Assembly (NCBI RefSeq): GCF_000428725.1 | Contig: NZ_AUAM01000007.1 | Coordinates: forward strand, 124,001-188,000 | Direction of reading: 5' to 3' | DNA length: 64,000 bases | DNA from: Psychromonas aquimarina ATCC BAA-1526 | Lineage (GTDB): Bacteria; Pseudomonadota; Gammaproteobacteria; Enterobacterales; Psychromonadaceae | In this document: in pieces, positions 1 to 64,000 of the stretch | Numbering within the stretch: position 1 is the first letter of the stretch | Layout: each line of letters begins with the position of its first letter | Position numbers and translations under genes: made by a program | The notes under the pieces: generated by a model | Seen by the model: the letters and a program-made list of their open reading frames with translations, nothing else | Told to the model about the DNA's origin: nothing | The model's database searches: none

Positions 1-1749
1 GGTACGGTCCCTTCTCTTGAGCGTCGTACAAAACTTAACGCCTTTCTGTTCTGGGGGGCCTGGGCCGCGATTACTGAACGTCCGAATGAAAATTACACTT
101 ACACCAACAACTGGCCCTTTGATCCGCAGCTGGGTAATACACCAACATCGAGCAACATTGTCTGGTCAATTCTCAGTATCGTTACCCTGATTGCCGGTAT
201 CGGCGGGCTTGTCTGGCATCATGCCGGCGCTAAACACGATCCTCTGCCTAAGCCGGCGGAACAGGATCCGCTATTTTTCACTAAACCCACTAAATCCCAA
301 AAAGCTGTGACTAAATATTTTGTTACCGCAATAGGTCTGTTTCTGCTGCAGATTCTGCTCGGCGGCATAACCGCTCACTATGCCGTTGAAGGGCAAAACT
401 TCTACGGGATTCCATTAGCTGAAATTCTGCCTTACTCAGTCACACGCACCTGGCACACCCAGCTTGCCGTGTTCTGGATTGCGACTGCCTGGTTAGGCAC
501 AGGGCTTTACATTGCCCCGGCTCTCTCCGGTCATGAGCCTAAATTCCAGCGTATCGGGGTAAATATACTTTGGGCTGCGCTGGTTGTTATCGTTCTCGGC
601 TCTATGGCCGGTGAATGGCTGGGTGTACAGCAGTACTTTGATCTGGACATGAACTTCCTGTTCGGTCATCAGGGTTATGAATATATCGATCTTGGCCGAG
701 TCTGGCAGATCCTGCTGTTAGTCGGTCTGTTTATCTGGTTAGCGCTAGTAACAGCGGCCATCCGTCCGGCACTTAAAAAACAGGGCGAGATGACACCTGT
801 TATCTGGGTGCTGTACGCTTCCTGTGTTGCTATCGGTTTATTCTACGGCGCAGGTCTGTTTATGGGTAAGCACACCAATTTAGCCGTTGCCGAATACTGG
901 CGCTGGTGGGTTGTTCACCTGTGGGTGGAAGGCTTCTTCGAAACCTTTGCAACCTCTGTTATCGCGCTGATGCTGGTACGTTTAGGACTTATTCGCGCAC
1001 GCAGTGCTAATGCGGCAGTATTATTCACAACGGTTATCTTCCTCACCGGGGGGCTGATAGGTACCCTGCATCACTTGTACTTTACTGGTGCACCGACATC
1101 TGTTATCGCCTGGGGTGCGATCTTCTCTGCTCTTGAAGTTGTACCGTTAGCCTTGATCGGCTTTGAAGCAGTTGAAAGCTACCGTATGCGCAGCGCAGCT
1201 CCCTGGATGATACGTTACAAATGGGCAATTATGTTTTTTGTCGCAACCGCATTCTGGAACTTAATAGGCGCCGGCGTACTTGGTTTTCTTATCAACCCGC
1301 CGATTGCACTGTACTTTATTCAGGGGTTAAATACCACAGCGACCCATGCCCATGCAGCCTTTATGGGTGTATACGGTATGCTGGGTATAGGTCTGATGCT
1401 CTTCTGTCTGCGTGGAATCAGCGGCAGCTTAGTCTGGAATGACAGTTATCTTAAAGGCGCATTCTGGACATTAAATATCGGCCTGGCGGCTATGGTATTT
1501 ATGTCGCTGCTGCCTGTTGGTCTGACGCAGTTCTTCGCGGTACTGGAAAACGGTTACTGGTACGGACGTTCACCAGAAGTTATTCATAGCCCGCTGGTTG
1601 AAACCTTAGTCTGGCTGCGTGTTCCCGGAGATGTACTGTTCGGTATAGGCGGTATTCTGCTGGGTCTGTTCCTGTTCGACCTGCTGAGAAAGAGCCTGGT
1701 TAAAAAACCGCTTACTGATACGGCAGAAGATTTAACAGCTGAAGTCTAA
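1..1749 (+). CDS. norB: Quinol-dependent nitric oxide reductase (qNor), 3' part
   Basis: The reading frame is open from base 1 and gives 582 residues before the TAA stop, so the start lies upstream of the window. The product is the large subunit of a quinol-oxidising nitric oxide reductase, a heme-copper-oxidase relative that reduces two NO to N2O in the inner membrane. The first ~100 residues are the soluble N-terminal part with an AITERPNENYTYTNNWP stretch, typical of the single-subunit qNor form rather than the NorBC complex. Many membrane helices follow, with heme/metal-ligand histidines in WHTQLAVFW and THAHAAFMGVYG. A strong terminator follows the stop. The NsrR gene 1.2 kb downstream suggests NO-controlled expression, but this gene's own promoter is outside the window. 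The GTG at 307 is internal. Confidence 0.95.
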   Translation, partial: GTVPSLERRTKLNAFLFWGAWAAITERPNENYTYTNNWPFDPQLGNTPTSSNIVWSILSIVTLIAGIGGLVWHHAGAKHDPLPKPAEQDPLFFTKPTKSQKAVTKYFVTAIGLFLLQILLGGITAHYAVEGQNFYGIPLAEILPYSVTRTWHTQLAVFWIATAWLGTGLYIAPALSGHEPKFQRIGVNILWAALVVIVLGSMAGEWLGVQQYFDLDMNFLFGHQGYEYIDLGRVWQILLLVGLFIWLALVTAAIRPALKKQGEMTPVIWVLYASCVAIGLFYGAGLFMGKHTNLAVAEYWRWWVVHLWVEGFFETFATSVIALMLVRLGLIRARSANAAVLFTTVIFLTGGLIGTLHHLYFTGAPTSVIAWGAIFSALEVVPLALIGFEAVESYRMRSAAPWMIRYKWAIMFFVATAFWNLIGAGVLGFLINPPIALYFIQGLNTTATHAHAAFMGVYGMLGIGLMLFCLRGISGSLVWNDSYLKGAFWTLNIGLAAMVFMSLLPVGLTQFFAVLENGYWYGRSPEVIHSPLVETLVWLRVPGDVLFGIGGILLGLFLFDLLRKSLVKKPLTDTAEDLTAEV

Positions 1750-1776
1750 AGGCTTCATAGAGTTTGTTAACTATCA

Positions 1777-1796
1777 GGGGGCTTTGCCCCCTTTTT
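1777..1796 (+). terminator. Rho-independent terminator of the qNor gene
   Basis: GGGGGC and GCCCCC arms enclose a TTT loop and are followed by five T residues, 27 bases after the qNor stop codon. It ends the qNor transcript. It also lies inside the longest open frame of the next gene, which argues for a later start there. Confidence 0.9.
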
Positions 1797-1838
1797 ACTA
1801 ATATTTTGTACAGAATAAGATTTACAACAGGCACTTTA

Positions 1839-2228
1839 ATGGATTATTTACTGGTTAAAAACATACATATGGGAGCTGCTTATCTCAGTATCAGCTTGTT
1901 TATTTTCCGCTCAGTCTTATCGGTAGCCGGATCGGCACTGCTGCAGCATAAACTGCTAAAAACAGTACCCCACGTGATTGATACTGTTCTACTGCTCTGC
2001 GCAATTTACCTGATGTTCACTATTGAGCAGTATCCATTTATTAACAGCTGGCTGACAGCTAAATTTATTGCCCTGACAGCTTATATCGCAGCAGGTACAA
2101 TTGCACTTAAACGCGGGAAAAGCGCAGTGATCCGTTTTTGGGCGGCTCTTACTGCCGTGATAATTTTTATCTATATTATCGGTGCAGCAAAAAACCACCA
2201 TGCATTGTCCTGGTTAACAATACTTTAA
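1839..2228 (+). CDS. SirB-like integral membrane protein
   Basis: The product is a 129-residue hydrophobic protein with about four membrane spans and the N-terminal pattern MDYLLVKNIHMGAAYLSISLF, which resembles the SirB family of small inner-membrane proteins of unknown biochemical role. The frame is open back to 1764, but that stretch covers the qNor terminator and encodes a non-family extension, so the ATG at 1839 is preferred. A methyltransferase gene follows after 9 bases, so the two are probably cotranscribed. A link to nitric oxide metabolism is suggested only by position. Confidence 0.75.
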   Translation: MDYLLVKNIHMGAAYLSISLFIFRSVLSVAGSALLQHKLLKTVPHVIDTVLLLCAIYLMFTIEQYPFINSWLTAKFIALTAYIAAGTIALKRGKSAVIRFWAALTAVIIFIYIIGAAKNHHALSWLTIL

Positions 2229-2237
2229 GGTTAGAAA

Positions 2238-2747
2238 ATGTCAGCTTCAGCATTATTAAAACAACACCTGTCACTGCTCAAGCAGAGTGGTAAACCCGTA
2301 CTGGATCTCGCCTGCGGCTCAGGCCGTAACGGCCTTTATCTGCTCGAGCACAATATTCCAACAATCTTTGCCGATAAAAACAGACAGGCACTAGAGACAA
2401 TTGCAGCATTACCGCTGACACCCGCTCCACACTGCCGGGTAGTTGATTTCGAAACAGATCAGCAGCATCTGCAGGCCGACAGTTATCAGGCTGTTATAGT
2501 TTTTCGTTATTTACACCGTCCGTTAATGGAGCAGATTAAACAGGCTGTATGCTCCGGCGGTATCGTTATATATGAAACTTTTACCCTAGAAAACAGACAG
2601 TTTGGCCGGCCTAACCGTGAACAGTTTCTACTGCGGCCGGGAGAATTAAAGCAGCTGTTCAGCGGCTGGCAGTGTCTGCATTATTTTGAAGGTATTAAAA
2701 CGAATCCGGATCGAGCCATTGCGCAGATAGTGTGCCGAAAACCATAA
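2238..2747 (+). CDS. Class I SAM-dependent methyltransferase, small
   Basis: The 169-residue protein begins with a Rossmann SAM-binding motif I, VLDLACGSGRNGLYLLE (about residues 21-37), followed by an acidic residue at the end of strand 2 (FADKN). It resembles the compact TehB/UbiE-like methyltransferases. The substrate cannot be told from sequence. An AAGG ribosome binding site precedes the ATG. It lies 9 bases behind the SirB-like gene and ends before the nsrR promoter region. Confidence 0.8.
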   Translation: MSASALLKQHLSLLKQSGKPVLDLACGSGRNGLYLLEHNIPTIFADKNRQALETIAALPLTPAPHCRVVDFETDQQHLQADSYQAVIVFRYLHRPLMEQIKQAVCSGGIVIYETFTLENRQFGRPNREQFLLRPGELKQLFSGWQCLHYFEGIKTNPDRAIAQIVCRKP

Positions 2748-2912
2748 ACATCACCACCAGCTTTCCTTTTACTTAATCGTTATCTTTGCCTTCCCTTTTA
2801 AACAAACTTATCAGTTCATTATAAAACACTCAAACAGGCGCGCTAACAGCGTCTCTATCGGTTTTCTTTCAATACTGTTAAACCGCTGCGGCATATTTTT
2901 TTTAAAAACTGT

Positions 2913-2940
2913 TTTACAGAAGCACCTAAAGATGTAAAAT
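2913..2940 (+). promoter_or_regulatory. Predicted sigma-70 promoter of nsrR
   Basis: TTTACA at 2913-2918 and TAAAAT at 2935-2940 are spaced by 16 bases, 41 bases before the nsrR ATG. The -10 element lies inside the NsrR operator, which fits repression by promoter occlusion. Confidence 0.6.
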
Positions 2941-2953
2941 GAATACATCTTTA
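2927..2953 (+). promoter_or_regulatory. NsrR operator (autoregulatory)
   Basis: A perfect inverted repeat has arms TAAAGATGTA (2927-2936) and TACATCTTTA (2944-2953) around a 7-base spacer. It contains the AAGATG...CATCTT halves in the 11-1-11 arrangement known for NsrR boxes in enterobacteria. It overlaps the predicted -10 element and sits 28 bases before the nsrR start, which suggests NO-relieved autorepression of nsrR-nnrS-4753. Confidence 0.85.
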
Positions 2954-2981
2954 AGTTTTAAGCAAATTCAAGGTCGCTGAA

Positions 2982-3425
2982 ATGCACATTACCCGTTATA
3001 CCGATTACTCTCTGCGCGTACTTATTTATTTAGCAGTTAATAACAATCAGCTGGCAACAATTAGCGAAATTGCTAAAAGCTATGATATTTCCAAAAATCA
3101 TCTTATGAAGATTGTGCAGCAGCTTAATGTTAAAGGCCACTTATTAGCGGTCCGCGGTAAAAACGGCGGCATTAAATTAAACCGTCTGCCTAGTGATATT
3201 AATATCGGCAGTCTGGTGCGGGAAATCGAAGACAAAAATAAATTAGTGGAATGCTTTGCTGAGAATAACCAGTGTGTGATCACCCCAGACTGTCAGTTAA
3301 AACGTATCTTCGCTGAAGCTCAAGAGGATTTTTTCAAAGCATTAGATAAATACACATTAGCGGATCTGCTCGGCGCAGATAAGCACAAAGCGCTGTCTGG
3401 ATTACTGGCTATTGAGACTTTATAA
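2982..3425 (+). CDS. nsrR: Nitric oxide-sensing Rrf2-family repressor NsrR
   Basis: A 147-residue Rrf2 protein has the N-terminal winged helix (MHITRYTDYSLRVLIYLA start, recognition helix around ISKNHLMKIVQQL). Three cysteines lie at residues 91, 98 and 104, the usual place for the Fe-S cluster ligands. NsrR loses DNA binding when NO nitrosylates its cluster and so derepresses NO detoxification genes. Its operator lies just upstream, and nnrS follows 62 bases downstream. The Cys spacing (6 and 5 residues between) differs slightly from the E. coli protein as I recall it. Confidence 0.93.
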   Translation: MHITRYTDYSLRVLIYLAVNNNQLATISEIAKSYDISKNHLMKIVQQLNVKGHLLAVRGKNGGIKLNRLPSDINIGSLVREIEDKNKLVECFAENNQCVITPDCQLKRIFAEAQEDFFKALDKYTLADLLGADKHKALSGLLAIETL

Positions 3426-3487
3426 GATGAAATCAGCAGCAGATAAAAGCAGCCGTTTAACTGAACAAATACTCTGAGACTCTAACT

Positions 3488-4681
3488 ATGATCAATATTT
3501 CCAACCCGAAAAGCAGTAATGCACCTCAACCGAAAACGGCATTTCTGGAGTTCGCATTCCGCCCTTTCTTTTTGTTTGCCTCCCTGCAGAGCATTATTGC
3601 TCTGCTTCTGTGGAACGGTTTATTAACCGGCAGCTTTAGCCTTAACCTCTATGGCGGTTCCTTGTGGTGGCATATGCACGAGATGTTATTCGGCTTTGCC
3701 GCTGCTGTTATTGTTGGTTTTTTATTAACCGCAGTACAAAACTGGACAGGTGTACGCAGCTTAAACGGCAAAGGTTTACTGCTTCTGGTGTGTATCTGGC
3801 TGGCCGCCAGGGTATTATTTTTCTTCCCGGACACTGTTAACCACTGGGTTATTGCCCTTATTGATATCGCTTTTTTACCTTTATCTGCAGCGGCACTCGC
3901 TTACCCGATTGTAAAAGTAAAACTGTGGCGCAACTTAATGTTTATCCCGATTTTATTAATTATGTCTGTGTGTAATGCGCTTATGCATTACAGTATCGCC
4001 TCACATAACCCGATATTAATGAACTCAGCGTCTTCTTCTATGGTGTTATTGGTTACCTTAGTAATGACCATTATGGGCGGCAGAGTCTTTCCTATGTTCA
4101 CTGCAAACGGCACTCGGACACCACGTGTCGATGCGATCATCTGGTTAGAAAAACTCACTGTCGGCAGTACTATTTTAGCCGTATTAACAGGATCTGGTTT
4201 TATCGAATTACCGGCACTGCTGACTGCAGTCATCTTTTTTACAGCAGCAGCCGCTCATACAGTGCGCATGCTGCGCTGGAAAATCTGGGTAACCTTAAAA
4301 ACACCGTTAGTCTGGTCTCTGCATTTAAGTTACTGGTGCATTGCCATCGGCCTGTTTATGTACGGATTATCTGAGATAACAACCTCGGTTTCTCATTCAC
4401 AGGCAACCCATGCATTAACGGTCGGCGCGATGGGCACCATGATCCTGTCGATGATTTCACGTGTTTCTCTGGGGCATACCGGCAGAATGATTGTGGTCGG
4501 TAAAATAATGTCAGGCGCATTTGCGGCTCTTATTTTAGCTTTTATTGTCAGGGTATTCGGCAGTTACTGGATCACTAACTACAGCCATGTTATTACCCTG
4601 GCGGTAGGGCTTTGGGTAATAGGTTACGGCAGTTTTATCGCGCTCTATTTTCCAATTTTAATTAAACCGCGTGTTAACTAA
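3488..4681 (+). CDS. nnrS: NnrS family heme/copper membrane protein
   Basis: A 397-residue polytopic protein with about 12 membrane spans carries the NnrS signatures FAFRPFFLFA near the N-terminus and the His motif WHMHEMLFGF at about residues 60-69. NnrS proteins bind heme and copper and help cells resist NO stress, partly by limiting formation of dinitrosyl iron complexes. The gene sits behind nsrR with no promoter or terminator visible between them and ahead of the small Cys-rich peptide gene, so the three probably form one NsrR-controlled unit. Confidence 0.92.
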   Translation: MINISNPKSSNAPQPKTAFLEFAFRPFFLFASLQSIIALLLWNGLLTGSFSLNLYGGSLWWHMHEMLFGFAAAVIVGFLLTAVQNWTGVRSLNGKGLLLLVCIWLAARVLFFFPDTVNHWVIALIDIAFLPLSAAALAYPIVKVKLWRNLMFIPILLIMSVCNALMHYSIASHNPILMNSASSSMVLLVTLVMTIMGGRVFPMFTANGTRTPRVDAIIWLEKLTVGSTILAVLTGSGFIELPALLTAVIFFTAAAAHTVRMLRWKIWVTLKTPLVWSLHLSYWCIAIGLFMYGLSEITTSVSHSQATHALTVGAMGTMILSMISRVSLGHTGRMIVVGKIMSGAFAALILAFIVRVFGSYWITNYSHVITLAVGLWVIGYGSFIALYFPILIKPRVN

Positions 4682-4752
4682 ACAGGCACAAACAGATAAA
4701 AACCAACGCATTAAAATGCATTTTAACTCAAACAACATGAAAGGAGAATTAT

Positions 4753-4851
4753 ATGGGCTGTTGCGGTCAGTGTGGTGGTACTAACCACGAAGAGAAAAAA
4801 ACTGAACAAACTGAGCAAACTGAACAACAAGAAAAATCTGCACAGGAGTAG
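4753..4851 (+). CDS. 32-aa Cys-rich peptide (CCGxC motif)
   Basis: A short frame begins with MGCCGQCGGT and continues as a very hydrophilic tail of Glu, Gln, Thr and Lys (three TEQ units in a row). A good AAGGAG ribosome binding site lies 6 bases upstream, and a terminator follows the gene. Very small proteins with a CCGSCS-like start are known in gammaproteobacteria, but no function is established that I know of. The position behind nnrS and the three closely spaced cysteines suggest a metal- or NO-binding role; that is inference. Confidence 0.7.
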   Translation: MGCCGQCGGTNHEEKKTEQTEQTEQQEKSAQE

Positions 4852-4859
4852 TTTAATAT

Positions 4860-4912
4860 ATACCTGTTATCATTCAAGATGCAAAAATCAGCAAGTCGAT
4901 GGTAACAGGTAT
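4860..4912 (+). repeat. Long-range 10-bp inverted repeat
   Basis: ATACCTGTTA (4860-4869) and TAACAGGTAT (4903-4912) are perfect inverted copies 33 bases apart, just after the Cys-rich peptide stop and just before the terminator. They could fold into a 3'-UTR stem. Confidence 0.4.
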
Positions 4913-4920
4913 AAGCAGTT

Positions 4921-4957
4921 AAAAATCCAGTCACAGATTCTGTGCCTGGATTTTTTA
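4921..4957 (+). terminator. Terminator of the nsrR-nnrS-small peptide unit
   Basis: AAAATCCAG and CTGGATTTT arms continue through TCACAGA/TCTGTG pairing with one mismatch and are followed by TTTTTT. It lies between the peptide gene and the convergent gene ending at 4983. Confidence 0.8.
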
Positions 4958-4982
4958 TTTGTGCACTATATCAGCAGTGTCT

Positions 4983-5456
4983 TTACTCCTCATTAATCTC
5001 CTGCCAGCCGGAGTCAGGATCATTACCAAAACAGTCTAATGATGCTCTTGCGACGTACACATGGCGGCAGTAACGCCCCTTGTAAACAGGCAAAGCACTG
5101 CCGGGTAATTCAACAGCAGCCTGCCACTCATAGCTCTGGTTGGCATCAAGCACCTGTCCTTCTGAGACGGTTACTTCAATTTCAGTTGTCGAACATCCGG
5201 CTCTAACTATTTCAGTGCGCCTTTCCTGCTCTCCATCTGACTCATAGACTACATCGGTATCAGGAACTTCAACCTCTTCCCGCCCTTCCACCTGCAGGTA
5301 TACCCGGTTCACTTTTAGACTGGCATCCTGAATCTGGGCCCTGACTGTGACTACAAATGGTTCATCAAACCTTACCGGTTCGCAATCAAGATAAACTTTA
5401 GCGGCCCCGCCGGTAATAGAGTTTTTTAAGGATTTTACTTTATCAAATAGTCCCAT
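4983..5456 (-). CDS. Arrestin-like (Spo0M-type) protein, function unknown
   Basis: A 157-residue, acidic, beta-rich soluble protein starts MGLFDKVKSLKNSITGGAAKV. The following pattern, charged strand, EPFVVTVRAQI, then VNRVYLQVEG, resembles the arrestin-fold N-lobe of Spo0M-like proteins, which are found in many bacteria without a settled role. It has no signal peptide or membrane segment. AAGGA lies 10 bases before the ATG. It is transcribed alone, convergent to the nnrS unit. Assignment rests on overall pattern only and is tentative. Confidence 0.5.
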   Translation of the reverse strand: MGLFDKVKSLKNSITGGAAKVYLDCEPVRFDEPFVVTVRAQIQDASLKVNRVYLQVEGREEVEVPDTDVVYESDGEQERRTEIVRAGCSTTEIEVTVSEGQVLDANQSYEWQAAVELPGSALPVYKGRYCRHVYVARASLDCFGNDPDSGWQEINEE

Positions 5457-5798
5457 ATTATCATTTCCTTAATGTTGACTGTTAGCTGACTTTATTCGCG
5501 ATACAGATAGTCCTTTTATTTCCTGATAAAATTTAGACCATAATAAGGATTTAAAACAGACGGCCATCTTACACATTGGTTTTCGGCAGAAGTGCCGGCA
5601 AACAAAACAGTTAACTGTGGTTATTTAAAAAAACGGAATAACGTTAATAAACAAGAGGCTGTGAAGATGAAATCAACAGTTCAAGAAACCTGCTAAGGGA
5701 AAAACATGCACAATTAAAGAAAACCAGCCCGTAGCAGACAGGCAGGTTTTCGAGTATATCCGGTTATGTAAAGCAGGACCGCTTTATAAAAATTTTGA
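5457..5798. other. Intergenic region between arrestin-like gene and tatD
   Basis: These 342 bases contain no convincing gene. They should hold the promoter of the arrestin-like gene and the 3' end of the tatD transcript. A small CGGCA-GAAG-TGCCG hairpin lies near 5582, and a likely tatD terminator lies at 5721-5750. Confidence 0.5.
5721..5750 (-). terminator. Possible terminator of the tmk-holB-tatD transcript
   Basis: On the minus strand AAAACCTGCC pairs with GGCTGGTTTT with one mismatch. A short T-rich tail follows (TTTTCTTT). It is about 50 bases beyond the tatD stop. Confidence 0.4.
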
Positions 5799-6575
5799 TT
5801 ATCTCTTGGCCTGAGTAAACAAATTAAAGAAGTTATCGGTAGTGACTTTGGCTAACTCTTCAAATGTCACCCCTTTTAACTGTGCAACAAACTTAGCCAC
5901 ATCTCTTGTGTAAGCGGGTTCATTCTCCTGACCTCGATGCGGTACGGGTGATAAATAAGGAGAATCAGTTTCAACTAACAAACGATCCAGAGGAATTTCT
6001 TTAATTGTCGCCTGTAATTCTCTGGCATTTTTAAAAGTGACAATGCCGGAAACGGAAATATAAAAGCCCATTTCCATCGCTTCCTGCGCCATTTCTAAGG
6101 ATTCAGTAAAACAATGCAGTACACCGCCCACCTGCTCAGCACCTTCTTCACGAAGGATATTCAGCGTTTCTTCACGCGCGTCACGAGTATGTACTATCAA
6201 GGGTTTATTAACCTTTTTAGCAACGCGTATCTGTGCTCGGAAGGAAGCTTCCTGCTGCGCTTTATTATCCGGTGAATAGAAAAAATCTAATCCCGTTTCA
6301 CCCAGTGCGACAACTTTGTCATGCTTAGCATATTCAAGTAATAACTCCTCATCAACGACCTCATCCTGATGTAAAGGATGCATGCCGGCCGAACAGAAGA
6401 TCTGCGCAAATGGTGCGATCAATTCCGCCATCGCCGGGTATTTTTTTACTTCTACACAGACACTAAGCAGATAATTAATGCCTTTCTCTTGTGCTTTGTT
6501 TACCACATCGGCTAAATCTCTATGCCTGTTTTTATAATCTAAGCCGTCGAGATGACAATGAGAATCCACTAACAT
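5799..6575 (-). CDS. tatD: TatD/YcfH family metal-dependent hydrolase
   Basis: A 258-residue TIM-barrel metallohydrolase has the full TatD motif set: DSHCHLDGL at the N-terminus (paired His), ALGETGLDFFYS (metal-bridging Glu), HTRDA, HCFTES and ETDSPYLSPVPHRG near the C-terminus. Family members are Mg-dependent 3'-5' DNases. The position behind tmk-holB matches the ycfH place in E. coli, so this is the YcfH orthologue rather than TatD in the strict sense. It lies 45 bases downstream of holB on the same strand. Confidence 0.92.
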   Translation of the reverse strand: MLVDSHCHLDGLDYKNRHRDLADVVNKAQEKGINYLLSVCVEVKKYPAMAELIAPFAQIFCSAGMHPLHQDEVVDEELLLEYAKHDKVVALGETGLDFFYSPDNKAQQEASFRAQIRVAKKVNKPLIVHTRDAREETLNILREEGAEQVGGVLHCFTESLEMAQEAMEMGFYISVSGIVTFKNARELQATIKEIPLDRLLVETDSPYLSPVPHRGQENEPAYTRDVAKFVAQLKGVTFEELAKVTTDNFFNLFTQAKR

Positions 6576-6620
6576 ATTTTTAAACCTTTTATTCTATAAG
6601 TACTTATAACTGCCCGGCAG

Positions 6621-7643
6621 TTATTTAAATTCGTTTTTAATTTTAATCAGCAGCGCATTGATTAATAATTCTTTTTTCAATCCAGAATGGTCAACTAATA
6701 ATTTTCGTGTTTGTAATAACTCTGAGCTTAAATAACGCAGACTTTTCAGAGTAATCTGTGGCTGCCAGATCTGCAGCTGCGGTAAAGCAAAACTGTAAAC
6801 AGCATCCCTGTTCATTACACTTTCTGACAGCTTTAACTTATGCAGATCATGAAGCAGATGAAACAGCAGCTGTAAGCGCTTCTCTACCGATTCAGCTAAA
6901 AACTGACTAAAAGTAAACAACGATTCAGGCTGATTAAGCAGTGAAAACAGCCCTTCAACACAGTTTCTCCGTTCATCTTCTGAAGTTGAAACCTGCACGC
7001 TCTGCAGGTGGTTCAGTAAAGATAACGGGCTGTTTTGAAATAACCTCAGCAAACCAATATCCTGAATATTAAAACCCAGCTCAGATAACCAGGCTAACAG
7101 CTCAGTATCACCGGGCGTATGCAGATGTGTATGCTGCACACGGCTCAGCAGCGTCGGCATCAGCTGATGATGGGTACGGGTCAGTAAAATCAGGTAACTG
7201 TTACCCTGCGGTTCTTCTAAGGTTTTAAGCAGCGCATTAGCGGCCGGGACAGTTAAAGTGTGTGCATTTTTGATGATCACGACTTTATTGTCGCCTAAAT
7301 GCGGGCGCTCATTCAGTGTATCGATTAAAGAGCGGACCTGTTCAATACCTATCGATTTATTCTGCTCATTCTGCAGCAGATGGAAATCTAAATGATTATT
7401 AGCGGCAAATAACTTACATGAGTGACACAAACCGCATGCCCCCTGCGGCATCTGTTTATTACTGCACAGCAGGTATTGAGCCAGATCTTGAGCTACTTTA
7501 AATTTACCAACACCAGCGCTGCCGGTAAGCAGAATTCCATGCGCAAATCGACCGCTCTGATAATTTTCCTGCAGCTGCTCAAAGACAGGTTTCAGCCAGG
7601 GGGTTGAAACCTGCTTTAACGGTTCGTTTTCGTCTAAAGACAT
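6621..7643 (-). CDS. holB: DNA polymerase III delta' subunit
   Basis: This is the clamp-loader delta' subunit (340 residues). It has the AAA+ fold with a P-loop GSAGVGKFK, a four-cysteine zinc module (CSNKQMPQGACGLCHSC), and the LLKTLEEP and SRVQ sensor/SRC-like region expected of HolB. Delta' helps load the beta clamp onto primed DNA. The ATG at 7643 lies 1 base after the tmk stop, which implies translational coupling; a TTG at 7652 is an in-frame alternative. The P-loop ends KFK rather than KT/KS, in keeping with delta' not hydrolysing ATP. Confidence 0.92.
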   Translation of the reverse strand: MSLDENEPLKQVSTPWLKPVFEQLQENYQSGRFAHGILLTGSAGVGKFKVAQDLAQYLLCSNKQMPQGACGLCHSCKLFAANNHLDFHLLQNEQNKSIGIEQVRSLIDTLNERPHLGDNKVVIIKNAHTLTVPAANALLKTLEEPQGNSYLILLTRTHHQLMPTLLSRVQHTHLHTPGDTELLAWLSELGFNIQDIGLLRLFQNSPLSLLNHLQSVQVSTSEDERRNCVEGLFSLLNQPESLFTFSQFLAESVEKRLQLLFHLLHDLHKLKLSESVMNRDAVYSFALPQLQIWQPQITLKSLRYLSSELLQTRKLLVDHSGLKKELLINALLIKIKNEFK

Positions 7644-7644
7644 A

Positions 7645-8316
7645 TCAGGCAAGCTCTGTTAACCATTTATCTAACTGTGCAAAAACAGCTTTTTCAACTA
7701 ATTCCGGCGTCTGCCCGGCATCAATAGTCACGGCATTAGCATCATTTTCTGCTAATGAGATAAACACATCTCGAGTACGCTGAAAAAAATCAATAGCCTG
7801 GCGTTCAATGCGGTCTAGTTCCCCGCGTCCTCTAGCTCGGCTTAAACCCAGCTGCGGATCAATATCTAAATACAGGGTAAAGTCGGCTTTAAAGTCACCT
7901 AATGCAACCTGTTTAATATCTTCAATCAGTTTAAGATCGATACCGCGCCCGCCGCCTTGATAAGCAAGCGAGGAGTAGTTATGACGGTCGCCGATAACAA
8001 CCTTGCCGTCCGCTAAAGCCGGTTTAATGGTATGTTCGACTAACTGCACGCGTGCGGCATACATCAGCAGTAATTCTGCTTTATCCTGTAAAACTTCACC
8101 TTCGACTTCCACTTTGACGATATCACGCATTTTTTCAGCAAGCTCTGTGCCGCCGGGCTCACGTGTATAGGTTACTTTTTCAGCCGGCATATTCTGTAAT
8201 GCCAGCCATTTACCGATATAAGAGATAGCGGTACTTTTACCAGCCCCTTCCAGGCCTTCAATAACAATAAATTTACTGGCTAACTTGTGCACAGCTGACT
8301 CTTTTAAAACCGACAT
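7645..8316 (-). CDS. tmk: Thymidylate kinase
   Basis: Phosphorylates dTMP to dTDP. The 223-residue protein has the P-loop EGLEGAGKST, the DR-motif DRHNYSSLAYQGGGRG, and TREPGGT, all standard for bacterial Tmk. The N-terminus is about 10 residues longer than the usual start near FIVIEG, but the ATG at 8316 has an AGGA ribosome binding site. It is followed by holB and tatD. The usual upstream neighbour mltG is here 13 kb away, so tmk needs its own promoter in 8317-8473. Confidence 0.94.
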   Translation of the reverse strand: MSVLKESAVHKLASKFIVIEGLEGAGKSTAISYIGKWLALQNMPAEKVTYTREPGGTELAEKMRDIVKVEVEGEVLQDKAELLLMYAARVQLVEHTIKPALADGKVVIGDRHNYSSLAYQGGGRGIDLKLIEDIKQVALGDFKADFTLYLDIDPQLGLSRARGRGELDRIERQAIDFFQRTRDVFISLAENDANAVTIDAGQTPELVEKAVFAQLDKWLTELA

Positions 8317-8473
8317 GTAGTTACTTTCCTAAAATAGTTTTTTAAACGGCGCGATTATACTCTTTTAAAGGCCCGGGGAGAATAACAAATAAGGACAGGC
8401 GGGCACACTTAGAAAAGGCTCAAAATAGACTGTATTATTTACAATCGGAAAAACCGGTGCTGTTCATGCTTAT

Positions 8474-9451
8474 TCAGTACCGGATCCAGACTTCCTGCTC
8501 AACAAACACTTCAAATGACTGATACATCCGCAGATGATAGGGCCAGCGGAACTCCATCGCTTTCAGCTGCGGGTTGTACACACAAGTGTATAAGGTACCG
8601 AAATTATTCTGGTAGTCACTGGCAAATAACGGCGCGTATTCAAAACCGTCTATAAAGGATTCAATAGTAGCAACGGGATCGTATAAGCGGTCTAATAGAG
8701 CCTGTTTACGCTCGTAGGAGCGGGAGAACATGGCATAATTAGTTAATTCAAAATCGCCCTGATGATTCACGGCAAAAGGGACGTGCGTTACTTTAGTCTT
8801 ATTGACAGGAGACAGTTCCACGGTGGCGATATCAAAATAAGCATCAAGCAGGGTTATATTATAAGCCATATTAACCGGTACACGTTTAAGTACGGCTATC
8901 GCTTCCTGAGTATTTTTACAAAACTCCAGTATATAGCGCAGTACAAGGGGGATTCCAAAACCCTCACCGACACTGTGCGAACCGCCGAAGGCTAATGAGA
9001 CACATAAGCCGTGTTCATTCATGCCGTCGAGCAGCCCCCATAAACAGTCAGTGGCACCAATGACCTGAGAATTATGCCATTTCGATTTCATAATACGGCC
9101 TTCACATAAATCCGGACTGTAGTCGTAATTGCGTACTAATACGGGACTGTAACGTGACCATACGGCTTGTGAACAGCCGGTAATATATGGTGTCGGGCAG
9201 TATAAACTTAACAGGCGTGCATCACTTTCGTCGGCATTGGTTAAGTTTAACAGATGCTCCCAGATCGCCAGCAGCTCGGGCATATATTCTGTCAGAGCTT
9301 GTCCGCATTCCGCTAAGCCCGGCCTTTTAACAGCACCTTCTTTTAAAAACCAGTGTTTGTAGGCGGCATCTGCATGCTGATAATAATCAAGCCACTTTTC
9401 TGCCGGATAATCTTCATTAACGGCAATAAAACGTTTATTTAACATATTCAT
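8474..9451 (-). CDS. C45-like Ntn acyltransferase/amidohydrolase
   Basis: A 325-residue protein resembles the peptidase C45 / acyl-CoA:6-aminopenicillanate acyltransferase family of N-terminal-nucleophile enzymes. The candidate nucleophile is Cys93 in ITGCSQAVWSRY, preceded by Gly92 as at the self-cleavage site of the fungal enzyme. The following VLVRNYDYSPDL and the MNEHGLCVSLAFGG segment are also typical. Such enzymes transfer or hydrolyse acyl groups on amines. The ATG overlaps the stop of the ATP-grasp gene by 4 bases (ATGA), and it is the last gene of the six-gene operon. No signal peptide is seen, so it is probably cytoplasmic. Substrate unknown. Confidence 0.75.
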   Translation of the reverse strand: MNMLNKRFIAVNEDYPAEKWLDYYQHADAAYKHWFLKEGAVKRPGLAECGQALTEYMPELLAIWEHLLNLTNADESDARLLSLYCPTPYITGCSQAVWSRYSPVLVRNYDYSPDLCEGRIMKSKWHNSQVIGATDCLWGLLDGMNEHGLCVSLAFGGSHSVGEGFGIPLVLRYILEFCKNTQEAIAVLKRVPVNMAYNITLLDAYFDIATVELSPVNKTKVTHVPFAVNHQGDFELTNYAMFSRSYERKQALLDRLYDPVATIESFIDGFEYAPLFASDYQNNFGTLYTCVYNPQLKAMEFRWPYHLRMYQSFEVFVEQEVWIRY

Positions 9452-10950
9452 TCACTGCCGCCTTTGCTTGATGTCGGACTGTTATAACGCTCAATCAGCT
9501 TCTGCTCTTCACTGCTAAGCGCCTGAATATCAAAGGCGTTATTAACCGCCTGCAGCCATCTGGCGGCGGTGCTGTTCAATTCAGTGCCCCGGGCCTGAGT
9601 TAAACGGGTATTGAGAAATACAATCGCTAAGTCAGCTCCCTGGTAGGCATATTCATCGGCACCCATTATACGCATTATAAAACCGTGGTCCGGGTTATCG
9701 CTTTTATCGGTGACTTCACTGCCGGCTTTCAGCAGCTGCAGCTGATTATTATTATCCAGCTGGTAAACTCCCGAAACAGGTGCATTATGAATTTTTTGTA
9801 TCTGCTCCGGGGTGTGCTTGATAATCATCTGACTAGTTTCCCCCTGCGCACCTTCGGTTAATGACAGCTGATTATATTGTGCAGGAGAGATAAGATTTTC
9901 GGCTTCCACGCAGCCGTACTCTAATAAATGAAACAGAAATAGCGGTATGGTTTTCTGGCAGAACGGAGAGGTATTAGTCATTGCTGAAATTCCCGTTATA
10001 CGCGGATTTAATTCGCCGAGATAGACACAGCTGTCATCCAGATCGATCAGATAGTCAGCTTCAAAGTAACCACGATAGCCCCTTTCATACAAAGCACTGC
10101 CCAGGCTTTCAGTTTTTTCATGGATGTTTTTTCTCAGCTCATCTGAAAATGCGTCCTGATATAATTCGTTACCGCACCAGCCCCCTTTATACGGAGTTAA
10201 CTGTTCAAAGCCGATCATTTCACTCAGCAGTGGTCCTACGTAGGTGCCGGCCCTGGACGCGCATGCTTCGATTGCAGTGCCGACACAGTTGATGCGTTTC
10301 ATTATTTTGACTCTGTCCTGCTCTTCGATTTTTTCTGCGGCTTTGTTGTAGTCATCTTCGCTGCTGATAAAAAATGTGGTTTTGCCTGAGTCTCCATACG
10401 GCGTCTGTACTACCCAGTTTTTCCCAAGCATATGGCTTTCTGCCAGTGTTAATAATGTCTGGTAACTATCTACATTTGCTAGTGTATTAGGCACACTGGC
10501 TACGCCGGCTTCGTTACCAATTTCAGTGGTAGTTATTTTATTATCGATACTTTTTACCAATTCATTATCGGGTAGCTGAATATCGATACCAAGCTCGGTG
10601 CAGCGCGCCTGCAGCTCTGGGTTAAAAAACAGGAACAAAGCGCGAGCACTATTTTTGTCACTGCCATTCTGTTTTTCTGTATGATCAGCGAACAGTGTTA
10701 ATGACTGCGGATGGTTTAACAGATAGTAGTTAATAGACTCCAGCGATGAGAATACCCCGCAGCTGTTTAATGCTGGAATTAATGTACTTGCACTGAGCCC
10801 GTCGTAGCAGTTAATTGAATTAATATTTAACCAGTTATTTACCCAGCGGTGCATATCCATAAGGTTAAAATTAGTCGGGCTGATAAAATAGTAGGGCACG
10901 CTATTGCCGCTGAAATACTGTTTAACGGCTTCAAAGTTATCTAATTTCAT
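9448..10950 (-). CDS. ATP-grasp ligase, carboxylase-like
   Basis: A 500-residue protein has an ATP-grasp core: a phosphate-binding loop GDSGKTTF at residues 186-193 and the metal/ATP motif GELNPRITG at 312-320. Such enzymes activate a carboxylate as acyl-phosphate and join it to an amine or thiol. The N-terminal ~130 residues (NWLNINSINCYDG region) and the last ~150 are not recognisable to me. Translation is coupled by 4-base overlaps to the decarboxylase upstream and the C45-like gene downstream. This suggests that the three enzymes act in one pathway, for example joining a decarboxylated amine to an amino acid or carrier; that is inference. Confidence 0.75.
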   Translation of the reverse strand: MKLDNFEAVKQYFSGNSVPYYFISPTNFNLMDMHRWVNNWLNINSINCYDGLSASTLIPALNSCGVFSSLESINYYLLNHPQSLTLFADHTEKQNGSDKNSARALFLFFNPELQARCTELGIDIQLPDNELVKSIDNKITTTEIGNEAGVASVPNTLANVDSYQTLLTLAESHMLGKNWVVQTPYGDSGKTTFFISSEDDYNKAAEKIEEQDRVKIMKRINCVGTAIEACASRAGTYVGPLLSEMIGFEQLTPYKGGWCGNELYQDAFSDELRKNIHEKTESLGSALYERGYRGYFEADYLIDLDDSCVYLGELNPRITGISAMTNTSPFCQKTIPLFLFHLLEYGCVEAENLISPAQYNQLSLTEGAQGETSQMIIKHTPEQIQKIHNAPVSGVYQLDNNNQLQLLKAGSEVTDKSDNPDHGFIMRIMGADEYAYQGADLAIVFLNTRLTQARGTELNSTAARWLQAVNNAFDIQALSSEEQKLIERYNSPTSSKGGSE

Positions 10951-13637
10951 TTTATTGCTTCCAGGTTGTTGGTTATAAGAGCATCGTTTAATGCCTGCTG
11001 TAAGTAATCCTCAGAAAAAGTTTTCAAGCCTAATTCGCAGTGGTAGCCGTGAATTTCGCTAATAGTTAAGTTAGAAAAATAAACTAAGATGTCGTAGTCA
11101 ATTAACTGTCCCGGTACCAGCATTGGAAATCCGGGCGGATAGGGAGTTACATAGGATGCCGACACCCAGGTTTTACCGGCTTTTGCGGCCTGCATAATGC
11201 CGGAATCTAAGGTGATGTAACTAATGTTGTTATGATCGTAGGCGCTATAATAAGCACGGCGCATATCAACTAAGCAGCCGTGGTCATAGGTTGTGCTGTG
11301 AAATGGTGAAAACAGAGAGTGATAGCGGCGCAGCTGCGGCATTTTTACAGTTGTTTTATTATGTTTAATAATCGCGCCCTGCTCCCCGTCCCGGGCGGCT
11401 GAAATTCGTTCGCCCACTTCTTTTAATACATCAAGTAAATACAGAGAGGTGTCGGAATCCACTCCGATATTTACAATAAATAAGACTGTGTGCTGCGAGG
11501 TTTTGTTTACTTGAATATCGTAACGGTCAATCAGAAGCTGCCGAAAATGATTACCGTCCATTCCTGTGCCGCGGATATCCACAGTAATACGCGTAGGATC
11601 AACAACAAAACCCGACTGGTTAAACTGTGACAGCAGCGATAAGTAATTTCCGACGGCCTTGTTATTAGCGGATGCCGCAGAATTCTCATTATTTAAAGTT
11701 CTATCCTGCTCATTCGGATAAATGTCTTTTTCATCTAAGACCTTAAACAGCTGTGATAATCCGGGATCGGCTTTGATCTGCTGACGAATATAGTGCGCTA
11801 AACGAATGCTGTTCTGTGTGCGCTCGAATCCTTCTAAATTCATCTGCCGGCGGGCAATATCCAGTGAAGCTAAAATCTGATAATTAGGCGATGTTGAGGT
11901 GTGTGTATAAAACGCATCTAAAAAGTGTTCCTGATTAAACATTTCATCAAAGATATGGATCATCGAGCCCTGACGAAAGCAGCTTAATGTTTTATGGGTT
12001 GACTGTGTCGCATACACTCTTAATAAAACTTTGGCCGGATCCGGCCAGTCTGACTTGTCGCTTAACGAGTTATAAAACTCAAAATACTGTGCGCTGTTTA
12101 AACGTGCCCGTAATGAGTGACTCACCGCCATTGCGTGGCGTTTCTGATATAGAGGATTAAAGTGAGCGTGGGCAAACCATGCTTCATCCCAGTGAAAAAT
12201 AATATCCGGTTTTATTGCTAAAATTTCCATCATGTATTTTTCGACATCGTAAATTAAGCCGTCGAATGTCGAATTGGTGAGTATTATCTGTTTAACTTTA
12301 TGTAATAACCCCGCTTGTTTTAATTGTAATAAACGCGTTTTTATCAGGTTTAAGCTTACTGCGCCGTATAAATCTAAGTTGTCAACTGCATTGGTTTGTA
12401 AAAAAACAGCATGGGCGCCGCATAACATAACGCCGTAAGGCACAGACTTGTGACAGTCAGAAGAGAGTAGAACAATATCTCCGGGCTGAATATTGGCCTG
12501 CATTACTATTTTGTTAGACGTTGAAGTGCCGTTAGTGACAAAAAACGTCTGCTGCGATCCAAAACATTTGGCAGCTTTATCCTGAGAGTTTTTAATTGCA
12601 CCTTTGGGATTTAATAAGGAGTCCATGCCGCCCTGCGTTGAAGATGTTTCAGCATAAAATACGTTGTCACCATAAAACTGATAAAAGTCGTCTAACCACA
12701 ACGAATTTTTTATCGAACTGGCCTGCGAAATAGGCAGGGCATGAAATACTCCTTTAGGCTTTTTGCTGTATGCCTGTACCGCATTATAAAAAGGAGCATT
12801 ACAGCGTTCGCGTACGCCGTTCATTATATGGTAGTGAAGATCTTTAAACGGATGCTGGTAATAAAATACACGGTTAAACAGAGAAAAATAAAGTGCAGGC
12901 AGTTCACTGAAAACAGCTTCTGAGAGATAATAATGTTCCAGTTCGGGACGAAGCCCCCCGGCATACTGGTGAAGTAATAATGCGCTGTCTTTTTCTAGTG
13001 TATGCAGGTGCTCCCGACAGCAGAGATCCTGCTGCGACTGCTCAACAAACTGCAGCAGCGAGTTTGCCGAATCTAGATCGCTGTTTTTTCGGCAGCCCGA
13101 CAGCGACAGGCAGGCCTGGATATTAGGGTTATTCATTACTGCAGTAACGGCGTCGGCCAGATTACTGACAAAAACCAGATCGTAGTAGAATTCATCACGT
13201 TCAGTTTGTAACGTTTTTAAGGTGCTCTGGTAAAGATCAATATAAGTATCAGGATTCGGGTGTAATACTAATACGTCGAAGCAGGGTTTTAAATTTACGC
13301 ATTTATTCGCGTTTAATTTCGGCTTATCTAACTCGTCAACCGCTGTGCTGAAAGGTGAAAACGATGACTGACGTTTAGCCTGCAGTGCCGCAAAACTGTT
13401 TTCTGCTAACTGCTTTGCTAACAACAGCGAGTTTGTGTGCAGATAAGAACTTAGTTTGTTTATTATCAGCCGGCCCGGGTATGCCCAGAACCGCTCGTTT
13501 TTACCTAATTCAATAAAAATCGAAGCGGCGGCGTCTGTTTTATTTTCAGTTAAGAGACGGATAAACTGCTTCCACAGTGAATAGCGTAAAATAATATGAT
13601 CGAATGCGGGTTTACTGTCGCTAAAAGGTAACTTCAT
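10947..13637 (-). CDS. Orn/Lys/Arg-type PLP decarboxylase, long form
   Basis: An 896-residue protein whose central part (about residues 295-620) is a fold-type I Orn/Lys/Arg decarboxylase. It has an FFVTNGTSTSNKI cofactor-phosphate motif, SSDCHKSVPYGV, FHWDEAWFAHAHF with Asp484, and the Schiff-base lysine K549 in QSTHKTLS. The C-terminal YPPGFPMLVPGQ matches the family. It is longer than the usual 710-760 residues. The first ~290 residues include a receiver-like wing domain (about 117-185) plus an extra N-terminal stretch of about 110. The amino acid decarboxylated cannot be deduced. It lies 49 bases after the TPR gene and overlaps the ATP-grasp gene by 4 bases. Confidence 0.88.
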   Translation of the reverse strand: MKLPFSDSKPAFDHIILRYSLWKQFIRLLTENKTDAAASIFIELGKNERFWAYPGRLIINKLSSYLHTNSLLLAKQLAENSFAALQAKRQSSFSPFSTAVDELDKPKLNANKCVNLKPCFDVLVLHPNPDTYIDLYQSTLKTLQTERDEFYYDLVFVSNLADAVTAVMNNPNIQACLSLSGCRKNSDLDSANSLLQFVEQSQQDLCCREHLHTLEKDSALLLHQYAGGLRPELEHYYLSEAVFSELPALYFSLFNRVFYYQHPFKDLHYHIMNGVRERCNAPFYNAVQAYSKKPKGVFHALPISQASSIKNSLWLDDFYQFYGDNVFYAETSSTQGGMDSLLNPKGAIKNSQDKAAKCFGSQQTFFVTNGTSTSNKIVMQANIQPGDIVLLSSDCHKSVPYGVMLCGAHAVFLQTNAVDNLDLYGAVSLNLIKTRLLQLKQAGLLHKVKQIILTNSTFDGLIYDVEKYMMEILAIKPDIIFHWDEAWFAHAHFNPLYQKRHAMAVSHSLRARLNSAQYFEFYNSLSDKSDWPDPAKVLLRVYATQSTHKTLSCFRQGSMIHIFDEMFNQEHFLDAFYTHTSTSPNYQILASLDIARRQMNLEGFERTQNSIRLAHYIRQQIKADPGLSQLFKVLDEKDIYPNEQDRTLNNENSAASANNKAVGNYLSLLSQFNQSGFVVDPTRITVDIRGTGMDGNHFRQLLIDRYDIQVNKTSQHTVLFIVNIGVDSDTSLYLLDVLKEVGERISAARDGEQGAIIKHNKTTVKMPQLRRYHSLFSPFHSTTYDHGCLVDMRRAYYSAYDHNNISYITLDSGIMQAAKAGKTWVSASYVTPYPPGFPMLVPGQLIDYDILVYFSNLTISEIHGYHCELGLKTFSEDYLQQALNDALITNNLEAIK

Positions 13638-13686
13638 AATAAAACCTTAATAGAGTGCTTAATATCTGCTGCGTAAGTTTTAGGGT

Positions 13687-14334
13687 TTAGTTTTTCAGCG
13701 AAAAATAATAATTTGCCCTGATATTTTCAGGATCAAGAATTAACAGATTAGCATAATGTTCACTGGCAATGCTGTACATTTTCTGCACTGCAAAAATATG
13801 TGCATACAGCTCCATAAAGCTGACGTTTTCCGGATAGCGTTCGAGCATTTTCTGCAGCAGGGTTTCTGCATTGGCAAACTTCTTATTTTCAATTAAGGCG
13901 TAAGCCAGTTTTAAATTGCCGTAATAATTATATTCATCCTGTTTTAATATGCTGAAACCTAGCTCTTCGGCTAAGTTGTACTTGTGCTGGGCAATAGCCA
14001 CTGACATTAACCCTAATGTCGGCGACAGCGAGTTCGGTAGAGCGGCTTGTGCCGTCTGATAATGACGGGCAGCATTAGCGTATGAACCCTGCTGTAAATA
14101 CAGATAACCTAAGCGCAGGTTGACTGTATAACTATTTTTGTAATGGTTATGGACAACGGTTATTGCTTTAATTGCGTCGATATAATTTTCAGTACTCTCA
14201 TACTGGTAGGATTTCTGGTAAGCCTGTTTAATCTGCTGGTAACTGATTTCTGCATAAGCCGAGAAAGATATTAAAGCGCCCGCAATAATAAGGCTGATTT
14301 TCGCCATGTTTTCTTGGAAAATACGTAATTTCAT
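13687..14334 (-). CDS. Secreted TPR-repeat protein
   Basis: A 215-residue protein with a signal peptide (hydrophobic ISLIIAGALISFSAYA, likely cut before EISYQQ) is followed by about four or five tetratricopeptide-like helical pairs (for example LGYLYLQQGSYANAARHYQTA). It probably acts in the periplasm as a binding scaffold. The ATG at 14334 overlaps the stop of the 31-aa gene (ATGA) and has an AAGG site, so the M1 start is preferred over the internal Met 9 residues later. In context it may pair with the periplasmic M23 domain of the urea-transporter fusion. Confidence 0.8.
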   Translation of the reverse strand: MKLRIFQENMAKISLIIAGALISFSAYAEISYQQIKQAYQKSYQYESTENYIDAIKAITVVHNHYKNSYTVNLRLGYLYLQQGSYANAARHYQTAQAALPNSLSPTLGLMSVAIAQHKYNLAEELGFSILKQDEYNYYGNLKLAYALIENKKFANAETLLQKMLERYPENVSFMELYAHIFAVQKMYSIASEHYANLLILDPENIRANYYFSLKN

Positions 14335-14426
14335 AAAAGTACCTTCTGAATTAAAGTTAAAAGAAAAGCCGATATAAGCGCCAATGCATTTAAAGTGGTG
14401 ATATTTATTGCTATGCGGATGCTCAT
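14331..14426 (-). CDS. 31-aa single-span membrane peptide
   Basis: A 32-codon frame is locked between its neighbours. Its ATG overlaps the stop of the urea-transporter fusion (ATGA at 14423-14426), and its TGA overlaps the ATG of the TPR gene (14331-14334). The peptide begins MSIRIAINITTLNALAL, then runs ISAFLLTLI and ends QKVLL: one transmembrane helix with a short basic start. It is too short for ordinary gene calling, but the double 4-base overlap in an operon where other junctions are of the same kind makes translation likely. Role unknown; it may be a small partner of the membrane fusion protein. Confidence 0.65.
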   Translation of the reverse strand: MSIRIAINITTLNALALISAFLLTLIQKVLL

Positions 14427-16513
14427 TTCTTTACCCCCGCAGAGATAAGCTGAATATCTCCGGCCTGAATAAGAGTAAACTTAACGTAGGGATCTAAGAC
14501 TATTTTTGTTTTGATAGTATGCTGTGAAAACTTAGGTTTAATTTCACCTGCAATGGTGTGGTCATCAATAAATGCATAACGGGCATTATTAGTCACACTT
14601 TTGTTGGACATGATCTGCCGCCACTGCGAGAAAACCTGCTGCAGTTTATTACCGATAAAATGAACAGGAATAAAATCAAACCAGTGTGCCTGTTCAAGAT
14701 AATTAAACGGCAGGCTGGGCAGTGCCTGGTATAGAACTTTTAAATATTTATCATTACCTTCAAGGTGGTAAAAATAAAAACACGAGTCCGATCTGCCTAA
14801 ATAAAGGCGGCTGCCGTGACGTTCTAAATAAAAGGTGCCGTCAATTGCCATTTTTGTCACAAACTCTATCCTTCCCAGGTCTGTACCTGTTTCTTTAACA
14901 TTAAAGTGCAGAATGTCGTCTAATATAAAATTGCTGACCTGCATATAATAACTATGGTTATAAGCTGGTTTTAGATGAGTATTTTCCGGCGGTACACAGT
15001 GATGGCGATAGGTATCTTGTTCAATTACACCGTTAAAACAAAACGGTATTGTTGCCGATGCGATGTAGCTGCTGCTTTGATACTGCATATGAATATGCGG
15101 CTGCGGCGAGTATCCGGAATTACCGCAAAGCCCGACAACCTGATAAGGCTCTACCCAGTCACCCTGCTTAACAAATACCTTGTATTGCGATAAATGACAG
15201 AGAGCAACATAAAAACCGCGAATATCCTGAATAACAATATAGTTACCCCAGTTATTTATGGTGTCGACAATGCCGATAGAGTTATCAGCAAAATGGTCTG
15301 TGGCATTAACCACATAGCCCTGTACCGGCGAGCAGACCTCTTTTTGAAAACAAAAATAATCATGCAGCAGTTTGCCGTCATTGTGAAAGGTACTGCCGGT
15401 ATTATCTGTTTTTACAAAATCATAAGCGTAACGCCACAGTCCTTTATGTGTCCATTGCCCGTCAAAACCCTGTGAAACCATCCATTCGTCACTAAAGGGT
15501 AAGTGCATAGTAACCGCACTCGGGTAACGCAGCTGTGCAGTATGAAAATATTCAGCAGTCTGCTCCGGCGTTGGTTTATAAATAAAAGGCCGCAGCGGAT
15601 AGTTCAGTAACCCTAATACATAGGTCATTCCTAAAGTAATCACGATAAAGGGCAGGGTAAAAACCGGGATACCGTACTGCGACCAGAAGACATCGGTAGA
15701 GCTGAGCAGTATAGTTGCTAATGCCACGCCGATAAACGCAAGAACATAACTGCGCGGCGACGGAATATTTAATACGCAGCCTAATGCCATGGCGATTAAT
15801 ATATAGTTAAAGGCGGCTATATCCATTACCGCCATATCATATGAACCTGTAAAAGCCCCCTGCAGAGCAGTACCGAATAAAAATCCAAAAACAGCAAGCA
15901 GTAATAAAATTCGCGATGCGAAACCAATCATTAACAGTATTAAAAGACCGGCAGCCGGACTGGGTAAAAATATAATAGCCCCTAGTGCCTGCAAAAATCC
16001 GCTCAGCCAAAGAGGCAGCAGATCGGATGGAAAAGTAAGTAAGTAGACCGGGGTATAAATATCGTTAACATATAAGTTGGAAAACCGTGAAGCCGCTAAA
16101 TAAATTAACGAGCTGACAATAACAAAGGGGATACTTAGAATCTGCAGGCCGAATAAACGGTAAAATATATTAGCTAAACTTAAGGTTAAAATAAAAGTAA
16201 GCACCGCGGCGATAGCGATAAATGGAACGGATAACCAGGACAACTCAAATAGATAACCGATAGACAGCCCGACCAGCAGCGGGTTGTAGGTGTAATAACC
16301 CGTGGTCAAAAACTCCGCATGATAACCGATAAAACGCGCAAAACTATAGGCTGAACATATTGCTAATAACCCCGACAGGCCTAGATGCGGATTTATGCAG
16401 GTGATCAGTAAAATAATTAAACCTGAAAAAAAATTCTGCAGAAAAAATATCTCAGAATAACTGTTAAGCACAGGTTTAACTTTGCTAAAAACTGAATAGA
16501 TAAATGCTTTCAC
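14423..16513 (-). CDS. Urea transporter fused to M23 metallopeptidase domain
   Basis: A 696-residue two-part protein. Residues 20 to about 305 are a polytopic urea-transporter (UT) domain, with GYYTYNPLLVGLSIG and a second half containing FNYILIAMALGCVLNIPS. Residues from about 330 form an M23 (LytM-like) fold. Likely zinc ligands are H356 and D365 in THKGLWRYAYDF and the HxH at 473-475 (QPHIHMQ), with the family segments CSPVQGYV, GNYIVIQD and VVGLCGNSGYS. The last ~190 residues are unassigned. Start: GTG at 16513 has an AGAAGG site 6 bases upstream and gives a sensible MKAFIYSVF N-terminus. The frame also allows a GTG at 16594. It is the first gene of the operon. Confidence 0.85.
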   Translation of the reverse strand: MKAFIYSVFSKVKPVLNSYSEIFFLQNFFSGLIILLITCINPHLGLSGLLAICSAYSFARFIGYHAEFLTTGYYTYNPLLVGLSIGYLFELSWLSVPFIAIAAVLTFILTLSLANIFYRLFGLQILSIPFVIVSSLIYLAASRFSNLYVNDIYTPVYLLTFPSDLLPLWLSGFLQALGAIIFLPSPAAGLLILLMIGFASRILLLLAVFGFLFGTALQGAFTGSYDMAVMDIAAFNYILIAMALGCVLNIPSPRSYVLAFIGVALATILLSSTDVFWSQYGIPVFTLPFIVITLGMTYVLGLLNYPLRPFIYKPTPEQTAEYFHTAQLRYPSAVTMHLPFSDEWMVSQGFDGQWTHKGLWRYAYDFVKTDNTGSTFHNDGKLLHDYFCFQKEVCSPVQGYVVNATDHFADNSIGIVDTINNWGNYIVIQDIRGFYVALCHLSQYKVFVKQGDWVEPYQVVGLCGNSGYSPQPHIHMQYQSSSYIASATIPFCFNGVIEQDTYRHHCVPPENTHLKPAYNHSYYMQVSNFILDDILHFNVKETGTDLGRIEFVTKMAIDGTFYLERHGSRLYLGRSDSCFYFYHLEGNDKYLKVLYQALPSLPFNYLEQAHWFDFIPVHFIGNKLQQVFSQWRQIMSNKSVTNNARYAFIDDHTIAGEIKPKFSQHTIKTKIVLDPYVKFTLIQAGDIQLISAGVKK

Positions 16514-17037
16514 AATAAGCCTTCTTTTTCTAATAAAAGCAGATAAGCATTTGTAATAACGCTCTATCTGAACAGAGCTGGGATTACGTAACACGCATAG
16601 GCTCTTTTATTTGATTTTGTGACCGTAAGATTAAGTGTGAAAAGTGCAAACAATGTGCAAACAATAAGTAACATTGAGGAAGATGATTATTAATAAAACT
16701 GCTTTGCCGATGCTGTTCTAATATGAAACTGGGTAAAGTAAAAAACAAAAATATTCACTGTTATTATGCTTTGCTGATCAATAAGCAGTTATCTCTTAAA
16801 GCCTTGATGCCGAGGACTTATTACTCTACCGGCGCAGCTCTTTAAGGCACCTGCTTAATTTCAATTTATGAGGCGCAGGACGCAGCTGTAATACTTTTTA
16901 TTTGTGTAAATGATAAGGGTCTCTGTCCCTTGAGTGACTTAATAACACTTTCCATTAAAGCACTAAAACAGTTACAGTAAATGCATTCAGTAATGCGCTC
17001 AACTTGTCTAGTCGTATTTATAATGAGATTCATCGTA
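16514..17037. other. Divergent intergenic region, operon versus histidine kinase
   Basis: About 520 bases without a credible gene lie between the two divergent starts. The region should contain both promoters. The only distinct structure I see is the 11-base tandem repeat at 16644-16665. In-frame codons upstream of both chosen starts (16594 minus, 16981 plus) leave some uncertainty about the exact borders. Confidence 0.5.
16644..16665. repeat. Tandem 11-bp direct repeat, possible regulator site
   Basis: GTGCAAACAAT occurs twice head to tail with no spacer, 131 bases upstream of the urea-transporter operon start. A helical-turn spacing of 11 bases would suit two protein subunits on one face of DNA. 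No known regulator matched. Confidence 0.4.
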
Positions 17038-18762
17038 ATGAAAATTCAGAACAAACTCTTTTTGATACTGTTCAGTTTCAGCCTGCTGCTGGTGGCGGCC
17101 TTAGTGCTGTTAATGCAGTGGAGTATCGGCAAGGGTATGGTCGAATATGTAAATGTCAAAGAGGTTGAAGCATTAAAGCCTCTAGTAGAAGAACTTGCCG
17201 CTGAGTATCAAAAAGAAAACAGCTGGTCGACATTACAGGGAAATAATAAAAAATTTGCAGATCTGGTTTATTTAAAACTTAAAGACAGCGGATTTCTACA
17301 GCCGTTACCAGTCCACCGGCAGGAGCGGCCTGAGTTCAGAAATCCACCACCAAAATTCAGGGATTCACCTCCGGACTTTAGAGAGCCGCCCCCCGATTTC
17401 AGAGAACCGCATCCGGGCTTTAGAGAACCGCACCCAGAATTCAGAGGATCGCCTCCGGACTATAGAGAACCGCCTCCCGGTTTTAGAGAACAGTCAGCAG
17501 AGAGCAGAAGGCCGCACCGAGAATTTCACAGGCCTCGATCAGACTCTGAAATCCCGCAGCCAGGAAACAGAAAACCGCGTCGGGAATTTATGGCCCCGCC
17601 AGACTCTGAAAGCTCATCAGCTGAAAACAGAAAACTGCCGCCGGAATTTAGAGATCCGCCCGCAGACGGCGCAAATTATGCCTTACTTGACAGCAGTGAA
17701 GGCCTGGTTGCCGGGCACTACAGTGAAGACCTTGAATATACTAAAACGGCTGTTACTGTTGATCAGGTAAACGTCGGCTGGTTAGCAGTTCAGAAGCGCA
17801 ATAAAATAAGCGATGGTTATGAATTAGATTTTATCGAGCAGCAGCAGAGTTACTTGTGGATCATCGCTTTGACAGCCATGATTTTAGTTGCCTTAGTCAC
17901 ACTGCCCCTTGCACGCCATTTAGTTGGACCTATTAAACTGATAATAACGGGCATGCACAAATTAACCCAGGGCAAATATCAGCAGAATATTGAACTGCGC
18001 CGGCAGGATGAACTGGGCGAACTAGGCCGTGACTTTAATGAGCTGGCTTTAACATTAGATGAAAATGAAACTGCCCGAAAACGCTGGCTGGCTAATATAT
18101 CTCACGAATTACGGACGCCGGTTGCGATATTACGCGGTGAACTGGAGGCAATGCTCGATGATGTCAGGCCGCTCAGTAAAAAAAATATAGATTCAGCCAA
18201 TGATGAAGTAAAACATCTGCAGTATCTGATCGATGATCTGCATCAGCTGACCAGCGCAGATATCGGCGGTATGCATTACCGCAAAAAAAGCGAAGACCTG
18301 AGCTTGTGGCTTAACTCGGAGGTACATAAATACAGCAGCTACCTGGCTGATGCAGGCATACAGCTTGAAGCTGCAATAGGGGAAATACCGGCAGAAATTT
18401 TTGCGGATAAAACCAGGTTATGCCAGCTGTTTGAGAACCTGATTAATAACTGCATTAAATATGCACAGGCAAGTCTGGTAAAAATATCTCTTGAAGTAGA
18501 TGAGACGTCAGGCAAATCAGCGGCGATAGTAAAAGTGCAGGATAATGGTGTTGGTGTTGCCGAGGAGCATCTGCCGAATTTATTTGAACATTTATATCGA
18601 GTTGAAAACTCTAGAAATCGTAAAACGGGCGGGTCAGGACTCGGGTTATCCATATGCGCACATATTGTCGCTGCGCATCAGGGTGAAATTTCAGCCGAAC
18701 AGTCCAGTTTAGGCGGGTTAGCAATTGTTATCGAGCTGCCGTTAAGTAAAAGCGCTAAATAG
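17038..18762 (+). CDS. Sensor histidine kinase with Pro-rich heptad sensor region
   Basis: A 574-residue membrane sensor kinase from the MKIQNKLFL start. It has a first membrane helix at about 5-27 and an extracytoplasmic region to about 270. A second helix follows (IIALTAMILVALVTLPLA), then a HAMP domain, a HisKA box NISHELRTPVAILRGE with the phospho-acceptor His, and an HATPase domain (LINNCIKYA, DNGVGV, GGSGLGLSI). The layout resembles BaeS/CpxA-type kinases. The extracytoplasmic part contains about 16 heptads of the FREPPPD type. No response regulator gene is adjacent, so its partner is elsewhere. Starts at 16981 or 17023 are possible, but 17038 gives a family-like N-terminus. Confidence 0.88.
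   Translation: MKIQNKLFLILFSFSLLLVAALVLLMQWSIGKGMVEYVNVKEVEALKPLVEELAAEYQKENSWSTLQGNNKKFADLVYLKLKDSGFLQPLPVHRQERPEFRNPPPKFRDSPPDFREPPPDFREPHPGFREPHPEFRGSPPDYREPPPGFREQSAESRRPHREFHRPRSDSEIPQPGNRKPRREFMAPPDSESSSAENRKLPPEFRDPPADGANYALLDSSEGLVAGHYSEDLEYTKTAVTVDQVNVGWLAVQKRNKISDGYELDFIEQQQSYLWIIALTAMILVALVTLPLARHLVGPIKLIITGMHKLTQGKYQQNIELRRQDELGELGRDFNELALTLDENETARKRWLANISHELRTPVAILRGELEAMLDDVRPLSKKNIDSANDEVKHLQYLIDDLHQLTSADIGGMHYRKKSEDLSLWLNSEVHKYSSYLADAGIQLEAAIGEIPAEIFADKTRLCQLFENLINNCIKYAQASLVKISLEVDETSGKSAAIVKVQDNGVGVAEEHLPNLFEHLYRVENSRNRKTGGSGLGLSICAHIVAAHQGEISAEQSSLGGLAIVIELPLSKSAK
17335..17667 (+). repeat. 21-bp coding repeat array (FREPPPD heptads)
   Basis: About 16 in-frame copies of a 21-base unit encode heptads such as FRDSPPD, FREPPPD, FREPHPG, FREPHPE, FRGSPPD and YREPPPG. 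Those after the eighth are strongly decayed. One unit near the end is 6 residues long. The array makes an Arg/Pro-rich, probably extended stalk in the extracytoplasmic part of the histidine kinase. Confidence 0.85.
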
Positions 18763-18879
18763 AAAAGTTCACAACATGCAGAACTTAAACGTTATAGCAA
18801 TGTTTTTCAATCGCCTGGCCGTGCTTCAATTCGATTACCTGCAGCTGACATTAGAGGCGCTAAGTCCCCTGATACATGC

Positions 18880-19779
18880 CTATTGGTTGTGCGCTAAAAT
18901 CCAGTTTAAAAATGCCTGATATTTCGGCCGGTTCTCCTGTCCTTTAGAACAGATAAGATCATAACCAAGGCCGGCATCAACAGGAGCAAAAGGTGCTGTC
19001 AGCTCTCCTGATTCGATATGACTTTGAATCAGTTCAGCGCGCCCCATAGCAATGCCCATTCCCTGTCGGGCTGCCACTGCTGCCATTTCACAATGATTAA
19101 ACTGATATTGTCTCTGCTCGCAGTCTAAATCAAGCGAATTAGCCTTCAGCCAGGTTGACCATTCATGAATCGGTGAGATACTTTCAAGCGACTCAATACA
19201 GTGGATAAATGTAACAGCTTTTAAGTTTTCAATATTATCAGCTAGTGCAAACTGCAGGGCATATGCAGGCGTACAGACAGGTATTAACTTTTCACTAAAC
19301 AAACGCAGACAATGCAGATCCGGATGATCTTCATTACCATAATAAATCGCTAAATCGACGGGTTCATGCTTAAAATCGAGCTTGCTGGCTTTTATCCTGA
19401 TTTTAACATTTAAATTCGGATACAGTTTTTGAAAACTCGGCAGCCTAGGCATCAACCAGGCTAATGCAAAAGTCGGCGAGGCGCCGATATACAATTCTCC
19501 ACGCAGCTCATTAAAACGTATATCTTCCACTTCAGAAAAAATTTCTGCAAAAGAGTGATTTAATGTTGCTAATAAACGTTCTCCTTCCGTGGTTAGTTCT
19601 AAACGGCGGGTAAGACGCACAAATACAGAGAATCCGAGATGTTTCTCAAGATTTTTAATACGGTGACTTACCGCGCCCTGCGTTAAACATAACTCTTCAC
19701 CCGCTTTAGTAAAGCTCAGTAAGCGGGCGGCCACACTGAATGTATGCATATTAGCAAGCAATGCCTGTTTGTTATCCAT
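18880..19779 (-). CDS. LysR-family regulator, DsdC/GcvA-like
   Basis: A 299-residue LysR protein has an N-terminal winged helix (ANMHTFSVAARLLSFTKAGEELCLTQGAVSHRIKNLEKHLG, residues 9-48 or so) and a periplasmic-binding-fold effector domain. The DNA-binding part resembles the DsdC/GcvA group by pattern. It is divergent from the glycosidase gene with 175 bases between starts, the usual arrangement for a LysR activator and its target, so it probably controls that gene. Effector unknown. Confidence 0.88.
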   Translation of the reverse strand: MDNKQALLANMHTFSVAARLLSFTKAGEELCLTQGAVSHRIKNLEKHLGFSVFVRLTRRLELTTEGERLLATLNHSFAEIFSEVEDIRFNELRGELYIGASPTFALAWLMPRLPSFQKLYPNLNVKIRIKASKLDFKHEPVDLAIYYGNEDHPDLHCLRLFSEKLIPVCTPAYALQFALADNIENLKAVTFIHCIESLESISPIHEWSTWLKANSLDLDCEQRQYQFNHCEMAAVAARQGMGIAMGRAELIQSHIESGELTAPFAPVDAGLGYDLICSKGQENRPKYQAFLNWILAHNQ

Positions 19780-19850
19780 CCCCCCTCCGTTATAGCCATA
19801 ATTATTGAAAATGCAGAAATCACTGCCTAATAAGAAGAATAAGCATATAC

Positions 19851-19865
19851 ATTAAAATTTTTAAT
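19851..19865. promoter_or_regulatory. Possible LysR operator (short AT palindrome)
   Basis: ATTAAAA-T-TTTTAAT is a 7-base inverted repeat around one base, within the divergent lysR/glycosidase gap and 90 bases before the glycosidase start. LysR sites are often AT-rich interrupted dyads of about this length. The match is by shape only. Confidence 0.25.
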
Positions 19866-19954
19866 AGATACTGTTTTTTATTTCGTTTGTCTGTCAACTT
19901 AATTGAGCATTTAATGGGCCTAGATATATATAAATTACCAATCAGGAGATGATA

Positions 19955-21277
19955 ATGAAAAACGGCTTAAAAATTGCGGTTATCGGTGCAGGCTCCAGTT
20001 ACACCCCGGAGCTGATTGAAGGACTGTTAAAAAGAAAAGATGAACTGCCTATAAAGCAGTTATGGTTAGTTGATATTGAAGAAGGCAAAGAGAAAGTTAA
20101 TATTATCGCAGCATTAGCCCGACGCATGATTAAAAAAGAAAGCCTGGATATACAGGTAAAGGTAACCCTGGATCGCCGTCCTGCATTAAAAAATGCTGAT
20201 TTTGTCTGCTCGCAGTTCCGTGCCGGCTGCCTTGATGCACGTATCAGTGATGAGCGTATCTCGCTTAAATACGGCATGATCGGACAGGAGACAAACGGCC
20301 TGGGCGGTTTTGCAAATGCCTGCCGCACCATTCCAGTCACCCTTGAAATCTGTAAAGAGATAGAAGAGCTATGTCCGGATGCATGGCTGCTTAACTTTAC
20401 TAATCCATCGGGAATGGTCACCGAAGCCGTGTTAAAGCATACTCAGGTTAAAGCGGTAGGTTTATGTAATGTCCCGGTTATTATGAACAAAGGCATTGCA
20501 GAGATGCTTAACTGCAGGGAAGAAGATATTATTATGCAGGTTGCCGGAATCAATCACTTTATCTGGGCCCGTCAAATTCTGCATAATGGAGAAAATAAGC
20601 TTGAGCATGTTGTTGAACAGATTCTTGCCGGCAATGATACCCTGGTGCCGAAAAATATCCCTGCTTTTGCCTGGCCTGCTGAGTTATTAAAAAATATGGG
20701 GATGATCCCCTGTGCTTATTTACGCTACTACTATATGGGCCAGGATATTATGGAGCAGGAAGTCAGTGAGGCAAACGGTGAAGGCACCCGCGGTGAAGTA
20801 GTTAAAGCAATGGAGAAACGCCTGTTTGATATTTACAGTGATCCGCAGCTGAGCAGCAAACCGAAAGAGTTAGAAAAACGTGGCGGCCAGTATTACTCGG
20901 AAGCGGCCTGTGAATTAATGAGTTCAATTTATAATGACAAACGCACCATTATGCATGTCAATACACGCAATAACGGCACCATTAACGGGCTGCCAGATGA
21001 CTGTGTTGTTGAAGTGAGCTCAATGATCACTAAGAGCGGCCCGCTGCCGCTGAATGTTGCCCCGTTCCCCTCTGATACCCTGCGTCTGCTGCAGCTGATG
21101 AAAGAGTTTGAAACACTGACCGTAGAAGCTGCTGTCAGCGGCGATCTTAATAAAGCACAGCGTGCCCTTATTTTAAATCCGCTGGTTAATACCGGCTCGG
21201 TTATTGATCAGGCCCTGCAGGAAACTGTACGTGAGAATATCGATTTAATGCCGCAGTTTGCTCACCTGCTGCAGTAA
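19955..21277 (+). CDS. Family 4 glycosidase (6-phospho-beta-glucosidase type)
   Basis: A 440-residue NAD- and divalent-metal-dependent GH4 enzyme. It has the dinucleotide motif IAVIGAGSSYTPEL at the N-terminus, NFTNPSG, the metal/substrate motif GLCNVPVIM (Cys-Asn-x-Pro) and GINHFIW with the second metal-ligand His. The family cleaves 6-phospho-glucosides by an oxidation-elimination route. The ATG at 19955 has AGGAG 6 bases upstream and is preferred over the ATG at 19949. No PTS genes are near, so the imported substrate is not indicated. The stop codon lies at the start of a tandem repeat array. Confidence 0.9.
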   Translation: MKNGLKIAVIGAGSSYTPELIEGLLKRKDELPIKQLWLVDIEEGKEKVNIIAALARRMIKKESLDIQVKVTLDRRPALKNADFVCSQFRAGCLDARISDERISLKYGMIGQETNGLGGFANACRTIPVTLEICKEIEELCPDAWLLNFTNPSGMVTEAVLKHTQVKAVGLCNVPVIMNKGIAEMLNCREEDIIMQVAGINHFIWARQILHNGENKLEHVVEQILAGNDTLVPKNIPAFAWPAELLKNMGMIPCAYLRYYYMGQDIMEQEVSEANGEGTRGEVVKAMEKRLFDIYSDPQLSSKPKELEKRGGQYYSEAACELMSSIYNDKRTIMHVNTRNNGTINGLPDDCVVEVSSMITKSGPLPLNVAPFPSDTLRLLQLMKEFETLTVEAAVSGDLNKAQRALILNPLVNTGSVIDQALQETVRENIDLMPQFAHLLQ

Positions 21278-21539
21278 ATAATTGTATTAAAGCCATATAG
21301 CCAGCTCACCTGCAGCAGGAAATAATTGTATTAAAGCCATATAGCCAGCCCACCTGCAGCAGGAAATAATTGTATTAAAGCCATATAACCAGCCCACCTG
21401 CAGCAGGAAATAATTGTATTAAAGCCATATAGCCAGCCCACCTGCAGCAGGAAATAATTGTATTAAAGCCATATAGCCAGCCCACCTGCGGCAGGAAATA
21501 ATTGTATTAAAGCCATATAGCCAGCCCACCTGCTGAAGT
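21276..21539. repeat. Six-copy 44-bp tandem repeat
   Basis: Units beginning AAATAATTGTATTAAAGCCA recur at 21276, 21320, 21364, 21408, 21452 and 21496, an exact 44-base period for 264 bases with only a few substitutions (for example ATAACC for ATAGCC, CTGCGG for CTGCAG). The array starts in the glycosidase stop codon. The last codons CACCTGCTGCAG-TAA resemble the CACCTGCAGCAGGAA at each junction, so the repeat seems to have grown from the gene's own 3' end. The rest of the 21278-21603 gap holds only a terminator. Confidence 0.97.
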
Positions 21540-21555
21540 AAAATAAGGCTGAAAC

Positions 21556-21582
21556 AAAAGCCGCTGAAAAGCGGCTTTTTTG
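21556..21582. terminator. Bidirectional terminator, glycosidase / mltG
   Basis: AAAAGCCGC and GCGGCTTTT arms surround a TGAAAA loop with T-tracts on both strands. It can end both the rightward glycosidase transcript and the leftward mltG transcript, whose stop is at 21604. Confidence 0.9.
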
Positions 21583-21603
21583 TACGTAATCATAGTAAAG
21601 CAG

Positions 21604-22602
21604 CTATCTGCCTAAAATATATTTCTGCACTGCACGGTTATGCTCTTTTAAATTCTTTGAAAAATAGGAAGTGCCGTCACCTTTACTGACAAAATACAAA
21701 TAGTTACTTTTAGCCGGGTGCAGAGCCGCATATAAAGCAGCTTCACTGGGCATGGCAATCGGTGTCGGCGGCAGGCCGTTTATACGGTAAGTATTATAAG
21801 CCGTTTTTTCGCGCAGATCTTTACTGCGGATACGCCCGTTGTAACGCTCTCCCATTCCATAAATAACCGTAGGATCAGTCTGCAGACGCATACCGCGGCG
21901 TAAACGGTTTACAAATACAGAAGCAATTTTGTCACGATCTGCCGATAGACTGCTCTCTTTTTCTATAATTGAAGCAAGAATAAGTGCTTCATAAGGCGTT
22001 TTTAAAGGCAGGTTTGTATCCCGTTCCGCCCATAATTTATCTAATACCTGCTGCTGGTGCTCATAAGCTTTCTTAATTATTTTCAGTACACTCATATCAG
22101 CACGGTAATGATAAGTTTCTGGAAATAATAAACCCTCTAATTTTTTATGGGGGCTGGCCAGGTGCTGCAGAATTTCCTGTTCCGTTTTATCCGTAGGCTT
22201 AAGCGCCTGCGAGTCATTTAATATGCTTAACCACTCTTTAAAGGTACTGCCTTCAACAAAGGTTACTTTAAACTGATGTTCACGGCCGTCGTTAATCGTT
22301 GTTAAAATATCCTGCAGATTAAAACCTTCCTGAAGCTGATAAGTTCCGGATTTAATATTAGTTAATTCAGGATGTAATTTTCCGACAGCTTTCCACCAGG
22401 TGAGATCATTGACTATTGACTGCTCAGCAAGTCGATTACCTAAGCGGGAGAAGTTACTGCCGCCGTTAACCGTAAACAAAATCGTTTTATCAATTCTCGG
22501 CACAGTTAAATAATCTGTTAATTTATTGTATCCCCAGAAAATACCAGCAGACACCAGCGTAGATAAAACAACAAACGAAATCAGGATTTTTCTAATCGGC
22601 AT
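21604..22602 (-). CDS. mltG: Endolytic murein transglycosylase MltG
   Basis: A 332-residue inner-membrane protein with one N-terminal helix (ILISFVVLSTLVSAGIFWGY) and a periplasmic YceG domain. The catalytic segment ILASIIEKES and the VFVNRLRRGMRLQTDPTVIYG and NTYRINGLPPTPIAMPS motifs are intact. MltG cleaves nascent glycan strands and helps set their length. It overlaps pabC by 11 bases, as in related bacteria. Downstream tmk is displaced by a 13 kb block, and a terminator now follows mltG. Confidence 0.95.
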   Translation of the reverse strand: MPIRKILISFVVLSTLVSAGIFWGYNKLTDYLTVPRIDKTILFTVNGGSNFSRLGNRLAEQSIVNDLTWWKAVGKLHPELTNIKSGTYQLQEGFNLQDILTTINDGREHQFKVTFVEGSTFKEWLSILNDSQALKPTDKTEQEILQHLASPHKKLEGLLFPETYHYRADMSVLKIIKKAYEHQQQVLDKLWAERDTNLPLKTPYEALILASIIEKESSLSADRDKIASVFVNRLRRGMRLQTDPTVIYGMGERYNGRIRSKDLREKTAYNTYRINGLPPTPIAMPSEAALYAALHPAKSNYLYFVSKGDGTSYFSKNLKEHNRAVQKYILGR

Positions 22603-23437
22603 TCAGCAGATCTCCGTCTTCTAATAATAATTGTAATTGTTTAATTAAAGAAAAACCGCCCTGATTATAAACATGGGACTGGTACTGTTTTACGGGAACA
22701 ATTCCCATCAAAGCATTGGTCAAACACACAGCCTGAGCGTTAAACAGCGCATCCGCTTTAATTCTAACTTCCCTGACAGATACACCGGCTTTTTCTGCCG
22801 CCTCCATAATCTGGCGGCGCTTGACTCCAGCTACTCCGGAGCCGTCGAGCTTTGGAGTCTGCCATTGATCATCTAGATAGAAAAAAATATTAGCGCTGCA
22901 CGCTTCAATCACATAACCGTCATTATCGCAGACAATGCCTTCAAGTGCGCCTCTGCTTTCTAATTCGTGTTTGATAAATACCTGCTCTAAACGATTTAAG
23001 GTTTTTAGTCCGGCTAAATGGTGATTAACCGCCAGCTTGTGCTCACACTGGATAACTTTAATTCCCTCTACCTGCCACTGCTGGTAAAAAGCCGGATAAG
23101 CGCCGGCAGATAAAATGCGCAAAGCACTGTCACAGCCTTGACTGCTGTATCCGCGTCCGCCGCAGCCGCGGGTCAAAATAACTTTAATAACCGCCTGCGG
23201 TTTATCGCTAATAGTCACTGCCAGCTGCTTAACTTCTGCAGATAACAGCGCCCAGTCAACCTTAGGGAAAAACAATTTTTGTGCACCAAGCTGCAGTCTG
23301 TGCAGATGATAATCCCACAGCTGTACCCTGCCGTATTCAACTTTAATGGTTGAAAACAAGCCGTCCCCGTAGGCTAAACCTCGGTCAGCAGCATCAATAG
23401 TTGTTGAATTTATTCCGTTAATCAGCATCTTATTCAT
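22592..23437 (-). CDS. pabC: Aminodeoxychorismate lyase
   Basis: Converts 4-amino-4-deoxychorismate to 4-aminobenzoate and pyruvate for folate synthesis. The 281-residue fold-type IV PLP protein shows the RGLAYGDGLFSTIKV N-terminal pattern, the PLP lysine in HHLAGLKTLNRLEQV, and SANIFFY near the C-terminal third. It starts just beyond the fabF terminator and overlaps mltG. Confidence 0.93.
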   Translation of the reverse strand: MNKMLINGINSTTIDAADRGLAYGDGLFSTIKVEYGRVQLWDYHLHRLQLGAQKLFFPKVDWALLSAEVKQLAVTISDKPQAVIKVILTRGCGGRGYSSQGCDSALRILSAGAYPAFYQQWQVEGIKVIQCEHKLAVNHHLAGLKTLNRLEQVFIKHELESRGALEGIVCDNDGYVIEACSANIFFYLDDQWQTPKLDGSGVAGVKRRQIMEAAEKAGVSVREVRIKADALFNAQAVCLTNALMGIVPVKQYQSHVYNQGGFSLIKQLQLLLEDGDLLNAD

Positions 23438-23458
23438 CTTTTAATAAATGACAGGCAT

Positions 23459-23490
23459 AAAAAAACCCGATCATCAGACCGGGTTTTTAT
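23459..23490 (-). terminator. Terminator after fabF
   Basis: AAAAACCCG and CGGGTTTTT form a 9-bp stem with a T-tract on the minus strand. It lies between fabF and pabC and probably reduces read-through into pabC-mltG. Confidence 0.85.
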
Positions 23491-23554
23491 TTTAACGTAA
23501 TTCTTCTAAGAAATGCATCTAATAACTACCAGTCACTAAACACTTAACTTATCG

Positions 23555-24796
23555 TTAGATACGTTTAAAGATTAATGTACCGTTTGTACCGCCGAAACCA
23601 AATGAGTTAGACAGTGCATATTCGATATCAGCAGGACGTGCTTTGCCGTCTGTTACGTAATCTAAATCACAGCCTTCACTTGGGTTTACTAAGTTAATCG
23701 TAGGCGGAGCAACCTGATCACGCAGTGCTAATACACTAAATACAGCTTCAATTGCACCGGCGGCACCTAACAGGTGACCAGTCATCGATTTAGTAGAGCT
23801 CATCATCACATCTTTGGCTGCATCGCCCCAGATACCTTTTACTGCCTGTGTTTCTGCAATATCACCAGCTGGTGTTGAAGTACCGTGAGCATTAATATAT
23901 TGAATCTGTGCAGCTTCAATTTGTGCATCTTTAATTGCATTTTTCATTGATAATGCCGCACCTGCACCGCTTTCTGGTGGTGACGTCATATGGAAAGCAT
24001 CACCGCTCATACCAAAACCAACAAATTCAGCATAAATTTTTGCACCGCGGGCTTTTGCATGTTCATATTCTTCAAGCACTAATACACCAGAGCCGTCACC
24101 TAATACGAAACCGTCACGAGACTCATCCCATGGACGGCTTGCTGTTTCCGGAGAATCATTACGTGTAGACAGTGCACGAGCAGAAGCGAATCCGCCCATA
24201 CTTAGTTCACTTGATGCTTTTTCTGCACCGCCGGCAAACATAACATCTGCATCACCGTACTGAATCATGCGGGCAGCCATACCGATACTGTGTGTACCTG
24301 TTGTACATGCAGTAGTAATAGCAATATTCGGACCTTTCAGGCCTTTATTAATTGAAACATGACCCGAGATCATATTGATAATTGTTGCCGGAACAAAGAA
24401 AGGACTGATTTTACGCGGACCGCTTTTTTCAAAGTTACGCACATTAGTTTCAATAGTTGTAATACCGCCGATACCTGAACCGATTGCAACACCGATGCGC
24501 TCAGCATTTTCATCTGTTACTACTAAACCTGAATCCTGAAATGCCTGCTCGGCAGCCGCAACACCGTACTGGATAAAGGTGTCCATTTTACGCGCCTCTT
24601 TTTTAGGCATGTAGTCTTCAACATTAAAATCTTTAACTAAACCGGCAAATTTACAGGCAAATTTTTCAGTATCAAAATGTTCGATATTTGAGATACCGCT
24701 TTGACCAGCCTGTACAGCTTCCCATGACTGTTCAACTGAATTACCTACCGGGGATAACATACCTAAACCAGTAATTACCACTCTACGCTTTGACAC
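23555..24796 (-). CDS. fabF: 3-oxoacyl-[ACP] synthase II (KASII)
   Basis: Elongates acyl-ACP by condensation with malonyl-ACP, with a special role in making cis-vaccenate. The 413-residue thiolase-fold enzyme has the active-site Cys164 in [11 protein letters not shown] and the two histidines in [11 protein letters not shown] and GHLLGAAGA. The start is GTG at 24796 with AGGAG 8 bases upstream, and it gives the conserved [13 protein letters not shown]-terminus. Confidence 0.97.
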
Positions 24797-24896
24797 TATA
24801 ACTTCTCCTACTACAGACGAATTAGATTAAATAAATACTCACCAGAAACAGTCAGTGCTAATTTAGTTAATAAACTCATCCTATTTATAAAACACA

Positions 24897-24920
24897 AAAG
24901 GCGGTCAGAAGACCGCCTTT
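24897..24920 (-). terminator. Terminator between acpP and fabF
   Basis: AAAGGCGGTC-AGAA-GACCGCCTTT is a 10-bp perfect stem followed on the minus strand by TGTGTTTTAT. It separates the abundant acpP message from fabF. The remainder of the gap holds nothing else I can identify apart from the fabF ribosome binding site. Confidence 0.8.
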
Positions 24921-24949
24921 AGAAATTCTTATCATTCAAGAGTGAATGA

Positions 24950-25183
24950 TTAACCGTTGTTTACAACGTAATCGATAGCTGATTGAACAGTAGTGATTTT
25001 CTCTGCTTCTTCATCAGGGATTTCAGTATCGAACTCTTCTTCAAGAGCCATTACAAGTTCAACTGTATCTAAAGAATCAGCACCTAGATCGTCAACGAAA
25101 GAAGCTTTGTTTACAACTTCGTCTAGTTGAACACCAAGTTGCTCAACGATGATGTTTTTTACGCGTTCTTCGATATTGCTCAT
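24950..25183 (-). CDS. acpP: Acyl carrier protein
   Basis: A 77-residue, highly acidic carrier of growing fatty acyl chains. Ser37 in the [19 protein letters not shown] motif is the phosphopantetheine attachment site. A strong AAGGA site precedes the ATG. The 170-base gap before it from fabG and the terminator after it suggest a separate strong promoter, as usual for acpP. Confidence 0.98.
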
Positions 25184-25353
25184 TTTTATTTCCTTTGTGA
25201 ATACGCTATTGCGTTAGTTGCGGTAGTTTATTCTATCGCGTTTAATATTCAAGTACTGTATCACTGATTCGACCAGTTATTTTTGGATATTAATCAAAAA
25301 ATCGTTAAATTCCAAATGTTTTTTTATTTTTTTAAATTTGTACAGGGCCTGTT

Positions 25354-26082
25354 TTAGACCATGTACATGCCGCCGTTAACGTGAATAGTTTCACCGTTAA
25401 TGTAGGCTGCGCCCTCAGAGGCTAAGAATGCAACAGTCGCTGCAATTTCTTTAGGATCCCCTAAACGACCGGCTGGTACAGCAGATAATGTAGATGCACG
25501 CTGCTCATCCGTCAATGCTTTAGTCATATCAGTTTCAATAAAACCAGGTGCAACAGTATTCACTGTAATACCGCGGCTGGCAACTTCACGAGCCATTGAT
25601 TTAGTAAAACCAATTACACCGGCTTTTGCCGCTGCATAGTTAGTTTGGCCTGCATTACCCATAGTACCAACAACTGAACCAACGTTGATAATACGGCCGG
25701 CACGTTTTTTCATCATAGGACGAAGTGCCGCTTTGCTCATTTTGAAGATAGGCGTTAAGTTAGTATCAATGATGTCATTCCACTCATCATCTTTCATACG
25801 CATTAATAAGTTGTCACGTGTAATACCCGCGTTATTTACTAATACATCTACCACGCCGTACTGAGCTTTAATATCAGCAAAAAGTGCTGTGATTGAATCA
25901 CTATCTGTCACGTTTAATACAAAACCTTTACCTGCATCACCCAGGTACTCAGAGATAGCATTTGCACCGTTTTCACTGGTTGCTGTACCTAATACAGTTG
26001 CGCCTAATGCAACAAATTTTTCCGCAATTGCACGGCCGATACCGCGGCTTGCGCCTGTTATTAATACTACTTGATTCTGCAT
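25354..26082 (-). CDS. fabG: 3-oxoacyl-[ACP] reductase
   Basis: A 242-residue short-chain dehydrogenase performs the NADPH-dependent first reduction in each fatty acid elongation round. It has the cofactor motif TGASRGIGRAIA, NNAG, and the catalytic triad Ser136, Tyr149 and Lys153 (NYAAAKAG). It lies 5 bases after fabD in the fab operon. Confidence 0.97.
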   Translation of the reverse strand: MQNQVVLITGASRGIGRAIAEKFVALGATVLGTATSENGANAISEYLGDAGKGFVLNVTDSDSITALFADIKAQYGVVDVLVNNAGITRDNLLMRMKDDEWNDIIDTNLTPIFKMSKAALRPMMKKRAGRIINVGSVVGTMGNAGQTNYAAAKAGVIGFTKSMAREVASRGITVNTVAPGFIETDMTKALTDEQRASTLSAVPAGRLGDPKEIAATVAFLASEGAAYINGETIHVNGGMYMV

Positions 26083-26087
26083 GGTGA

Positions 26088-27029
26088 CTATTCCCCTTTA
26101 ACTGCAGTGAATGCATTTTCTAAACTTGCACTGTCATTGATAAACTGAGCTGTAAAGCTCTTGTCGATACGGCGGACTAAACCGCTTAATACTTTGCCCG
26201 GACCGGCTTCAACCTGTAATGTAATGCCGTCAGCAGCCATTTTTTCAACAATCTCTGTCCAGCGTACCGGGCAGAAAAGCTGACGAACCAGCGCATCTTT
26301 AATTTTTTCAGCGTCTGTTTCAGCAGTAACATCAACGTTGTTGATCACGGTAATTTCAGGCGCTTTAAATTCAATATTCTGTAAAGCTGCGGCTAATTTT
26401 TCAGCGGCAGGTTTCATTAATGCGCAATGCGAAGGAACGCTTACCGGCAGCGGTAATACACGTTTAGCACCCGCTTCTTTTAGTAAAACACCAGCACGCT
26501 CTACGGCTTCTTTATTACCGGCAATAACCACCTGACCAGGCGAGTTAAAGTTAACCGGAGAAACAACCTGCCCTTGTTCTGCCTGTATGCAGCATTCGGC
26601 AATTTTATCGTTGTCTAAACCGATAATTGCAGACATAGCGCCGGTTCCCGCAGGAACGGCCTGCTGCATTAACTGACCGCGCAGTTCAACCAGTTTTACT
26701 GCATCTTTAAAAGCGATAACACCGGCACAAACTAATGCTGAGTATTCACCTAAACTGTGACCGGCAATCACAGATGGTTTTTCACCGCCCTGCTCAGCCC
26801 ATACTCGCCAGATAGCAACTGATGCTGTTAATAAAGCCGGCTGGGTTTTATCTGTCTGATTTAATTGTTCTGCTGGTCCCTGCTGCACAAGTTCCCATAA
26901 ATCATAACCTAATGCATCACTTGCTTCTTTATAAGTGTCTACAACAACAGGAAATGACTCAGCAAGCTCAGCTAACATAGCGACACTTTGCGAGCCCTGT
27001 CCAGGAAAGGCAAAAGTAAAGTTTGTCAT
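26088..27029 (-). CDS. fabD: Malonyl-CoA:ACP transacylase
   Basis: Loads malonate onto ACP. The 313-residue protein has the FAFPGQGSQ start, the nucleophile Ser92 in AGHSLGEYSAL and the catalytic His in VPSHCALM. It is placed between fabH and fabG as in E. coli. Confidence 0.97.
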   Translation of the reverse strand: MTNFTFAFPGQGSQSVAMLAELAESFPVVVDTYKEASDALGYDLWELVQQGPAEQLNQTDKTQPALLTASVAIWRVWAEQGGEKPSVIAGHSLGEYSALVCAGVIAFKDAVKLVELRGQLMQQAVPAGTGAMSAIIGLDNDKIAECCIQAEQGQVVSPVNFNSPGQVVIAGNKEAVERAGVLLKEAGAKRVLPLPVSVPSHCALMKPAAEKLAAALQNIEFKAPEITVINNVDVTAETDAEKIKDALVRQLFCPVRWTEIVEKMAADGITLQVEAGPGKVLSGLVRRIDKSFTAQFINDSASLENAFTAVKGE

Positions 27030-27074
27030 ATTTTAAAATTCCTAATAATTATAAGTCTTGTCGTGTATCAAAAA

Positions 27075-28034
27075 CTACATACGAATCAGGGCGCTGCCCC
27101 ATGTAAAGCCGCCGCCGAATGCTTCTAATAAAACCAGCTGCCCGGCTTTAATTTTACCGCTGCGTACGCCTTCATCAAAAGCCAGCGGTACAGAAGCTGC
27201 TGAAGTATTGCCGTGTTTATCAAGTGTTAAGATCACCTGCTCCATGGACATACCCAGCTTTTTAGCTGTTGCGCTGATAATGCGCTTATTAGCCTGATGA
27301 GGTACTAACCAGTCAAGCTGCTGCTTGTCGATATTATTAGCAGCCAGAGTATCAACAACAACCTGGCTCAGTTTTTTAACTGCTACTTTAAAAACATCGT
27401 TACCGGCCATTGACAGATATGAGTCATGAACAGACTGCTCATTACCACGCTGTGCATTCGGCAGTTTAAGCAGATCGCCGAAACGGCCGTCAGCATTAAT
27501 ATGCGTAGATAAAATACCCTGCTCTTCCGAGGCACTGACAACAACAGCACCGGCACCGTCACCAAACAGGATAATGGTAGATCGGTCCGTTGGATCACAG
27601 GTATTTGCCAGAGCATCGGCACCAATCACTAATACATTTTTAGCACTGCCGGCTTTAATAAAGTTATCCGCAACGCTTAATGCATAAGTAAAACCAGCAC
27701 AAGCAGCTGATACATCAAATGCAGGGATATTATAAATCCCCAGTAAATTCTGCACTTCACAAGCGGCTGAAGGGAATGCATTATGGTTACTTGTTGTTGC
27801 CACAATAATAAGATCTAAATCTTCAGCTTTTAAGTCCGCGACCTGTAATGCTTTTAAACCTGCTTCTTTGCCCATAAAGGCAATAGTATCCTGTTCATTA
27901 GCAATACGACGTTCTTTAATACCCGTACGTGTGGTGATCCATTCATCGCTGGTATCAACCATCTTTTCTAAATCGTCGTTTGTACGTACTGTTTCTGGTA
28001 GATAACTACCCGTACCTGTAATTTTGCTATTCAT
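27075..28034 (-). CDS. fabH: 3-oxoacyl-[ACP] synthase III
   Basis: Starts fatty acid synthesis by joining acetyl-CoA to malonyl-ACP. The 319-residue protein has Cys112 in [12 protein letters not shown], His in [11 protein letters not shown] and Asn in [14 protein letters not shown]. It overlaps plsX by 8 bases. Confidence 0.97.
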
Positions 28035-29067
28035 GTGATAAACAATCTCGCTCTGATAAAACAGTTTCTAATTTTTTTGCTATGCTTGCTGGAATCTGCC
28101 ACTGAACCTCTTTTACGGCTTGTTCAATGGCATAGGAAAATGCAACTTCATTGGCACTTCCGTGACTTTTAACAACAATGCCGCGTAAACCAATTAAACT
28201 GGCGCCATTATACATATCCGGATGCAAATGTTTTAGCTGCTTTTTTAAAATCGGCTTTAATAATCTGCCCAGCAGTTTACTATAAATATTTGTATTAATC
28301 GCTTTATCTAACTGCTCTAAAAATACCCTTCCCATGCCTTCATAGCTTTTTAGTGCCACATTACCGCTGAAACCGTCGGTCACTATCACGTCGGCCCGGC
28401 TTGAAAACAGTTCATTGGCTTCAATAAAACCGGCATAATTTATGTGCTTTGTCTGCTTTAACAGGCCGGCAGAGCGTTTAATAACATCATTGCCTTTATT
28501 ATTTTCTTTACCGACATTCAGCAGTGCGATGCGCGGCGACTTTATCTGCTGCACTTTTTCACACAATACACTGCCCATAACGGCAAAATTAAACAGAGTA
28601 TCACTGTCACACTGTAAATTTGCACCTAAATCCAGCAGATAAGTAAAACCCGAACAGTTATTCGGCAGCGCGGCCACCAGCGCCGGACGGGAGATTCCCG
28701 GTAATGTTTTCAAAGCCTGCTTGGCAAGCAGCATTAATGCCCCGGTATTTCCTGCGCTGACACAGGCGTCCGCTTTGCCCTGGGCAACAAGCTCTAAAGC
28801 CATATGCATTGATGAACCGGAAACACGGCGAAGCACATGTACGGGATTATCTTCCATGGAGATAAAATTATCTGCATGAATAAAACTCAGACGAGCATGA
28901 TCTAAAAGATGATTCTTTTTTAATAAAGGGAGTATTTGCGAACGATTACCAACAATAATAATTGATAATTCAGGGTGCAGCTGGAGTGATTTTACTGTGG
29001 CTGAGAGAGAAATATGGGGGCCGAAATCGCCCCCCATGACATCAAGCGCAATGGTAAGTTTACGCAA
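28027..29067 (-). CDS. plsX: Phosphate acyltransferase PlsX
   Basis: Makes acyl-phosphate from acyl-ACP for phospholipid synthesis. The 346-residue protein begins with [15 protein letters not shown] and has the AGNTGALM and TDGFSGNV family motifs. The start is TTG at 29067, with AGGA 5 bases upstream, and it gives the expected N-terminus. It lies 7 bases after rpmF. The rare start codon may keep its level below that of ribosomal protein L32. Confidence 0.95.
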
Positions 29068-29074
29068 AGTAATC

Positions 29075-29248
29075 CTACAATTCGATTACTTTTTTGCCTT
29101 TGTAGAAACCGTCAGCAGTCATGTGATGACGACGGTGAGTTTCACCAGACGTAGCGTCAACAGTAAGCTGAGCTGGCGCAGTTAGAGCGTCATGTGAACG
29201 ACGCATGCCGCGTTTTGAACGAGTTTTACGACTTTTTTGTACAGCCAT
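29075..29248 (-). CDS. rpmF: 50S ribosomal protein L32
   Basis: A 57-residue basic protein starts [20 protein letters not shown] and ends [11 protein letters not shown], a clear L32. It belongs to the large ribosomal subunit. The zinc-ligand cysteines present in some L32 proteins are absent, as in E. coli. It lies 18 bases downstream of yceD and 7 bases before plsX, the conserved order. Confidence 0.97.
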
Positions 29249-29266
29249 TTTAAAAATTCCTGCTTG

Positions 29267-29788
29267 TTATTTGTGCTTTAGCTTAGCTAGAGCTTCAAAT
29301 GGGTTGGGACGCTGTTCTTCTTCATCAATTTCACCAAAGGTAAGTTCAAACTCACTTTGCTGACACTCTTCAATTGCGTGTTTTGCAATTTGCGGAAGTG
29401 CCAGTATCAGCTCGTCTTCAACAACCTGATGAAGATTCACCTCTCCATTCTCATCATAATAAATGGATTCATAGGCGTCTGGTAAATTATTTTCCTGTTC
29501 CTGGTTATGAACTGGACAATACGTAAATTCAGCTTCACACTGATAAATCATAGGCGCATTGCACCGTTGACAAATTAGCTCTACTGCAACACTTGCTTTA
29601 CCATGAAATATTCTCAGCTTCTGCTTATCAATATCAAATGAGAAAACTGTGTCGATATCAGAGTGAACACTGATTGTTGACTCTGCTAATCTGCTCAAAA
29701 GTTCCTTTGGAATTCGAGCTTCGAGTTCCAAATGCTTTTGTGCAGCGCGAACAGGATCAACGCTAATCGGTAGTTTAACCTTTTGCAT
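29267..29788 (-). CDS. yceD: YceD family (DUF177) protein
   Basis: A 173-residue YceD protein always found before rpmF. It keeps the family CQRC motif (ELICQRCNAPM, about residues 70-80) and the acidic YDENGEVNLHQVVEDELILALP segment. Related proteins act in 23S rRNA metabolism. It is the first gene of the fab-side operon, divergent from yceF. Confidence 0.92.
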   Translation of the reverse strand: MQKVKLPISVDPVRAAQKHLELEARIPKELLSRLAESTISVHSDIDTVFSFDIDKQKLRIFHGKASVAVELICQRCNAPMIYQCEAEFTYCPVHNQEQENNLPDAYESIYYDENGEVNLHQVVEDELILALPQIAKHAIEECQQSEFELTFGEIDEEEQRPNPFEALAKLKHK

Positions 29789-30005
29789 GGACGCGAATAA
29801 TATAGATAGCGGTCAAGATAGTCAAAGAAAAAGGAACTTTTTTTGTGAAGTTTTCACTAGCATACAAGTTGGTTAATTATATAACTGCAATCAGCAGAGT
29901 CTCATAACAACAGGCAGATAAAAAGTGCTTTTTTTATTAAGTTATCGCTTTATTATTTTGCAGACCATAAAATGGCAGACATACTTAACTATGGCAGAGA
30001 AAATT

Positions 30006-30587
30006 ATGTCTCAAACACTTGTATTAGCTTCAACCTCCCCTTTTAGAAAAATGCTTCTTGAAAAGCTTCATTTACAATTTGCAACGGCAAAACCCAATGT
30101 TGATGAAACGCCTCTTGCCCGGGAAACAGCCGTTGAACTTGTAGAACGCCTGGCTGTTGCCAAAGCAGCGGCAGTCTGTCCCGCTTATGAAAATGCGCTG
30201 GTTATCGGCTCGGATCAGGTATGTGTTAATAACGGAGTTATTCTGGGTAAACCAGGTAATTTTGATAATGCTTTTCAGCAGTTAAAAGCGGCCAGCGGTA
30301 AAAAAATCACCTTTTATACCGGTCTGGCTTTAATTAACAGCCAAACCGGTAAAACCCAGTCACTGGTAGAACCTTATGTAGTGCAGTTCAGAGAGTTAAG
30401 CGATGACATGATCACTAATTACCTCAACAAAGAGCAGCCGTTCAACTGTGCCGGCAGCTTTAAAAGTGAAGGATACGGTATCGCTTTATTTGAAGGATTT
30501 GAAGGCAAAGATCCGAACAGCCTGATCGGTTTACCCTTAATTTCTTTGATTAAAATGTTAGAGAAAGAAGATTTTGCAGTTATTTAA
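30006..30587 (+). CDS. yceF: Maf-like nucleotide pyrophosphatase (YceF type)
   Basis: A 193-residue Maf/Ham1-like pyrophosphatase from the start MSQTLVLASTSPFRKMLLEKL. It has the conserved KPNVDETP, VIGSDQV and GIALFEGFEGKDPNSLIGLP motifs. In E. coli YceF hydrolyses m7GTP. Its place opposite yceD supports this subfamily. The open frame runs upstream to 29925, but only the ATG at 30006 gives the family start, with GAGA just upstream. Confidence 0.92.
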   Translation: MSQTLVLASTSPFRKMLLEKLHLQFATAKPNVDETPLARETAVELVERLAVAKAAAVCPAYENALVIGSDQVCVNNGVILGKPGNFDNAFQQLKAASGKKITFYTGLALINSQTGKTQSLVEPYVVQFRELSDDMITNYLNKEQPFNCAGSFKSEGYGIALFEGFEGKDPNSLIGLPLISLIKMLEKEDFAVI

Positions 30588-30610
30588 CAAACCTCTTTAA
30601 GGCCGAGCTA

Positions 30611-31258
30611 ATGACAGCCCTTCAAGATTTTAATACTGGTGATATTCTGGTGCAGCGATTCACACTAATCAGCGCATTTACCCCGCAGGTATGGCTGGCC
30701 TGCGAGCGAAGCTCCGGCAACAGAGTTATTGTTAAACATGCTGATGAAGAACAGCTGCAGAGAGAATGGTCCTGCATGTCGCAATGCAGCTCGCCTTATA
30801 TCCTGCAGCCGCTTGAATACCTGCCTGTCTCCTCATTATTGATACTTCCCTATATAAACGGGCAGAGCATGTTGACCTTTTCACAGACGCAGAGCGGACT
30901 GTTTATCTATCTTATCCCGCAGATTGTACGCGCCGTTTATCATCTGCATCAGCAGGGCTGGGTACATGGTGATATTAAACCTTCAAATATCATTTATCAG
31001 CCGGCGCTCGGCTCAATTAAAATAATTGATTTTGGCGCAGCGCAGCCGCTGGGCAGCTCCCTTTCTGATTTACAGCAATGGCAGTTAACACCGGGTTTTA
31101 GCCGAACGGAAAAACAGCAGGGCATCGGCATAATTGAAGCGAAAGATGACTGGTACGCAGTTTCTAGGTGGCTGGAGCAGATTGATCAGAAATCATTACC
31201 ATTAAACGATCAAAGCAAATTAAAAAACTGGAAAATGTGGGTGAAAAATAAATGTTAA
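30611..31258 (+). CDS. Minimal Ser/Thr protein kinase near T6SS
   Basis: A 215-residue protein with a short eukaryotic-like kinase fold. It has Lys42 (VIVKHA), Glu52 as likely helix-C partner, the catalytic loop VHGDIKPSN (Asp121) and DFGAAQP (Asp140). The N-terminal glycine-rich loop is missing, and the fold ends soon after DDWYAVSRWL, so the C-lobe is truncated compared with the usual ~270 residues. It has no membrane segment. It follows yceF by 23 bases and a strong terminator ends it. The T6SS next door contains an FHA protein, so a PpkA-like role in T6SS activation is plausible but unproven. Confidence 0.8.
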   Translation: MTALQDFNTGDILVQRFTLISAFTPQVWLACERSSGNRVIVKHADEEQLQREWSCMSQCSSPYILQPLEYLPVSSLLILPYINGQSMLTFSQTQSGLFIYLIPQIVRAVYHLHQQGWVHGDIKPSNIIYQPALGSIKIIDFGAAQPLGSSLSDLQQWQLTPGFSRTEKQQGIGIIEAKDDWYAVSRWLEQIDQKSLPLNDQSKLKNWKMWVKNKC

Positions 31259-31281
31259 AAAAGAGCCGCGCGGCTCTTTTT
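31257..31281. terminator. Bidirectional terminator, kinase / PI-PLC gene
   Basis: AAAAAGAGCCGC and GCGGCTCTTTTT form a perfect 12-bp palindrome with T-tracts in both directions. It serves the converging kinase and PI-PLC-like genes. Confidence 0.9.
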
Positions 31282-31304
31282 AACAGGCTAAATACATTAC
31301 TTTT

Positions 31305-32375
31305 TTAAATAACGAATTTATAGCACCATTTCTGCGATTCCTGATGTTCTACCTTGCGATCGCTGGGTTTATCAACATTAACACAGGTTAATAACAACTC
31401 GCCAAGGTTAAGCTCTATAATACGGTGTATTAACTGATTTTTATTTTCATCAGAACCAATATTATCAAGACTGATCACTCCTCTTACCGCCTGGCTGACA
31501 AGACGAACGGCAATGGCATTGCCGCTTTTAAAAGCAGTGATCAGATCATTACGTGCTTCGCTGACAAATTTCTCAGTAATAGTACGGCTCTCGGGCTTTT
31601 TATCCTGCTCCAAAACGGAAGTAAAACGGTTTCCACCGGAACCGACAAGAGCTGGCTGATTCGTCTGCACAACTTTTATTTTATTCGCATCCGCAGTACC
31701 CACTCGATTACGGATATTATTCATTACAGAGGCCAGCTTTTCCGGTTTTCTGGTTTTAGCCCATTTGCCGAATGAATTTTCTTTATAATCAGAACTGATG
31801 TCCGAAGCAAACCCTTTAGTCAGCAGTATAATATTTTTGTTGTTTGCCTGCATCTGTCCGATGGTCTGCGTTTGTAAATCACCACCACTGAAAATATGCT
31901 CATTGATCGGACCGTTTAAATACAGCTCACTAAATTGCGAAAAATCTCCAAAACTGCCGAAATCTAACTTTAAAATAACCACTTCACTGCTTGCAGTAAC
32001 TGCAGCTAGAAAGCGCCTCATCCCCTCTAAACCGTCGTCTTTCTGACTTTTTACTAGCCCATGAAAATACTGCAGTCTGTCAGTCGGTGCAAATCCGTAT
32101 TTTAACTTATTATGCGTTGTAGTACGATAAAAGCTCGCTTTAGTCTCACGCTGACGCTTTATGCGGATGTCAAAGTACCTTACCCCTAGATGAAACTGAT
32201 CCTTTAATGTTTTAGTCTGCGTTACCGCAAAGGCACTGCTGCAGGAATGCGTCAATGTATAAGTTGCCGCATCATGACTGCCCGGTATCGTTAAGTCGAG
32301 AACACGCTTATTTCTGAAGTTCTGTAGATAGTATGAAAGATCTTCCATCCAGGATGAAGTCGCAATTATAGGCAT
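31305..32375 (-). CDS. PI-PLC X-domain protein, candidate T6SS effector
   Basis: A 356-residue protein has the phosphatidylinositol-specific phospholipase C X-domain layout: first active-site His34 in IPGSHDAATYTL, the substrate strand LGVRYFDIRI (63-72), and the second His105 in YFHGLV. There is no signal peptide, although such enzymes are usually secreted. It lies directly behind tssM at the end of the T6SS operon on the same strand, 140 bases on. Phospholipases are a known T6SS effector class, so this may be an anti-membrane effector. No clear immunity gene is adjacent. Confidence 0.75.
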   Translation of the reverse strand: MPIIATSSWMEDLSYYLQNFRNKRVLDLTIPGSHDAATYTLTHSCSSAFAVTQTKTLKDQFHLGVRYFDIRIKRQRETKASFYRTTTHNKLKYGFAPTDRLQYFHGLVKSQKDDGLEGMRRFLAAVTASSEVVILKLDFGSFGDFSQFSELYLNGPINEHIFSGGDLQTQTIGQMQANNKNIILLTKGFASDISSDYKENSFGKWAKTRKPEKLASVMNNIRNRVGTADANKIKVVQTNQPALVGSGGNRFTSVLEQDKKPESRTITEKFVSEARNDLITAFKSGNAIAVRLVSQAVRGVISLDNIGSDENKNQLIHRIIELNLGELLLTCVNVDKPSDRKVEHQESQKWCYKFVI

Positions 32376-32466
32376 ATTACCCTTCCTTATATAATTATTT
32401 TATTCGCAGTTAAACTGAAATTATCAGGCTTAAGTTTTGCAGAAGAGTCCGTTCAGGCGCACAGCT

Positions 32467-32510
32467 CCGTCTAAACATATCGGCAGAACAGTGCCGATAT
32501 GTTTAGGCGG
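32467..32510 (-). other. Very stable stem-loop after tssM
   Basis: CTAAACATATCGGCA (32471-32485) and TGCCGATATGTTTAG (32492-32506) form a perfect 15-bp stem with a 6-base loop. CCGT/GCGG extends it to 19 bp with one wobble. It starts a few bases after the tssM stop but lacks a T-tract, so it is more likely a 3'-end stabiliser or processing site than a standard terminator. Confidence 0.7.
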
Positions 32511-32515
32511 CCTTC

Positions 32516-35500
32516 CTATTCCGATAATGAGGCAGGCAGGTAAAAACTGGTTAATAACCCTTTTTCCAAAGATGCATTACTGTCTTTAAGCGCATACTGT
32601 AAAATCACATCCTGATCTTCAAGTTTATAAACAAGATTACGTATTCTGCGGTCGCCTGTTGCACTTGATTTGCCGTCAAACATAATTCTGAACAATGCCC
32701 ATTGACCAGAATATGATTTACTGGCGATGCGGTTTTCACCTTTGTAGAAGCTGGCTGAAAGATAACCGTCTTCCCCTGTCGACGGCCAGGTGATGTCCTG
32801 CCACAGCCTCGGTCCATGACGATAGGAAAACAGGCGTTCAGCTTCACGAATATCAAACTGGGTACTGGTAGTACTCATTGAACTTGCTTTAACACGCAGC
32901 TGCAGGGCTAATTCCTGTCCGGCCGGCCCGAAAAACAGTTCCCGGATCCCTTTTGCCTGCTTTATTTTCGCCAGTGTTTCACTACTGACCGGCAGTTTCT
33001 GACCTTCAATCTCATTAAGTTTAAGTACGCCGTTATCCCAGTAAACAAAAGGCTGCAGTTCCTGTTTGATAAACTTATCAATTAATCCCTGCGGTTTAAA
33101 CATACCGGCAAAATCATCCAGGGCCACCTCTCCCCTGCCCTGTAGTGCAAAGGGAAAGCGCCCTTCAATCGCCTGACGGTAAAATGTATAAACCTGCTGC
33201 TCCCATTGTCGATTAAGGTAACCAACACCGCTGTCAATAACCCTTTTCCAGGCCTGCTGATCAAGTGCTTTTACCCATGCAGTTACCTGACCCGGCGTGC
33301 GGCTGGATAAGCGTCGGAAAGTCACCAGGGCATCCTGACTTCCAGCAGCATGTGCTTTCGCGTAAGCATACCAGGCCTTACCCGGATCACTGCTGGTCAG
33401 CGCACTATCGAAATAGCTGTTGAGATTATCCAGTTCGGCAATTAACTCATCAACCGGCGCACTTTTATCTTGAATAGCCAGAAAGGAAGCGTAACTGCTG
33501 AATGCTTCATTCACCACATATGAGGGCTGCAGGCGAATTAATTTATCACCGGCAATAACATTCAGACGATCTGCTTTTTTCAGTGCTTCTGCTGTTTTAC
33601 TTAAACCAAGCTGTTCAGTCACTTTTGCACTTGTGCTGTTATCTGCGCTGTTTTCAGCAGCCAGAGTTGTATTCATCACTACGGCATCAAGCACATCGAT
33701 AATCGGACTAGCCGCCGGATCACGAGCGGCTTTTACAGCGTAAGCAAGGTCCGCCAGGCTGGCAAAATCCTTTATTTCAATATTTTTCAGGAGCTCTTTC
33801 CACTGGTAGACATAATCTGCATAATAAAGACGCTGAATTTTTTTACTCAATTCAGCTAATTCTGCAGTTGATGCGCCGGACATATCTCCCTGAATCGATT
33901 TGAATTCATTAAGCTGCTTTTTCAGCAGAGGCGATTTAAGCGATAAATCTATATCTGCATGCCCCTGCCGGGTATACAGCTCCGGTAATAAATAACCATG
34001 AAAACCTGACTTAAAGGAGAACATGGATGAGAATTTTTCACCTAACTGACGACGAACATCAACCCGGTTACGGTATTCCGGCATCACTTTAATACGCGCG
34101 TAAATTAACCGCTCCGGTGAAAGACCTTCGAGATGCTGCACTGCAACGGCAATTAAATCATCATTTTCTTTTAAGACATTAGCGTAATCACTGTTAAACA
34201 GATCCGCCATTAGAAAACTTAACTGATTAATACTGTCAGCCGATAATTCCCCCTGATCGTTTAAAGTATCCACCAGATAGCTGACCATTTCATCCTGATC
34301 CAGGCGCTGCGGTTCAAAGAGCATCTGATAATAACGCAGCAGTTCGAAAACCTTACTCGGGTTACCTAAATTAACATAAACATACAGCTCACTGCTTAGC
34401 AGATCCTCAATCTGCGGTAATAAAAACAGCTGCAGCTGCTGCTGATAAACAGTACGGATCTGCCGCGCTGTATCAGACTGTTTAATACTGACTTTATGAT
34501 ACCAGGGTAAAGGTTTATAACCCTGCTGATCAACCGCGCGCAGTTCATTCAATACCGGAATAAGTGCGCCTAAATCAGCCCGTCCTTCACGCAGACGGCT
34601 GATATCATTGCGGTACAAGCTCAGCTCAGTTGTCGCTTTAGTTCGGAACGCTTCATCAAGATTCCAGTTATCTCTAAGCTGCAGACCAAATAATGTAATT
34701 AAAGCGCCAAGTGCTAACACATAACCCGTACGCGCCATAAGATAACGGTAGTGACGTCCGCGGTTTACCCCTATGATGTCTGCTTCCGGCAGAATAACAT
34801 GGCTGAAAAGACGGCTGGAAAACAGACTCTGACGCCCGTCGGCCTGAGGCTGCTGCGCACCGGTATTAAAGGATGCATTTTCTGCAATCACATGGCTGAG
34901 CAGATCATAATTTTCACCTTTTTTACCGGTAGTAAGCAGATACATACCACGCAGCCATACAGCCTGACGGACCCTGTTTTCACGTCCTAGATTGGTTAAA
35001 AACTCATTGGCCCGTTCAAAGAAAAAACGCAGCTGATAAGGTAAAGCGATAACCGAGCCCGCCTCCTTTTGACCCGTTTCATGCAGTAACTGAAACTGCT
35101 GCTGAGATAAGTTTTTCAATAACTCCATGCCGGACTGCTGCATCTGCGCAGAGTTGAAATGATGATTTTCATCAAGCGGAAATGTTAAACCGAAAGGATT
35201 TTCTACATCCCTGCCGGAATAACTTTCGAAGAAATTAACAAAATCGGCAATGGCATCAGATTTAGTGAAAACACTATAAACAGGAATCGACAAGCCCGTA
35301 TGTTCTCCTAAAACAAGTATCGCTTCCTGAAGATTAGAGCTGATAATCTGACGTTGTTTTTTATCGCTCTGTAAAAACTGATCACAGCCGATAACAGAGA
35401 TAACAGCGTTAACCGCCTGACGAGGACGATATTTTAATAACTGTCTGCTAAGAGCCCGCCATAAACCATCATCGATACCTTCATTATCAAATAATCTATG

Positions 35501-35983
35501 CCCTATCTCGATAACCACAGCATTATCATTGCTCCAGAAACGGATATAATGATTAGTGTCATTTTCATCACTGCTGCGGTGTAATACCGGCTCAAAATTA
35601 TTCTGCTGCAGCAGGCTGCTTTTAGCGCCCTTTTCACCGCCGAGCAGTATATACCAGGGCAGTTCATAGAGGTTTTTTAACTTGTGAGCCCTCACGCCGC
35701 GAAGCTGTTTTACCGCGGTTTTAAAAAGTTCGGTAATTATTCTAACATCCTGCTTAAACAGGAGGGCCTGTTCATGCTGTTGTGCTTTATCCTCGGAGCC
35801 GCGATGCCATAAAGCAAAAATCATCGTTGTCAAAGCAGCTGCAAAGCAGCCGGCCGCCACGGCCAGCTTTAAGCGTATCCCTGTATCCGGATCAACAGGA
35901 ATCCAGAACCAGGCGGCCGCGGAACAGCCAAGAAAAAGAACGGCAAGCAAAAGTAACTTTTTATTTATTTTCATTTTATTCAC
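32516..35983 (-). CDS. tssM: T6SS membrane complex protein TssM (IcmF)
   Basis: An 1155-residue TssM, the large inner-membrane anchor of the T6SS trans-envelope complex with TssL and TssJ. Two N-terminal membrane helices (LLLLAVLFLGCSAAAWFW and a following AAGCFAAALTTMIFALW) lead to a cytoplasmic GTPase-like domain. A third helix near YVLALGALITLFGLQL precedes the long periplasmic part. The P-loop reads LGGEKGAKSSLL, so the last glycine of GxxxxGKS is Ala. The GTG start at 35983 shares one base with the tssL stop; an ATG three codons later is an alternative. Confidence 0.95.
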   Translation of the reverse strand: MNKMKINKKLLLLAVLFLGCSAAAWFWIPVDPDTGIRLKLAVAAGCFAAALTTMIFALWHRGSEDKAQQHEQALLFKQDVRIITELFKTAVKQLRGVRAHKLKNLYELPWYILLGGEKGAKSSLLQQNNFEPVLHRSSDENDTNHYIRFWSNDNAVVIEIGHRLFDNEGIDDGLWRALSRQLLKYRPRQAVNAVISVIGCDQFLQSDKKQRQIISSNLQEAILVLGEHTGLSIPVYSVFTKSDAIADFVNFFESYSGRDVENPFGLTFPLDENHHFNSAQMQQSGMELLKNLSQQQFQLLHETGQKEAGSVIALPYQLRFFFERANEFLTNLGRENRVRQAVWLRGMYLLTTGKKGENYDLLSHVIAENASFNTGAQQPQADGRQSLFSSRLFSHVILPEADIIGVNRGRHYRYLMARTGYVLALGALITLFGLQLRDNWNLDEAFRTKATTELSLYRNDISRLREGRADLGALIPVLNELRAVDQQGYKPLPWYHKVSIKQSDTARQIRTVYQQQLQLFLLPQIEDLLSSELYVYVNLGNPSKVFELLRYYQMLFEPQRLDQDEMVSYLVDTLNDQGELSADSINQLSFLMADLFNSDYANVLKENDDLIAVAVQHLEGLSPERLIYARIKVMPEYRNRVDVRRQLGEKFSSMFSFKSGFHGYLLPELYTRQGHADIDLSLKSPLLKKQLNEFKSIQGDMSGASTAELAELSKKIQRLYYADYVYQWKELLKNIEIKDFASLADLAYAVKAARDPAASPIIDVLDAVVMNTTLAAENSADNSTSAKVTEQLGLSKTAEALKKADRLNVIAGDKLIRLQPSYVVNEAFSSYASFLAIQDKSAPVDELIAELDNLNSYFDSALTSSDPGKAWYAYAKAHAAGSQDALVTFRRLSSRTPGQVTAWVKALDQQAWKRVIDSGVGYLNRQWEQQVYTFYRQAIEGRFPFALQGRGEVALDDFAGMFKPQGLIDKFIKQELQPFVYWDNGVLKLNEIEGQKLPVSSETLAKIKQAKGIRELFFGPAGQELALQLRVKASSMSTTSTQFDIREAERLFSYRHGPRLWQDITWPSTGEDGYLSASFYKGENRIASKSYSGQWALFRIMFDGKSSATGDRRIRNLVYKLEDQDVILQYALKDSNASLEKGLLTSFYLPASLSE

Positions 35984-37125
35984 TATTGTTGTCTGTTTTT
36001 ACGTACTGAAGCATTAAGACCAAAACGAATATTCAGCTCATTTTTAAGTGATTTGGCTTTAGCAAAGTCGGGTTGATCCGGCAGCAGCAGTTCCGTACCA
36101 GCTGCCGTCTCATTTATTTTCACCTGATAACCGGCTTCTTTTAGTTCCTTAGCTAAGCGCTGTGCATCTGAACTGTTTGAAAAAACAGCCAGTAAAATAT
36201 CCCATTTAACAACCGCAGCGCTTATTTTATCTTCCTCCTGCACAGCCGCATCATCCTTACTCAGGCCGATATCTTCTGCAGTGCTGACATAAACAATGTC
36301 ATCCTTCTGGGTACTATGGATAAATCCGTCCATATCCAGAGAGGTAAAAGCAAGCAGTGTTGATGCACTGCGGTTGTTATACCAGTACTCTGAAAACAGA
36401 TACGAACCTAAAATGATAATCAGGCTGATCAGCAGCAGTTTCGGTACTCCGATAAAGCACCATGGTTTTTTTACAGCCGGCAGTTCCGGAGGTTTAGGTA
36501 CTGATAATGCGGACTCGTCTCGAAAATGACGAATAACAGTGTGCAGCTCAGACTGCAGTTCGTATATTTTGTTATGCTCGCAGTGGCGGTATTTACCAAG
36601 GAACCCCAGCTTCATCAATACATACTGCAGCTCTAAAAAATCAACCAGTTTGGCCGGCTGGCGGCGCGCCTGCTCCAGCAGAGTAAAAAACACTTCCCCG
36701 CCGTTACGCTGATTAAATATCTTACTCAGCAGCGAATGATTCTCCCAGCGCGATTTTTCTCCCCAGGCAGTATATAAAATTGTTTCATCAAAAGCGGCAC
36801 AAATCACAAAGCAGCTTTTCTCTATCACGCTGGGGTGATAATCGAGAAACAAACCGCGCCGTTTAAAGTCAGCAATAGCATCAAATAATTTCTGTCGAAA
36901 AACATCAATATCAAGCGGAGACAGCTGCCTGGGCAGACTCACCAGCAGGGCTAATAACTCACTGCCGGCATTGAGCAGCGGATTACCGTAAATATGCAGA
37001 TTATCAATCAGGTTTTGAATACCGCTTAAATCCAGTGATGCGGCGGCCTTCTCCGGAGCTGCCTGAGCAGAAGGCTGTGCCCGGTTGATCACAATTGTCT
37101 TTTGTTCATTAAATAGTGATGTCAT
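35983..37125 (-). CDS. tssL: T6SS protein TssL (DotU) with SPOR-like C-terminus
   Basis: A 380-residue TssL. Residues 30-220 are the cytoplasmic DotU domain (NPLLNAGSELLALL, CAAFDETILYT, GGEVFFTLLEQ), followed by the single C-terminal membrane helix (PKLLLISLIIILGSYLF). Unlike short TssL it continues about 130 residues into the periplasm. The last ~75 (WDILLAVFSNSSDAQRLAKEL, GYQVKI) resemble a SPOR peptidoglycan-binding domain. This would let TssL itself anchor the complex to denuded glycan, in the way other evolved TssL proteins carry OmpA-like domains. That reading is pattern-based. Confidence 0.92.
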   Translation of the reverse strand: MTSLFNEQKTIVINRAQPSAQAAPEKAAASLDLSGIQNLIDNLHIYGNPLLNAGSELLALLVSLPRQLSPLDIDVFRQKLFDAIADFKRRGLFLDYHPSVIEKSCFVICAAFDETILYTAWGEKSRWENHSLLSKIFNQRNGGEVFFTLLEQARRQPAKLVDFLELQYVLMKLGFLGKYRHCEHNKIYELQSELHTVIRHFRDESALSVPKPPELPAVKKPWCFIGVPKLLLISLIIILGSYLFSEYWYNNRSASTLLAFTSLDMDGFIHSTQKDDIVYVSTAEDIGLSKDDAAVQEEDKISAAVVKWDILLAVFSNSSDAQRLAKELKEAGYQVKINETAAGTELLLPDQPDFAKAKSLKNELNIRFGLNASVRKNRQQ

Positions 37126-37136
37126 GCGCTTAACCC

Positions 37137-38459
37137 CTAACGAATTACAAAAAATTCAATATCAAGCTCACCAATACGACTGTCAACATGCAGTGCGATC
37201 GGCTCATCTTTCTGAATTAACTCCTGCCATAAAGACGACTGAGTATCTATTTCAAAATAAGCTGCGTCACTGCGCGCTTTTAACTCAGAAGGCGGTACAG
37301 GCAGGGCACGTAAAGGCACACCTGAAAGCGCATTACGCACCAGTTCAGCAATCACGCCGTTGCCGGCAAGCTTGCTTACCAGCGGGAACTGTTCGCTTAA
37401 TTTCACCGCACCAAGAGAAGAGGTTACCACCAGCACAAATCGTCCCGCATTAAATAACCCTCTGTCCTGCACCATGGTTCTTAATAAACGACGTTTTTCA
37501 AACAGGCTGGTATCCCAGACTAAGGTTGTCAGGCTGTCTAACTGCACTTCACGCAGTAAAATATGTATATCCGAAAAGAGTACTGAAAACAGTGTATACA
37601 AGCGCCCTTCATCCCAGGCATCGTATTCTTGAGGCATTTTACCTTCCAGCCCCTGCATCTCCCCGACAATTTTTAAACATTCATAATAAACATTCTGCGG
37701 TGCCTGCGTACCGAGATCCAGCCAGTGCTTAATCGCCGGTAACCAGCGCCCCAATGCCTGCAGCCATAGATAATCGCGAATTAATGCCTGATGACTTTTA
37801 CTTGCAGACTCTACCTGCAGGCGCTGTGAAATACTTCTTGCCCGGTACTGCATCTGCGCATAAAGATCATTAACATTATCCTGCAGATAATCACAAACCG
37901 TAAAATAAAGGCAGACCGGTACAAAGGCTTTATTGAGTACCACTTCACCATCGGATTTATGTTCAGCAACATGAGCAATCGGAATAAGCGTGTAGTCCTG
38001 CAGATCATCACCTTCTAATTTCAGCTCAATATTTAAGTCAGCCAGCTCCAGCTGCAGCGATTCACTATGATCGCGGCTGTTGTCAAAAATATTATGCTCC
38101 AGACGGTGAAAACGCCGGTGTTTATCCTGCTCATTACCGATATCAACCACACCAGTGCGGTAAATCGGCAGTGCAAGATAAACTAATTTATCATTAGTAC
38201 TGGAAGGAATATCAAGCGCTAATCCGCTTTGAATAGTAAACGGCGTGCCGTCGGGAAATAAACCAGACGCGCTTTTGATGCCCACTTTGCCGATCTTAGT
38301 CAAGGGCTTATCAAACTGCAGTTCCGCCAGGCCGTAACGGCCGGGGGTCATAAGATCACGATAATCTTTAACAAATCCTTCCAGATAACGCTCCTGCTGC
38401 TGGAAATGCTGCGGGCTCAAAAACATACCTTCAGACCAAACTACTTTTTTCTTATCCAT
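37137..38459 (-). CDS. tssK: T6SS baseplate connector TssK
   Basis: A 440-residue TssK that links the phage-like baseplate to the membrane complex. The opening KKVVWSEGMFLSPQHFQQQERYLE is diagnostic, and the C-terminal SLWQELIQKDEPIALHV region also fits. It lies between tssJ and tssL with short gaps (6 and 11 bases). Confidence 0.96.
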   Translation of the reverse strand: MDKKKVVWSEGMFLSPQHFQQQERYLEGFVKDYRDLMTPGRYGLAELQFDKPLTKIGKVGIKSASGLFPDGTPFTIQSGLALDIPSSTNDKLVYLALPIYRTGVVDIGNEQDKHRRFHRLEHNIFDNSRDHSESLQLELADLNIELKLEGDDLQDYTLIPIAHVAEHKSDGEVVLNKAFVPVCLYFTVCDYLQDNVNDLYAQMQYRARSISQRLQVESASKSHQALIRDYLWLQALGRWLPAIKHWLDLGTQAPQNVYYECLKIVGEMQGLEGKMPQEYDAWDEGRLYTLFSVLFSDIHILLREVQLDSLTTLVWDTSLFEKRRLLRTMVQDRGLFNAGRFVLVVTSSLGAVKLSEQFPLVSKLAGNGVIAELVRNALSGVPLRALPVPPSELKARSDAAYFEIDTQSSLWQELIQKDEPIALHVDSRIGELDIEFFVIR

Positions 38460-38465
38460 TATGGG

Positions 38466-38939
38466 TTAGTCCTCTTGACCGGTAATACTTACATTAATGC
38501 CGTCGATTCTGACATCAACAGAAGCCGGTTTACCCGGCTTTATCTGCACAATCGCTTTACTTTTTGCCTGCCGGTAATCGGAGAAGGCGGCGATAATCGC
38601 AACGAATTTTGTTTCTGTAATAAGAGGCAGTGTGACCTGACGTTTTTCCGCGGGAAGTAGACTGTCTAAGTTACGCTTCGATAATAAATCTGCTTTTAAT
38701 ACCCCCTGATCATCGTTATACAGATCAATAAAAACGGCCTGATTAAATGCTTCGCTGTCTTTCAGCTGATAAATACGTATTTCTAACGGCGAAGCCAGGC
38801 TGTCGATATTCGGATTGATATTATTAGCTGCTTCAATATTCACCTGCATCTGCAGCGGCGCATCATCTTTCCAGAATGCCAAAGAGCTGCAGGCGGCCAG
38901 AGAAAGCGCGGCGGCTGCGATTAACAACTGTTTAGTCAT
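38466..38939 (-). CDS. tssJ: T6SS outer membrane lipoprotein TssJ
   Basis: A 157-residue lipoprotein. The signal sequence MTKQLLIAAAALSLAAC has a lipobox LAAC with Cys17 as the lipidated residue. The rest has the TssJ beta-sandwich pattern (NPNIDSLASPLEIRIYQLKD). TssJ sits under the outer membrane and holds TssM. The ATG at 38939 with GAGAAG upstream is preferred over the longer open frame to 38981, which overlaps the FHA gene and would bury the signal peptide. Confidence 0.93.
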   Translation of the reverse strand: MTKQLLIAAAALSLAACSSLAFWKDDAPLQMQVNIEAANNINPNIDSLASPLEIRIYQLKDSEAFNQAVFIDLYNDDQGVLKADLLSKRNLDSLLPAEKRQVTLPLITETKFVAIIAAFSDYRQAKSKAIVQIKPGKPASVDVRIDGINVSITGQED

Positions 38940-38940
38940 A

Positions 38941-39927
38941 TCACTTCTCCCCGCGTAACTGCTTAATGCGCAGGCTTTCACTAAAATAAGCTTTAAACTT
39001 CAGCTGCCAGTCCTGAGTTCCCTGCTGGCGCTGGAAGTAACGTTTATACATATTCCAGTAATCAGGCTTACGGCTGAAAAAACCCGGGCGGGTCAGATCA
39101 TTAAACATCTCTTCAATATTACTCGGCGCCATCTCTTCTATTACCCGTGCAAAAGCCATTTCAGCGGCCTGGAGCATAATATCCTGCTGATTAGGCGGCA
39201 TAACGACTGCCTGTTCTGATCCGAGCAGATCCGGGGGTGAAAGCTCCCGCTGCAGGCGCGGCTGCTGAATACTGCTGAGCGGTTCCACGACAGGAGGCTC
39301 TACTGCAGACGGCTCGCTATCCTCAGATGCAAAGGGATCATCATCAAAATAATCATCGTTGAAATTATTAACCTGAACAGTGTTCATCTGCAGCGGGGTT
39401 TCGCCTTCAAAATCGGTAAAGGGGTCAGCTTCGACACTGTCATCTACAGCTGAAAATGATAAATCAGCAGATGCTTCGCGGGCTTCCTGTACCGGCTCAG
39501 GCTGTTTATAAGAGGTCGACAAATCAGAAGCAAAGGGATCATGCTCCCACTCCCCCAAAGAAGATGCTCTTTCTGCAGGTGATGCTTTTACTGACGCCTG
39601 ATCCGGCACAAAACAGGACACCATCAGACGGTAGGGGCCTAAATCAAGCACATCACCATCATTTAAAGCCGCGCTGTTATTTTTGCCTAAAGGCTGATGA
39701 CTGCCGTTAATAAACAGGCCGTTAGTACTGACGTCCATTATCTGATAACCACGGCTGCTTCTGTTGATAACCGCGTGCGTACCAGACAGCGATACTGAAG
39801 CATCAGATAACTGCATGGTTGTACCGTAAGAGCGGCCGATACTGCCTCCGGTTTCAGGAAAATTTTTATTCCACTCGGCAATCGGTTCTCCATCGGGAGA
39901 GCTTATAATCTTTAGTGATAACGGCAT
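38941..39927 (-). CDS. FHA-domain T6SS protein (TagH-like)
   Basis: A 328-residue protein with an N-terminal forkhead-associated domain (GRSYGTTMQLSDASVSLSG, TNGLFINGS, about residues 25-85), a long acidic linker, and a C-terminal conserved TagH-type region (about 230-328, MLQAAEMAFARVIEEMAPSNIEEMF). FHA domains bind phosphothreonine, and such proteins take part in T6SS activation by kinases. The ATG at 39927 has GGAGAGG upstream. It lies 1 base after the upstream binding-protein gene, which ties that module to the T6SS. Confidence 0.92.
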   Translation of the reverse strand: MPLSLKIISSPDGEPIAEWNKNFPETGGSIGRSYGTTMQLSDASVSLSGTHAVINRSSRGYQIMDVSTNGLFINGSHQPLGKNNSAALNDGDVLDLGPYRLMVSCFVPDQASVKASPAERASSLGEWEHDPFASDLSTSYKQPEPVQEAREASADLSFSAVDDSVEADPFTDFEGETPLQMNTVQVNNFNDDYFDDDPFASEDSEPSAVEPPVVEPLSSIQQPRLQRELSPPDLLGSEQAVVMPPNQQDIMLQAAEMAFARVIEEMAPSNIEEMFNDLTRPGFFSRKPDYWNMYKRYFQRQQGTQDWQLKFKAYFSESLRIKQLRGEK

Positions 39928-39928
39928 A

Positions 39929-40660
39929 TTACCTCTCCTCACATTGTGTAATGGCTTGATTAAATTCACTTAAAAAAAGCGGATACTGTTTAGTGAATTT
40001 CTTTGAAAAATAAGCCCCTAAGGGTTTCTCTTTTAATATCTGCCGGGTAATCGCCCGGTGACGGACCCCTAATGTTTTTATTGCATCTTCCATAACAAAG
40101 TCATTCGCCAGCACAGCCCTTACCTCACCGGTTAATAACAACTCAATTAATGTCGTTGAACGACGCGGCTTTTTCTCAACCCGATAACCCGCTTTATGCA
40201 GCCACAGCCATTTATTTGATCCGAAGATAGCTGTTACAGCCACTTTCTCTTTAAATATATCGCTTTGTGTATCAATGGAATCAGACAGAGTGTACCAGCT
40301 CCAGACTTGTTTCATCACCGGCGAAGAATAATCCGCATACTTATCACGCACCGCGTTTTGCGAAGCAAGAAAGAAAGCATGCTGCTCACCGATTTCAACG
40401 GAAATTTGTGCTTTATCCCAGTCGCTCATAGTAATCTGATAGGGCTGCTTTAATACTTTCATTATGCATTTCAGCTTTTCAATACCGGGTCCCTGCATTT
40501 TCCCGTCAGCAATATACTGATACGGGCGCCACTCCTGTGTGGCCAGTAATAAGCGCTCCGGACGAATTTCACTGTAAACGTTAAAACTGGTGGCGGCACT
40601 TAACAGAGCGGCCAGCATCAAGCGAAAGTAACTGTTTGTTAACAGCTGATTTGAACTCAT
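39929..40660 (-). CDS. Periplasmic solute-binding protein (SBP family 3-like)
   Basis: A 243-residue protein with a signal peptide (cleavage near NVYSEIRPE) and a type II periplasmic binding fold. The ATQEWRPYQYIADGKMQGPGIEKLKCIM opening is typical of family 3 amino-acid-type binding proteins. There is no ABC permease or ATPase nearby. It is coupled by a 4-base overlap to the preceding binding protein and is directly followed by the FHA gene, so it may sense rather than import a ligand. Confidence 0.8.
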   Translation of the reverse strand: MSSNQLLTNSYFRLMLAALLSAATSFNVYSEIRPERLLLATQEWRPYQYIADGKMQGPGIEKLKCIMKVLKQPYQITMSDWDKAQISVEIGEQHAFFLASQNAVRDKYADYSSPVMKQVWSWYTLSDSIDTQSDIFKEKVAVTAIFGSNKWLWLHKAGYRVEKKPRRSTTLIELLLTGEVRAVLANDFVMEDAIKTLGVRHRAITRQILKEKPLGAYFSKKFTKQYPLFLSEFNQAITQCEER

Positions 40661-41811
40661 TGTTGCTCCTGCATAGATTCTCCCTGAGAACGAATAACTG
40701 CACCGTGACTGCCGTAAACATCACTGGCCATTTCCATTAAAACAAAGGGTATTTTCTGATTTATACGCTGCGCCTGTGCAAAGCTGATCGCAATATCCGG
40801 CGGGGATATCTGCCCGACTGGTAAATCTCCGGGAGCAGTCCTGCCTGATAATATCTGTAATCCGTACAAACCGGCCTGATGGGCATTATTAACAAAGCTG
40901 ACACCAAACGACATCAGAGCGCTGTCGGGACTGCTGTTAACAACATCCGGTACCGCTGAAAGCACCGCAAGATCCTTAGCATAGAAGTTAATTTCCTGCA
41001 TTCGCGCTAATAAGCTTGAGCTTCCGGTCAGCCATAAAATGCTGCTGCTCAATGACGGATCATCTTCTTTTAACTCCTTTATGGCCCGGTTCATGGACAC
41101 CTCTAAGGTAAGAGAGGGATCATCCTGATCAACAACAACAGCGGCGACTTTTATGCCCTGTTGTTCGGCAGTTTTTTTCAAAGGCAGGTACTGCGTCGCA
41201 TAAGCACTCTGATTGCTTTTAGCATATAACACGCCTATTTGTTTAAGCGACGGTTTAAAGCGCTTCATGTACCTTAATGTGATCGGAGCCGGTAAATTCA
41301 ATGAGGTAAACGCAAAGTTGTCGCCCGAGCCGTGATCATTTTCAATCAGCCCCAACAAAACCGGATCTTTGGCATTAACCGATACGACGGGAATTTTTCC
41401 TCCGCTATAAACTCCGCGCAGTGCAACCGTTGCTTTTGAACCTACGCTGTAAATCAAATCCACATTCAGCTCCGCCTTTTTAAGCATAGCGGTTAAGCGC
41501 TCAGAATTAACAGAGCCGGCCTCAACCGGCAGCAGCCGCACCACTATATGCGCCTGCGGCAGTTCCCGAGCATAGATTGCCAGCAGTGTTTTTAAAGCCG
41601 TATCATAGGACTTAGCCTTGCGGGAAACGACCATTAATATGGTCGGTGCTGACTTTACGGGCATAAATTCAACCCCTTCAGTGCTGGTTTTTATCTGCCA
41701 GTGACTGCCCTTCTGCGGCTTTAATTCATTACCAAGCCAGGCAGGCCACTGAGCGGCGCTAAGAATACTTGAACTGCACAGTAAAGAAAAGATAAGCAGT
41801 GCCCGGATCAT
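40657..41811 (-). CDS. ABC substrate-binding-like protein (PF04392 type)
   Basis: A 384-residue secreted protein with a signal peptide (IFSLLCSSSILSAA) and the ABC_sub_bind fold (IYSVGSKATVALRG, IPVVSVNAKDP, LPAPITLRYMKRFKPSLKQIGVLYAKSN), a type I binding protein family related to TrpX. The usual permease and ATPase partners are absent. Both neighbours overlap it by 4 bases. In this context a ligand-sensing role with the sensor-MFS fusion is possible. Confidence 0.8.
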   Translation of the reverse strand: MIRALLIFSLLCSSSILSAAQWPAWLGNELKPQKGSHWQIKTSTEGVEFMPVKSAPTILMVVSRKAKSYDTALKTLLAIYARELPQAHIVVRLLPVEAGSVNSERLTAMLKKAELNVDLIYSVGSKATVALRGVYSGGKIPVVSVNAKDPVLLGLIENDHGSGDNFAFTSLNLPAPITLRYMKRFKPSLKQIGVLYAKSNQSAYATQYLPLKKTAEQQGIKVAAVVVDQDDPSLTLEVSMNRAIKELKEDDPSLSSSILWLTGSSSLLARMQEINFYAKDLAVLSAVPDVVNSSPDSALMSFGVSFVNNAHQAGLYGLQILSGRTAPGDLPVGQISPPDIAISFAQAQRINQKIPFVLMEMASDVYGSHGAVIRSQGESMQEQQ

Positions 41812-44021
41812 GAGTAAACTTCCTTAAGCGGCTGTTTATCAAAAACAGTAAATAAAACAGAGGCACTAATAAAGAAAGCGGCCAGCACCAGCATCGCTTC
41901 CTGAGCATCGAACCACAACAGCAGATGAGCAACAATAATCGCGCCCGAGACATGACCAATCCTTTCCAGAAAACGATAGGTAGCGGCAACCACCGAATCG
42001 GAGTCGACATGATCAGCTGTATTAACAACAACATGTGTAACAACCGGTGCATTTATCAAACCGTGCGCGAATCCCAGCACCATCATAGAAAGGCCCATAA
42101 GCGTGATCGTCTGCCAGCTCTGCACCGCCAGCACAGAATACGCCAGCACTATTAACGCCAGCCCCGCCAGTAAATTACCGAGACTTAGCGCTTTTTTGCT
42201 GCTGCCGAGTTTATCAACCCAGGGACCGGCTTTATGGCTTACTAATAATACAACAGCAGCATAGGACATCAGTACCTGGCCGATAATCTCTTTACTTATA
42301 CCCCGCTCAGCCAGCAGCAGCGGCACTGCAAAAGCAACGATACCTGTCAGCGCCATTTTAGTGGGAATCCCCACCAGCAGCATGGTACGTATAAAAGCCG
42401 GAATTTTTATTAAACGCCATGAGTCAGCAGCCATCTCAGTGACATGCCTGCTCAGTGCATCAATGCGTTTTTTTGCGCCCTGCATTGACGGTAATGCAAA
42501 ACTAAGCAGGCTCATCAGTAGACCGATAACAGCTGCTAAGGCAAAGGTTCCCTGATCCCCAAGATAGTCTGCCAATAGTGCACCGATAGCCACTCCGGCA
42601 ATAAAACCGGCATTAAAACAGAAAACGATAATCCCGGCGGCCTGGGTTTTATTCGACTGATCGCTGAAACGCAGTATATAGCCCTGCACAGTGATAAATA
42701 TCAGCGCCTGTCCCATACCGGATATCAGCCGGGCAAATAATATACTGGTTAATCCCCAGTCAAAAATCAGCACAGCACAGCCGAGACTCGACAATAAAAT
42801 ACCGCAGATCAGTACGCGCCGGATATCATAAACTTCAATCAGGCGTGATGCCGGTAGCAGAGATAATGCAAAACTAAGAAAATAAATACTGAAAAAAATT
42901 GATGAAGCACCCGCGCCTAACCCGACCGACTGCGCGGCTGAACTCATAAATTGCGGCATAATAGGCGCCATTAATGACTCCATCAGAACCGCCCCGAGAA
43001 ATAACGGTTTAATGCGCTCTAAGACCAGATCATTATGATGACGTTTTGTCTCTCCACTAAGTAAACGGATAAATGCAAAACACACCAGTCCGCAGGCAAA
43101 AAACAGTACCGCAAAGTTTTTTAAAGTACGCAGTAACTGTGCTAAAACAATTTCAGCTTTGTATGACAGCAGTACTTCACCCGATAAAGAGGTCGCAATA
43201 GAATAGTCCAGCATACCAGTCTCTGAAAGTCCCTCAGCCAGAGCACTTTCCTGGCGGCTGGCGGCCACAAGACGGCTGTCTTTAAAAACGGCAATTTCAG
43301 CTAAGTCAGGGTTAGTCTGGCGAAAATTATCCAGCATCACCTCAATACCGAAAACACAATCGGGATCAACATGATGGAGCAGAATCGGTGCCAGACGCTG
43401 ACTGACCACATCTGCCAGCGACAGCGCCTTACTCTGCAGGCCGTCTCGATAGAGGCTTCCAACCAGAATCATAACACTGACCGACATAGCTAAAAAAACA
43501 GCGGTAAAACAGCTCAGGTATACACTTCGCCGCGTACTTTTAAGTACGCAGGCAATAAATACCGCTAATAATATAACAATTAGCCATAGCGCCGGCTGAA
43601 AACGCTCGCTGACCATGGTTTCTACCAGCTGATCGCTTAATACCAGCTGCAGTGTGCCGACTTGAGTAAATTTATTATTTAAAGGAATGGAAATACTGCT
43701 GTCGAATTCAGATGCCTGCCCGAAAAGATATATCTGCTTATCGGCAGAAAGTAAACGCAGCCCGGTAACCGAAGGATCAGAATCAACTATCGGCTGCAGT
43801 ACCTGATTTAATCCGGCAATATCATCGAGGTGTACACCAGAGTTCAATATCTGCTCTATACCCAGGCGCGCGGCTTCTGTCTGCGCCATCACTGTATCGG
43901 TGCTCAGCTGACTATAGCTTTTAAGTGCCTGACCATACCCCACCACAAATACCAGCAGCAGCGAAAAGGTCACCACTGAAATCCCCAGGATAAGTCTGAT
44001 TCTGTCCTTCACGCCTCTCAT
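41808..44021 (-). CDS. Sensor-MFS fusion transporter
   Basis: A 737-residue membrane protein with two parts. Residues 1 to about 325 have a helix at 10-30, an extracytoplasmic domain (about 31-143), two helices (145-190), a second extracytoplasmic domain (about 191-297) and another helix. This looks like a doubled Cache/CHASE-like sensory arrangement. The remaining ~410 residues are a 12-helix MFS transporter (LFARLISGMGQALIF, GFIAGVAIGALLADYLG). Such a fusion is unusual. Four-base overlaps join it to the ligase upstream and the binding protein downstream. Confidence 0.8.
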   Translation of the reverse strand: MRGVKDRIRLILGISVVTFSLLLVFVVGYGQALKSYSQLSTDTVMAQTEAARLGIEQILNSGVHLDDIAGLNQVLQPIVDSDPSVTGLRLLSADKQIYLFGQASEFDSSISIPLNNKFTQVGTLQLVLSDQLVETMVSERFQPALWLIVILLAVFIACVLKSTRRSVYLSCFTAVFLAMSVSVMILVGSLYRDGLQSKALSLADVVSQRLAPILLHHVDPDCVFGIEVMLDNFRQTNPDLAEIAVFKDSRLVAASRQESALAEGLSETGMLDYSIATSLSGEVLLSYKAEIVLAQLLRTLKNFAVLFFACGLVCFAFIRLLSGETKRHHNDLVLERIKPLFLGAVLMESLMAPIMPQFMSSAAQSVGLGAGASSIFFSIYFLSFALSLLPASRLIEVYDIRRVLICGILLSSLGCAVLIFDWGLTSILFARLISGMGQALIFITVQGYILRFSDQSNKTQAAGIIVFCFNAGFIAGVAIGALLADYLGDQGTFALAAVIGLLMSLLSFALPSMQGAKKRIDALSRHVTEMAADSWRLIKIPAFIRTMLLVGIPTKMALTGIVAFAVPLLLAERGISKEIIGQVLMSYAAVVLLVSHKAGPWVDKLGSSKKALSLGNLLAGLALIVLAYSVLAVQSWQTITLMGLSMMVLGFAHGLINAPVVTHVVVNTADHVDSDSVVAATYRFLERIGHVSGAIIVAHLLLWFDAQEAMLVLAAFFISASVLFTVFDKQPLKEVYS

Positions 44022-45181
44022 TTAATCTCTTCTGCGGCTAAACTATAAAATTCATCGTTAAAACAATGTGCAACCGTTTCACTGCGGTACTTATGCAGAT
44101 AACTGAGGCGGTTAAACAGCAGTGACTGAATCAGATCATTGTAACTCATGCCTTCAGTCTCAAGATCATAACAGACAATACTTAATTCACTGCCCTGCGG
44201 ACGTTTAAGATCCGGTTTCGGATTAGCCTCAAGTACAAAAAGATTACCGCAGGCGTCCATTCTTAAATCAACCCGTACCAGAGTCTGCAGCCCCAGCTGA
44301 GTGAAAATTTTACAACCGATATCAACTAATTCCCTGCGTAAAGCGGGATCCTGTACTTTAAGTAAACGTTCACCGGTAATCGGTTTTACATCCATTGAAG
44401 TGAATATATCCTCCCCCTGTGAAAAGGCTCTTTCAAGAATAGAAAATGAAAACGGCTGTTCCAGCTCAGTTAATGCACCATTTTTAAAAACAGTTGCTCC
44501 CGCCATAGCAACAACAAATTCACGCCCGGATAAATAAGGTTCAACCATAACAGTGTTATTAGTGGCGGCTTTTACTTTTTCCACCACCCCGGCTAACTGC
44601 GAGCGCTGAAATACCGGATATACATGAATGGATGCACGTCCCGAAACAGGTTTAACAATAAATCCGCTGCCGAACTGCGACTCGATTTCATCAAGTATTG
44701 AGCACTTAGGCGCATCGTGAACACTTTCCTCATTTCCGATGGTAATAAAAGGCGCCGTAGGGATCCCGGCGGCATGAATTTTATGTTTAAACAGATGCTT
44801 GTTATCTAAAATACCAGCTGTCATTGGAGAATGTCCGACATAAGGCACCCCGAGCATTTCCAGCATAGAAGGCAGATGACACATAGGATCAAATCCCTGC
44901 AGGCCGCCGCTGTTAATAATAACCAGATCAATGCCAAGCTCTTTTAAAGTTAAAGGCAGATAAATATCTTCAGGCAGAACCTCGACATGTTCAAAACCAG
45001 ACTCCTGCAGCGACAGTGCAATATCACAGGCTACAGACTGATAGGTTTTGGTTGAACGGGGACTCAGGTTTTTATATATATAACTTTGCGGCTGCGTTTT
45101 TTCACCGCCGTGCACCACCGCAATTTTAAGTGTCTTTCTGATCCACTGCAGCTGTTTCCCTGTAAATTCCTGACTCTTCAC
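44018..45181 (-). CDS. D-Ala-D-Ala ligase-like ATP-grasp protein
   Basis: A 387-residue ATP-grasp enzyme with the Ddl-like order: IAVVHGGEKTQ at the N-terminus, LGVPYVGHSPMTAGILDNKHLFKHKI, FIVKPVSGRASIHV and the metal/ATP motif LFVLEANPKPDLKRP. Ddl itself would have a different C-terminal loop (NTLPG), so the substrate is likely another amino acid or peptide. The GTG start at 45181 has AGGA 7 bases upstream. It is first in the four-gene module and overlaps the MFS fusion by 4 bases. Confidence 0.82.
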   Translation of the reverse strand: MKSQEFTGKQLQWIRKTLKIAVVHGGEKTQPQSYIYKNLSPRSTKTYQSVACDIALSLQESGFEHVEVLPEDIYLPLTLKELGIDLVIINSGGLQGFDPMCHLPSMLEMLGVPYVGHSPMTAGILDNKHLFKHKIHAAGIPTAPFITIGNEESVHDAPKCSILDEIESQFGSGFIVKPVSGRASIHVYPVFQRSQLAGVVEKVKAATNNTVMVEPYLSGREFVVAMAGATVFKNGALTELEQPFSFSILERAFSQGEDIFTSMDVKPITGERLLKVQDPALRRELVDIGCKIFTQLGLQTLVRVDLRMDACGNLFVLEANPKPDLKRPQGSELSIVCYDLETEGMSYNDLIQSLLFNRLSYLHKYRSETVAHCFNDEFYSLAAEEIK

Positions 45182-45262
45182 TCTTTTATCCTAATAATAA
45201 TACTAATAATCTGTCTGCTCAGACTCGGCAGGTGTTTATATGCCGAGCTGCAGAACTTTGTG

Positions 45263-46420
45263 TCAGATAAGATTGAGCTTATCGACAATAACTAACCATC
45301 CGGCGGGTTCGCGCATCAGTTTATCCGCGCGGAAGTGTTCGCCGCCTACTTTCAGCTTGTGCCCTCTTATATTAATCAGAACTCTCTCTTTTTCTATTTT
45401 TGCAATCTGAGTAAAAAGCTCCCTAACCATATCCAGAGCAGGAGTCTCAGCAGCATATTCATTTGCCGCCTGCTCACCGAATAGACCGGCAATACCGTAA
45501 TCATCATCCATCTCATAAAAAGCCCGGTAATGAAGTATTTTAGCGGCCTTCTCGATATCAGCTTCCATATTCGACAACCGGAAAGCCAGGGTTTGCCCGT
45601 GAATAAAACCGGCGGCGGCAGTAGCACTGCTGGTAATCACATTTCCCGGAATACAGTCAGCCGCTAATGCGGCAGACTGGGATTCTATTTTCAGCTTTTT
45701 ACAGTCAATAATTAACTTGCACAGCTTATATTCAACTGCCAGCCCTTTGCTTTTATACTGCTTAAGCATCTCCTTCAGCCTGACTAGGTGCGCAATTGTT
45801 TTAGCATCAGAGCGCCCGTGACGGGCAGCCCCCAAAGTATTTACATGGGTAGCGCTGCTCAGCACGCCGCCGCTGAAAGAGACGGCATCACCGGCAATCT
45901 TCTTAACCATCCTCTTCTTAAAGTATGCGGCTGTTTTGGTATTCTCATATAACGCGGCATCGATCGGTGTCAGCAGAGGATTAACCGGCAGCTCTTTAGG
46001 TTTTCTTTTACCGGCCCATTCAACAATATTAACAACAGCATCATGCCCTAACTTCAGCGCACCGATAATATTACCGCTGGTAAATTCAAGACCGCCGCCG
46101 GCAGTATACATTCCGCCGCCGGAAGCTAAACTGCTCAGATCCTTGGTGGCATCAACTACATCTCCAACATAACCGGCTATATCACTGCGCATATCCATGC
46201 TTACCTGGCCAAGCAGCTTAGCATCATCTAAAGCCTGCTGTTTTGTATAACCCCGCTGTTTAGGAAGCTTCTTCTGACGAGCTTTTAACTTTGCTCTACC
46301 GGCACTGCTTTTAGGTGTGTATATGCCCTGAGTGCCCACACCTGCAATACCGGCATTTGCTAATATGCTGCTTCTATCTCTTGCTTTTTCCAAGTCGTAA
46401 CTTTTTTTTCGACCAAACAT
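45263..46420 (-). CDS. Unknown 385-aa protein in T6SS operon
   Basis: I do not recognise this protein. It starts MFGRKKSYDLEKARD and has a basic N-terminal 60 residues. A glycine-rich centre (SLASGGGMYTAGGGLEF) and an amphipathic, Ala-rich helical region with GNVITSSATAAAGFIHG follow. The C-terminus GEHFRADKLMREPAGWLVIVDKLNLI may be a small beta unit. No signal peptide is seen. It lies 17 bases after clpV and 81 before the ligase. The position, size and Gly/Ala-rich helices would suit a T6SS effector or accessory protein, but nothing proves it. Confidence 0.7.
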   Translation of the reverse strand: MFGRKKSYDLEKARDRSSILANAGIAGVGTQGIYTPKSSAGRAKLKARQKKLPKQRGYTKQQALDDAKLLGQVSMDMRSDIAGYVGDVVDATKDLSSLASGGGMYTAGGGLEFTSGNIIGALKLGHDAVVNIVEWAGKRKPKELPVNPLLTPIDAALYENTKTAAYFKKRMVKKIAGDAVSFSGGVLSSATHVNTLGAARHGRSDAKTIAHLVRLKEMLKQYKSKGLAVEYKLCKLIIDCKKLKIESQSAALAADCIPGNVITSSATAAAGFIHGQTLAFRLSNMEADIEKAAKILHYRAFYEMDDDYGIAGLFGEQAANEYAAETPALDMVRELFTQIAKIEKERVLINIRGHKLKVGGEHFRADKLMREPAGWLVIVDKLNLI

Positions 46421-46437
46421 TTTTTTAAACCTTTATA

Positions 46438-49050
46438 CTAATTGATGCTTATTTCAAGCTCACCTGCTGTCAATCCTATTGACACAGCTGCTATTTTTTC
46501 TCCGCTGCTTAAACGGACAATACACTGTGTCGCAAGCTTCGGCATTAAGGTACGGTTAATAATCTGCTCAATCGCTCGAGCACCGGTTTCAGGAGAGTGA
46601 TTCTGCTGAATCAGGTATTCAATTAAATCATCACTGTAGGTAAAGGCAGCCTGATAATGCTTAGATACGCGTTTCTCTATTCGAGTTAAAGATAAGCGTG
46701 CAATTTCAGCCATCTCTTCATTATTAAGCGGGAAATAAGGCACAACTGTGGTACGGCCGATAAACGCTGGTTTAAAATACTGCTGCAGCGCCGGGAAAAT
46801 TGTTTTAGTAAGCTCTGGTATAGCTGGACGCTCTTCACTGCAGGCATCAACAACAGCACTGTCAGCCGCATTAGAGGTCATAATAATAATAGTGTTTCTA
46901 AAGTCAATATCCCGCCCTTCACTGTCTGAAATCGAACCTTTATCAAAAATCTGATAGAAAAGATCATGTACACCGGGATGAGCTTTCTCCATTTCATCAA
47001 GTAATAAAACCGAATATGGATTTTTACGCACCGCTTCGGTTAATACTCCGCCTTTGCCGTAACCGACATAACCGGCAGGTGAGCCCAGCAGCATAGATAT
47101 TTTATGCTCTTCCTTAAACTCAGTCATATTGATAGTGGTAATATTTTTCTCACCACCGTAAAGAAGATCAGTCAGTGCCAGCGCAGTTTCAGTTTTACCT
47201 ACCCCGCTTGGCCCGCACATCAGAAAAACACCAATAGGTTTGCGCGGATCCGTTAAACCGGCTCGAGACATACGAATCGCCTGGGATATTTCATTAATCG
47301 GGGATGCCTGCCCGATCACCCGCTTACCGATCAGCTCTTCTAAGGTTAATAAACGCTCAACTTCGTCCTTGACCATATTACCGACTGGTATTCCGGTCCA
47401 CAGAGAAATAACTTCCGCAATAGTCTGCCTGTCAACCTGCGGTATTACTAAAGGAGACTCCCCCTGCAGATCATGCAGCAGAGTCAGCTTTTCAGCCAGT
47501 GATTTCTGCTCATCACAGCCGCTCACATCCTCTCCGGCAAAGAACTTCTCATCGAGATCATCCTGTAATACGGTAATGTCCGCGACCAGTGTTTTTTCAG
47601 CCTCCCAGCGCTCTTCCAGAAGCTTATACTCACCTTCTAGAAGATGCAGTTTCTGACGCACTACAACCAGTTTCTCTGCGCCGTTAGCCAGCCTTGCATC
47701 TTCCCGCTCAACTGCTGTTATCTCGCTTTTTGCATAACGGATCTGTTCAGCTAAACCGTCAAGTTTCTGCGGCAGTGCGCTTTGACTTAACCCGATTCTT
47801 GAACAAGCCGTATCTAATAAACTAATCGCTTTATCGGGTAACTGACGCTCAGGTAAAAAGCGTACCGACAGCTGTACGGCAGATTCAATCGCTTCTTCCA
47901 GCACTTTTACGCGGTGATGCTTTTCCAGCCCGCGGCTGACACCGCGGAGCATCTGCACTGCATCTTCTTCATTCGGCTCAGCGACAGAAACCAGCTGGAA
48001 ACGTCGAGTAAGCGCTGCATCTGTTTCAAAATACTGTTTATATTCAGCCCATGTGGTAGCGGCTATGGTACGGAATTCACCGCGTGCTAATGCCGGTTTT
48101 AAGATATTGGCGGCATCATTCTGTCCGGCGGCCCCGCCGGCACCAATCAATGTATGTGCTTCATCAATAAACACAATAATCGGCACTGCGGACTGTTTCA
48201 CTTCTGTTAACACGTCTTTTAAACGGTTTTCAAACTCGCCTTTAATACTTGCACCAGCCTGCAGTAATGAAAGATCTAAGGTGCGCAGTTCAACATTAGC
48301 TAGTGAAGGCGGCACATTGCCGTCAACAATCTGCTGCGCTAAACCTTCTACAATCGCAGTTTTACCTACTCCAGGCTCACCGACTAAAATCGGGCTGTTC
48401 TGGCGGCGGCGGCATAAAATATCAATGGATTTGCGGATTTCAGGATTACGCCCGGAAATAGGGTCAAGCTCGCCGTCACGGGCTGCCTGGGTTAAATTGT
48501 TGGTGTATTTATCTAATGCAGCAGTACCCGCATCACCAGCCGGCGCACTGTGACCGCTGACAGCAGCCGCTGTCTGAGTTAATGTCGGCGACTGACTGTT
48601 TGCTTGTGCTTTTAACGACTCGATGGACAGTTCATTTAACCAGGGGATCAAGTCTCCACTATATCCGCCCTGCGTTAAACGCTGCTTTAATACCAGCAGA
48701 ATATGATAACCGTTAATTTCAGCAGTACTGTGATTCACCGATGCCAGCAGCCAGGCGTCTTTAATCAGTTCGACCAGAGCCGGAGATAATGACGGAGAAC
48801 TGTCATTTCCACGCGATAAACCGCTTAGGTGGCGGGATAACTGATCCACAATCTTATCTCGTCCGATATTACCCTGCTGTAATAACTCATTCCAGCCGCA
48901 GCCGCTTTCGTTTAATAACTGATTAAACCAGTGTTCCTGCTCGATAGTAAAATGTGTACGCGCCATACAGTCACCGGCGGCCGCCTCAAGAGCAGTTTTT
49001 AATGGTGATGCAAGTCGTTTAATCAGGCTTTGTAATTCAACGTTTATCAT
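46438..49050 (-). CDS. clpV: T6SS sheath-recycling ATPase ClpV (TssH)
   Basis: An 870-residue Clp/Hsp100 ATPase that unfolds contracted TssBC sheath. It has an N-terminal Clp-N domain, a first AAA+ domain with GEPGVGKT at 224-231 and VFIDEAHTLIGAGG, a coiled middle domain, and a second AAA+ domain with GPSGVGKTE and LLDEMEKAH. The N-terminus with its PLKTALEAAA helix fits ClpV rather than ClpB. It lies 9 bases after tssG. Confidence 0.95.
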   Translation of the reverse strand: MINVELQSLIKRLASPLKTALEAAAGDCMARTHFTIEQEHWFNQLLNESGCGWNELLQQGNIGRDKIVDQLSRHLSGLSRGNDSSPSLSPALVELIKDAWLLASVNHSTAEINGYHILLVLKQRLTQGGYSGDLIPWLNELSIESLKAQANSQSPTLTQTAAAVSGHSAPAGDAGTAALDKYTNNLTQAARDGELDPISGRNPEIRKSIDILCRRRQNSPILVGEPGVGKTAIVEGLAQQIVDGNVPPSLANVELRTLDLSLLQAGASIKGEFENRLKDVLTEVKQSAVPIIVFIDEAHTLIGAGGAAGQNDAANILKPALARGEFRTIAATTWAEYKQYFETDAALTRRFQLVSVAEPNEEDAVQMLRGVSRGLEKHHRVKVLEEAIESAVQLSVRFLPERQLPDKAISLLDTACSRIGLSQSALPQKLDGLAEQIRYAKSEITAVEREDARLANGAEKLVVVRQKLHLLEGEYKLLEERWEAEKTLVADITVLQDDLDEKFFAGEDVSGCDEQKSLAEKLTLLHDLQGESPLVIPQVDRQTIAEVISLWTGIPVGNMVKDEVERLLTLEELIGKRVIGQASPINEISQAIRMSRAGLTDPRKPIGVFLMCGPSGVGKTETALALTDLLYGGEKNITTINMTEFKEEHKISMLLGSPAGYVGYGKGGVLTEAVRKNPYSVLLLDEMEKAHPGVHDLFYQIFDKGSISDSEGRDIDFRNTIIIMTSNAADSAVVDACSEERPAIPELTKTIFPALQQYFKPAFIGRTTVVPYFPLNNEEMAEIARLSLTRIEKRVSKHYQAAFTYSDDLIEYLIQQNHSPETGARAIEQIINRTLMPKLATQCIVRLSSGEKIAAVSIGLTAGELEISIN

Positions 49051-49059
49051 GCTTTTTCC

Positions 49060-50040
49060 CTATTTTTTTAACGGCATTACCACGTATTCTGAGCTTATCT
49101 GCCGCGGTGCAAGCCAGGTAGACTGAGCCAGACGAATGCTGGTTTTACTGTTTGTGGTGAGTTGTAATCCGGGCAGGTATTTACCAGCCACCTTGATTTT
49201 TAGTTTGAGCTTAATATCGACACCGATGTAATGGCGGATTAACGAATCAAGCGCATTGAACAGCTGCTTATCATTTCTAATTTGATTAAACTGCCGGTAA
49301 TTGTTCGGTTTGACCAGTACATCCAGACGCTGAAAAGCAGTTACTGCACTTTTTCCAACTAAAGCACCGAATCCCAGCTGATTATTCTGCCCGTTTTTGC
49401 CCAGTTTAGTGAGGCTGCAGGGCAGCAGAGGCAGATAATCAACATCGCCGTACTGTACTTCAAAGTCATATTCAAAATAATCCGCCAGCAGCTCCTGCAG
49501 TGCATGCGGGCAGGAAAGTTTTAACCCCAGCAGTCCGGAATACTGAATCAGATGCGCAGCAGGCAGGCTGTGGTTATTACCCAGACCGCCGTATAAATTA
49601 GCTAACATAGTCGTTAATGACTGATCGTGAGACTTCCAGCTGAAATGCTCTTCTTCCGCCTGCGCAGATAAATTATTTTTTAATTCACTTTGACAGTGCA
49701 GCCGGTAATAGCGGCTGTTAAAACCATTGAAGAAATCAACCAGTGCATAATTACCCTGTTCAAAAAGTTCTTTCAATGATTCGCTGTAATTATAACGGGG
49801 CATCACTCCCTGACTGCCGGATAAAGCCGGCATATCACAGGTAAACTTCCATTTAGCAGCGCTCGGGTGCTGTACTTCGGTAATATCGGCCTGCTGATAA
49901 GCGGGCAGTAAATTTGCTGAAAATGACACTTCAGGCCTTTGCCCGAGACTGGCCGCATCATGCTTAACAAGCTGCATAGCGCAATGCAGTTCAAATGCCC
50001 CCGGGTCGTTAACAAGCTGATTTAGAGCATATTTCGGCAC
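49060..50040 (-). CDS. tssG: T6SS baseplate protein TssG
   Basis: A 326-residue TssG, the wedge partner of TssF and TssK. It has the FELHCAMQLVKHD start and the PRYNYSESLKELFEQGNYALVDFFNGFNSRYYRL segment of the family. The GTG at 50040 lies inside the end of tssF and has a near-perfect AAGGAGG 5 bases upstream, so this overlap of 19 bases is real. Confidence 0.93.
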   Translation of the reverse strand: MPKYALNQLVNDPGAFELHCAMQLVKHDAASLGQRPEVSFSANLLPAYQQADITEVQHPSAAKWKFTCDMPALSGSQGVMPRYNYSESLKELFEQGNYALVDFFNGFNSRYYRLHCQSELKNNLSAQAEEEHFSWKSHDQSLTTMLANLYGGLGNNHSLPAAHLIQYSGLLGLKLSCPHALQELLADYFEYDFEVQYGDVDYLPLLPCSLTKLGKNGQNNQLGFGALVGKSAVTAFQRLDVLVKPNNYRQFNQIRNDKQLFNALDSLIRHYIGVDIKLKLKIKVAGKYLPGLQLTTNSKTSIRLAQSTWLAPRQISSEYVVMPLKK

Positions 50041-51803
50041 CCGGACCTCCTTGGAAAGACTTTATATTCGCCTTCAGTACCGGCAGTCAAAATCACCACC
50101 TGAGTAAAACTGTTAAAGCCGGCAAAATAAGCAAAAAAACGATCCAGCAGACGCCCTAACAATTCAACCCCGCCGCCTAACTCTTTACTATTAATGGTTA
50201 TGCTTAGACGCGTTCCATAAGCAAAACAGCTTTTCCCTGAAATACGCACAGGTGCTACAACCTGTTCCTGCTCGAGTCCCCGGATTGAATTTATATAAGC
50301 GTTGTTCTGCGCACTGTCGTTATGATTGTATAAAGTAAGCATCGCTTTTAATGCTGATACCGGATCATCCGAGCCGAGTAAAGCATGATAATTAAAATGC
50401 AGATGTGCCAGCAGCGGCCAGGCATTCTGCTCCGATGCTGTAATTCTCACCTGACTGCTCGGACGGCGTAATAACTTTAAATCTGCCGGCAGCGAAATAG
50501 AATCACGACAGCTGACTTCGCTGGAAACCGACAGCTGACTTGCTAACGCACCATTGGAGCAGGTCGCAGAAATCAGCCAGGTACGAACATCACTGGCGGC
50601 ACTGCTGTGATCCAGATCGGCGACACGCAGACTGCTTTGTAAACAGGTATCAGTCTGCCACTCCTGCAGCAGCTGCCACCTCTGTCCGATTTCCGCACCA
50701 CGGTATTTCTCACCATACAATGGAGGCACAATACGGCTCTGCTGCTCAGTAACATCGGTCACCTGCTCAACGGCAAATAACTGCAGCTGCTGGCGGCCGC
50801 CCGCATCAAGCACTATCGGATACTTAGGCTGGCCGAAATTGATCGACAAGGGCTCAGTAGTTAAGCTGTGTAAATTAACAATAGGCGTACAGAAAAGATG
50901 GAAATTGTCGGCTCCCAGACTGCGCGACAAATCAACGGCCATCTCATCAAGAAAAATATGAATCTTGATTGTATTAGTCTGCGCATAACGTAATGACTGA
51001 CCAAAATCTAACAAAACAGACTGAAAACGTTCTGCAAACATAAAGAATTCAGTGAGCAGTTTAAAGCCGCCGAAACTGCGTGAGCTGTAGGGAAGCACCT
51101 GATCCTGACCGCCAAAACCAACTGGACTTAGTGCATCAGCGCCGAGTTCAAGGCGCTGTTCGCCATACTGAATACAAACCTGTTTTATACCGGAAAAGAG
51201 GTGATCATAAAGCCTCAATACCGACTGCGTTTCACCACGAATAAACAGTTCCAGTGAGGACAAGTCGAGATCTGCAAACATAATACCCGGATCCGTTGTC
51301 TGCAGCTCAATCTCCAGCAGCGCAGTGGCATGCTCTGCACCTTTAGGTTTATCTACATCAAAAGGGGCCGTTGCCACCTGTGCCGCACTGAGACTAACCG
51401 GATACAAAACTACATCCTGACAGGTACGAAAAACAGTATCTTCAACCTCGCTGTCAGAAATGCCTAAATGCGTGCCTTTAGGAATAAAGTGTCTGGCACT
51501 GACATCCTCTAACGGGTTCATTTTCAAAATACTATATGAGGGGATCGGGCGCAGGTAATGCGGAAACAACAGGCGCAATAAGCTGTCAGTCAGCTGCGGA
51601 AATGAATCGTCGAGCTTCTGCTGCAGGCGGGCATTAAGCAGTGCCACACTGTCAATTAAACGTGATATCTGCGGATCATCAATACTGTCATCACTAATAC
51701 CCAGTGATTTCGCAGAGCCGGGGTGACGGCGGCAGAAATCACCGGCTTCCTGGCGGATAAAAGCCAGCTCCTGTTCAAAATAGCTTAATAATGATTCAGA
51801 CAA
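50022..51803 (-). CDS. tssF: T6SS baseplate protein TssF
   Basis: A 593-residue TssF with the typical beginning (YFEQELAFIRQEAGDFCRRHPGSAKSLG) and SVALLNARLQQKLDDSFPQLTDSLL. It forms the baseplate wedge with TssG. The start is TTG at 51803, inside the end of tssE, with AAGGA upstream. No ATG is near and the N-terminus fits the family exactly. Confidence 0.95.
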   Translation of the reverse strand: MSESLLSYFEQELAFIRQEAGDFCRRHPGSAKSLGISDDSIDDPQISRLIDSVALLNARLQQKLDDSFPQLTDSLLRLLFPHYLRPIPSYSILKMNPLEDVSARHFIPKGTHLGISDSEVEDTVFRTCQDVVLYPVSLSAAQVATAPFDVDKPKGAEHATALLEIELQTTDPGIMFADLDLSSLELFIRGETQSVLRLYDHLFSGIKQVCIQYGEQRLELGADALSPVGFGGQDQVLPYSSRSFGGFKLLTEFFMFAERFQSVLLDFGQSLRYAQTNTIKIHIFLDEMAVDLSRSLGADNFHLFCTPIVNLHSLTTEPLSINFGQPKYPIVLDAGGRQQLQLFAVEQVTDVTEQQSRIVPPLYGEKYRGAEIGQRWQLLQEWQTDTCLQSSLRVADLDHSSAASDVRTWLISATCSNGALASQLSVSSEVSCRDSISLPADLKLLRRPSSQVRITASEQNAWPLLAHLHFNYHALLGSDDPVSALKAMLTLYNHNDSAQNNAYINSIRGLEQEQVVAPVRISGKSCFAYGTRLSITINSKELGGGVELLGRLLDRFFAYFAGFNSFTQVVILTAGTEGEYKVFPRRSGCRNML

Positions 51804-52218
51804 GATTGGTTTTCCTTACGTCTAAGCTGCTGGTCGTAAAATCAAGGCTGGAGTCAAAAACGACCAGCTCTTCGCCAAATTTACTACTGATAATACCCTC
51901 AATGCGAAACTTCAGTTTATTGCTGTCAGCCGTGTTTTCATCCAGCTCAACCAGCACCTCTTTTAAACGCGGTTCAAAGCGGATAATTAAATTTTTTACT
52001 TCATGCAGGATCCGGTCAGCGCTGCTTTTCCCCTGACTTAACTGCTGATTCGCCATACCGAATGCAGTGATAGAATTTTCTGCCAGCGGACTTATCTGCA
52101 TGCCCTGCCAGACCGGAGCCCGGGCCGACAACAGAGCTGAAAGGTTTTCGATTATCGCATCACGAACACTGTCGATATCACCGTTCCACTGCTCTTTAAG
52201 TTTAGCCAGCAGACTCAT
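51796..52218 (-). CDS. tssE: T6SS gp25-like baseplate protein TssE
   Basis: A 140-residue gp25/TssE lysozyme-like baseplate protein. It has RDAIIENLSALLSARAP near the N-terminus and IRFEPRLKEVLVEL in the C-terminal half (the conserved EPR motif). It starts sheath assembly at the baseplate. The ATG shares one base with the stop of the second tssC. Confidence 0.92.
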   Translation of the reverse strand: MSLLAKLKEQWNGDIDSVRDAIIENLSALLSARAPVWQGMQISPLAENSITAFGMANQQLSQGKSSADRILHEVKNLIIRFEPRLKEVLVELDENTADSNKLKFRIEGIISSKFGEELVVFDSSLDFTTSSLDVRKTNLV

Positions 52219-53588
52219 TATGCTTCTCCCAGTTCACTTGCAGAAACATCGCTGCTCAGAGTGATATGCGTATCTAGCATCTCATACTGATACTGCGGCT
52301 GCAGTTTGATACGGCAGTGATAACGAGTTGCATCATTATGATCTTCAATAAAAGTCACTTCCGCATGTTTAAGGGGATAACGCGCCATAATGGTTTCATC
52401 ACCATAATCAACGTTACTGATATAATTCTGCAGCCATTTATCCAGATCCCGCTGACAGCTGGCGGCACTGTCAAAGCTGCCCACCCGGTCGCGCATCTGC
52501 GCTTTAATATAGTGTCCAAAACGGCAGGCCATTAAATTGGTCTGCAGCATAGCGCTGGTTTTAGCCGTTTCATCAGCAGGTTTCCACACCGACTGATTGC
52601 TGAATAAACCAAGCTGACCGCTTAAATAAATACTCGATACGGGCACAAACCCCTGATCCGCCCAGAAGCCGTCACTTTCACAAAAAATATCAATACGCGC
52701 GCGCAGCGGTGAACAGATACTGTCTTTGACATCAATCAGCGCGCCGTAAGAGCCGCTTGTATCATGCGCTCTTAGGAAACCAAACCAGCTGATACGGTCA
52801 AACTCGCGGATCACGTTGGCAGCCAGCAGGTAAGCCGAGTTACCCCACAATACGCTGTGGTTACTGTTTTTCTCATTAAAAACGAAACCGGCAGAATAAT
52901 TCTGACGCGGCTCTCGAATACGGTACTCAGGTAATACCAGATGTAAAAAACGGCTGGCACTGCGGCTGCGCAGCAGCTGCCAGCTCTGCAGATCCAAACT
53001 GTTTAAAATTCGTTTGATACGGCTATGGTCATGCATCAGCCTGGCCGGATCATCACCAAAAAAGTCATTCGCAACACCAAGCACTACAGGGCATAATGAA
53101 CGCTCACCTAATTCAGCCAGCAGCTGCAGTGTATACAGATCATCAAAATCAGCATCCGCATCTAAATCGGACTGAATATGATGATCCGCAACCAGCAGTC
53201 CGAAAGGCTGACCGCCAGCAGTATCTAATTCATTCGCATAGGTTTTTTTAAATAATGCACTGCGGTTGACTGCAAATGACTGGTTAAGATCCGTTGACAG
53301 CATCTTCCAGCTGAAATCAAGCAGCTTAACTTTAATTCGCCGGTTAGAAACCGGCAGCTGCACTAAACTGTGCACTCCTGACCAGCTGGCTTCGAGTTTC
53401 TTAAACTGAGGGGCTTCAATAACAGCAGACAGCTGCTCACTCATCAGCTGATCCAGCTGCGTAATAATACGGCACAGCTGTACTTTGAAACGAGATGAAT
53501 CCTGCTCCTGCGCGTGCTCTAACAGCATTCGCCACTGCCCTGAATCAATTAAGACATTGGCGAATGATGTTGGACTCTTTACTGCCAT
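52218..53588 (-). CDS. Second TssC-like sheath protein
   Basis: A 456-residue paralogue of the large sheath subunit. It keeps the TssC framework: FKKLEASWSGVHSLV, AGGQPFGLLVADHH, WGNSAYLLAANVIREFDRISWFGFLRA and an MAC-RFGHYIKAQMRDRVGS segment. It is 37 residues shorter at the N-terminus than its neighbour, where TssC contacts TssB. Tandem TssC paralogues are known in several T6SS clusters. This one may cap the sheath or form a baseplate-proximal ring; that is inference. GGAG precedes the ATG. Confidence 0.9.
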   Translation of the reverse strand: MAVKSPTSFANVLIDSGQWRMLLEHAQEQDSSRFKVQLCRIITQLDQLMSEQLSAVIEAPQFKKLEASWSGVHSLVQLPVSNRRIKVKLLDFSWKMLSTDLNQSFAVNRSALFKKTYANELDTAGGQPFGLLVADHHIQSDLDADADFDDLYTLQLLAELGERSLCPVVLGVANDFFGDDPARLMHDHSRIKRILNSLDLQSWQLLRSRSASRFLHLVLPEYRIREPRQNYSAGFVFNEKNSNHSVLWGNSAYLLAANVIREFDRISWFGFLRAHDTSGSYGALIDVKDSICSPLRARIDIFCESDGFWADQGFVPVSSIYLSGQLGLFSNQSVWKPADETAKTSAMLQTNLMACRFGHYIKAQMRDRVGSFDSAASCQRDLDKWLQNYISNVDYGDETIMARYPLKHAEVTFIEDHNDATRYHCRIKLQPQYQYEMLDTHITLSSDVSASELGEA

Positions 53589-53627
53589 AGTTACTCCACT
53601 CGGGAGCCGAAGCTCCCGAGATTAAAA

Positions 53628-55109
53628 TCAGCTTGGAATATTAGCGACCATGCGTAATGAGGTCGTTAATTCTTCCATCTGCAGCCACGGACGAAGATGT
53701 GCAACTGCAGAGTAGCTGCCTGGACGGCCGGCCTGCTCAACAACACTCACACGTGCTTCAACAAGCGGATACTGTGCTTTTGCTTCATTGCCGATAGCAT
53801 TCGGGTTAACATACTGCTGAACCCAGTCTGTCAGTTCTTTCTCAATATTGCCTGCATCAATATTAGAGCCGACACGATCACGTCCCATCACTTTCAAATA
53901 CTGTGCGATACGGCTGCTGGCCATAGTGTACGGCAGGCGCGCAGAGATAGCAGCATTTGAAGTCGCATCAGGATCTGTATAAGTTTTTGGTTTATGAGTC
54001 GTCTGTGCGCCCATAAATACCGCATAGTTGCTGTTTTTGTAATGAACCAGAGGAAGGAAACCAAGATCACTCAGTTCTTTTTCCCGTTCATCGGTCAAGT
54101 TAACTTCGGTTGGACACTGCTGCAGCAGATCGCCGCCTGGAGAGTCATAGGTAAAGTTAGCAAGATTTTCAACTTTACCGCCGTTATCTGCACCACGAAT
54201 AGCAGTACACCAGCCGTACTTAGTATAAGCCTGGGTTAATAATAAACCGAATTCATAAGCAGCATTGCTCCATACAAAATCATCTTGTGATTCAGGAGCC
54301 GCTTTACCGTTAGCGTCCAAGCCCAGCTCTTCAAAATCAAAAGAACGTACAGGCACTGTACCTTTACCGTATGGCAGACGAGCAATCGTTTTAGGCATAG
54401 TTAACGCCACATAACGGGAGTCGTCACTGGCACGAAATGCATTCCAGCTCGCGTAGGCAGGAGAGTCAAAACCGGCCGCAACAGGTTTACCCTCATAAAA
54501 AGTCTCAAAAGAGTTAAAGTCAAACATGCTCGCACTTGCAGCCGCAATAAACGGAGAGTGCGAAGCGGCCGCGACTTCTCCCATGTAACGAAGCAGTGCA
54601 ACATCTTCATCACCATAACCGAATTCATAATCACCCAGCAGCGCACCGTAAGGCTGACCGCCTGCTGTACCAAATTCCTGCTGGTAAATCATATTAAAGA
54701 AACGGCTGCGGTCAATAGCAGGCGCATCTTCAAACTGCTCAAGCAGCTCATCTTTAGTGTAATCGGCTAGTTTTATCTTCAGATCTGCACCCAGTTCACT
54801 GTTTTTTACCAGTTTCTGCAGACCTAACCAGGTACCTTCCAGCTTCTGAAAGTCTGGATTCTTCATTGTTGCAGACAGCTGTGAAGAAATTTTTACATCC
54901 AGCGCCGCAATTGCTTTTTCAATAGTCAGCGTTAAATTTTTATCCCAGGTCACAGTACCGTCAAGCGCCTGTGAAGTCAGAGAGGATAATAATTCTTTTG
55001 TTGTATCAACAGGAGTCTGAGTGGTGGCAGTAATCGCACGCTCAAGAAAACTTACTTCACCTTCAGCAGCTTCTGCCTGCTGAGCCGTTTTTTGTTGTTC
55101 AGTAGACAT
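53628..55109 (-). CDS. tssC: T6SS sheath large subunit TssC (VipB)
   Basis: A 493-residue TssC with the N-terminal TssB-interacting region, FQKLEGTWLGLQKLVKNSE, GTAGGQPYGALLGDYEF, WCTAIRGADNGGKVENL and the RIAQYLKVMGRDRVGS motif. It polymerises with TssB into the contractile sheath. TAATG joins it to tssB. Confidence 0.97.
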   Translation of the reverse strand: MSTEQQKTAQQAEAAEGEVSFLERAITATTQTPVDTTKELLSSLTSQALDGTVTWDKNLTLTIEKAIAALDVKISSQLSATMKNPDFQKLEGTWLGLQKLVKNSELGADLKIKLADYTKDELLEQFEDAPAIDRSRFFNMIYQQEFGTAGGQPYGALLGDYEFGYGDEDVALLRYMGEVAAASHSPFIAAASASMFDFNSFETFYEGKPVAAGFDSPAYASWNAFRASDDSRYVALTMPKTIARLPYGKGTVPVRSFDFEELGLDANGKAAPESQDDFVWSNAAYEFGLLLTQAYTKYGWCTAIRGADNGGKVENLANFTYDSPGGDLLQQCPTEVNLTDEREKELSDLGFLPLVHYKNSNYAVFMGAQTTHKPKTYTDPDATSNAAISARLPYTMASSRIAQYLKVMGRDRVGSNIDAGNIEKELTDWVQQYVNPNAIGNEAKAQYPLVEARVSVVEQAGRPGSYSAVAHLRPWLQMEELTTSLRMVANIPS

Positions 55110-55618
55110 TATTCAGCCTCCCCTTTCTGCACACCTAGTTCACCGGCAAGATGCTGAATAGCATCCGCACTCTGCAGTAATTCTTTAAGCAGTTTTTCCA
55201 GATCGCGAGAACGATCCGCTTTGCTTAGTAACACTTTTAACTGGTTACGTGTTTCAACCAGCTGTTTTAAAGGCTCGATATTCTCAACAAGATTTTCCGG
55301 CTGAAAATCTTTCATTGATTTGAAATTAAGATTCACTTCAAACTGGCTGTTATCATCCGCTAATTTATTATCAACTTTATAAGATAAGCTCGGGTTAATC
55401 TGCCCCATTACTGAATCAAAATTATCTTTGTCGACCCCGGTAAATTCACGCTCTTCCAGATCCACTTTTTCACTTTCTGGTTTGTGACCAGAAAAATCAC
55501 CAATTACGCCTACGACAAAAGGCAGTTCTTTGGTTTCTGTTGCACCATTTGTTTCTACGTCATACGTTATACTAACGCGGTTTTTGCTAACACGTTTGTG
55601 TTGTGAGTTGACAGCCAT
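55109..55618 (-). CDS. tssB: T6SS sheath small subunit TssB (VipA)
   Basis: A 169-residue TssB with RVSITYDVETNGATETKELPFVVGVIGDFSG and the C-terminal LPFKSMKDF-like region (VNLNFKSMKDFQPENLV). It forms the contractile sheath with TssC. It shares one base with tssC and is preceded by a hairpin after hcp. Confidence 0.97.
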   Translation of the reverse strand: MAVNSQHKRVSKNRVSITYDVETNGATETKELPFVVGVIGDFSGHKPESEKVDLEEREFTGVDKDNFDSVMGQINPSLSYKVDNKLADDNSQFEVNLNFKSMKDFQPENLVENIEPLKQLVETRNQLKVLLSKADRSRDLEKLLKELLQSADAIQHLAGELGVQKGEAE

Positions 55619-55670
55619 ACTTCCCTACCTTTATTGAGCTATAATTAGAACCTGACAAAACTGTTGTTAT

Positions 55671-55691
55671 GCGCCGCTTTAGCAGCGGCGC
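55671..55691 (-). other. Hairpin between hcp and tssB
   Basis: GCGCCGCT-TTAGC-AGCGGCGC gives an 8-bp GC stem. Outer AACCTG/CAGGTT halves (near 55649 and 55697) may extend it. No T-tract follows on the minus strand, so it probably protects the hcp message from 3' decay or reduces read-through, giving more Hcp than sheath. Confidence 0.65.
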
Positions 55692-55701
55692 AGGCCGCAG
55701 G

Positions 55702-56220
55702 TTATTTAGCACCTGACAGCATCTTACCTTGCGGTACGTTATAAGAAACAAGACCGCCTTTTTCCATTTTACCGCCGTCGTCTTCATGCCAGTGCAGCTG
55801 ATCTAACTGGATGTAAGACATTGAAATGCTTTCAAAAGGCTGAGAACCGTCAGAACCGCTAACGTTGTAAGAAACTACACGCGCTTTTTCTAACTTCACT
55901 TGAAAGTAAATATCGCTGCCTGAACCGTCGCGAGAAGGTTTAGTGAAAACGATTTCTACATTTTTACCTTCAAGACCTGGACTAAACAGGAAAGACAGCA
56001 GATCTTCCGATGCTCCGTCTGTTTCTTTAGTGATATTAACTTCACTCATAGCCACCATGCCCGAATCGGCATTTGTACCATTACCAATATCCATCGCAAC
56101 TGAACGCACTGCGCCCCAGCTGTATGAACTTAGTGCAAACCAGCCGTCGCCTGGTAGACCTTCAACTGTTGCACCACCGGTAACTTTAACGCCTTCGATC
56201 CGCATGTAAATACTCGCCAT
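55702..56220 (-). CDS. hcp: T6SS tube protein Hcp
   Basis: A 172-residue Hcp, the subunit of the inner tube. It starts MASIYMRIEGVKVTGGATV and has FALSSYSWGAV and the SMSYIQLDQLHW segment. AGGA lies upstream of the ATG. Its position second in the operon with a hairpin behind it suits high expression. Confidence 0.95.
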   Translation of the reverse strand: MASIYMRIEGVKVTGGATVEGLPGDGWFALSSYSWGAVRSVAMDIGNGTNADSGMVAMSEVNITKETDGASEDLLSFLFSPGLEGKNVEIVFTKPSRDGSGSDIYFQVKLEKARVVSYNVSGSDGSQPFESISMSYIQLDQLHWHEDDGGKMEKGGLVSYNVPQGKMLSGAK

Positions 56221-56263
56221 AATAACTTTCCTCTTTATTATATTTAATTAATCACAGCTGCAA

Positions 56264-57631
56264 CTACCACAGTGATTCACTGCTTGATTTCTGCTGTGTG
56301 TCTGGTGGAGCCTGGTTATCCGTTTTTTCTGTTTCAGGAACAGCAAAAACAGGTTTGTTATCTGCCGGCAGCTGACGCTGCTGTGCAGGTAGAACTCGCG
56401 CTGCGCCTGTGCTGTTATTATCATTAGGCAGCGCAGTTTGTCCTTGTTCATCTAATCCCGTTAAATTAAACACGCGATCTATAGTATCTTGTTGATTTGA
56501 AAGCAGCTCTGTCATTAATTCCGGCAGCGGCATATACCCCCAGCGGATTGACTTGTCTAACAGATAGGCCACCGGACTATGCGGTTCCGTCTGTCTGAAA
56601 TAATCAGCAATTTCACGAAGCTGCTGAAATGCCTGATCTCGATTAAACTCCTGCTGTTTGGCCAGTGAAGTAAACGAGACGGGCGCAGGAGCCGATTGAG
56701 GGTTTTCCATCGCTGCATTCTCCACATTACAAATATTTTCAGCACTATTTTCTACATTCTCAGCGCTGTCCGGCACATCCTGTACAGGTGCCGTTACGGC
56801 CGGAGCTGACGATGTCGGTTTTAATCCCGATATAAATTCAACGGCCCGCAGCATCTTATCAATAATGCTGATTACAAATTGAAACCCGGGCGGTGAAAGT
56901 AAATACTGCTGACAAACAGCCTTAACCTGCTTTTCTATCGCTGCAATACTGTTTTTAAATTTCTCAAGATTTTCAATTAATTCCACAACCGGGGCGCGGT
57001 CTGCAAGTGCAGCTGCACGATAACGGCTGCGGATTTCAGCCAGATTGCCTTTATGCTCCTCACTTTGATAGCGGGAAAAGTCCAAATCAGCAATTAAAGG
57101 AGTCATCAGCAGCGGAGAGTATAATAATCCGCTGTCTTCACTTTCACCCAGCAGCTGTACAAAGGCTTTCACTTTAAAACTATTGATCTCAGCTTGTATT
57201 GCGCTTTCATCTGTGGATTTTATTTTATTATCCGGTAATATCGGCTGCAGCGAATCCCAATGAGAACTGACCAGCTCCTCAAGCCATAAACTAGTCTGCA
57301 GCGCACCGCTTAGGCTGGGATCAATAACCACCTGAGCAGCCGTCATCCAGCCGGCTAGTTCAATATCTCGAGATGAATCAGCAAATACATCCGCTAAGCT
57401 TCCTGATAACTGATTCCAGTTATTTTTATTATCTTCCAGCAGCGCATCCAGCTCATCAGCCTCAGGATTCTGATTAAGCTTTCGCAGCGACGTCTGCGCT
57501 AAATTAAATTCATTACGAAGCGGCCGGAAGGACTGCCGATCAGATTTTAAATACACACCGCAGAAATTATTTTCTGCCAAAGGCGATAACAGAGTCTGGC
57601 GCTGACTTTCAGTAAGTATCATCGTATCCAT
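56264..57631 (-). CDS. tssA: T6SS protein TssA
   Basis: A 455-residue TssA. The N-terminal ImpA domain has NFCGVYLKSDRQSFRPLRNEFNLAQTSLRKL and the WNQLSGSLADVFADSSRDIELAGWMTAAQ region. A Pro/Ala/Asn-rich linker (about 285-320) precedes the DYFRQTEPHSPVAYLLDKSIRWGYMPLPELM segment. TssA directs sheath and tube assembly from the baseplate. The start may be Met1 or Met4. It is the first gene of the long minus-strand operon. Confidence 0.92.
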   Translation of the reverse strand: MDTMILTESQRQTLLSPLAENNFCGVYLKSDRQSFRPLRNEFNLAQTSLRKLNQNPEADELDALLEDNKNNWNQLSGSLADVFADSSRDIELAGWMTAAQVVIDPSLSGALQTSLWLEELVSSHWDSLQPILPDNKIKSTDESAIQAEINSFKVKAFVQLLGESEDSGLLYSPLLMTPLIADLDFSRYQSEEHKGNLAEIRSRYRAAALADRAPVVELIENLEKFKNSIAAIEKQVKAVCQQYLLSPPGFQFVISIIDKMLRAVEFISGLKPTSSAPAVTAPVQDVPDSAENVENSAENICNVENAAMENPQSAPAPVSFTSLAKQQEFNRDQAFQQLREIADYFRQTEPHSPVAYLLDKSIRWGYMPLPELMTELLSNQQDTIDRVFNLTGLDEQGQTALPNDNNSTGAARVLPAQQRQLPADNKPVFAVPETEKTDNQAPPDTQQKSSSESLW

Positions 57632-58548
57632 TACTTTATTTGATTAAAAGTTGTTATGTAAAAAGTGAAAGCTGTAAATCGAATATTTAAAAAGACAATG
57701 TTTATTATATCTACACTGCCAGTCTAACCCGCCTTATTTTGTCACCTCAAAATATATATATAACAAACACTAACAGTTAACTAACGAACTAAACAAGCAT
57801 TTTTTCATCATAAAAACACTCAGATTACAGGGGCAGAAGCACACCGGTAAATTACTGCCGTCAGTAGGAATTTCAATTAGACCGGGCAAACGATAAAAGA
57901 AAAGCAAATTTCCATACCTGCAGCTGGTAAACTTGGGCTCACAGCACACTAACATACACAGCGGCTTGTTTGATAATACGGCAGTCTGAAAACCCAATTT
58001 TTCATTATACGTAATCCATACGCAATCTACCATAGCTCAGCGCATTAATCTTCTTACAAGGCACTGATATTAGGACACTGAAAGTGTTCTGCTAATTACG
58101 ATTTTAATTATTCACTGATTATTTTTAAAATAAACATCCTGGATCACACTGCGTAAACTCATGTCTCCAGAACCCTATATTTCTTTTTGATTTTTGATCA
58201 AAAGCTCATATTGTAAGAAAGTGGCTTAATATCAACAGATATCCACTGTCACGTTCGTCAGGATAAATTTAAAATCAAAGCAGCCTAACTGACAATAATT
58301 ACTTAATTGCAGAGAACAGATCAACATTAACAAATGTAATCATAAAAAATAGGCTTTACCCTTAAACAATGAATAATAAATTGCCGGAATATGTTCTGTG
58401 ATAACATTTAATTCCAGCAGCAGGCACAAAACAAAGGTAAGCTAGATTTGCTTGATATTAATAGTTAAATAATAAGCCTGTCCCTCAATATGGATTCTGC
58501 TTTAGACGAACTGCCGGGATATGCACTATAACAATAAGAGAATTGAAT
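57632..58548. other. Long divergent control region, tssA versus vgrG
   Basis: About 917 AT-rich bases without a convincing gene separate the two divergent T6SS transcripts. A frame of 87 codons at 57770-58033 has no family features and is rejected. I found no sigma-54 -24/-12 element. A TTTTGATCAAAA palindrome lies at 58193-58204, and TGCCGG(A/G)ATATG occurs twice (near 58383 and 58512). The length suggests several regulator sites. Confidence 0.5.
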
Positions 58549-60555
58549 ATGTCAGTGACCAGTTACAATGAAAAAAACCGCCCTGTTCAGGCAAAACTGG
58601 ATGGCAAAGGCCCGTACATAGTTACGCAGTTAACGGTAAAGGAACAAGTTTCAGGCAGATCTGATTTTAGCGCCGTTTTTTTCTGTAAAGAAAAAATATC
58701 CGAGAAAGTGCTGGGCAAAGTACTTGATATCCAGTATTCCCCCGGTATCGAAGAAGAGAGAAATAAAGCGCGCAGTTTTTTAGCTTTAATCTCGTCGCTG
58801 GAAAACATTGAATTTAATATGTCCAAGCAGCTTTATATGTACCGGGTTGAAGCGGTCGACCCGCTTTCTATTTTTGCCTACCGCACCACCAGCCGCACCT
58901 TTCAGGACATGACCAGCAAACAGATCATAGAAAAGGTTCTATCCGATTCCGGTCTTAAAAATTATTTCAAAGTATCCCCCCGGAGTGCCGGAATAAAACG
59001 CAGCTGCTGTATTCAGTTTAATGAAAGCGACTTGAATTTCATTAAACGCCTATTAGCCTCTGAAGGCTGGCATTATCACTGTAACCATCAAGGAAGCCAG
59101 CCCGTCGTTACCATTGCTGACAGCAACCAGGATTTTGCCAAAGCGAACGATGATAAGGTCCCTTTTATCGTTGAAGCTAAAGCAAAAACTTTTTCAATCA
59201 CTCACTGGAACTATCGGGAACAGTTAGGTGTCAGTAAATTACTGTTAGCCGATCACAGTGAAGAGTTAGCCGAATGCTTAAACAGCGGCGAAAGAAACAC
59301 CACATCCTCAGTAAAAAACAGTGCCTTAAGTGAATACTTTTTCGGGCAGGGTAACAGTGATAAAAGCACCATTCGTGATGCCGGAAAACGGCAGATGGAA
59401 AGCCGGGACTGCGGCAGAATAATCATTAACGCCCGCTCTTCGGTTCCATCATTAGGCGCTGGTTTATGCTTTACTTTAAGCGAGCATACGCAGTCCGAAT
59501 ATAACCAGGAATATCTGATCACCCGGGCAGAGCATTATTTTAACGGTAATGAAACGGGCACTAATATTGAATATACAAACAGCTTCCAATGCATACCTGC
59601 AGGCACACCATGGCGTCCGCCTTTTATCAATAAACCCTGCATAACGAATATTCAAAGCGCAGAAGTCACAGGTCCGAGCGGGGAAGAGGTCAATCAAGAT
59701 AAATCCGGACGTATAAAAGTACATTTTCACTGGGATAAGGACGGTAAGAAAGATGAAAACAGCTCCTGCTGGATCCCGGTAGCACAGTCGACGGCAGGTA
59801 ATGGATTCGGCATGCAGTTTATTCCGCGTATTGGGGATGAAGTACTGATCAGCTTTATTGACGGGGATCCCGACCGCCCGGTTGTTTCCGGATCCATTTA
59901 TAATGAAAAAAATAAGCAGCCCTACAGCAGCGCCACACAAAGCGGCATAAAAACACGCAGCACTCCCAGCGGTAATAGTGATACCGCTAACGAACTGCGC
60001 TTTGAAGATAAAAAAGATAAAGAAGAGCTGTTTCTGCAGGCAGAAAAGGATATGACGGTTAATGTCAAAAATGATCTGAAACAGACCATCAAAGGGCTGG
60101 CTGATTTTGATATTGAAAAAACCCTAGACTGGAAAAGCAAAGAAGCAATGAGCCTGAGCAGTGAAGATGCACTCAATGCCAGCGCCAAAAAAGATCTGTC
60201 CTTAAAGTCAGATGCCGGGATCAGCTGCAGTGCTTCTAAAGGCGCACAGTTAAGTGCCGGCTCAAGCGTAGAAATCGACGGACAAAGTATCGAACTCTCT
60301 GGAAAAACCAGCATTAAACTATCCGTCGGCAGTTCATCTATTGAACTGAGTCCAAGCGGTATAAAAATTTCCGGTGCGCAGATTTCTGTCGCTGGACAGG
60401 CAAAAGCGGAAATAAAAGCGGCTATGGTTGATATAACCAGTCAGGCCAAAGCCAGTGTTAAAGGTGCAATAGTCGAAGTAAACGGGAGTGCTATGACACA
60501 GGTAAAAGCCGGTGCTATGGTACAAATTCAAGGCGCAATCGCGAAGGTAAACTGA
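58549..60555 (+). CDS. vgrG: T6SS spike protein VgrG (TssI)
   Basis: A 668-residue VgrG with the gp27-like N-terminal part, gp5-like OB fold (HFHWDKDGKKDENSSCWIPVAQS, GMQFIPRIGDEVLISFIDGDPDRPVVSGSIYN) and a C-terminal beta-helix needle of Ser/Ala/Lys-rich repeats. No extra effector domain follows. The ATG at 58549 has AAGAG 8 bases upstream; the TTG at 58543 is a weaker alternative. It overlaps the next gene by one base. Confidence 0.95.
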   Translation: MSVTSYNEKNRPVQAKLDGKGPYIVTQLTVKEQVSGRSDFSAVFFCKEKISEKVLGKVLDIQYSPGIEEERNKARSFLALISSLENIEFNMSKQLYMYRVEAVDPLSIFAYRTTSRTFQDMTSKQIIEKVLSDSGLKNYFKVSPRSAGIKRSCCIQFNESDLNFIKRLLASEGWHYHCNHQGSQPVVTIADSNQDFAKANDDKVPFIVEAKAKTFSITHWNYREQLGVSKLLLADHSEELAECLNSGERNTTSSVKNSALSEYFFGQGNSDKSTIRDAGKRQMESRDCGRIIINARSSVPSLGAGLCFTLSEHTQSEYNQEYLITRAEHYFNGNETGTNIEYTNSFQCIPAGTPWRPPFINKPCITNIQSAEVTGPSGEEVNQDKSGRIKVHFHWDKDGKKDENSSCWIPVAQSTAGNGFGMQFIPRIGDEVLISFIDGDPDRPVVSGSIYNEKNKQPYSSATQSGIKTRSTPSGNSDTANELRFEDKKDKEELFLQAEKDMTVNVKNDLKQTIKGLADFDIEKTLDWKSKEAMSLSSEDALNASAKKDLSLKSDAGISCSASKGAQLSAGSSVEIDGQSIELSGKTSIKLSVGSSSIELSPSGIKISGAQISVAGQAKAEIKAAMVDITSQAKASVKGAIVEVNGSAMTQVKAGAMVQIQGAIAKVN

Positions 60556-61124
60556 TGAGTTATTTAAAAATCCCCCACCACAGCGCGGCTGATATTCTCA
60601 GTCTTTATGAAGCAGGCGATGAATTTATCGAACTGGCTCAGCAGCACAGTGATCCGGCATCTTTAATTGACAGCGCTGTCGAGCAGCAGCTGTTCAGTGA
60701 TGTTGTGATATTTATTGCGCACGCACTGCCGGTTCGAGAAGCGGTCTGGTGGGCATGCTGCTGTGCTGCCAGCAGGACAGACTGGAATGAAAATGAAGCC
60801 AATGCAGTTCGAGCGGCTAAAGCATGGGTCCACGCTCCCGATGAAACATCACGACGCCTTGCGGAGCAGATGGCGGCTAAAGCTGAATTACAGTCTGGCG
60901 CCGGCTGGACCGCGCAGGCAGCATTCTGGAGCGGCGGCAGCATGATAGCGGCTGGAGAGCCGGTTATTCCCCCGCCGGAATATTTATATTCTCATGCCGT
61001 TGCCGGCGCAGTTAATTTATCAGCGGTAATGCCTGACGGACAGGACGCACAAGCACGTTATGAAAACTACTTAAAAATAGGCTTGAATATCGCCAGTGGC
61101 GGAAACGGCCAGACAGGAGAATAA
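60555..61124 (+). CDS. VgrG-associated accessory protein (DUF6931-like)
   Basis: A 189-residue, helical, Ala-rich cytoplasmic protein with VREAVWWACCCAASRTDW and WVHAPDETSRRLAEQMAAKAE in the middle. It resembles small proteins, possibly the DUF6931 family, that lie between vgrG and PAAR genes. The start shares one base with the vgrG stop (TGATG), and PAAR follows after 2 bases, so it probably works in loading the spike. The family name is from memory and uncertain. Confidence 0.7.
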   Translation: MSYLKIPHHSAADILSLYEAGDEFIELAQQHSDPASLIDSAVEQQLFSDVVIFIAHALPVREAVWWACCCAASRTDWNENEANAVRAAKAWVHAPDETSRRLAEQMAAKAELQSGAGWTAQAAFWSGGSMIAAGEPVIPPPEYLYSHAVAGAVNLSAVMPDGQDAQARYENYLKIGLNIASGGNGQTGE

Positions 61125-61126
61125 CC

Positions 61127-61423
61127 ATGCTGCCAGCAGCCAGAGCAACCGATATGCACGTATGTCCCATGCAGACCCCTGCTGTTGTCCCTATTCCGCA
61201 TGTCGGCGGGCCGTTACTGCCGTTACCGTCAACGGTACTGATAGGTAATATGCCGGCCGCCACTTTAGGTCAAATGTGTGTCTGTGTCGGGCCGCCGGAT
61301 TCCGTGATAAAAGGCAGCGCAACCGTATTAATCAACAGCAAGCCGGCTGCCAGAATGGGAGATACTACCGCTCATGGCGGCACAATTGTACTCGGCATGC
61401 CGACCGTCCTGATCGGCGGTTAA
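61127..61423 (+). CDS. PAAR-domain spike tip protein
   Basis: A 98-residue PAAR protein. It begins MLPAARATDMHVCPMQTPAVVPIPHVGGPLL and ends GDTTAHGGTIVLGMPTVLIGG, with the His and Cys residues that bind the tip metal. It forms the sharpened cone on the VgrG trimer. It has no N- or C-terminal toxin extension. Confidence 0.93.
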   Translation: MLPAARATDMHVCPMQTPAVVPIPHVGGPLLPLPSTVLIGNMPAATLGQMCVCVGPPDSVIKGSATVLINSKPAARMGDTTAHGGTIVLGMPTVLIGG

Positions 61424-61509
61424 ACTGCTGATTCCGAGATAATCGGCTTTACTCTTTGCTGTATATGAATCAGAGAGATAAGCCGGTTATAAAAACGCAC
61501 AGACAGCTT

Positions 61510-63522
61510 CTACCCCATAGTCACCAGCAGTTCATGCAGCTTTGCTACTTCGTCCCTTATTTGAGCCGCTTTCTCAAACTCTAAATCTTTAGCATAAGCA
61601 AACATCTGTTTTTCTTTTTCAGCTATCTGTTTAAGCACATCCTGCTCGCTGCTTATATGATAATCAGCTCTAGATTCCGCAACTTTATCCTGCTTAGTTT
61701 TAGCTTTTTTAAGGTTACGCTGTCCGAGCTGCATTACATCATTGACTTGTTTTGTTAATCCCTGCGGAATAATACCGTTGTCCCGGTTAAACTCATCCTG
61801 CAGCGCCCGTCTGTCTTCTGTTACTTTTATAGCTTTGTGCATAGATCCGGTAATACGGTCGGCATAGAGAATCGCTTTACCTTTTAAATTACGCGCGGCC
61901 CGGCCCATGGTCTGAATCAGCGAGCGTTCTGAGCGTAAAAAACCCTCTTTATCTGCGTCTAATACTGCCACTAACGACACCTCGGGAATATCCAGTCCTT
62001 CGCGCAGCAGGTTAATGCCTATTAGTACGTCAAAAATGCCCAGGCGCAGGTCACGAATAATCTCCACCCGTTCAACCGTATCAACATCTGAATGCAGATA
62101 ACGCACCTTTATACCGTGTTCATGCAGATATTCAGTAAGATCCTCTGCCATACGTTTAGTCAACGTCGTTACCAGAACCCGCTCTTTAAGGGGAATACGC
62201 AGATTAATCTCAGAAAGCAGATCATCAACCTGGGTATTAACCGGACGTACTTCAATTTCCGGATCCAGCAGACCGGTCGGACGAATAACCTGGCGAACGA
62301 TATCTCCCTGAGATTTATCTACCTCATACTCACTGGGTGTGGCTGAAACATAAATAGTCTGCGGGGCGAGGGCTTCAAACTCTGCAAATTTAAGCGGCCG
62401 GTTATCTAAGGCAGAAGGTAAACGAAAGCCGTAATTAACCAGGTTTTCCTTACGCGAGCGGTCTCCTTTATACATAGCACCAATCTGCGGCACTGTCACA
62501 TGACTTTCATCGATAATTAATAAGCCGTCTTTAGGCAGATAATCAAACAGCGTCGGCGGCGCATCACCATGACCTCTTCCGGACAAATAGCGAGAGTAAT
62601 TTTCAATACCCGAGCAGTACCCCAGCTCATTCATCATCTCAATATCATACAGAGTGCGTTGTGAAATACGCTGTTCTTCAACTAATTTATTCTGCTCTAA
62701 AAATTCTTTTTTCCGTTCATTTAACTCCTCTTTTATAGCGTCAACTGCTTTCAGAATCTGCTCTCGAGGTGTAACGTAATGAGTTTTAGGGTAGATAGTA
62801 ACACGCGCAAGCTTATCTAACTGCTGACCAGTCAGCGGGTCAAAGACACTGATGTTTTCAACTTCATCATCAAACAGCTCAATACGAAAAGCTTCCTTTT
62901 CTGAATCAGCAGGAAAAATGTCAATCACTTCTCCGCGCACCCGGAAGGTACCACGGCTTAACTCAGTTTCATTACGGTTATATTGTAAATCAACTAAACG
63001 CTGCAGGATTTCGCGGCTGGAAATGATCTCCCCGACACTCAGATGAAGCATCATCTCTAAATAAGCACTAGGATCGCCTAAACCATAGATAGCAGAAACA
63101 GACGCCACCAGCACCACATCTTTGCGCTCTAACAGCGCTTTAGTTGCCGACAGACGCATCTGCTCGATATGAGCATTAACAGCGGCATCTTTCTCAATAA
63201 AAGAATCTGAGCTTGGTACATAAGCTTCAGGCTGGTAATAATCATAATATGAAACAAAATACTCAACCGCATTATCCGGAAAAAACTCTTTCATCTCACC
63301 ATACAGCTGCGCGGCTAAGGTTTTATTAGGAGCAAGGATTAATGTCGGACGGTTGAGCTGTGCAATGGTATTAGCTAAAGTAAATGTTTTACCCGATCCG
63401 GTTACCCCGAGCAGGGTTTGAAAAGCCAGGCCCGACTCAATACCTTCCACTAACTGCTCGATAGCCTGAGGCTGATCACCTGCGGGTGAAAACGACGATG
63501 ATAACTGAAACTGTTTTTCCAT
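61510..63522 (-). CDS. uvrB: Excinuclease ABC subunit UvrB
   Basis: A 670-residue nucleotide excision repair helicase-like damage verifier. It starts [28 protein letters not shown] and has Walker [10 protein letters not shown], the beta-hairpin region [30 protein letters not shown] and a C-terminal UVR motif ([17 protein letters not shown]). The open frame extends to 63699, but only the ATG at 63522 with GAGG upstream gives the family length. No LexA box was seen upstream. It is convergent with the vgrG-PAAR unit. Confidence 0.96.
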
Positions 63523-64000
63523 AATAACCTCAAGTTTAGAACACGGCATATCTATCCTTCTGAGCAATTGAATATGCATCCTCAATAACTGAGGATAGAA
63601 CTGACAGTTTAACATATCACAAGTACAGATAACTGTGCGCATAACAAGGTGTACAACGGTAATTAACAGCGCTTCAAGCAGCTGCGCAGAAGAAAACACC
63701 TAAAAAACACCCATTAGCTGCAATTTATATTGGAAAGTCTCTTTTTTACTTATTATATGTAAATAATCAGCCTCTATATGCAGTTTTAAATTTAAGATCT
63801 TTACCCTCGACTCAAGGCATATTCACATTTTTTATATGCAATAATGATAAATAACCTTTAGCTTAGGTTTATAAAACGAACAATAAAAACTCCGCTATTT
63901 AACTAATTGTCAATTATTTTTTTCAATTTAATTTAAAAATAATTCACAGAAAATTATTGACTTTCAAACAAACAAATAGTGCAGAAAAAACATCAAACAA
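63523..64000. other. AT-rich end region upstream of uvrB
   Basis: These 478 bases hold no supported gene. They should include the uvrB promoter on the minus strand. I looked for a CTG-N10-CAG LexA site and found none. The last 250 bases are very AT-rich and may be the regulatory region of a gene beyond the window. Confidence 0.5.

What the first reader, a model, noticed from the sequence alone, without database searches (positions are those of the whole stretch)
8474..16513. Undescribed six-gene operon: transporter/peptidase fusion, small peptide, TPR, decarboxylase, ATP-grasp, C45 acyltransferase
Four of the five junctions are 4-base ATGA overlaps, so the genes are under strong joint selection. 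The three enzymes make a logical set: amino acid decarboxylase (K549 PLP), ATP-grasp ligase (ELNPR motif) and Ntn acyltransferase (Gly92-Cys93). A comparable trio of ATP-grasp, PLP decarboxylase and BtrH-type acyltransferase builds the side chain of butirosin, where amino acid activation, decarboxylation and transfer happen in sequence. Here the export/envelope side is a urea-channel-like domain with a periplasmic M23 domain and a TPR protein. I infer production of a modified amine or amide that is exported, or attached to or released from the envelope.
Basis: partly seen in the sequence, partly recalled or inferred. Interest (0 to 1): 0.75.

Follow-up and report, generated by a model that had tools for sequence, protein, structure and literature searches.

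The report
Channel-linked amino acid decarboxylase-ligase operon
This is a real, horizontally acquired and widely conserved but apparently undescribed bacterial operon that joins an amino acid decarboxylase, an amide-forming ligase and an acyltransferase to a urea-channel protein carrying a zinc-hydrolase domain; it probably makes and moves a small amide, and its product is still unknown.

Summary
The operon is real: four of five junctions are 4-base overlaps. With a divergent sensor kinase it forms a ~10.5-kb island (about 8371-18880) that a sister species lacks. Decarboxylase, ATP-grasp and C45 genes recur together in distant bacteria, in two clades: one with a carbon-nitrogen hydrolase, and this one with the urea-channel/M23 fusion, TPR and often an outer-membrane barrel.

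Three inferences fail or weaken. Loop charges put the M23 domain in the cytoplasm, not the periplasm. The butirosin parallel fails on decarboxylase family, acyltransferase family and carrier protein. The decarboxylase lacks the Lys/Orn-binding acid (Asn in 31 of 31).

Strongest new result: in 12 of 12 other fetched urea-channel/M23 loci the neighbour is also a PLP decarboxylase, but of another fold, with an ATP-grasp of another family in 10 (two contigs are cut). So the module goes with 'decarboxylate, then ligate' chemistry whichever enzymes do it. That this swap happened more than once rests on one locus.

Best guess: a cassette that makes and moves a small amide. Substrate (possibly Glu/GABA) and direction are inferred. 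Searches of open-access text found no description.

The parts
8371..18880 (.). horizontally acquired island: operon plus divergent sensor kinase
   Evidence: sister species G016 has LysR (93% id) about 100 bp from tmk (93% id); flank matches stop at window 8370 and resume at 18881
8474..9451 (-). C45 (AAT-family) Ntn acyltransferase/hydrolase, nucleophile Cys93 (codon 9175-9173)
   Evidence: PF03417 1.2e-36, NF040521 2.2e-46 over cut-off; Cys in 34 of 38 rows, Gly in the 4 Shewanella rows
9448..10950 (-). ATP-grasp ligase, PRK06524-like
   Evidence: NF005096 9.1e-144, 479 bits, below cut-off 684; E313, N315, R317 invariant in 11 rows
10947..13637 (-). Rv2531c-type fold-I PLP decarboxylase; K549 (11993-11991), N711 (11507-11505), Q844 (11108-11106)
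   Evidence: OKR_DC_1 4.9e-71; 9n0o 5.7e-174; K549, N711, Q844 each in 31 of 31 rows
13687..14334 (-). TPR protein with a signal-peptide-like N-terminus (read by eye)
   Evidence: TPR_16 1.8e-10 and others; TPR homologues in 15 of 17 clade-B loci
14331..14426 (-). 31-codon ORF overlapping both neighbours, not conserved
   Evidence: not found in nine relatives; L005 has a 300-aa barrel-like protein at this place
14423..16594 (-). urea-channel/M23 fusion; UT domain about 16477-15617, M23 domain about 15484-15077; probable start near 16513
   Evidence: UT 6.4e-62 and M23 2.9e-10; AlphaFold model pLDDT 77.8, pTM 0.61, TMt 0.83 to 3k3f and match to lysostaphin; H383, D392, H467, H500, H502 in 27 of 27
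16981..18762 (+). divergent orphan sensor histidine kinase inside the island, with 21-nt repeats coding a Pro/Arg-rich stretch
   Evidence: HisKA, HAMP, HATPase; repeats; no match at this site in six same-genus relatives

Best explanation
A mobile 'decarboxylate, ligate, move' cassette. In the cytoplasm a PLP decarboxylase removes CO2 from an amino acid or amino-acid derivative; the ATP-grasp enzyme activates a carboxylate as acyl phosphate and joins it to an amine; the C45 Ntn enzyme transfers or releases that acyl group. The product, a small amide or pseudopeptide, is handled by an inner-membrane urea-channel-type pore whose C-terminal M23 zinc-hydrolase domain hangs at its cytoplasmic mouth; the periplasmic TPR protein and, in relatives, an outer-membrane barrel complete a route across the envelope. 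Best guess for the decarboxylase substrate: glutamate or a gamma-substituted glutamate, giving GABA or a GABA amide (about 0.35); for direction, export (about 0.55). Shown here: gene set, co-conservation, island, kept catalytic residues, altered substrate pocket, loop-charge bias, and a different enzyme pair beside the same channel module elsewhere. Inferred: reaction order, substrate, product, direction, the cytoplasmic side of M23 (positive-inside rule) and any activity of M23.
For: Conserved sets: of 46 loci with the ATP-grasp, C45 is present in 43 and DC in 40 (L014, L017, L039, L071 miss one at a contig end; L031, L038, L060 lack DC, L072 lacks both). The carbon-nitrogen hydrolase occurs in 22 of 29 clade-A and 0 of 17 clade-B loci; UT-M23 in 12 of 17 clade-B (the 5 others are contigs cut on the side where it usually lies) and 0 of 29 clade-A; the clades are one branch, 100/100. 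Other enzymes, same module: UT-M23 searched in 369 genomes gave 16 near-full-length places in 15 genomes, of which 12 genomes had no ATP-grasp match in the same-size class sample; of 14 places fetched, 12 are not type 1, and 12 of 12 have a LysA-like fold-III decarboxylase and 10 of 12 an ATP-grasp of another family, the two others being cut contigs (families). The decarboxylases are unrelated by BLAST. Pocket: CadA E526 is N711 and CadA E663 is Q844, 31 of 31 each. Glu/GABA context in clade A: a Shinella plasmid and L031 have ATP-grasp+C45 in a cluster with 5-guanidino-2-oxopentanoate decarboxylase, ureohydrolase and aldehyde dehydrogenase, and genome G362 (L031) has no DC orthologue; GABA transaminase in L032, L061, L069; PutA in L035 and TAXI-TRAP in L068. 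Topology. Envelope partners.
Against: No substrate or product is shown. The GABA context is a minority signal: class-III aminotransferase in 9 of 29, aldehyde dehydrogenase family (PutA included) 7 of 29, ureohydrolase 5 of 29 clade-A loci. The ureohydrolase of L031 passes NCBIfam's agmatinase cut-off, so it may make putrescine rather than GABA. L055 lies in an ectoine-degradation cluster and L053 shares part of it. Clade-A neighbours look catabolic, which argues against a purely biosynthetic reading. The C45 nucleophile is Gly in 4 of 4 Shewanella rows. The window operon has no barrel gene, nor do L012 and L013 match the barrel queries, and none was found in the window's genome (where the tool says an empty answer shows nothing). 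The two ATP-grasp enzymes share a weak stretch (26.6 bits, E=0.001, 44 residues), as members of one superfamily may. Repeated swapping is not robust: two changes of type are forced with L082 in the tree, one without L082 and L090. UT is an equilibrative channel family (recalled), so direction is open. The ATP-grasp model is poor (pLDDT 62.9). AdiA, which acts on arginine, also lacks the E526 acid (Thr).
Confidence: 0.5

Rival explanations
1. A salvage or catabolic system: an amide or acylated amine enters through barrel and channel, cytoplasmic amidases (M23 domain, C45; carbon-nitrogen hydrolase in clade A) split it, and ATP-grasp plus decarboxylase handle the parts, much as the gamma-glutamyl route of putrescine use does (recalled).
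For: Clade-A loci lie beside GABA transaminase, succinate-semialdehyde dehydrogenase, PutA, an arginine-degradation set, doeA/doeB and uptake transporters; the amidase-like partner (CNH or M23) alternates between clades.
Against: I recognised no such genes in the clade-B flanks, but those flanks were read by eye and by BLAST with the core queries, not scanned against family libraries; an ATP-consuming ligase and a decarboxylase are unusual in simple salvage; no binding-protein uptake gene is in the operon.
Confidence: 0.27
2. A polyamine or acid-stress system: DC makes putrescine, cadaverine or agmatine, the ATP-grasp enzyme and C45 acylate it, and the channel exports it.
For: Pfam names the decarboxylase Orn/Lys/Arg; ureohydrolases stand near DC in L032, L066, L067 (L067's is agmatinase-like just under the cut-off; L031's is over it).
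Against: The Lys/Orn acid (Glu in CadA, LdcC, SpeF) is Asn in 31 of 31 and CadA E663 is Gln in 31 of 31; no amino-acid/amine antiporter is among the operon proteins; a charged diamine would not suit a urea-type pore (recalled).
Confidence: 0.12
3. An envelope-remodelling system: M23 cuts peptidoglycan in the periplasm and the enzymes make an amine or amide attached to or released from the wall.
For: M23 homology to lysostaphin and ShyA with five zinc-site residues kept in 27 of 27; TPR and barrel partners; type-2 loci use a LysA-like decarboxylase.
Against: The side with both termini has more K+R in 27 of 27 UT-M23 sequences, which puts M23 in the cytoplasm; 8 residues separate the first zinc His from the Asp, not 3 as in canonical M23 (the canonical spacing is recalled).
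Confidence: 0.11

Closest known systems
Rv2531c of Mycobacterium tuberculosis (PDB 9n0o, 9n0n, 9n0p), 'probable amino acid decarboxylase'
   Same: Homologous to the window decarboxylase over residues 37-880, E=5.7e-174; the aligned letters show the same Asn and Gln in the pocket.
   Different: Its gene neighbours were not examined here; a review passage says the structural study did not clarify its activity (PMC12910592, passages read; the JBC 2025 paper itself is not held).
Butirosin side-chain genes BtrJ/BtrK/BtrH (recalled)
   Same: ATP-grasp, PLP decarboxylase and an acyl transferase in one pathway.
   Different: BtrK is fold III and BtrH another family (both recalled); here OKR_DC_1 and AAT, and no carrier protein among the scanned proteins. 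Type-2 loci, with a fold-III decarboxylase, are nearer to it.
Urea transporter dvUT (3k3f) and lysostaphin-type M23 peptidases
   Same: UT part matches 3k3f with TMt 0.83; M23 part matches lysostaphin.
   Different: One polypeptide here; M23 predicted on the cytoplasmic side; by the alignment the two pore Gln of human UT-A are E48 and A206 in the window.
E. coli CadA, LdcC, SpeF, AdiA
   Same: Same fold-I family; Schiff-base Lys and the residues at CadA D330 and H245 kept in 31 of 31.
   Different: CadA E526 and E663 replaced in 31 of 31; 140-180 residues longer; no antiporter among the operon proteins.
Type-2 UT-M23 loci: LysA/FslC-like decarboxylase with a CPSase-like ATP-grasp (found here)
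   Same: Same channel/M23 protein; TPR in 7 and barrel in 8 of 12 loci by BLAST.
   Different: Decarboxylase unrelated by BLAST, ATP-grasp of another family; PqqD-domain protein in 8 of 12 by BLAST and a short one in L090 by Pfam; no C45 match in the fetched stretches.

Membership tests
Lys/Orn decarboxylase (CadA, LdcC, SpeF) | PLP lysine and active-site core | tested here: met
   K549 and the residues at CadA D330, H245, W333 in 31 of 31 rows
Lys/Orn decarboxylase (CadA, LdcC, SpeF) | acid at CadA E526 that binds the distal amine (role recalled) | tested here: not met
   Asn in 31 of 31 rows; Glu in CadA, LdcC, SpeF; Thr in AdiA
Biotin carboxylase (name of NF005096) | general-base Glu of the 'QVEH' motif (role recalled) | tested here: not met
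   profile alignment to pyruvate carboxylase puts Ile there (a weak match); the window protein is under the family cut-off, 4 of 4 clade-A proteins scanned are over it
ATP-grasp superfamily | ATP-grasp fold and the E-x-N-x-R motif | tested here: met
   E313, N315, R317 invariant in 11 rows; fold search hits ATP-grasp enzymes, E down to 3e-10 but TM only about 0.28 on a poor model
C45 / AAT Ntn family | Gly-Cys autocleavage site | tested here: met
   G92-C93 in the window; Cys in 34 of 38 rows; autocleavage itself not testable
Butirosin-type side-chain pathway | acyl carrier protein | tested here: not met
   no such match among the five operon proteins; the 31-aa ORF was not scanned
Butirosin-type side-chain pathway | fold-III decarboxylase and BtrH-family transferase | tested here: not met
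   OKR_DC_1 and AAT are the Pfam matches; no BtrH_N listed at E up to 0.1
Urea transporter (UT) | UT fold | tested here: met
   PF03253 6.4e-62; TMt 0.83 to 3k3f
Urea transporter (UT) | urea conduction | not testable with these tools
   TIGR03441 matched below cut-off, 120 of 274.6 bits
M23 metallopeptidase | zinc-site residues | tested here: met
   H383, D392, H467, H500, H502 in 27 of 27
M23 peptidoglycan hydrolase | periplasmic or extracellular location | tested here: not met
   loop charges in 27 of 27 sequences; a prediction, not a measurement
Anti-phage defence systems | match to a PADLOC model | tested here: not met
   0 hits for the five operon proteins at 0.001; two weak hits for the kinase's ATPase domain

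The most novel reading that the evidence does not exclude
A new class of channel-coupled metabolite system: a urea-type pore with a zinc M23 amidase domain working on the cytoplasmic side, serving as outlet (or inlet) for two unrelated 'PLP decarboxylase + ATP-grasp' pairs that arrived at the same chemistry independently, with TPR and outer-membrane barrel completing a trans-envelope path.
Probability: 0.3. Interest if true: 0.87.

Novelty: categorically new. Interest (0 to 1): 0.72.

Why it matters
If true, it adds a metabolic-and-envelope system that seven searches of open-access full text aimed at it did not surface, gives a cytoplasmic job to a domain family known as wall hydrolases, and gives a channel family a partner chemistry. 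It also makes an open question testable: what Rv2531c-type decarboxylases act on. Their partner ligase, transferase and transport genes are now named, and the altered pocket argues against Lys and Orn. Two unrelated enzyme pairs beside one transporter module is the kind of natural control that links a transporter to a reaction type.

Tried and rejected
Butirosin parallel: rejected on decarboxylase family, transferase family and lack of a carrier protein. Biotin carboxylase: rejected on the missing base. Lys/Orn decarboxylase: rejected on the pocket; arginine is not excluded. Small peptide as a conserved part: rejected; that it is a remnant of the barrel gene seen in L005 stays a guess. Defence system: no PADLOC support. 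Viral origin: a viral-contig scan with UT-M23 found no relative. Barrel elsewhere in the window's genome: none found, uninformative. Glutamate dehydrogenase beside L033: my reading by eye was not confirmed (no family at 1e-60) and is not used. Fold search of the ATP-grasp model: only generic ATP-grasp enzymes at TM about 0.28. UT pore residues: compared, no substrate conclusion.

Repeated enzyme swapping: the 27-row tree needs 3 changes of type, at least 2 forced. Rebuilt without L090 (long branch) it still forces 2; rebuilt without L090 and L082 one change suffices. L082 is a cut contig with the LysA-like gene beside UT-M23 but its ATP-grasp off the end.

Clade labels are not fully independent: L006, L015, L017, L036 and L039 lack the UT side of the contig and were put in clade B by similarity of their other genes. 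L017 was too short for the tree. For L036 and L039 other contigs of the same genomes carry UT-M23 (L095 alone at a contig end; L094 with TPR, DC and the start of the ATP-grasp gene). Of the UT-M23 places I did not fetch G160 (contig end) and G111 (broken by an internal stop).

Literature: ten searches. Seven aimed at the system held no paper with all their terms; they required every term, so they are narrow. One search gave 7 papers on Rv2531c, on decarboxylase residues, gave listings with nothing used. Read: passages only of PMC12910592 and PMC8503589. The library is open-access PMC.
Full report
The observation. Family scans give urea transporter plus M23, TPR, Orn/Lys/Arg decarboxylase, an ATP-grasp enzyme of the PRK06524 family (under its cut-off) and C45/AAT. 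The 31-aa ORF has no ATG-started counterpart overlapping the UT-M23 stop in nine relatives.

An island. In 23 of 23 other same-genus genomes held, the ATP-grasp protein has no match at E 0.001. In the nearest one, G016, the LysR gene and tmk (both about 93% identical) stand about 100 bp apart; DNA matches to the window stop at 8370 and resume at 18881. G001 and G005 show the same order; G023, G006 and G008 lack LysR there too. The operon and the divergent sensor kinase therefore most likely entered together as a unit of about 10.5 kb. In the ATP-grasp tree the window row sits with a Halobacteriovoraceae MAG and with Hydrogenovibrio and Thiomicrorhabdus, which fits horizontal transfer. Two MAG titles (Klebsiella, Akkermansia) are probably wrong names for their contigs; that is my judgement.

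Conservation. A scan of genome contigs found 13 loci. Searches of 369, 398 and 385 genomes gave 10, 11 and 9 with the ATP-grasp (at 1e-40, at 1e-100; the samples share some genomes). In 46 loci examined together, C45 is present in 43 and DC in 40; L014, L017, L039 and L071 miss one at a contig end, L031, L038 and L060 lack DC, and L072 lacks both. Two clades separate with support 100/100. Clade A (29 loci) carries a carbon-nitrogen hydrolase in 22 and UT-M23 in none. Clade B (17 loci, plus the window) carries UT-M23 in 12, TPR in 15, a barrel-like protein in 12, and the hydrolase in none; the five clade-B loci without UT-M23 are contigs cut on the side where it usually lies. The barrel proteins have no Pfam family over its cut-off (five scanned) and seven of eight end in Trp or Phe; that they are outer-membrane barrels is read from that pattern.

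The enzymes. The decarboxylase is closest to Rv2531c structures, whose activity, a 2026 review says, the structural study did not clarify (passages). Against E. coli CadA, LdcC, SpeF and AdiA, fetched for the purpose, the PLP core is intact, but the position of CadA E526, Glu in the Lys and Orn enzymes, is Asn in 31 of 31 family rows, and CadA E663 is Gln in 31 of 31. The role of E526 in binding the distal amine is recalled, not from a call. The ATP-grasp enzyme lacks the base that biotin carboxylases use, in the weak profile alignment. The C45 nucleophile is present in 34 of 38 rows and Gly in the four Shewanella rows.

Clade-A context. On a Shinella plasmid and in L031 the ATP-grasp and C45 genes lie with a 5-guanidino-2-oxopentanoate decarboxylase, a ureohydrolase, an aldehyde dehydrogenase and a permease (permease of L031 read by eye), a set that can lead from arginine to GABA (recalled). 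NCBIfam calls the L031 ureohydrolase an agmatinase, over its cut-off, so the GABA step is an inference. Genome G362, source of L031, has no DC orthologue, only a 31% match. Other loci lie near GABA transaminase (L032, L061, L069), succinate-semialdehyde dehydrogenase (L032), PutA (L035), a TAXI-TRAP transporter (L068), and, for L055, ectoine hydrolase and deacetylase genes, partly shared by L053. By BLAST clusters these are 9, 7, 5 and 4-5 of 29 loci for aminotransferases, aldehyde dehydrogenases, ureohydrolases and TRAP genes (only some members were family-scanned), so the Glu/GABA reading is a lead rather than a result.

The channel protein. An AlphaFold model (mean pLDDT 77.8) matches dvUT (TMt 0.83) and, further on, lysostaphin-type M23 domains. 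With ten membrane segments both ends lie on one side; that side carries 8.7 K+R per sequence against 0.6 in 13 rows, and 9.0 against 0.7 in 15 type-1 and 8.6 against 1.1 in 12 type-2 rows, with the bias in 27 of 27 single sequences. By the positive-inside rule the M23 domain is cytoplasmic. Its five zinc-site residues are kept in 27 of 27, so it may well be an active zinc hydrolase, in an unusual place. This is a prediction and needs a fusion experiment.

The other enzyme pair. Searching 369 genomes with UT-M23 gave 25 with a match; 16 places in 15 genomes are near full length, the rest partial or broken. Of those 15 genomes, 12 had no match to this operon's ATP-grasp. I fetched 14 places. Two (L094, L095) belong to G291 and G308, which carry the type-1 genes. 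In the other 12 of 12, a LysA-like fold-III PLP decarboxylase is the neighbour; in 10 of 12 an ATP-grasp of another family stands beside it, the two others (L082, L092) being cut contigs; a PqqD-domain protein is found in 8, TPR in 7 and a barrel in 8 by BLAST. The decarboxylases are unrelated by BLAST; the ATP-grasp enzymes share one weak stretch (E=0.001). Neither type-2 enzyme matches any of the type-1 and clade-A loci or the window at 1e-8. In the UT-M23 tree starred branches force at least two changes of type with all rows and without L090, but only one without L090 and L082. Two unrelated decarboxylase/ligase pairs beside one channel/hydrolase module is the best evidence that the module serves that chemistry; how often the pair was swapped is open.

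Mechanism and rivals. I commit to a pathway that decarboxylates an amino acid or derivative, forms an amide with ATP, and moves a small amide through the channel, with the M23 domain acting at the channel mouth. Export is slightly favoured because clade B has envelope partners and I recognised no catabolic neighbours there (its flanks were not family-scanned); uptake and salvage is the main rival, because clade A looks catabolic. Polyamine chemistry and wall remodelling are less likely, for the reasons given.

Novelty. Each known kind compared here fails on at least one tested feature, and seven narrow searches of open-access full text aimed at it found no description. That supports 'not found described', not proof that nobody has seen it. 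'Categorically new' is my rating of the system as a whole; every single domain in it belongs to a known family.

Noticed in passing
window 17335-17659: The island's sensor kinase has 21-nt repeats coding a Pro/Arg-rich stretch between its membrane segments, and no response regulator gene was recognised beside it in the ORF list.
   Followed up: partly
L083, L084, L086 and L011: A histidine kinase gene with a regulator-like gene beside it (the latter read by eye) lies near type-2 UT-M23 operons and the Sideroxydans operon, so two-component control may recur.
   Followed up: no
L007, L008, L009, L016: All four Shewanella C45 proteins have Gly in place of the catalytic Cys although the protein stays 62-64% identical to the window's: a conserved possible pseudo-enzyme.
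   Followed up: partly
L083:10642-11409, L090:11102-11344: A PqqD-domain protein precedes the type-2 ATP-grasp gene, which hints at a peptide-bound substrate.
   Followed up: partly
L005:5879-6781: A 300-aa barrel-like protein without BLAST similarity to the other barrels takes the place of the window's 31-aa ORF.
   Followed up: partly
L055 (and part in L053): DC, ATP-grasp and C45 lie inside an ectoine-degradation cluster with doeA and doeB homologues over their cut-offs.
   Followed up: no
L010, L012: Records titled Klebsiella pneumoniae and Akkermansia muciniphila MAGs hold this operon; the titles are probably wrong for these contigs.
   Followed up: no
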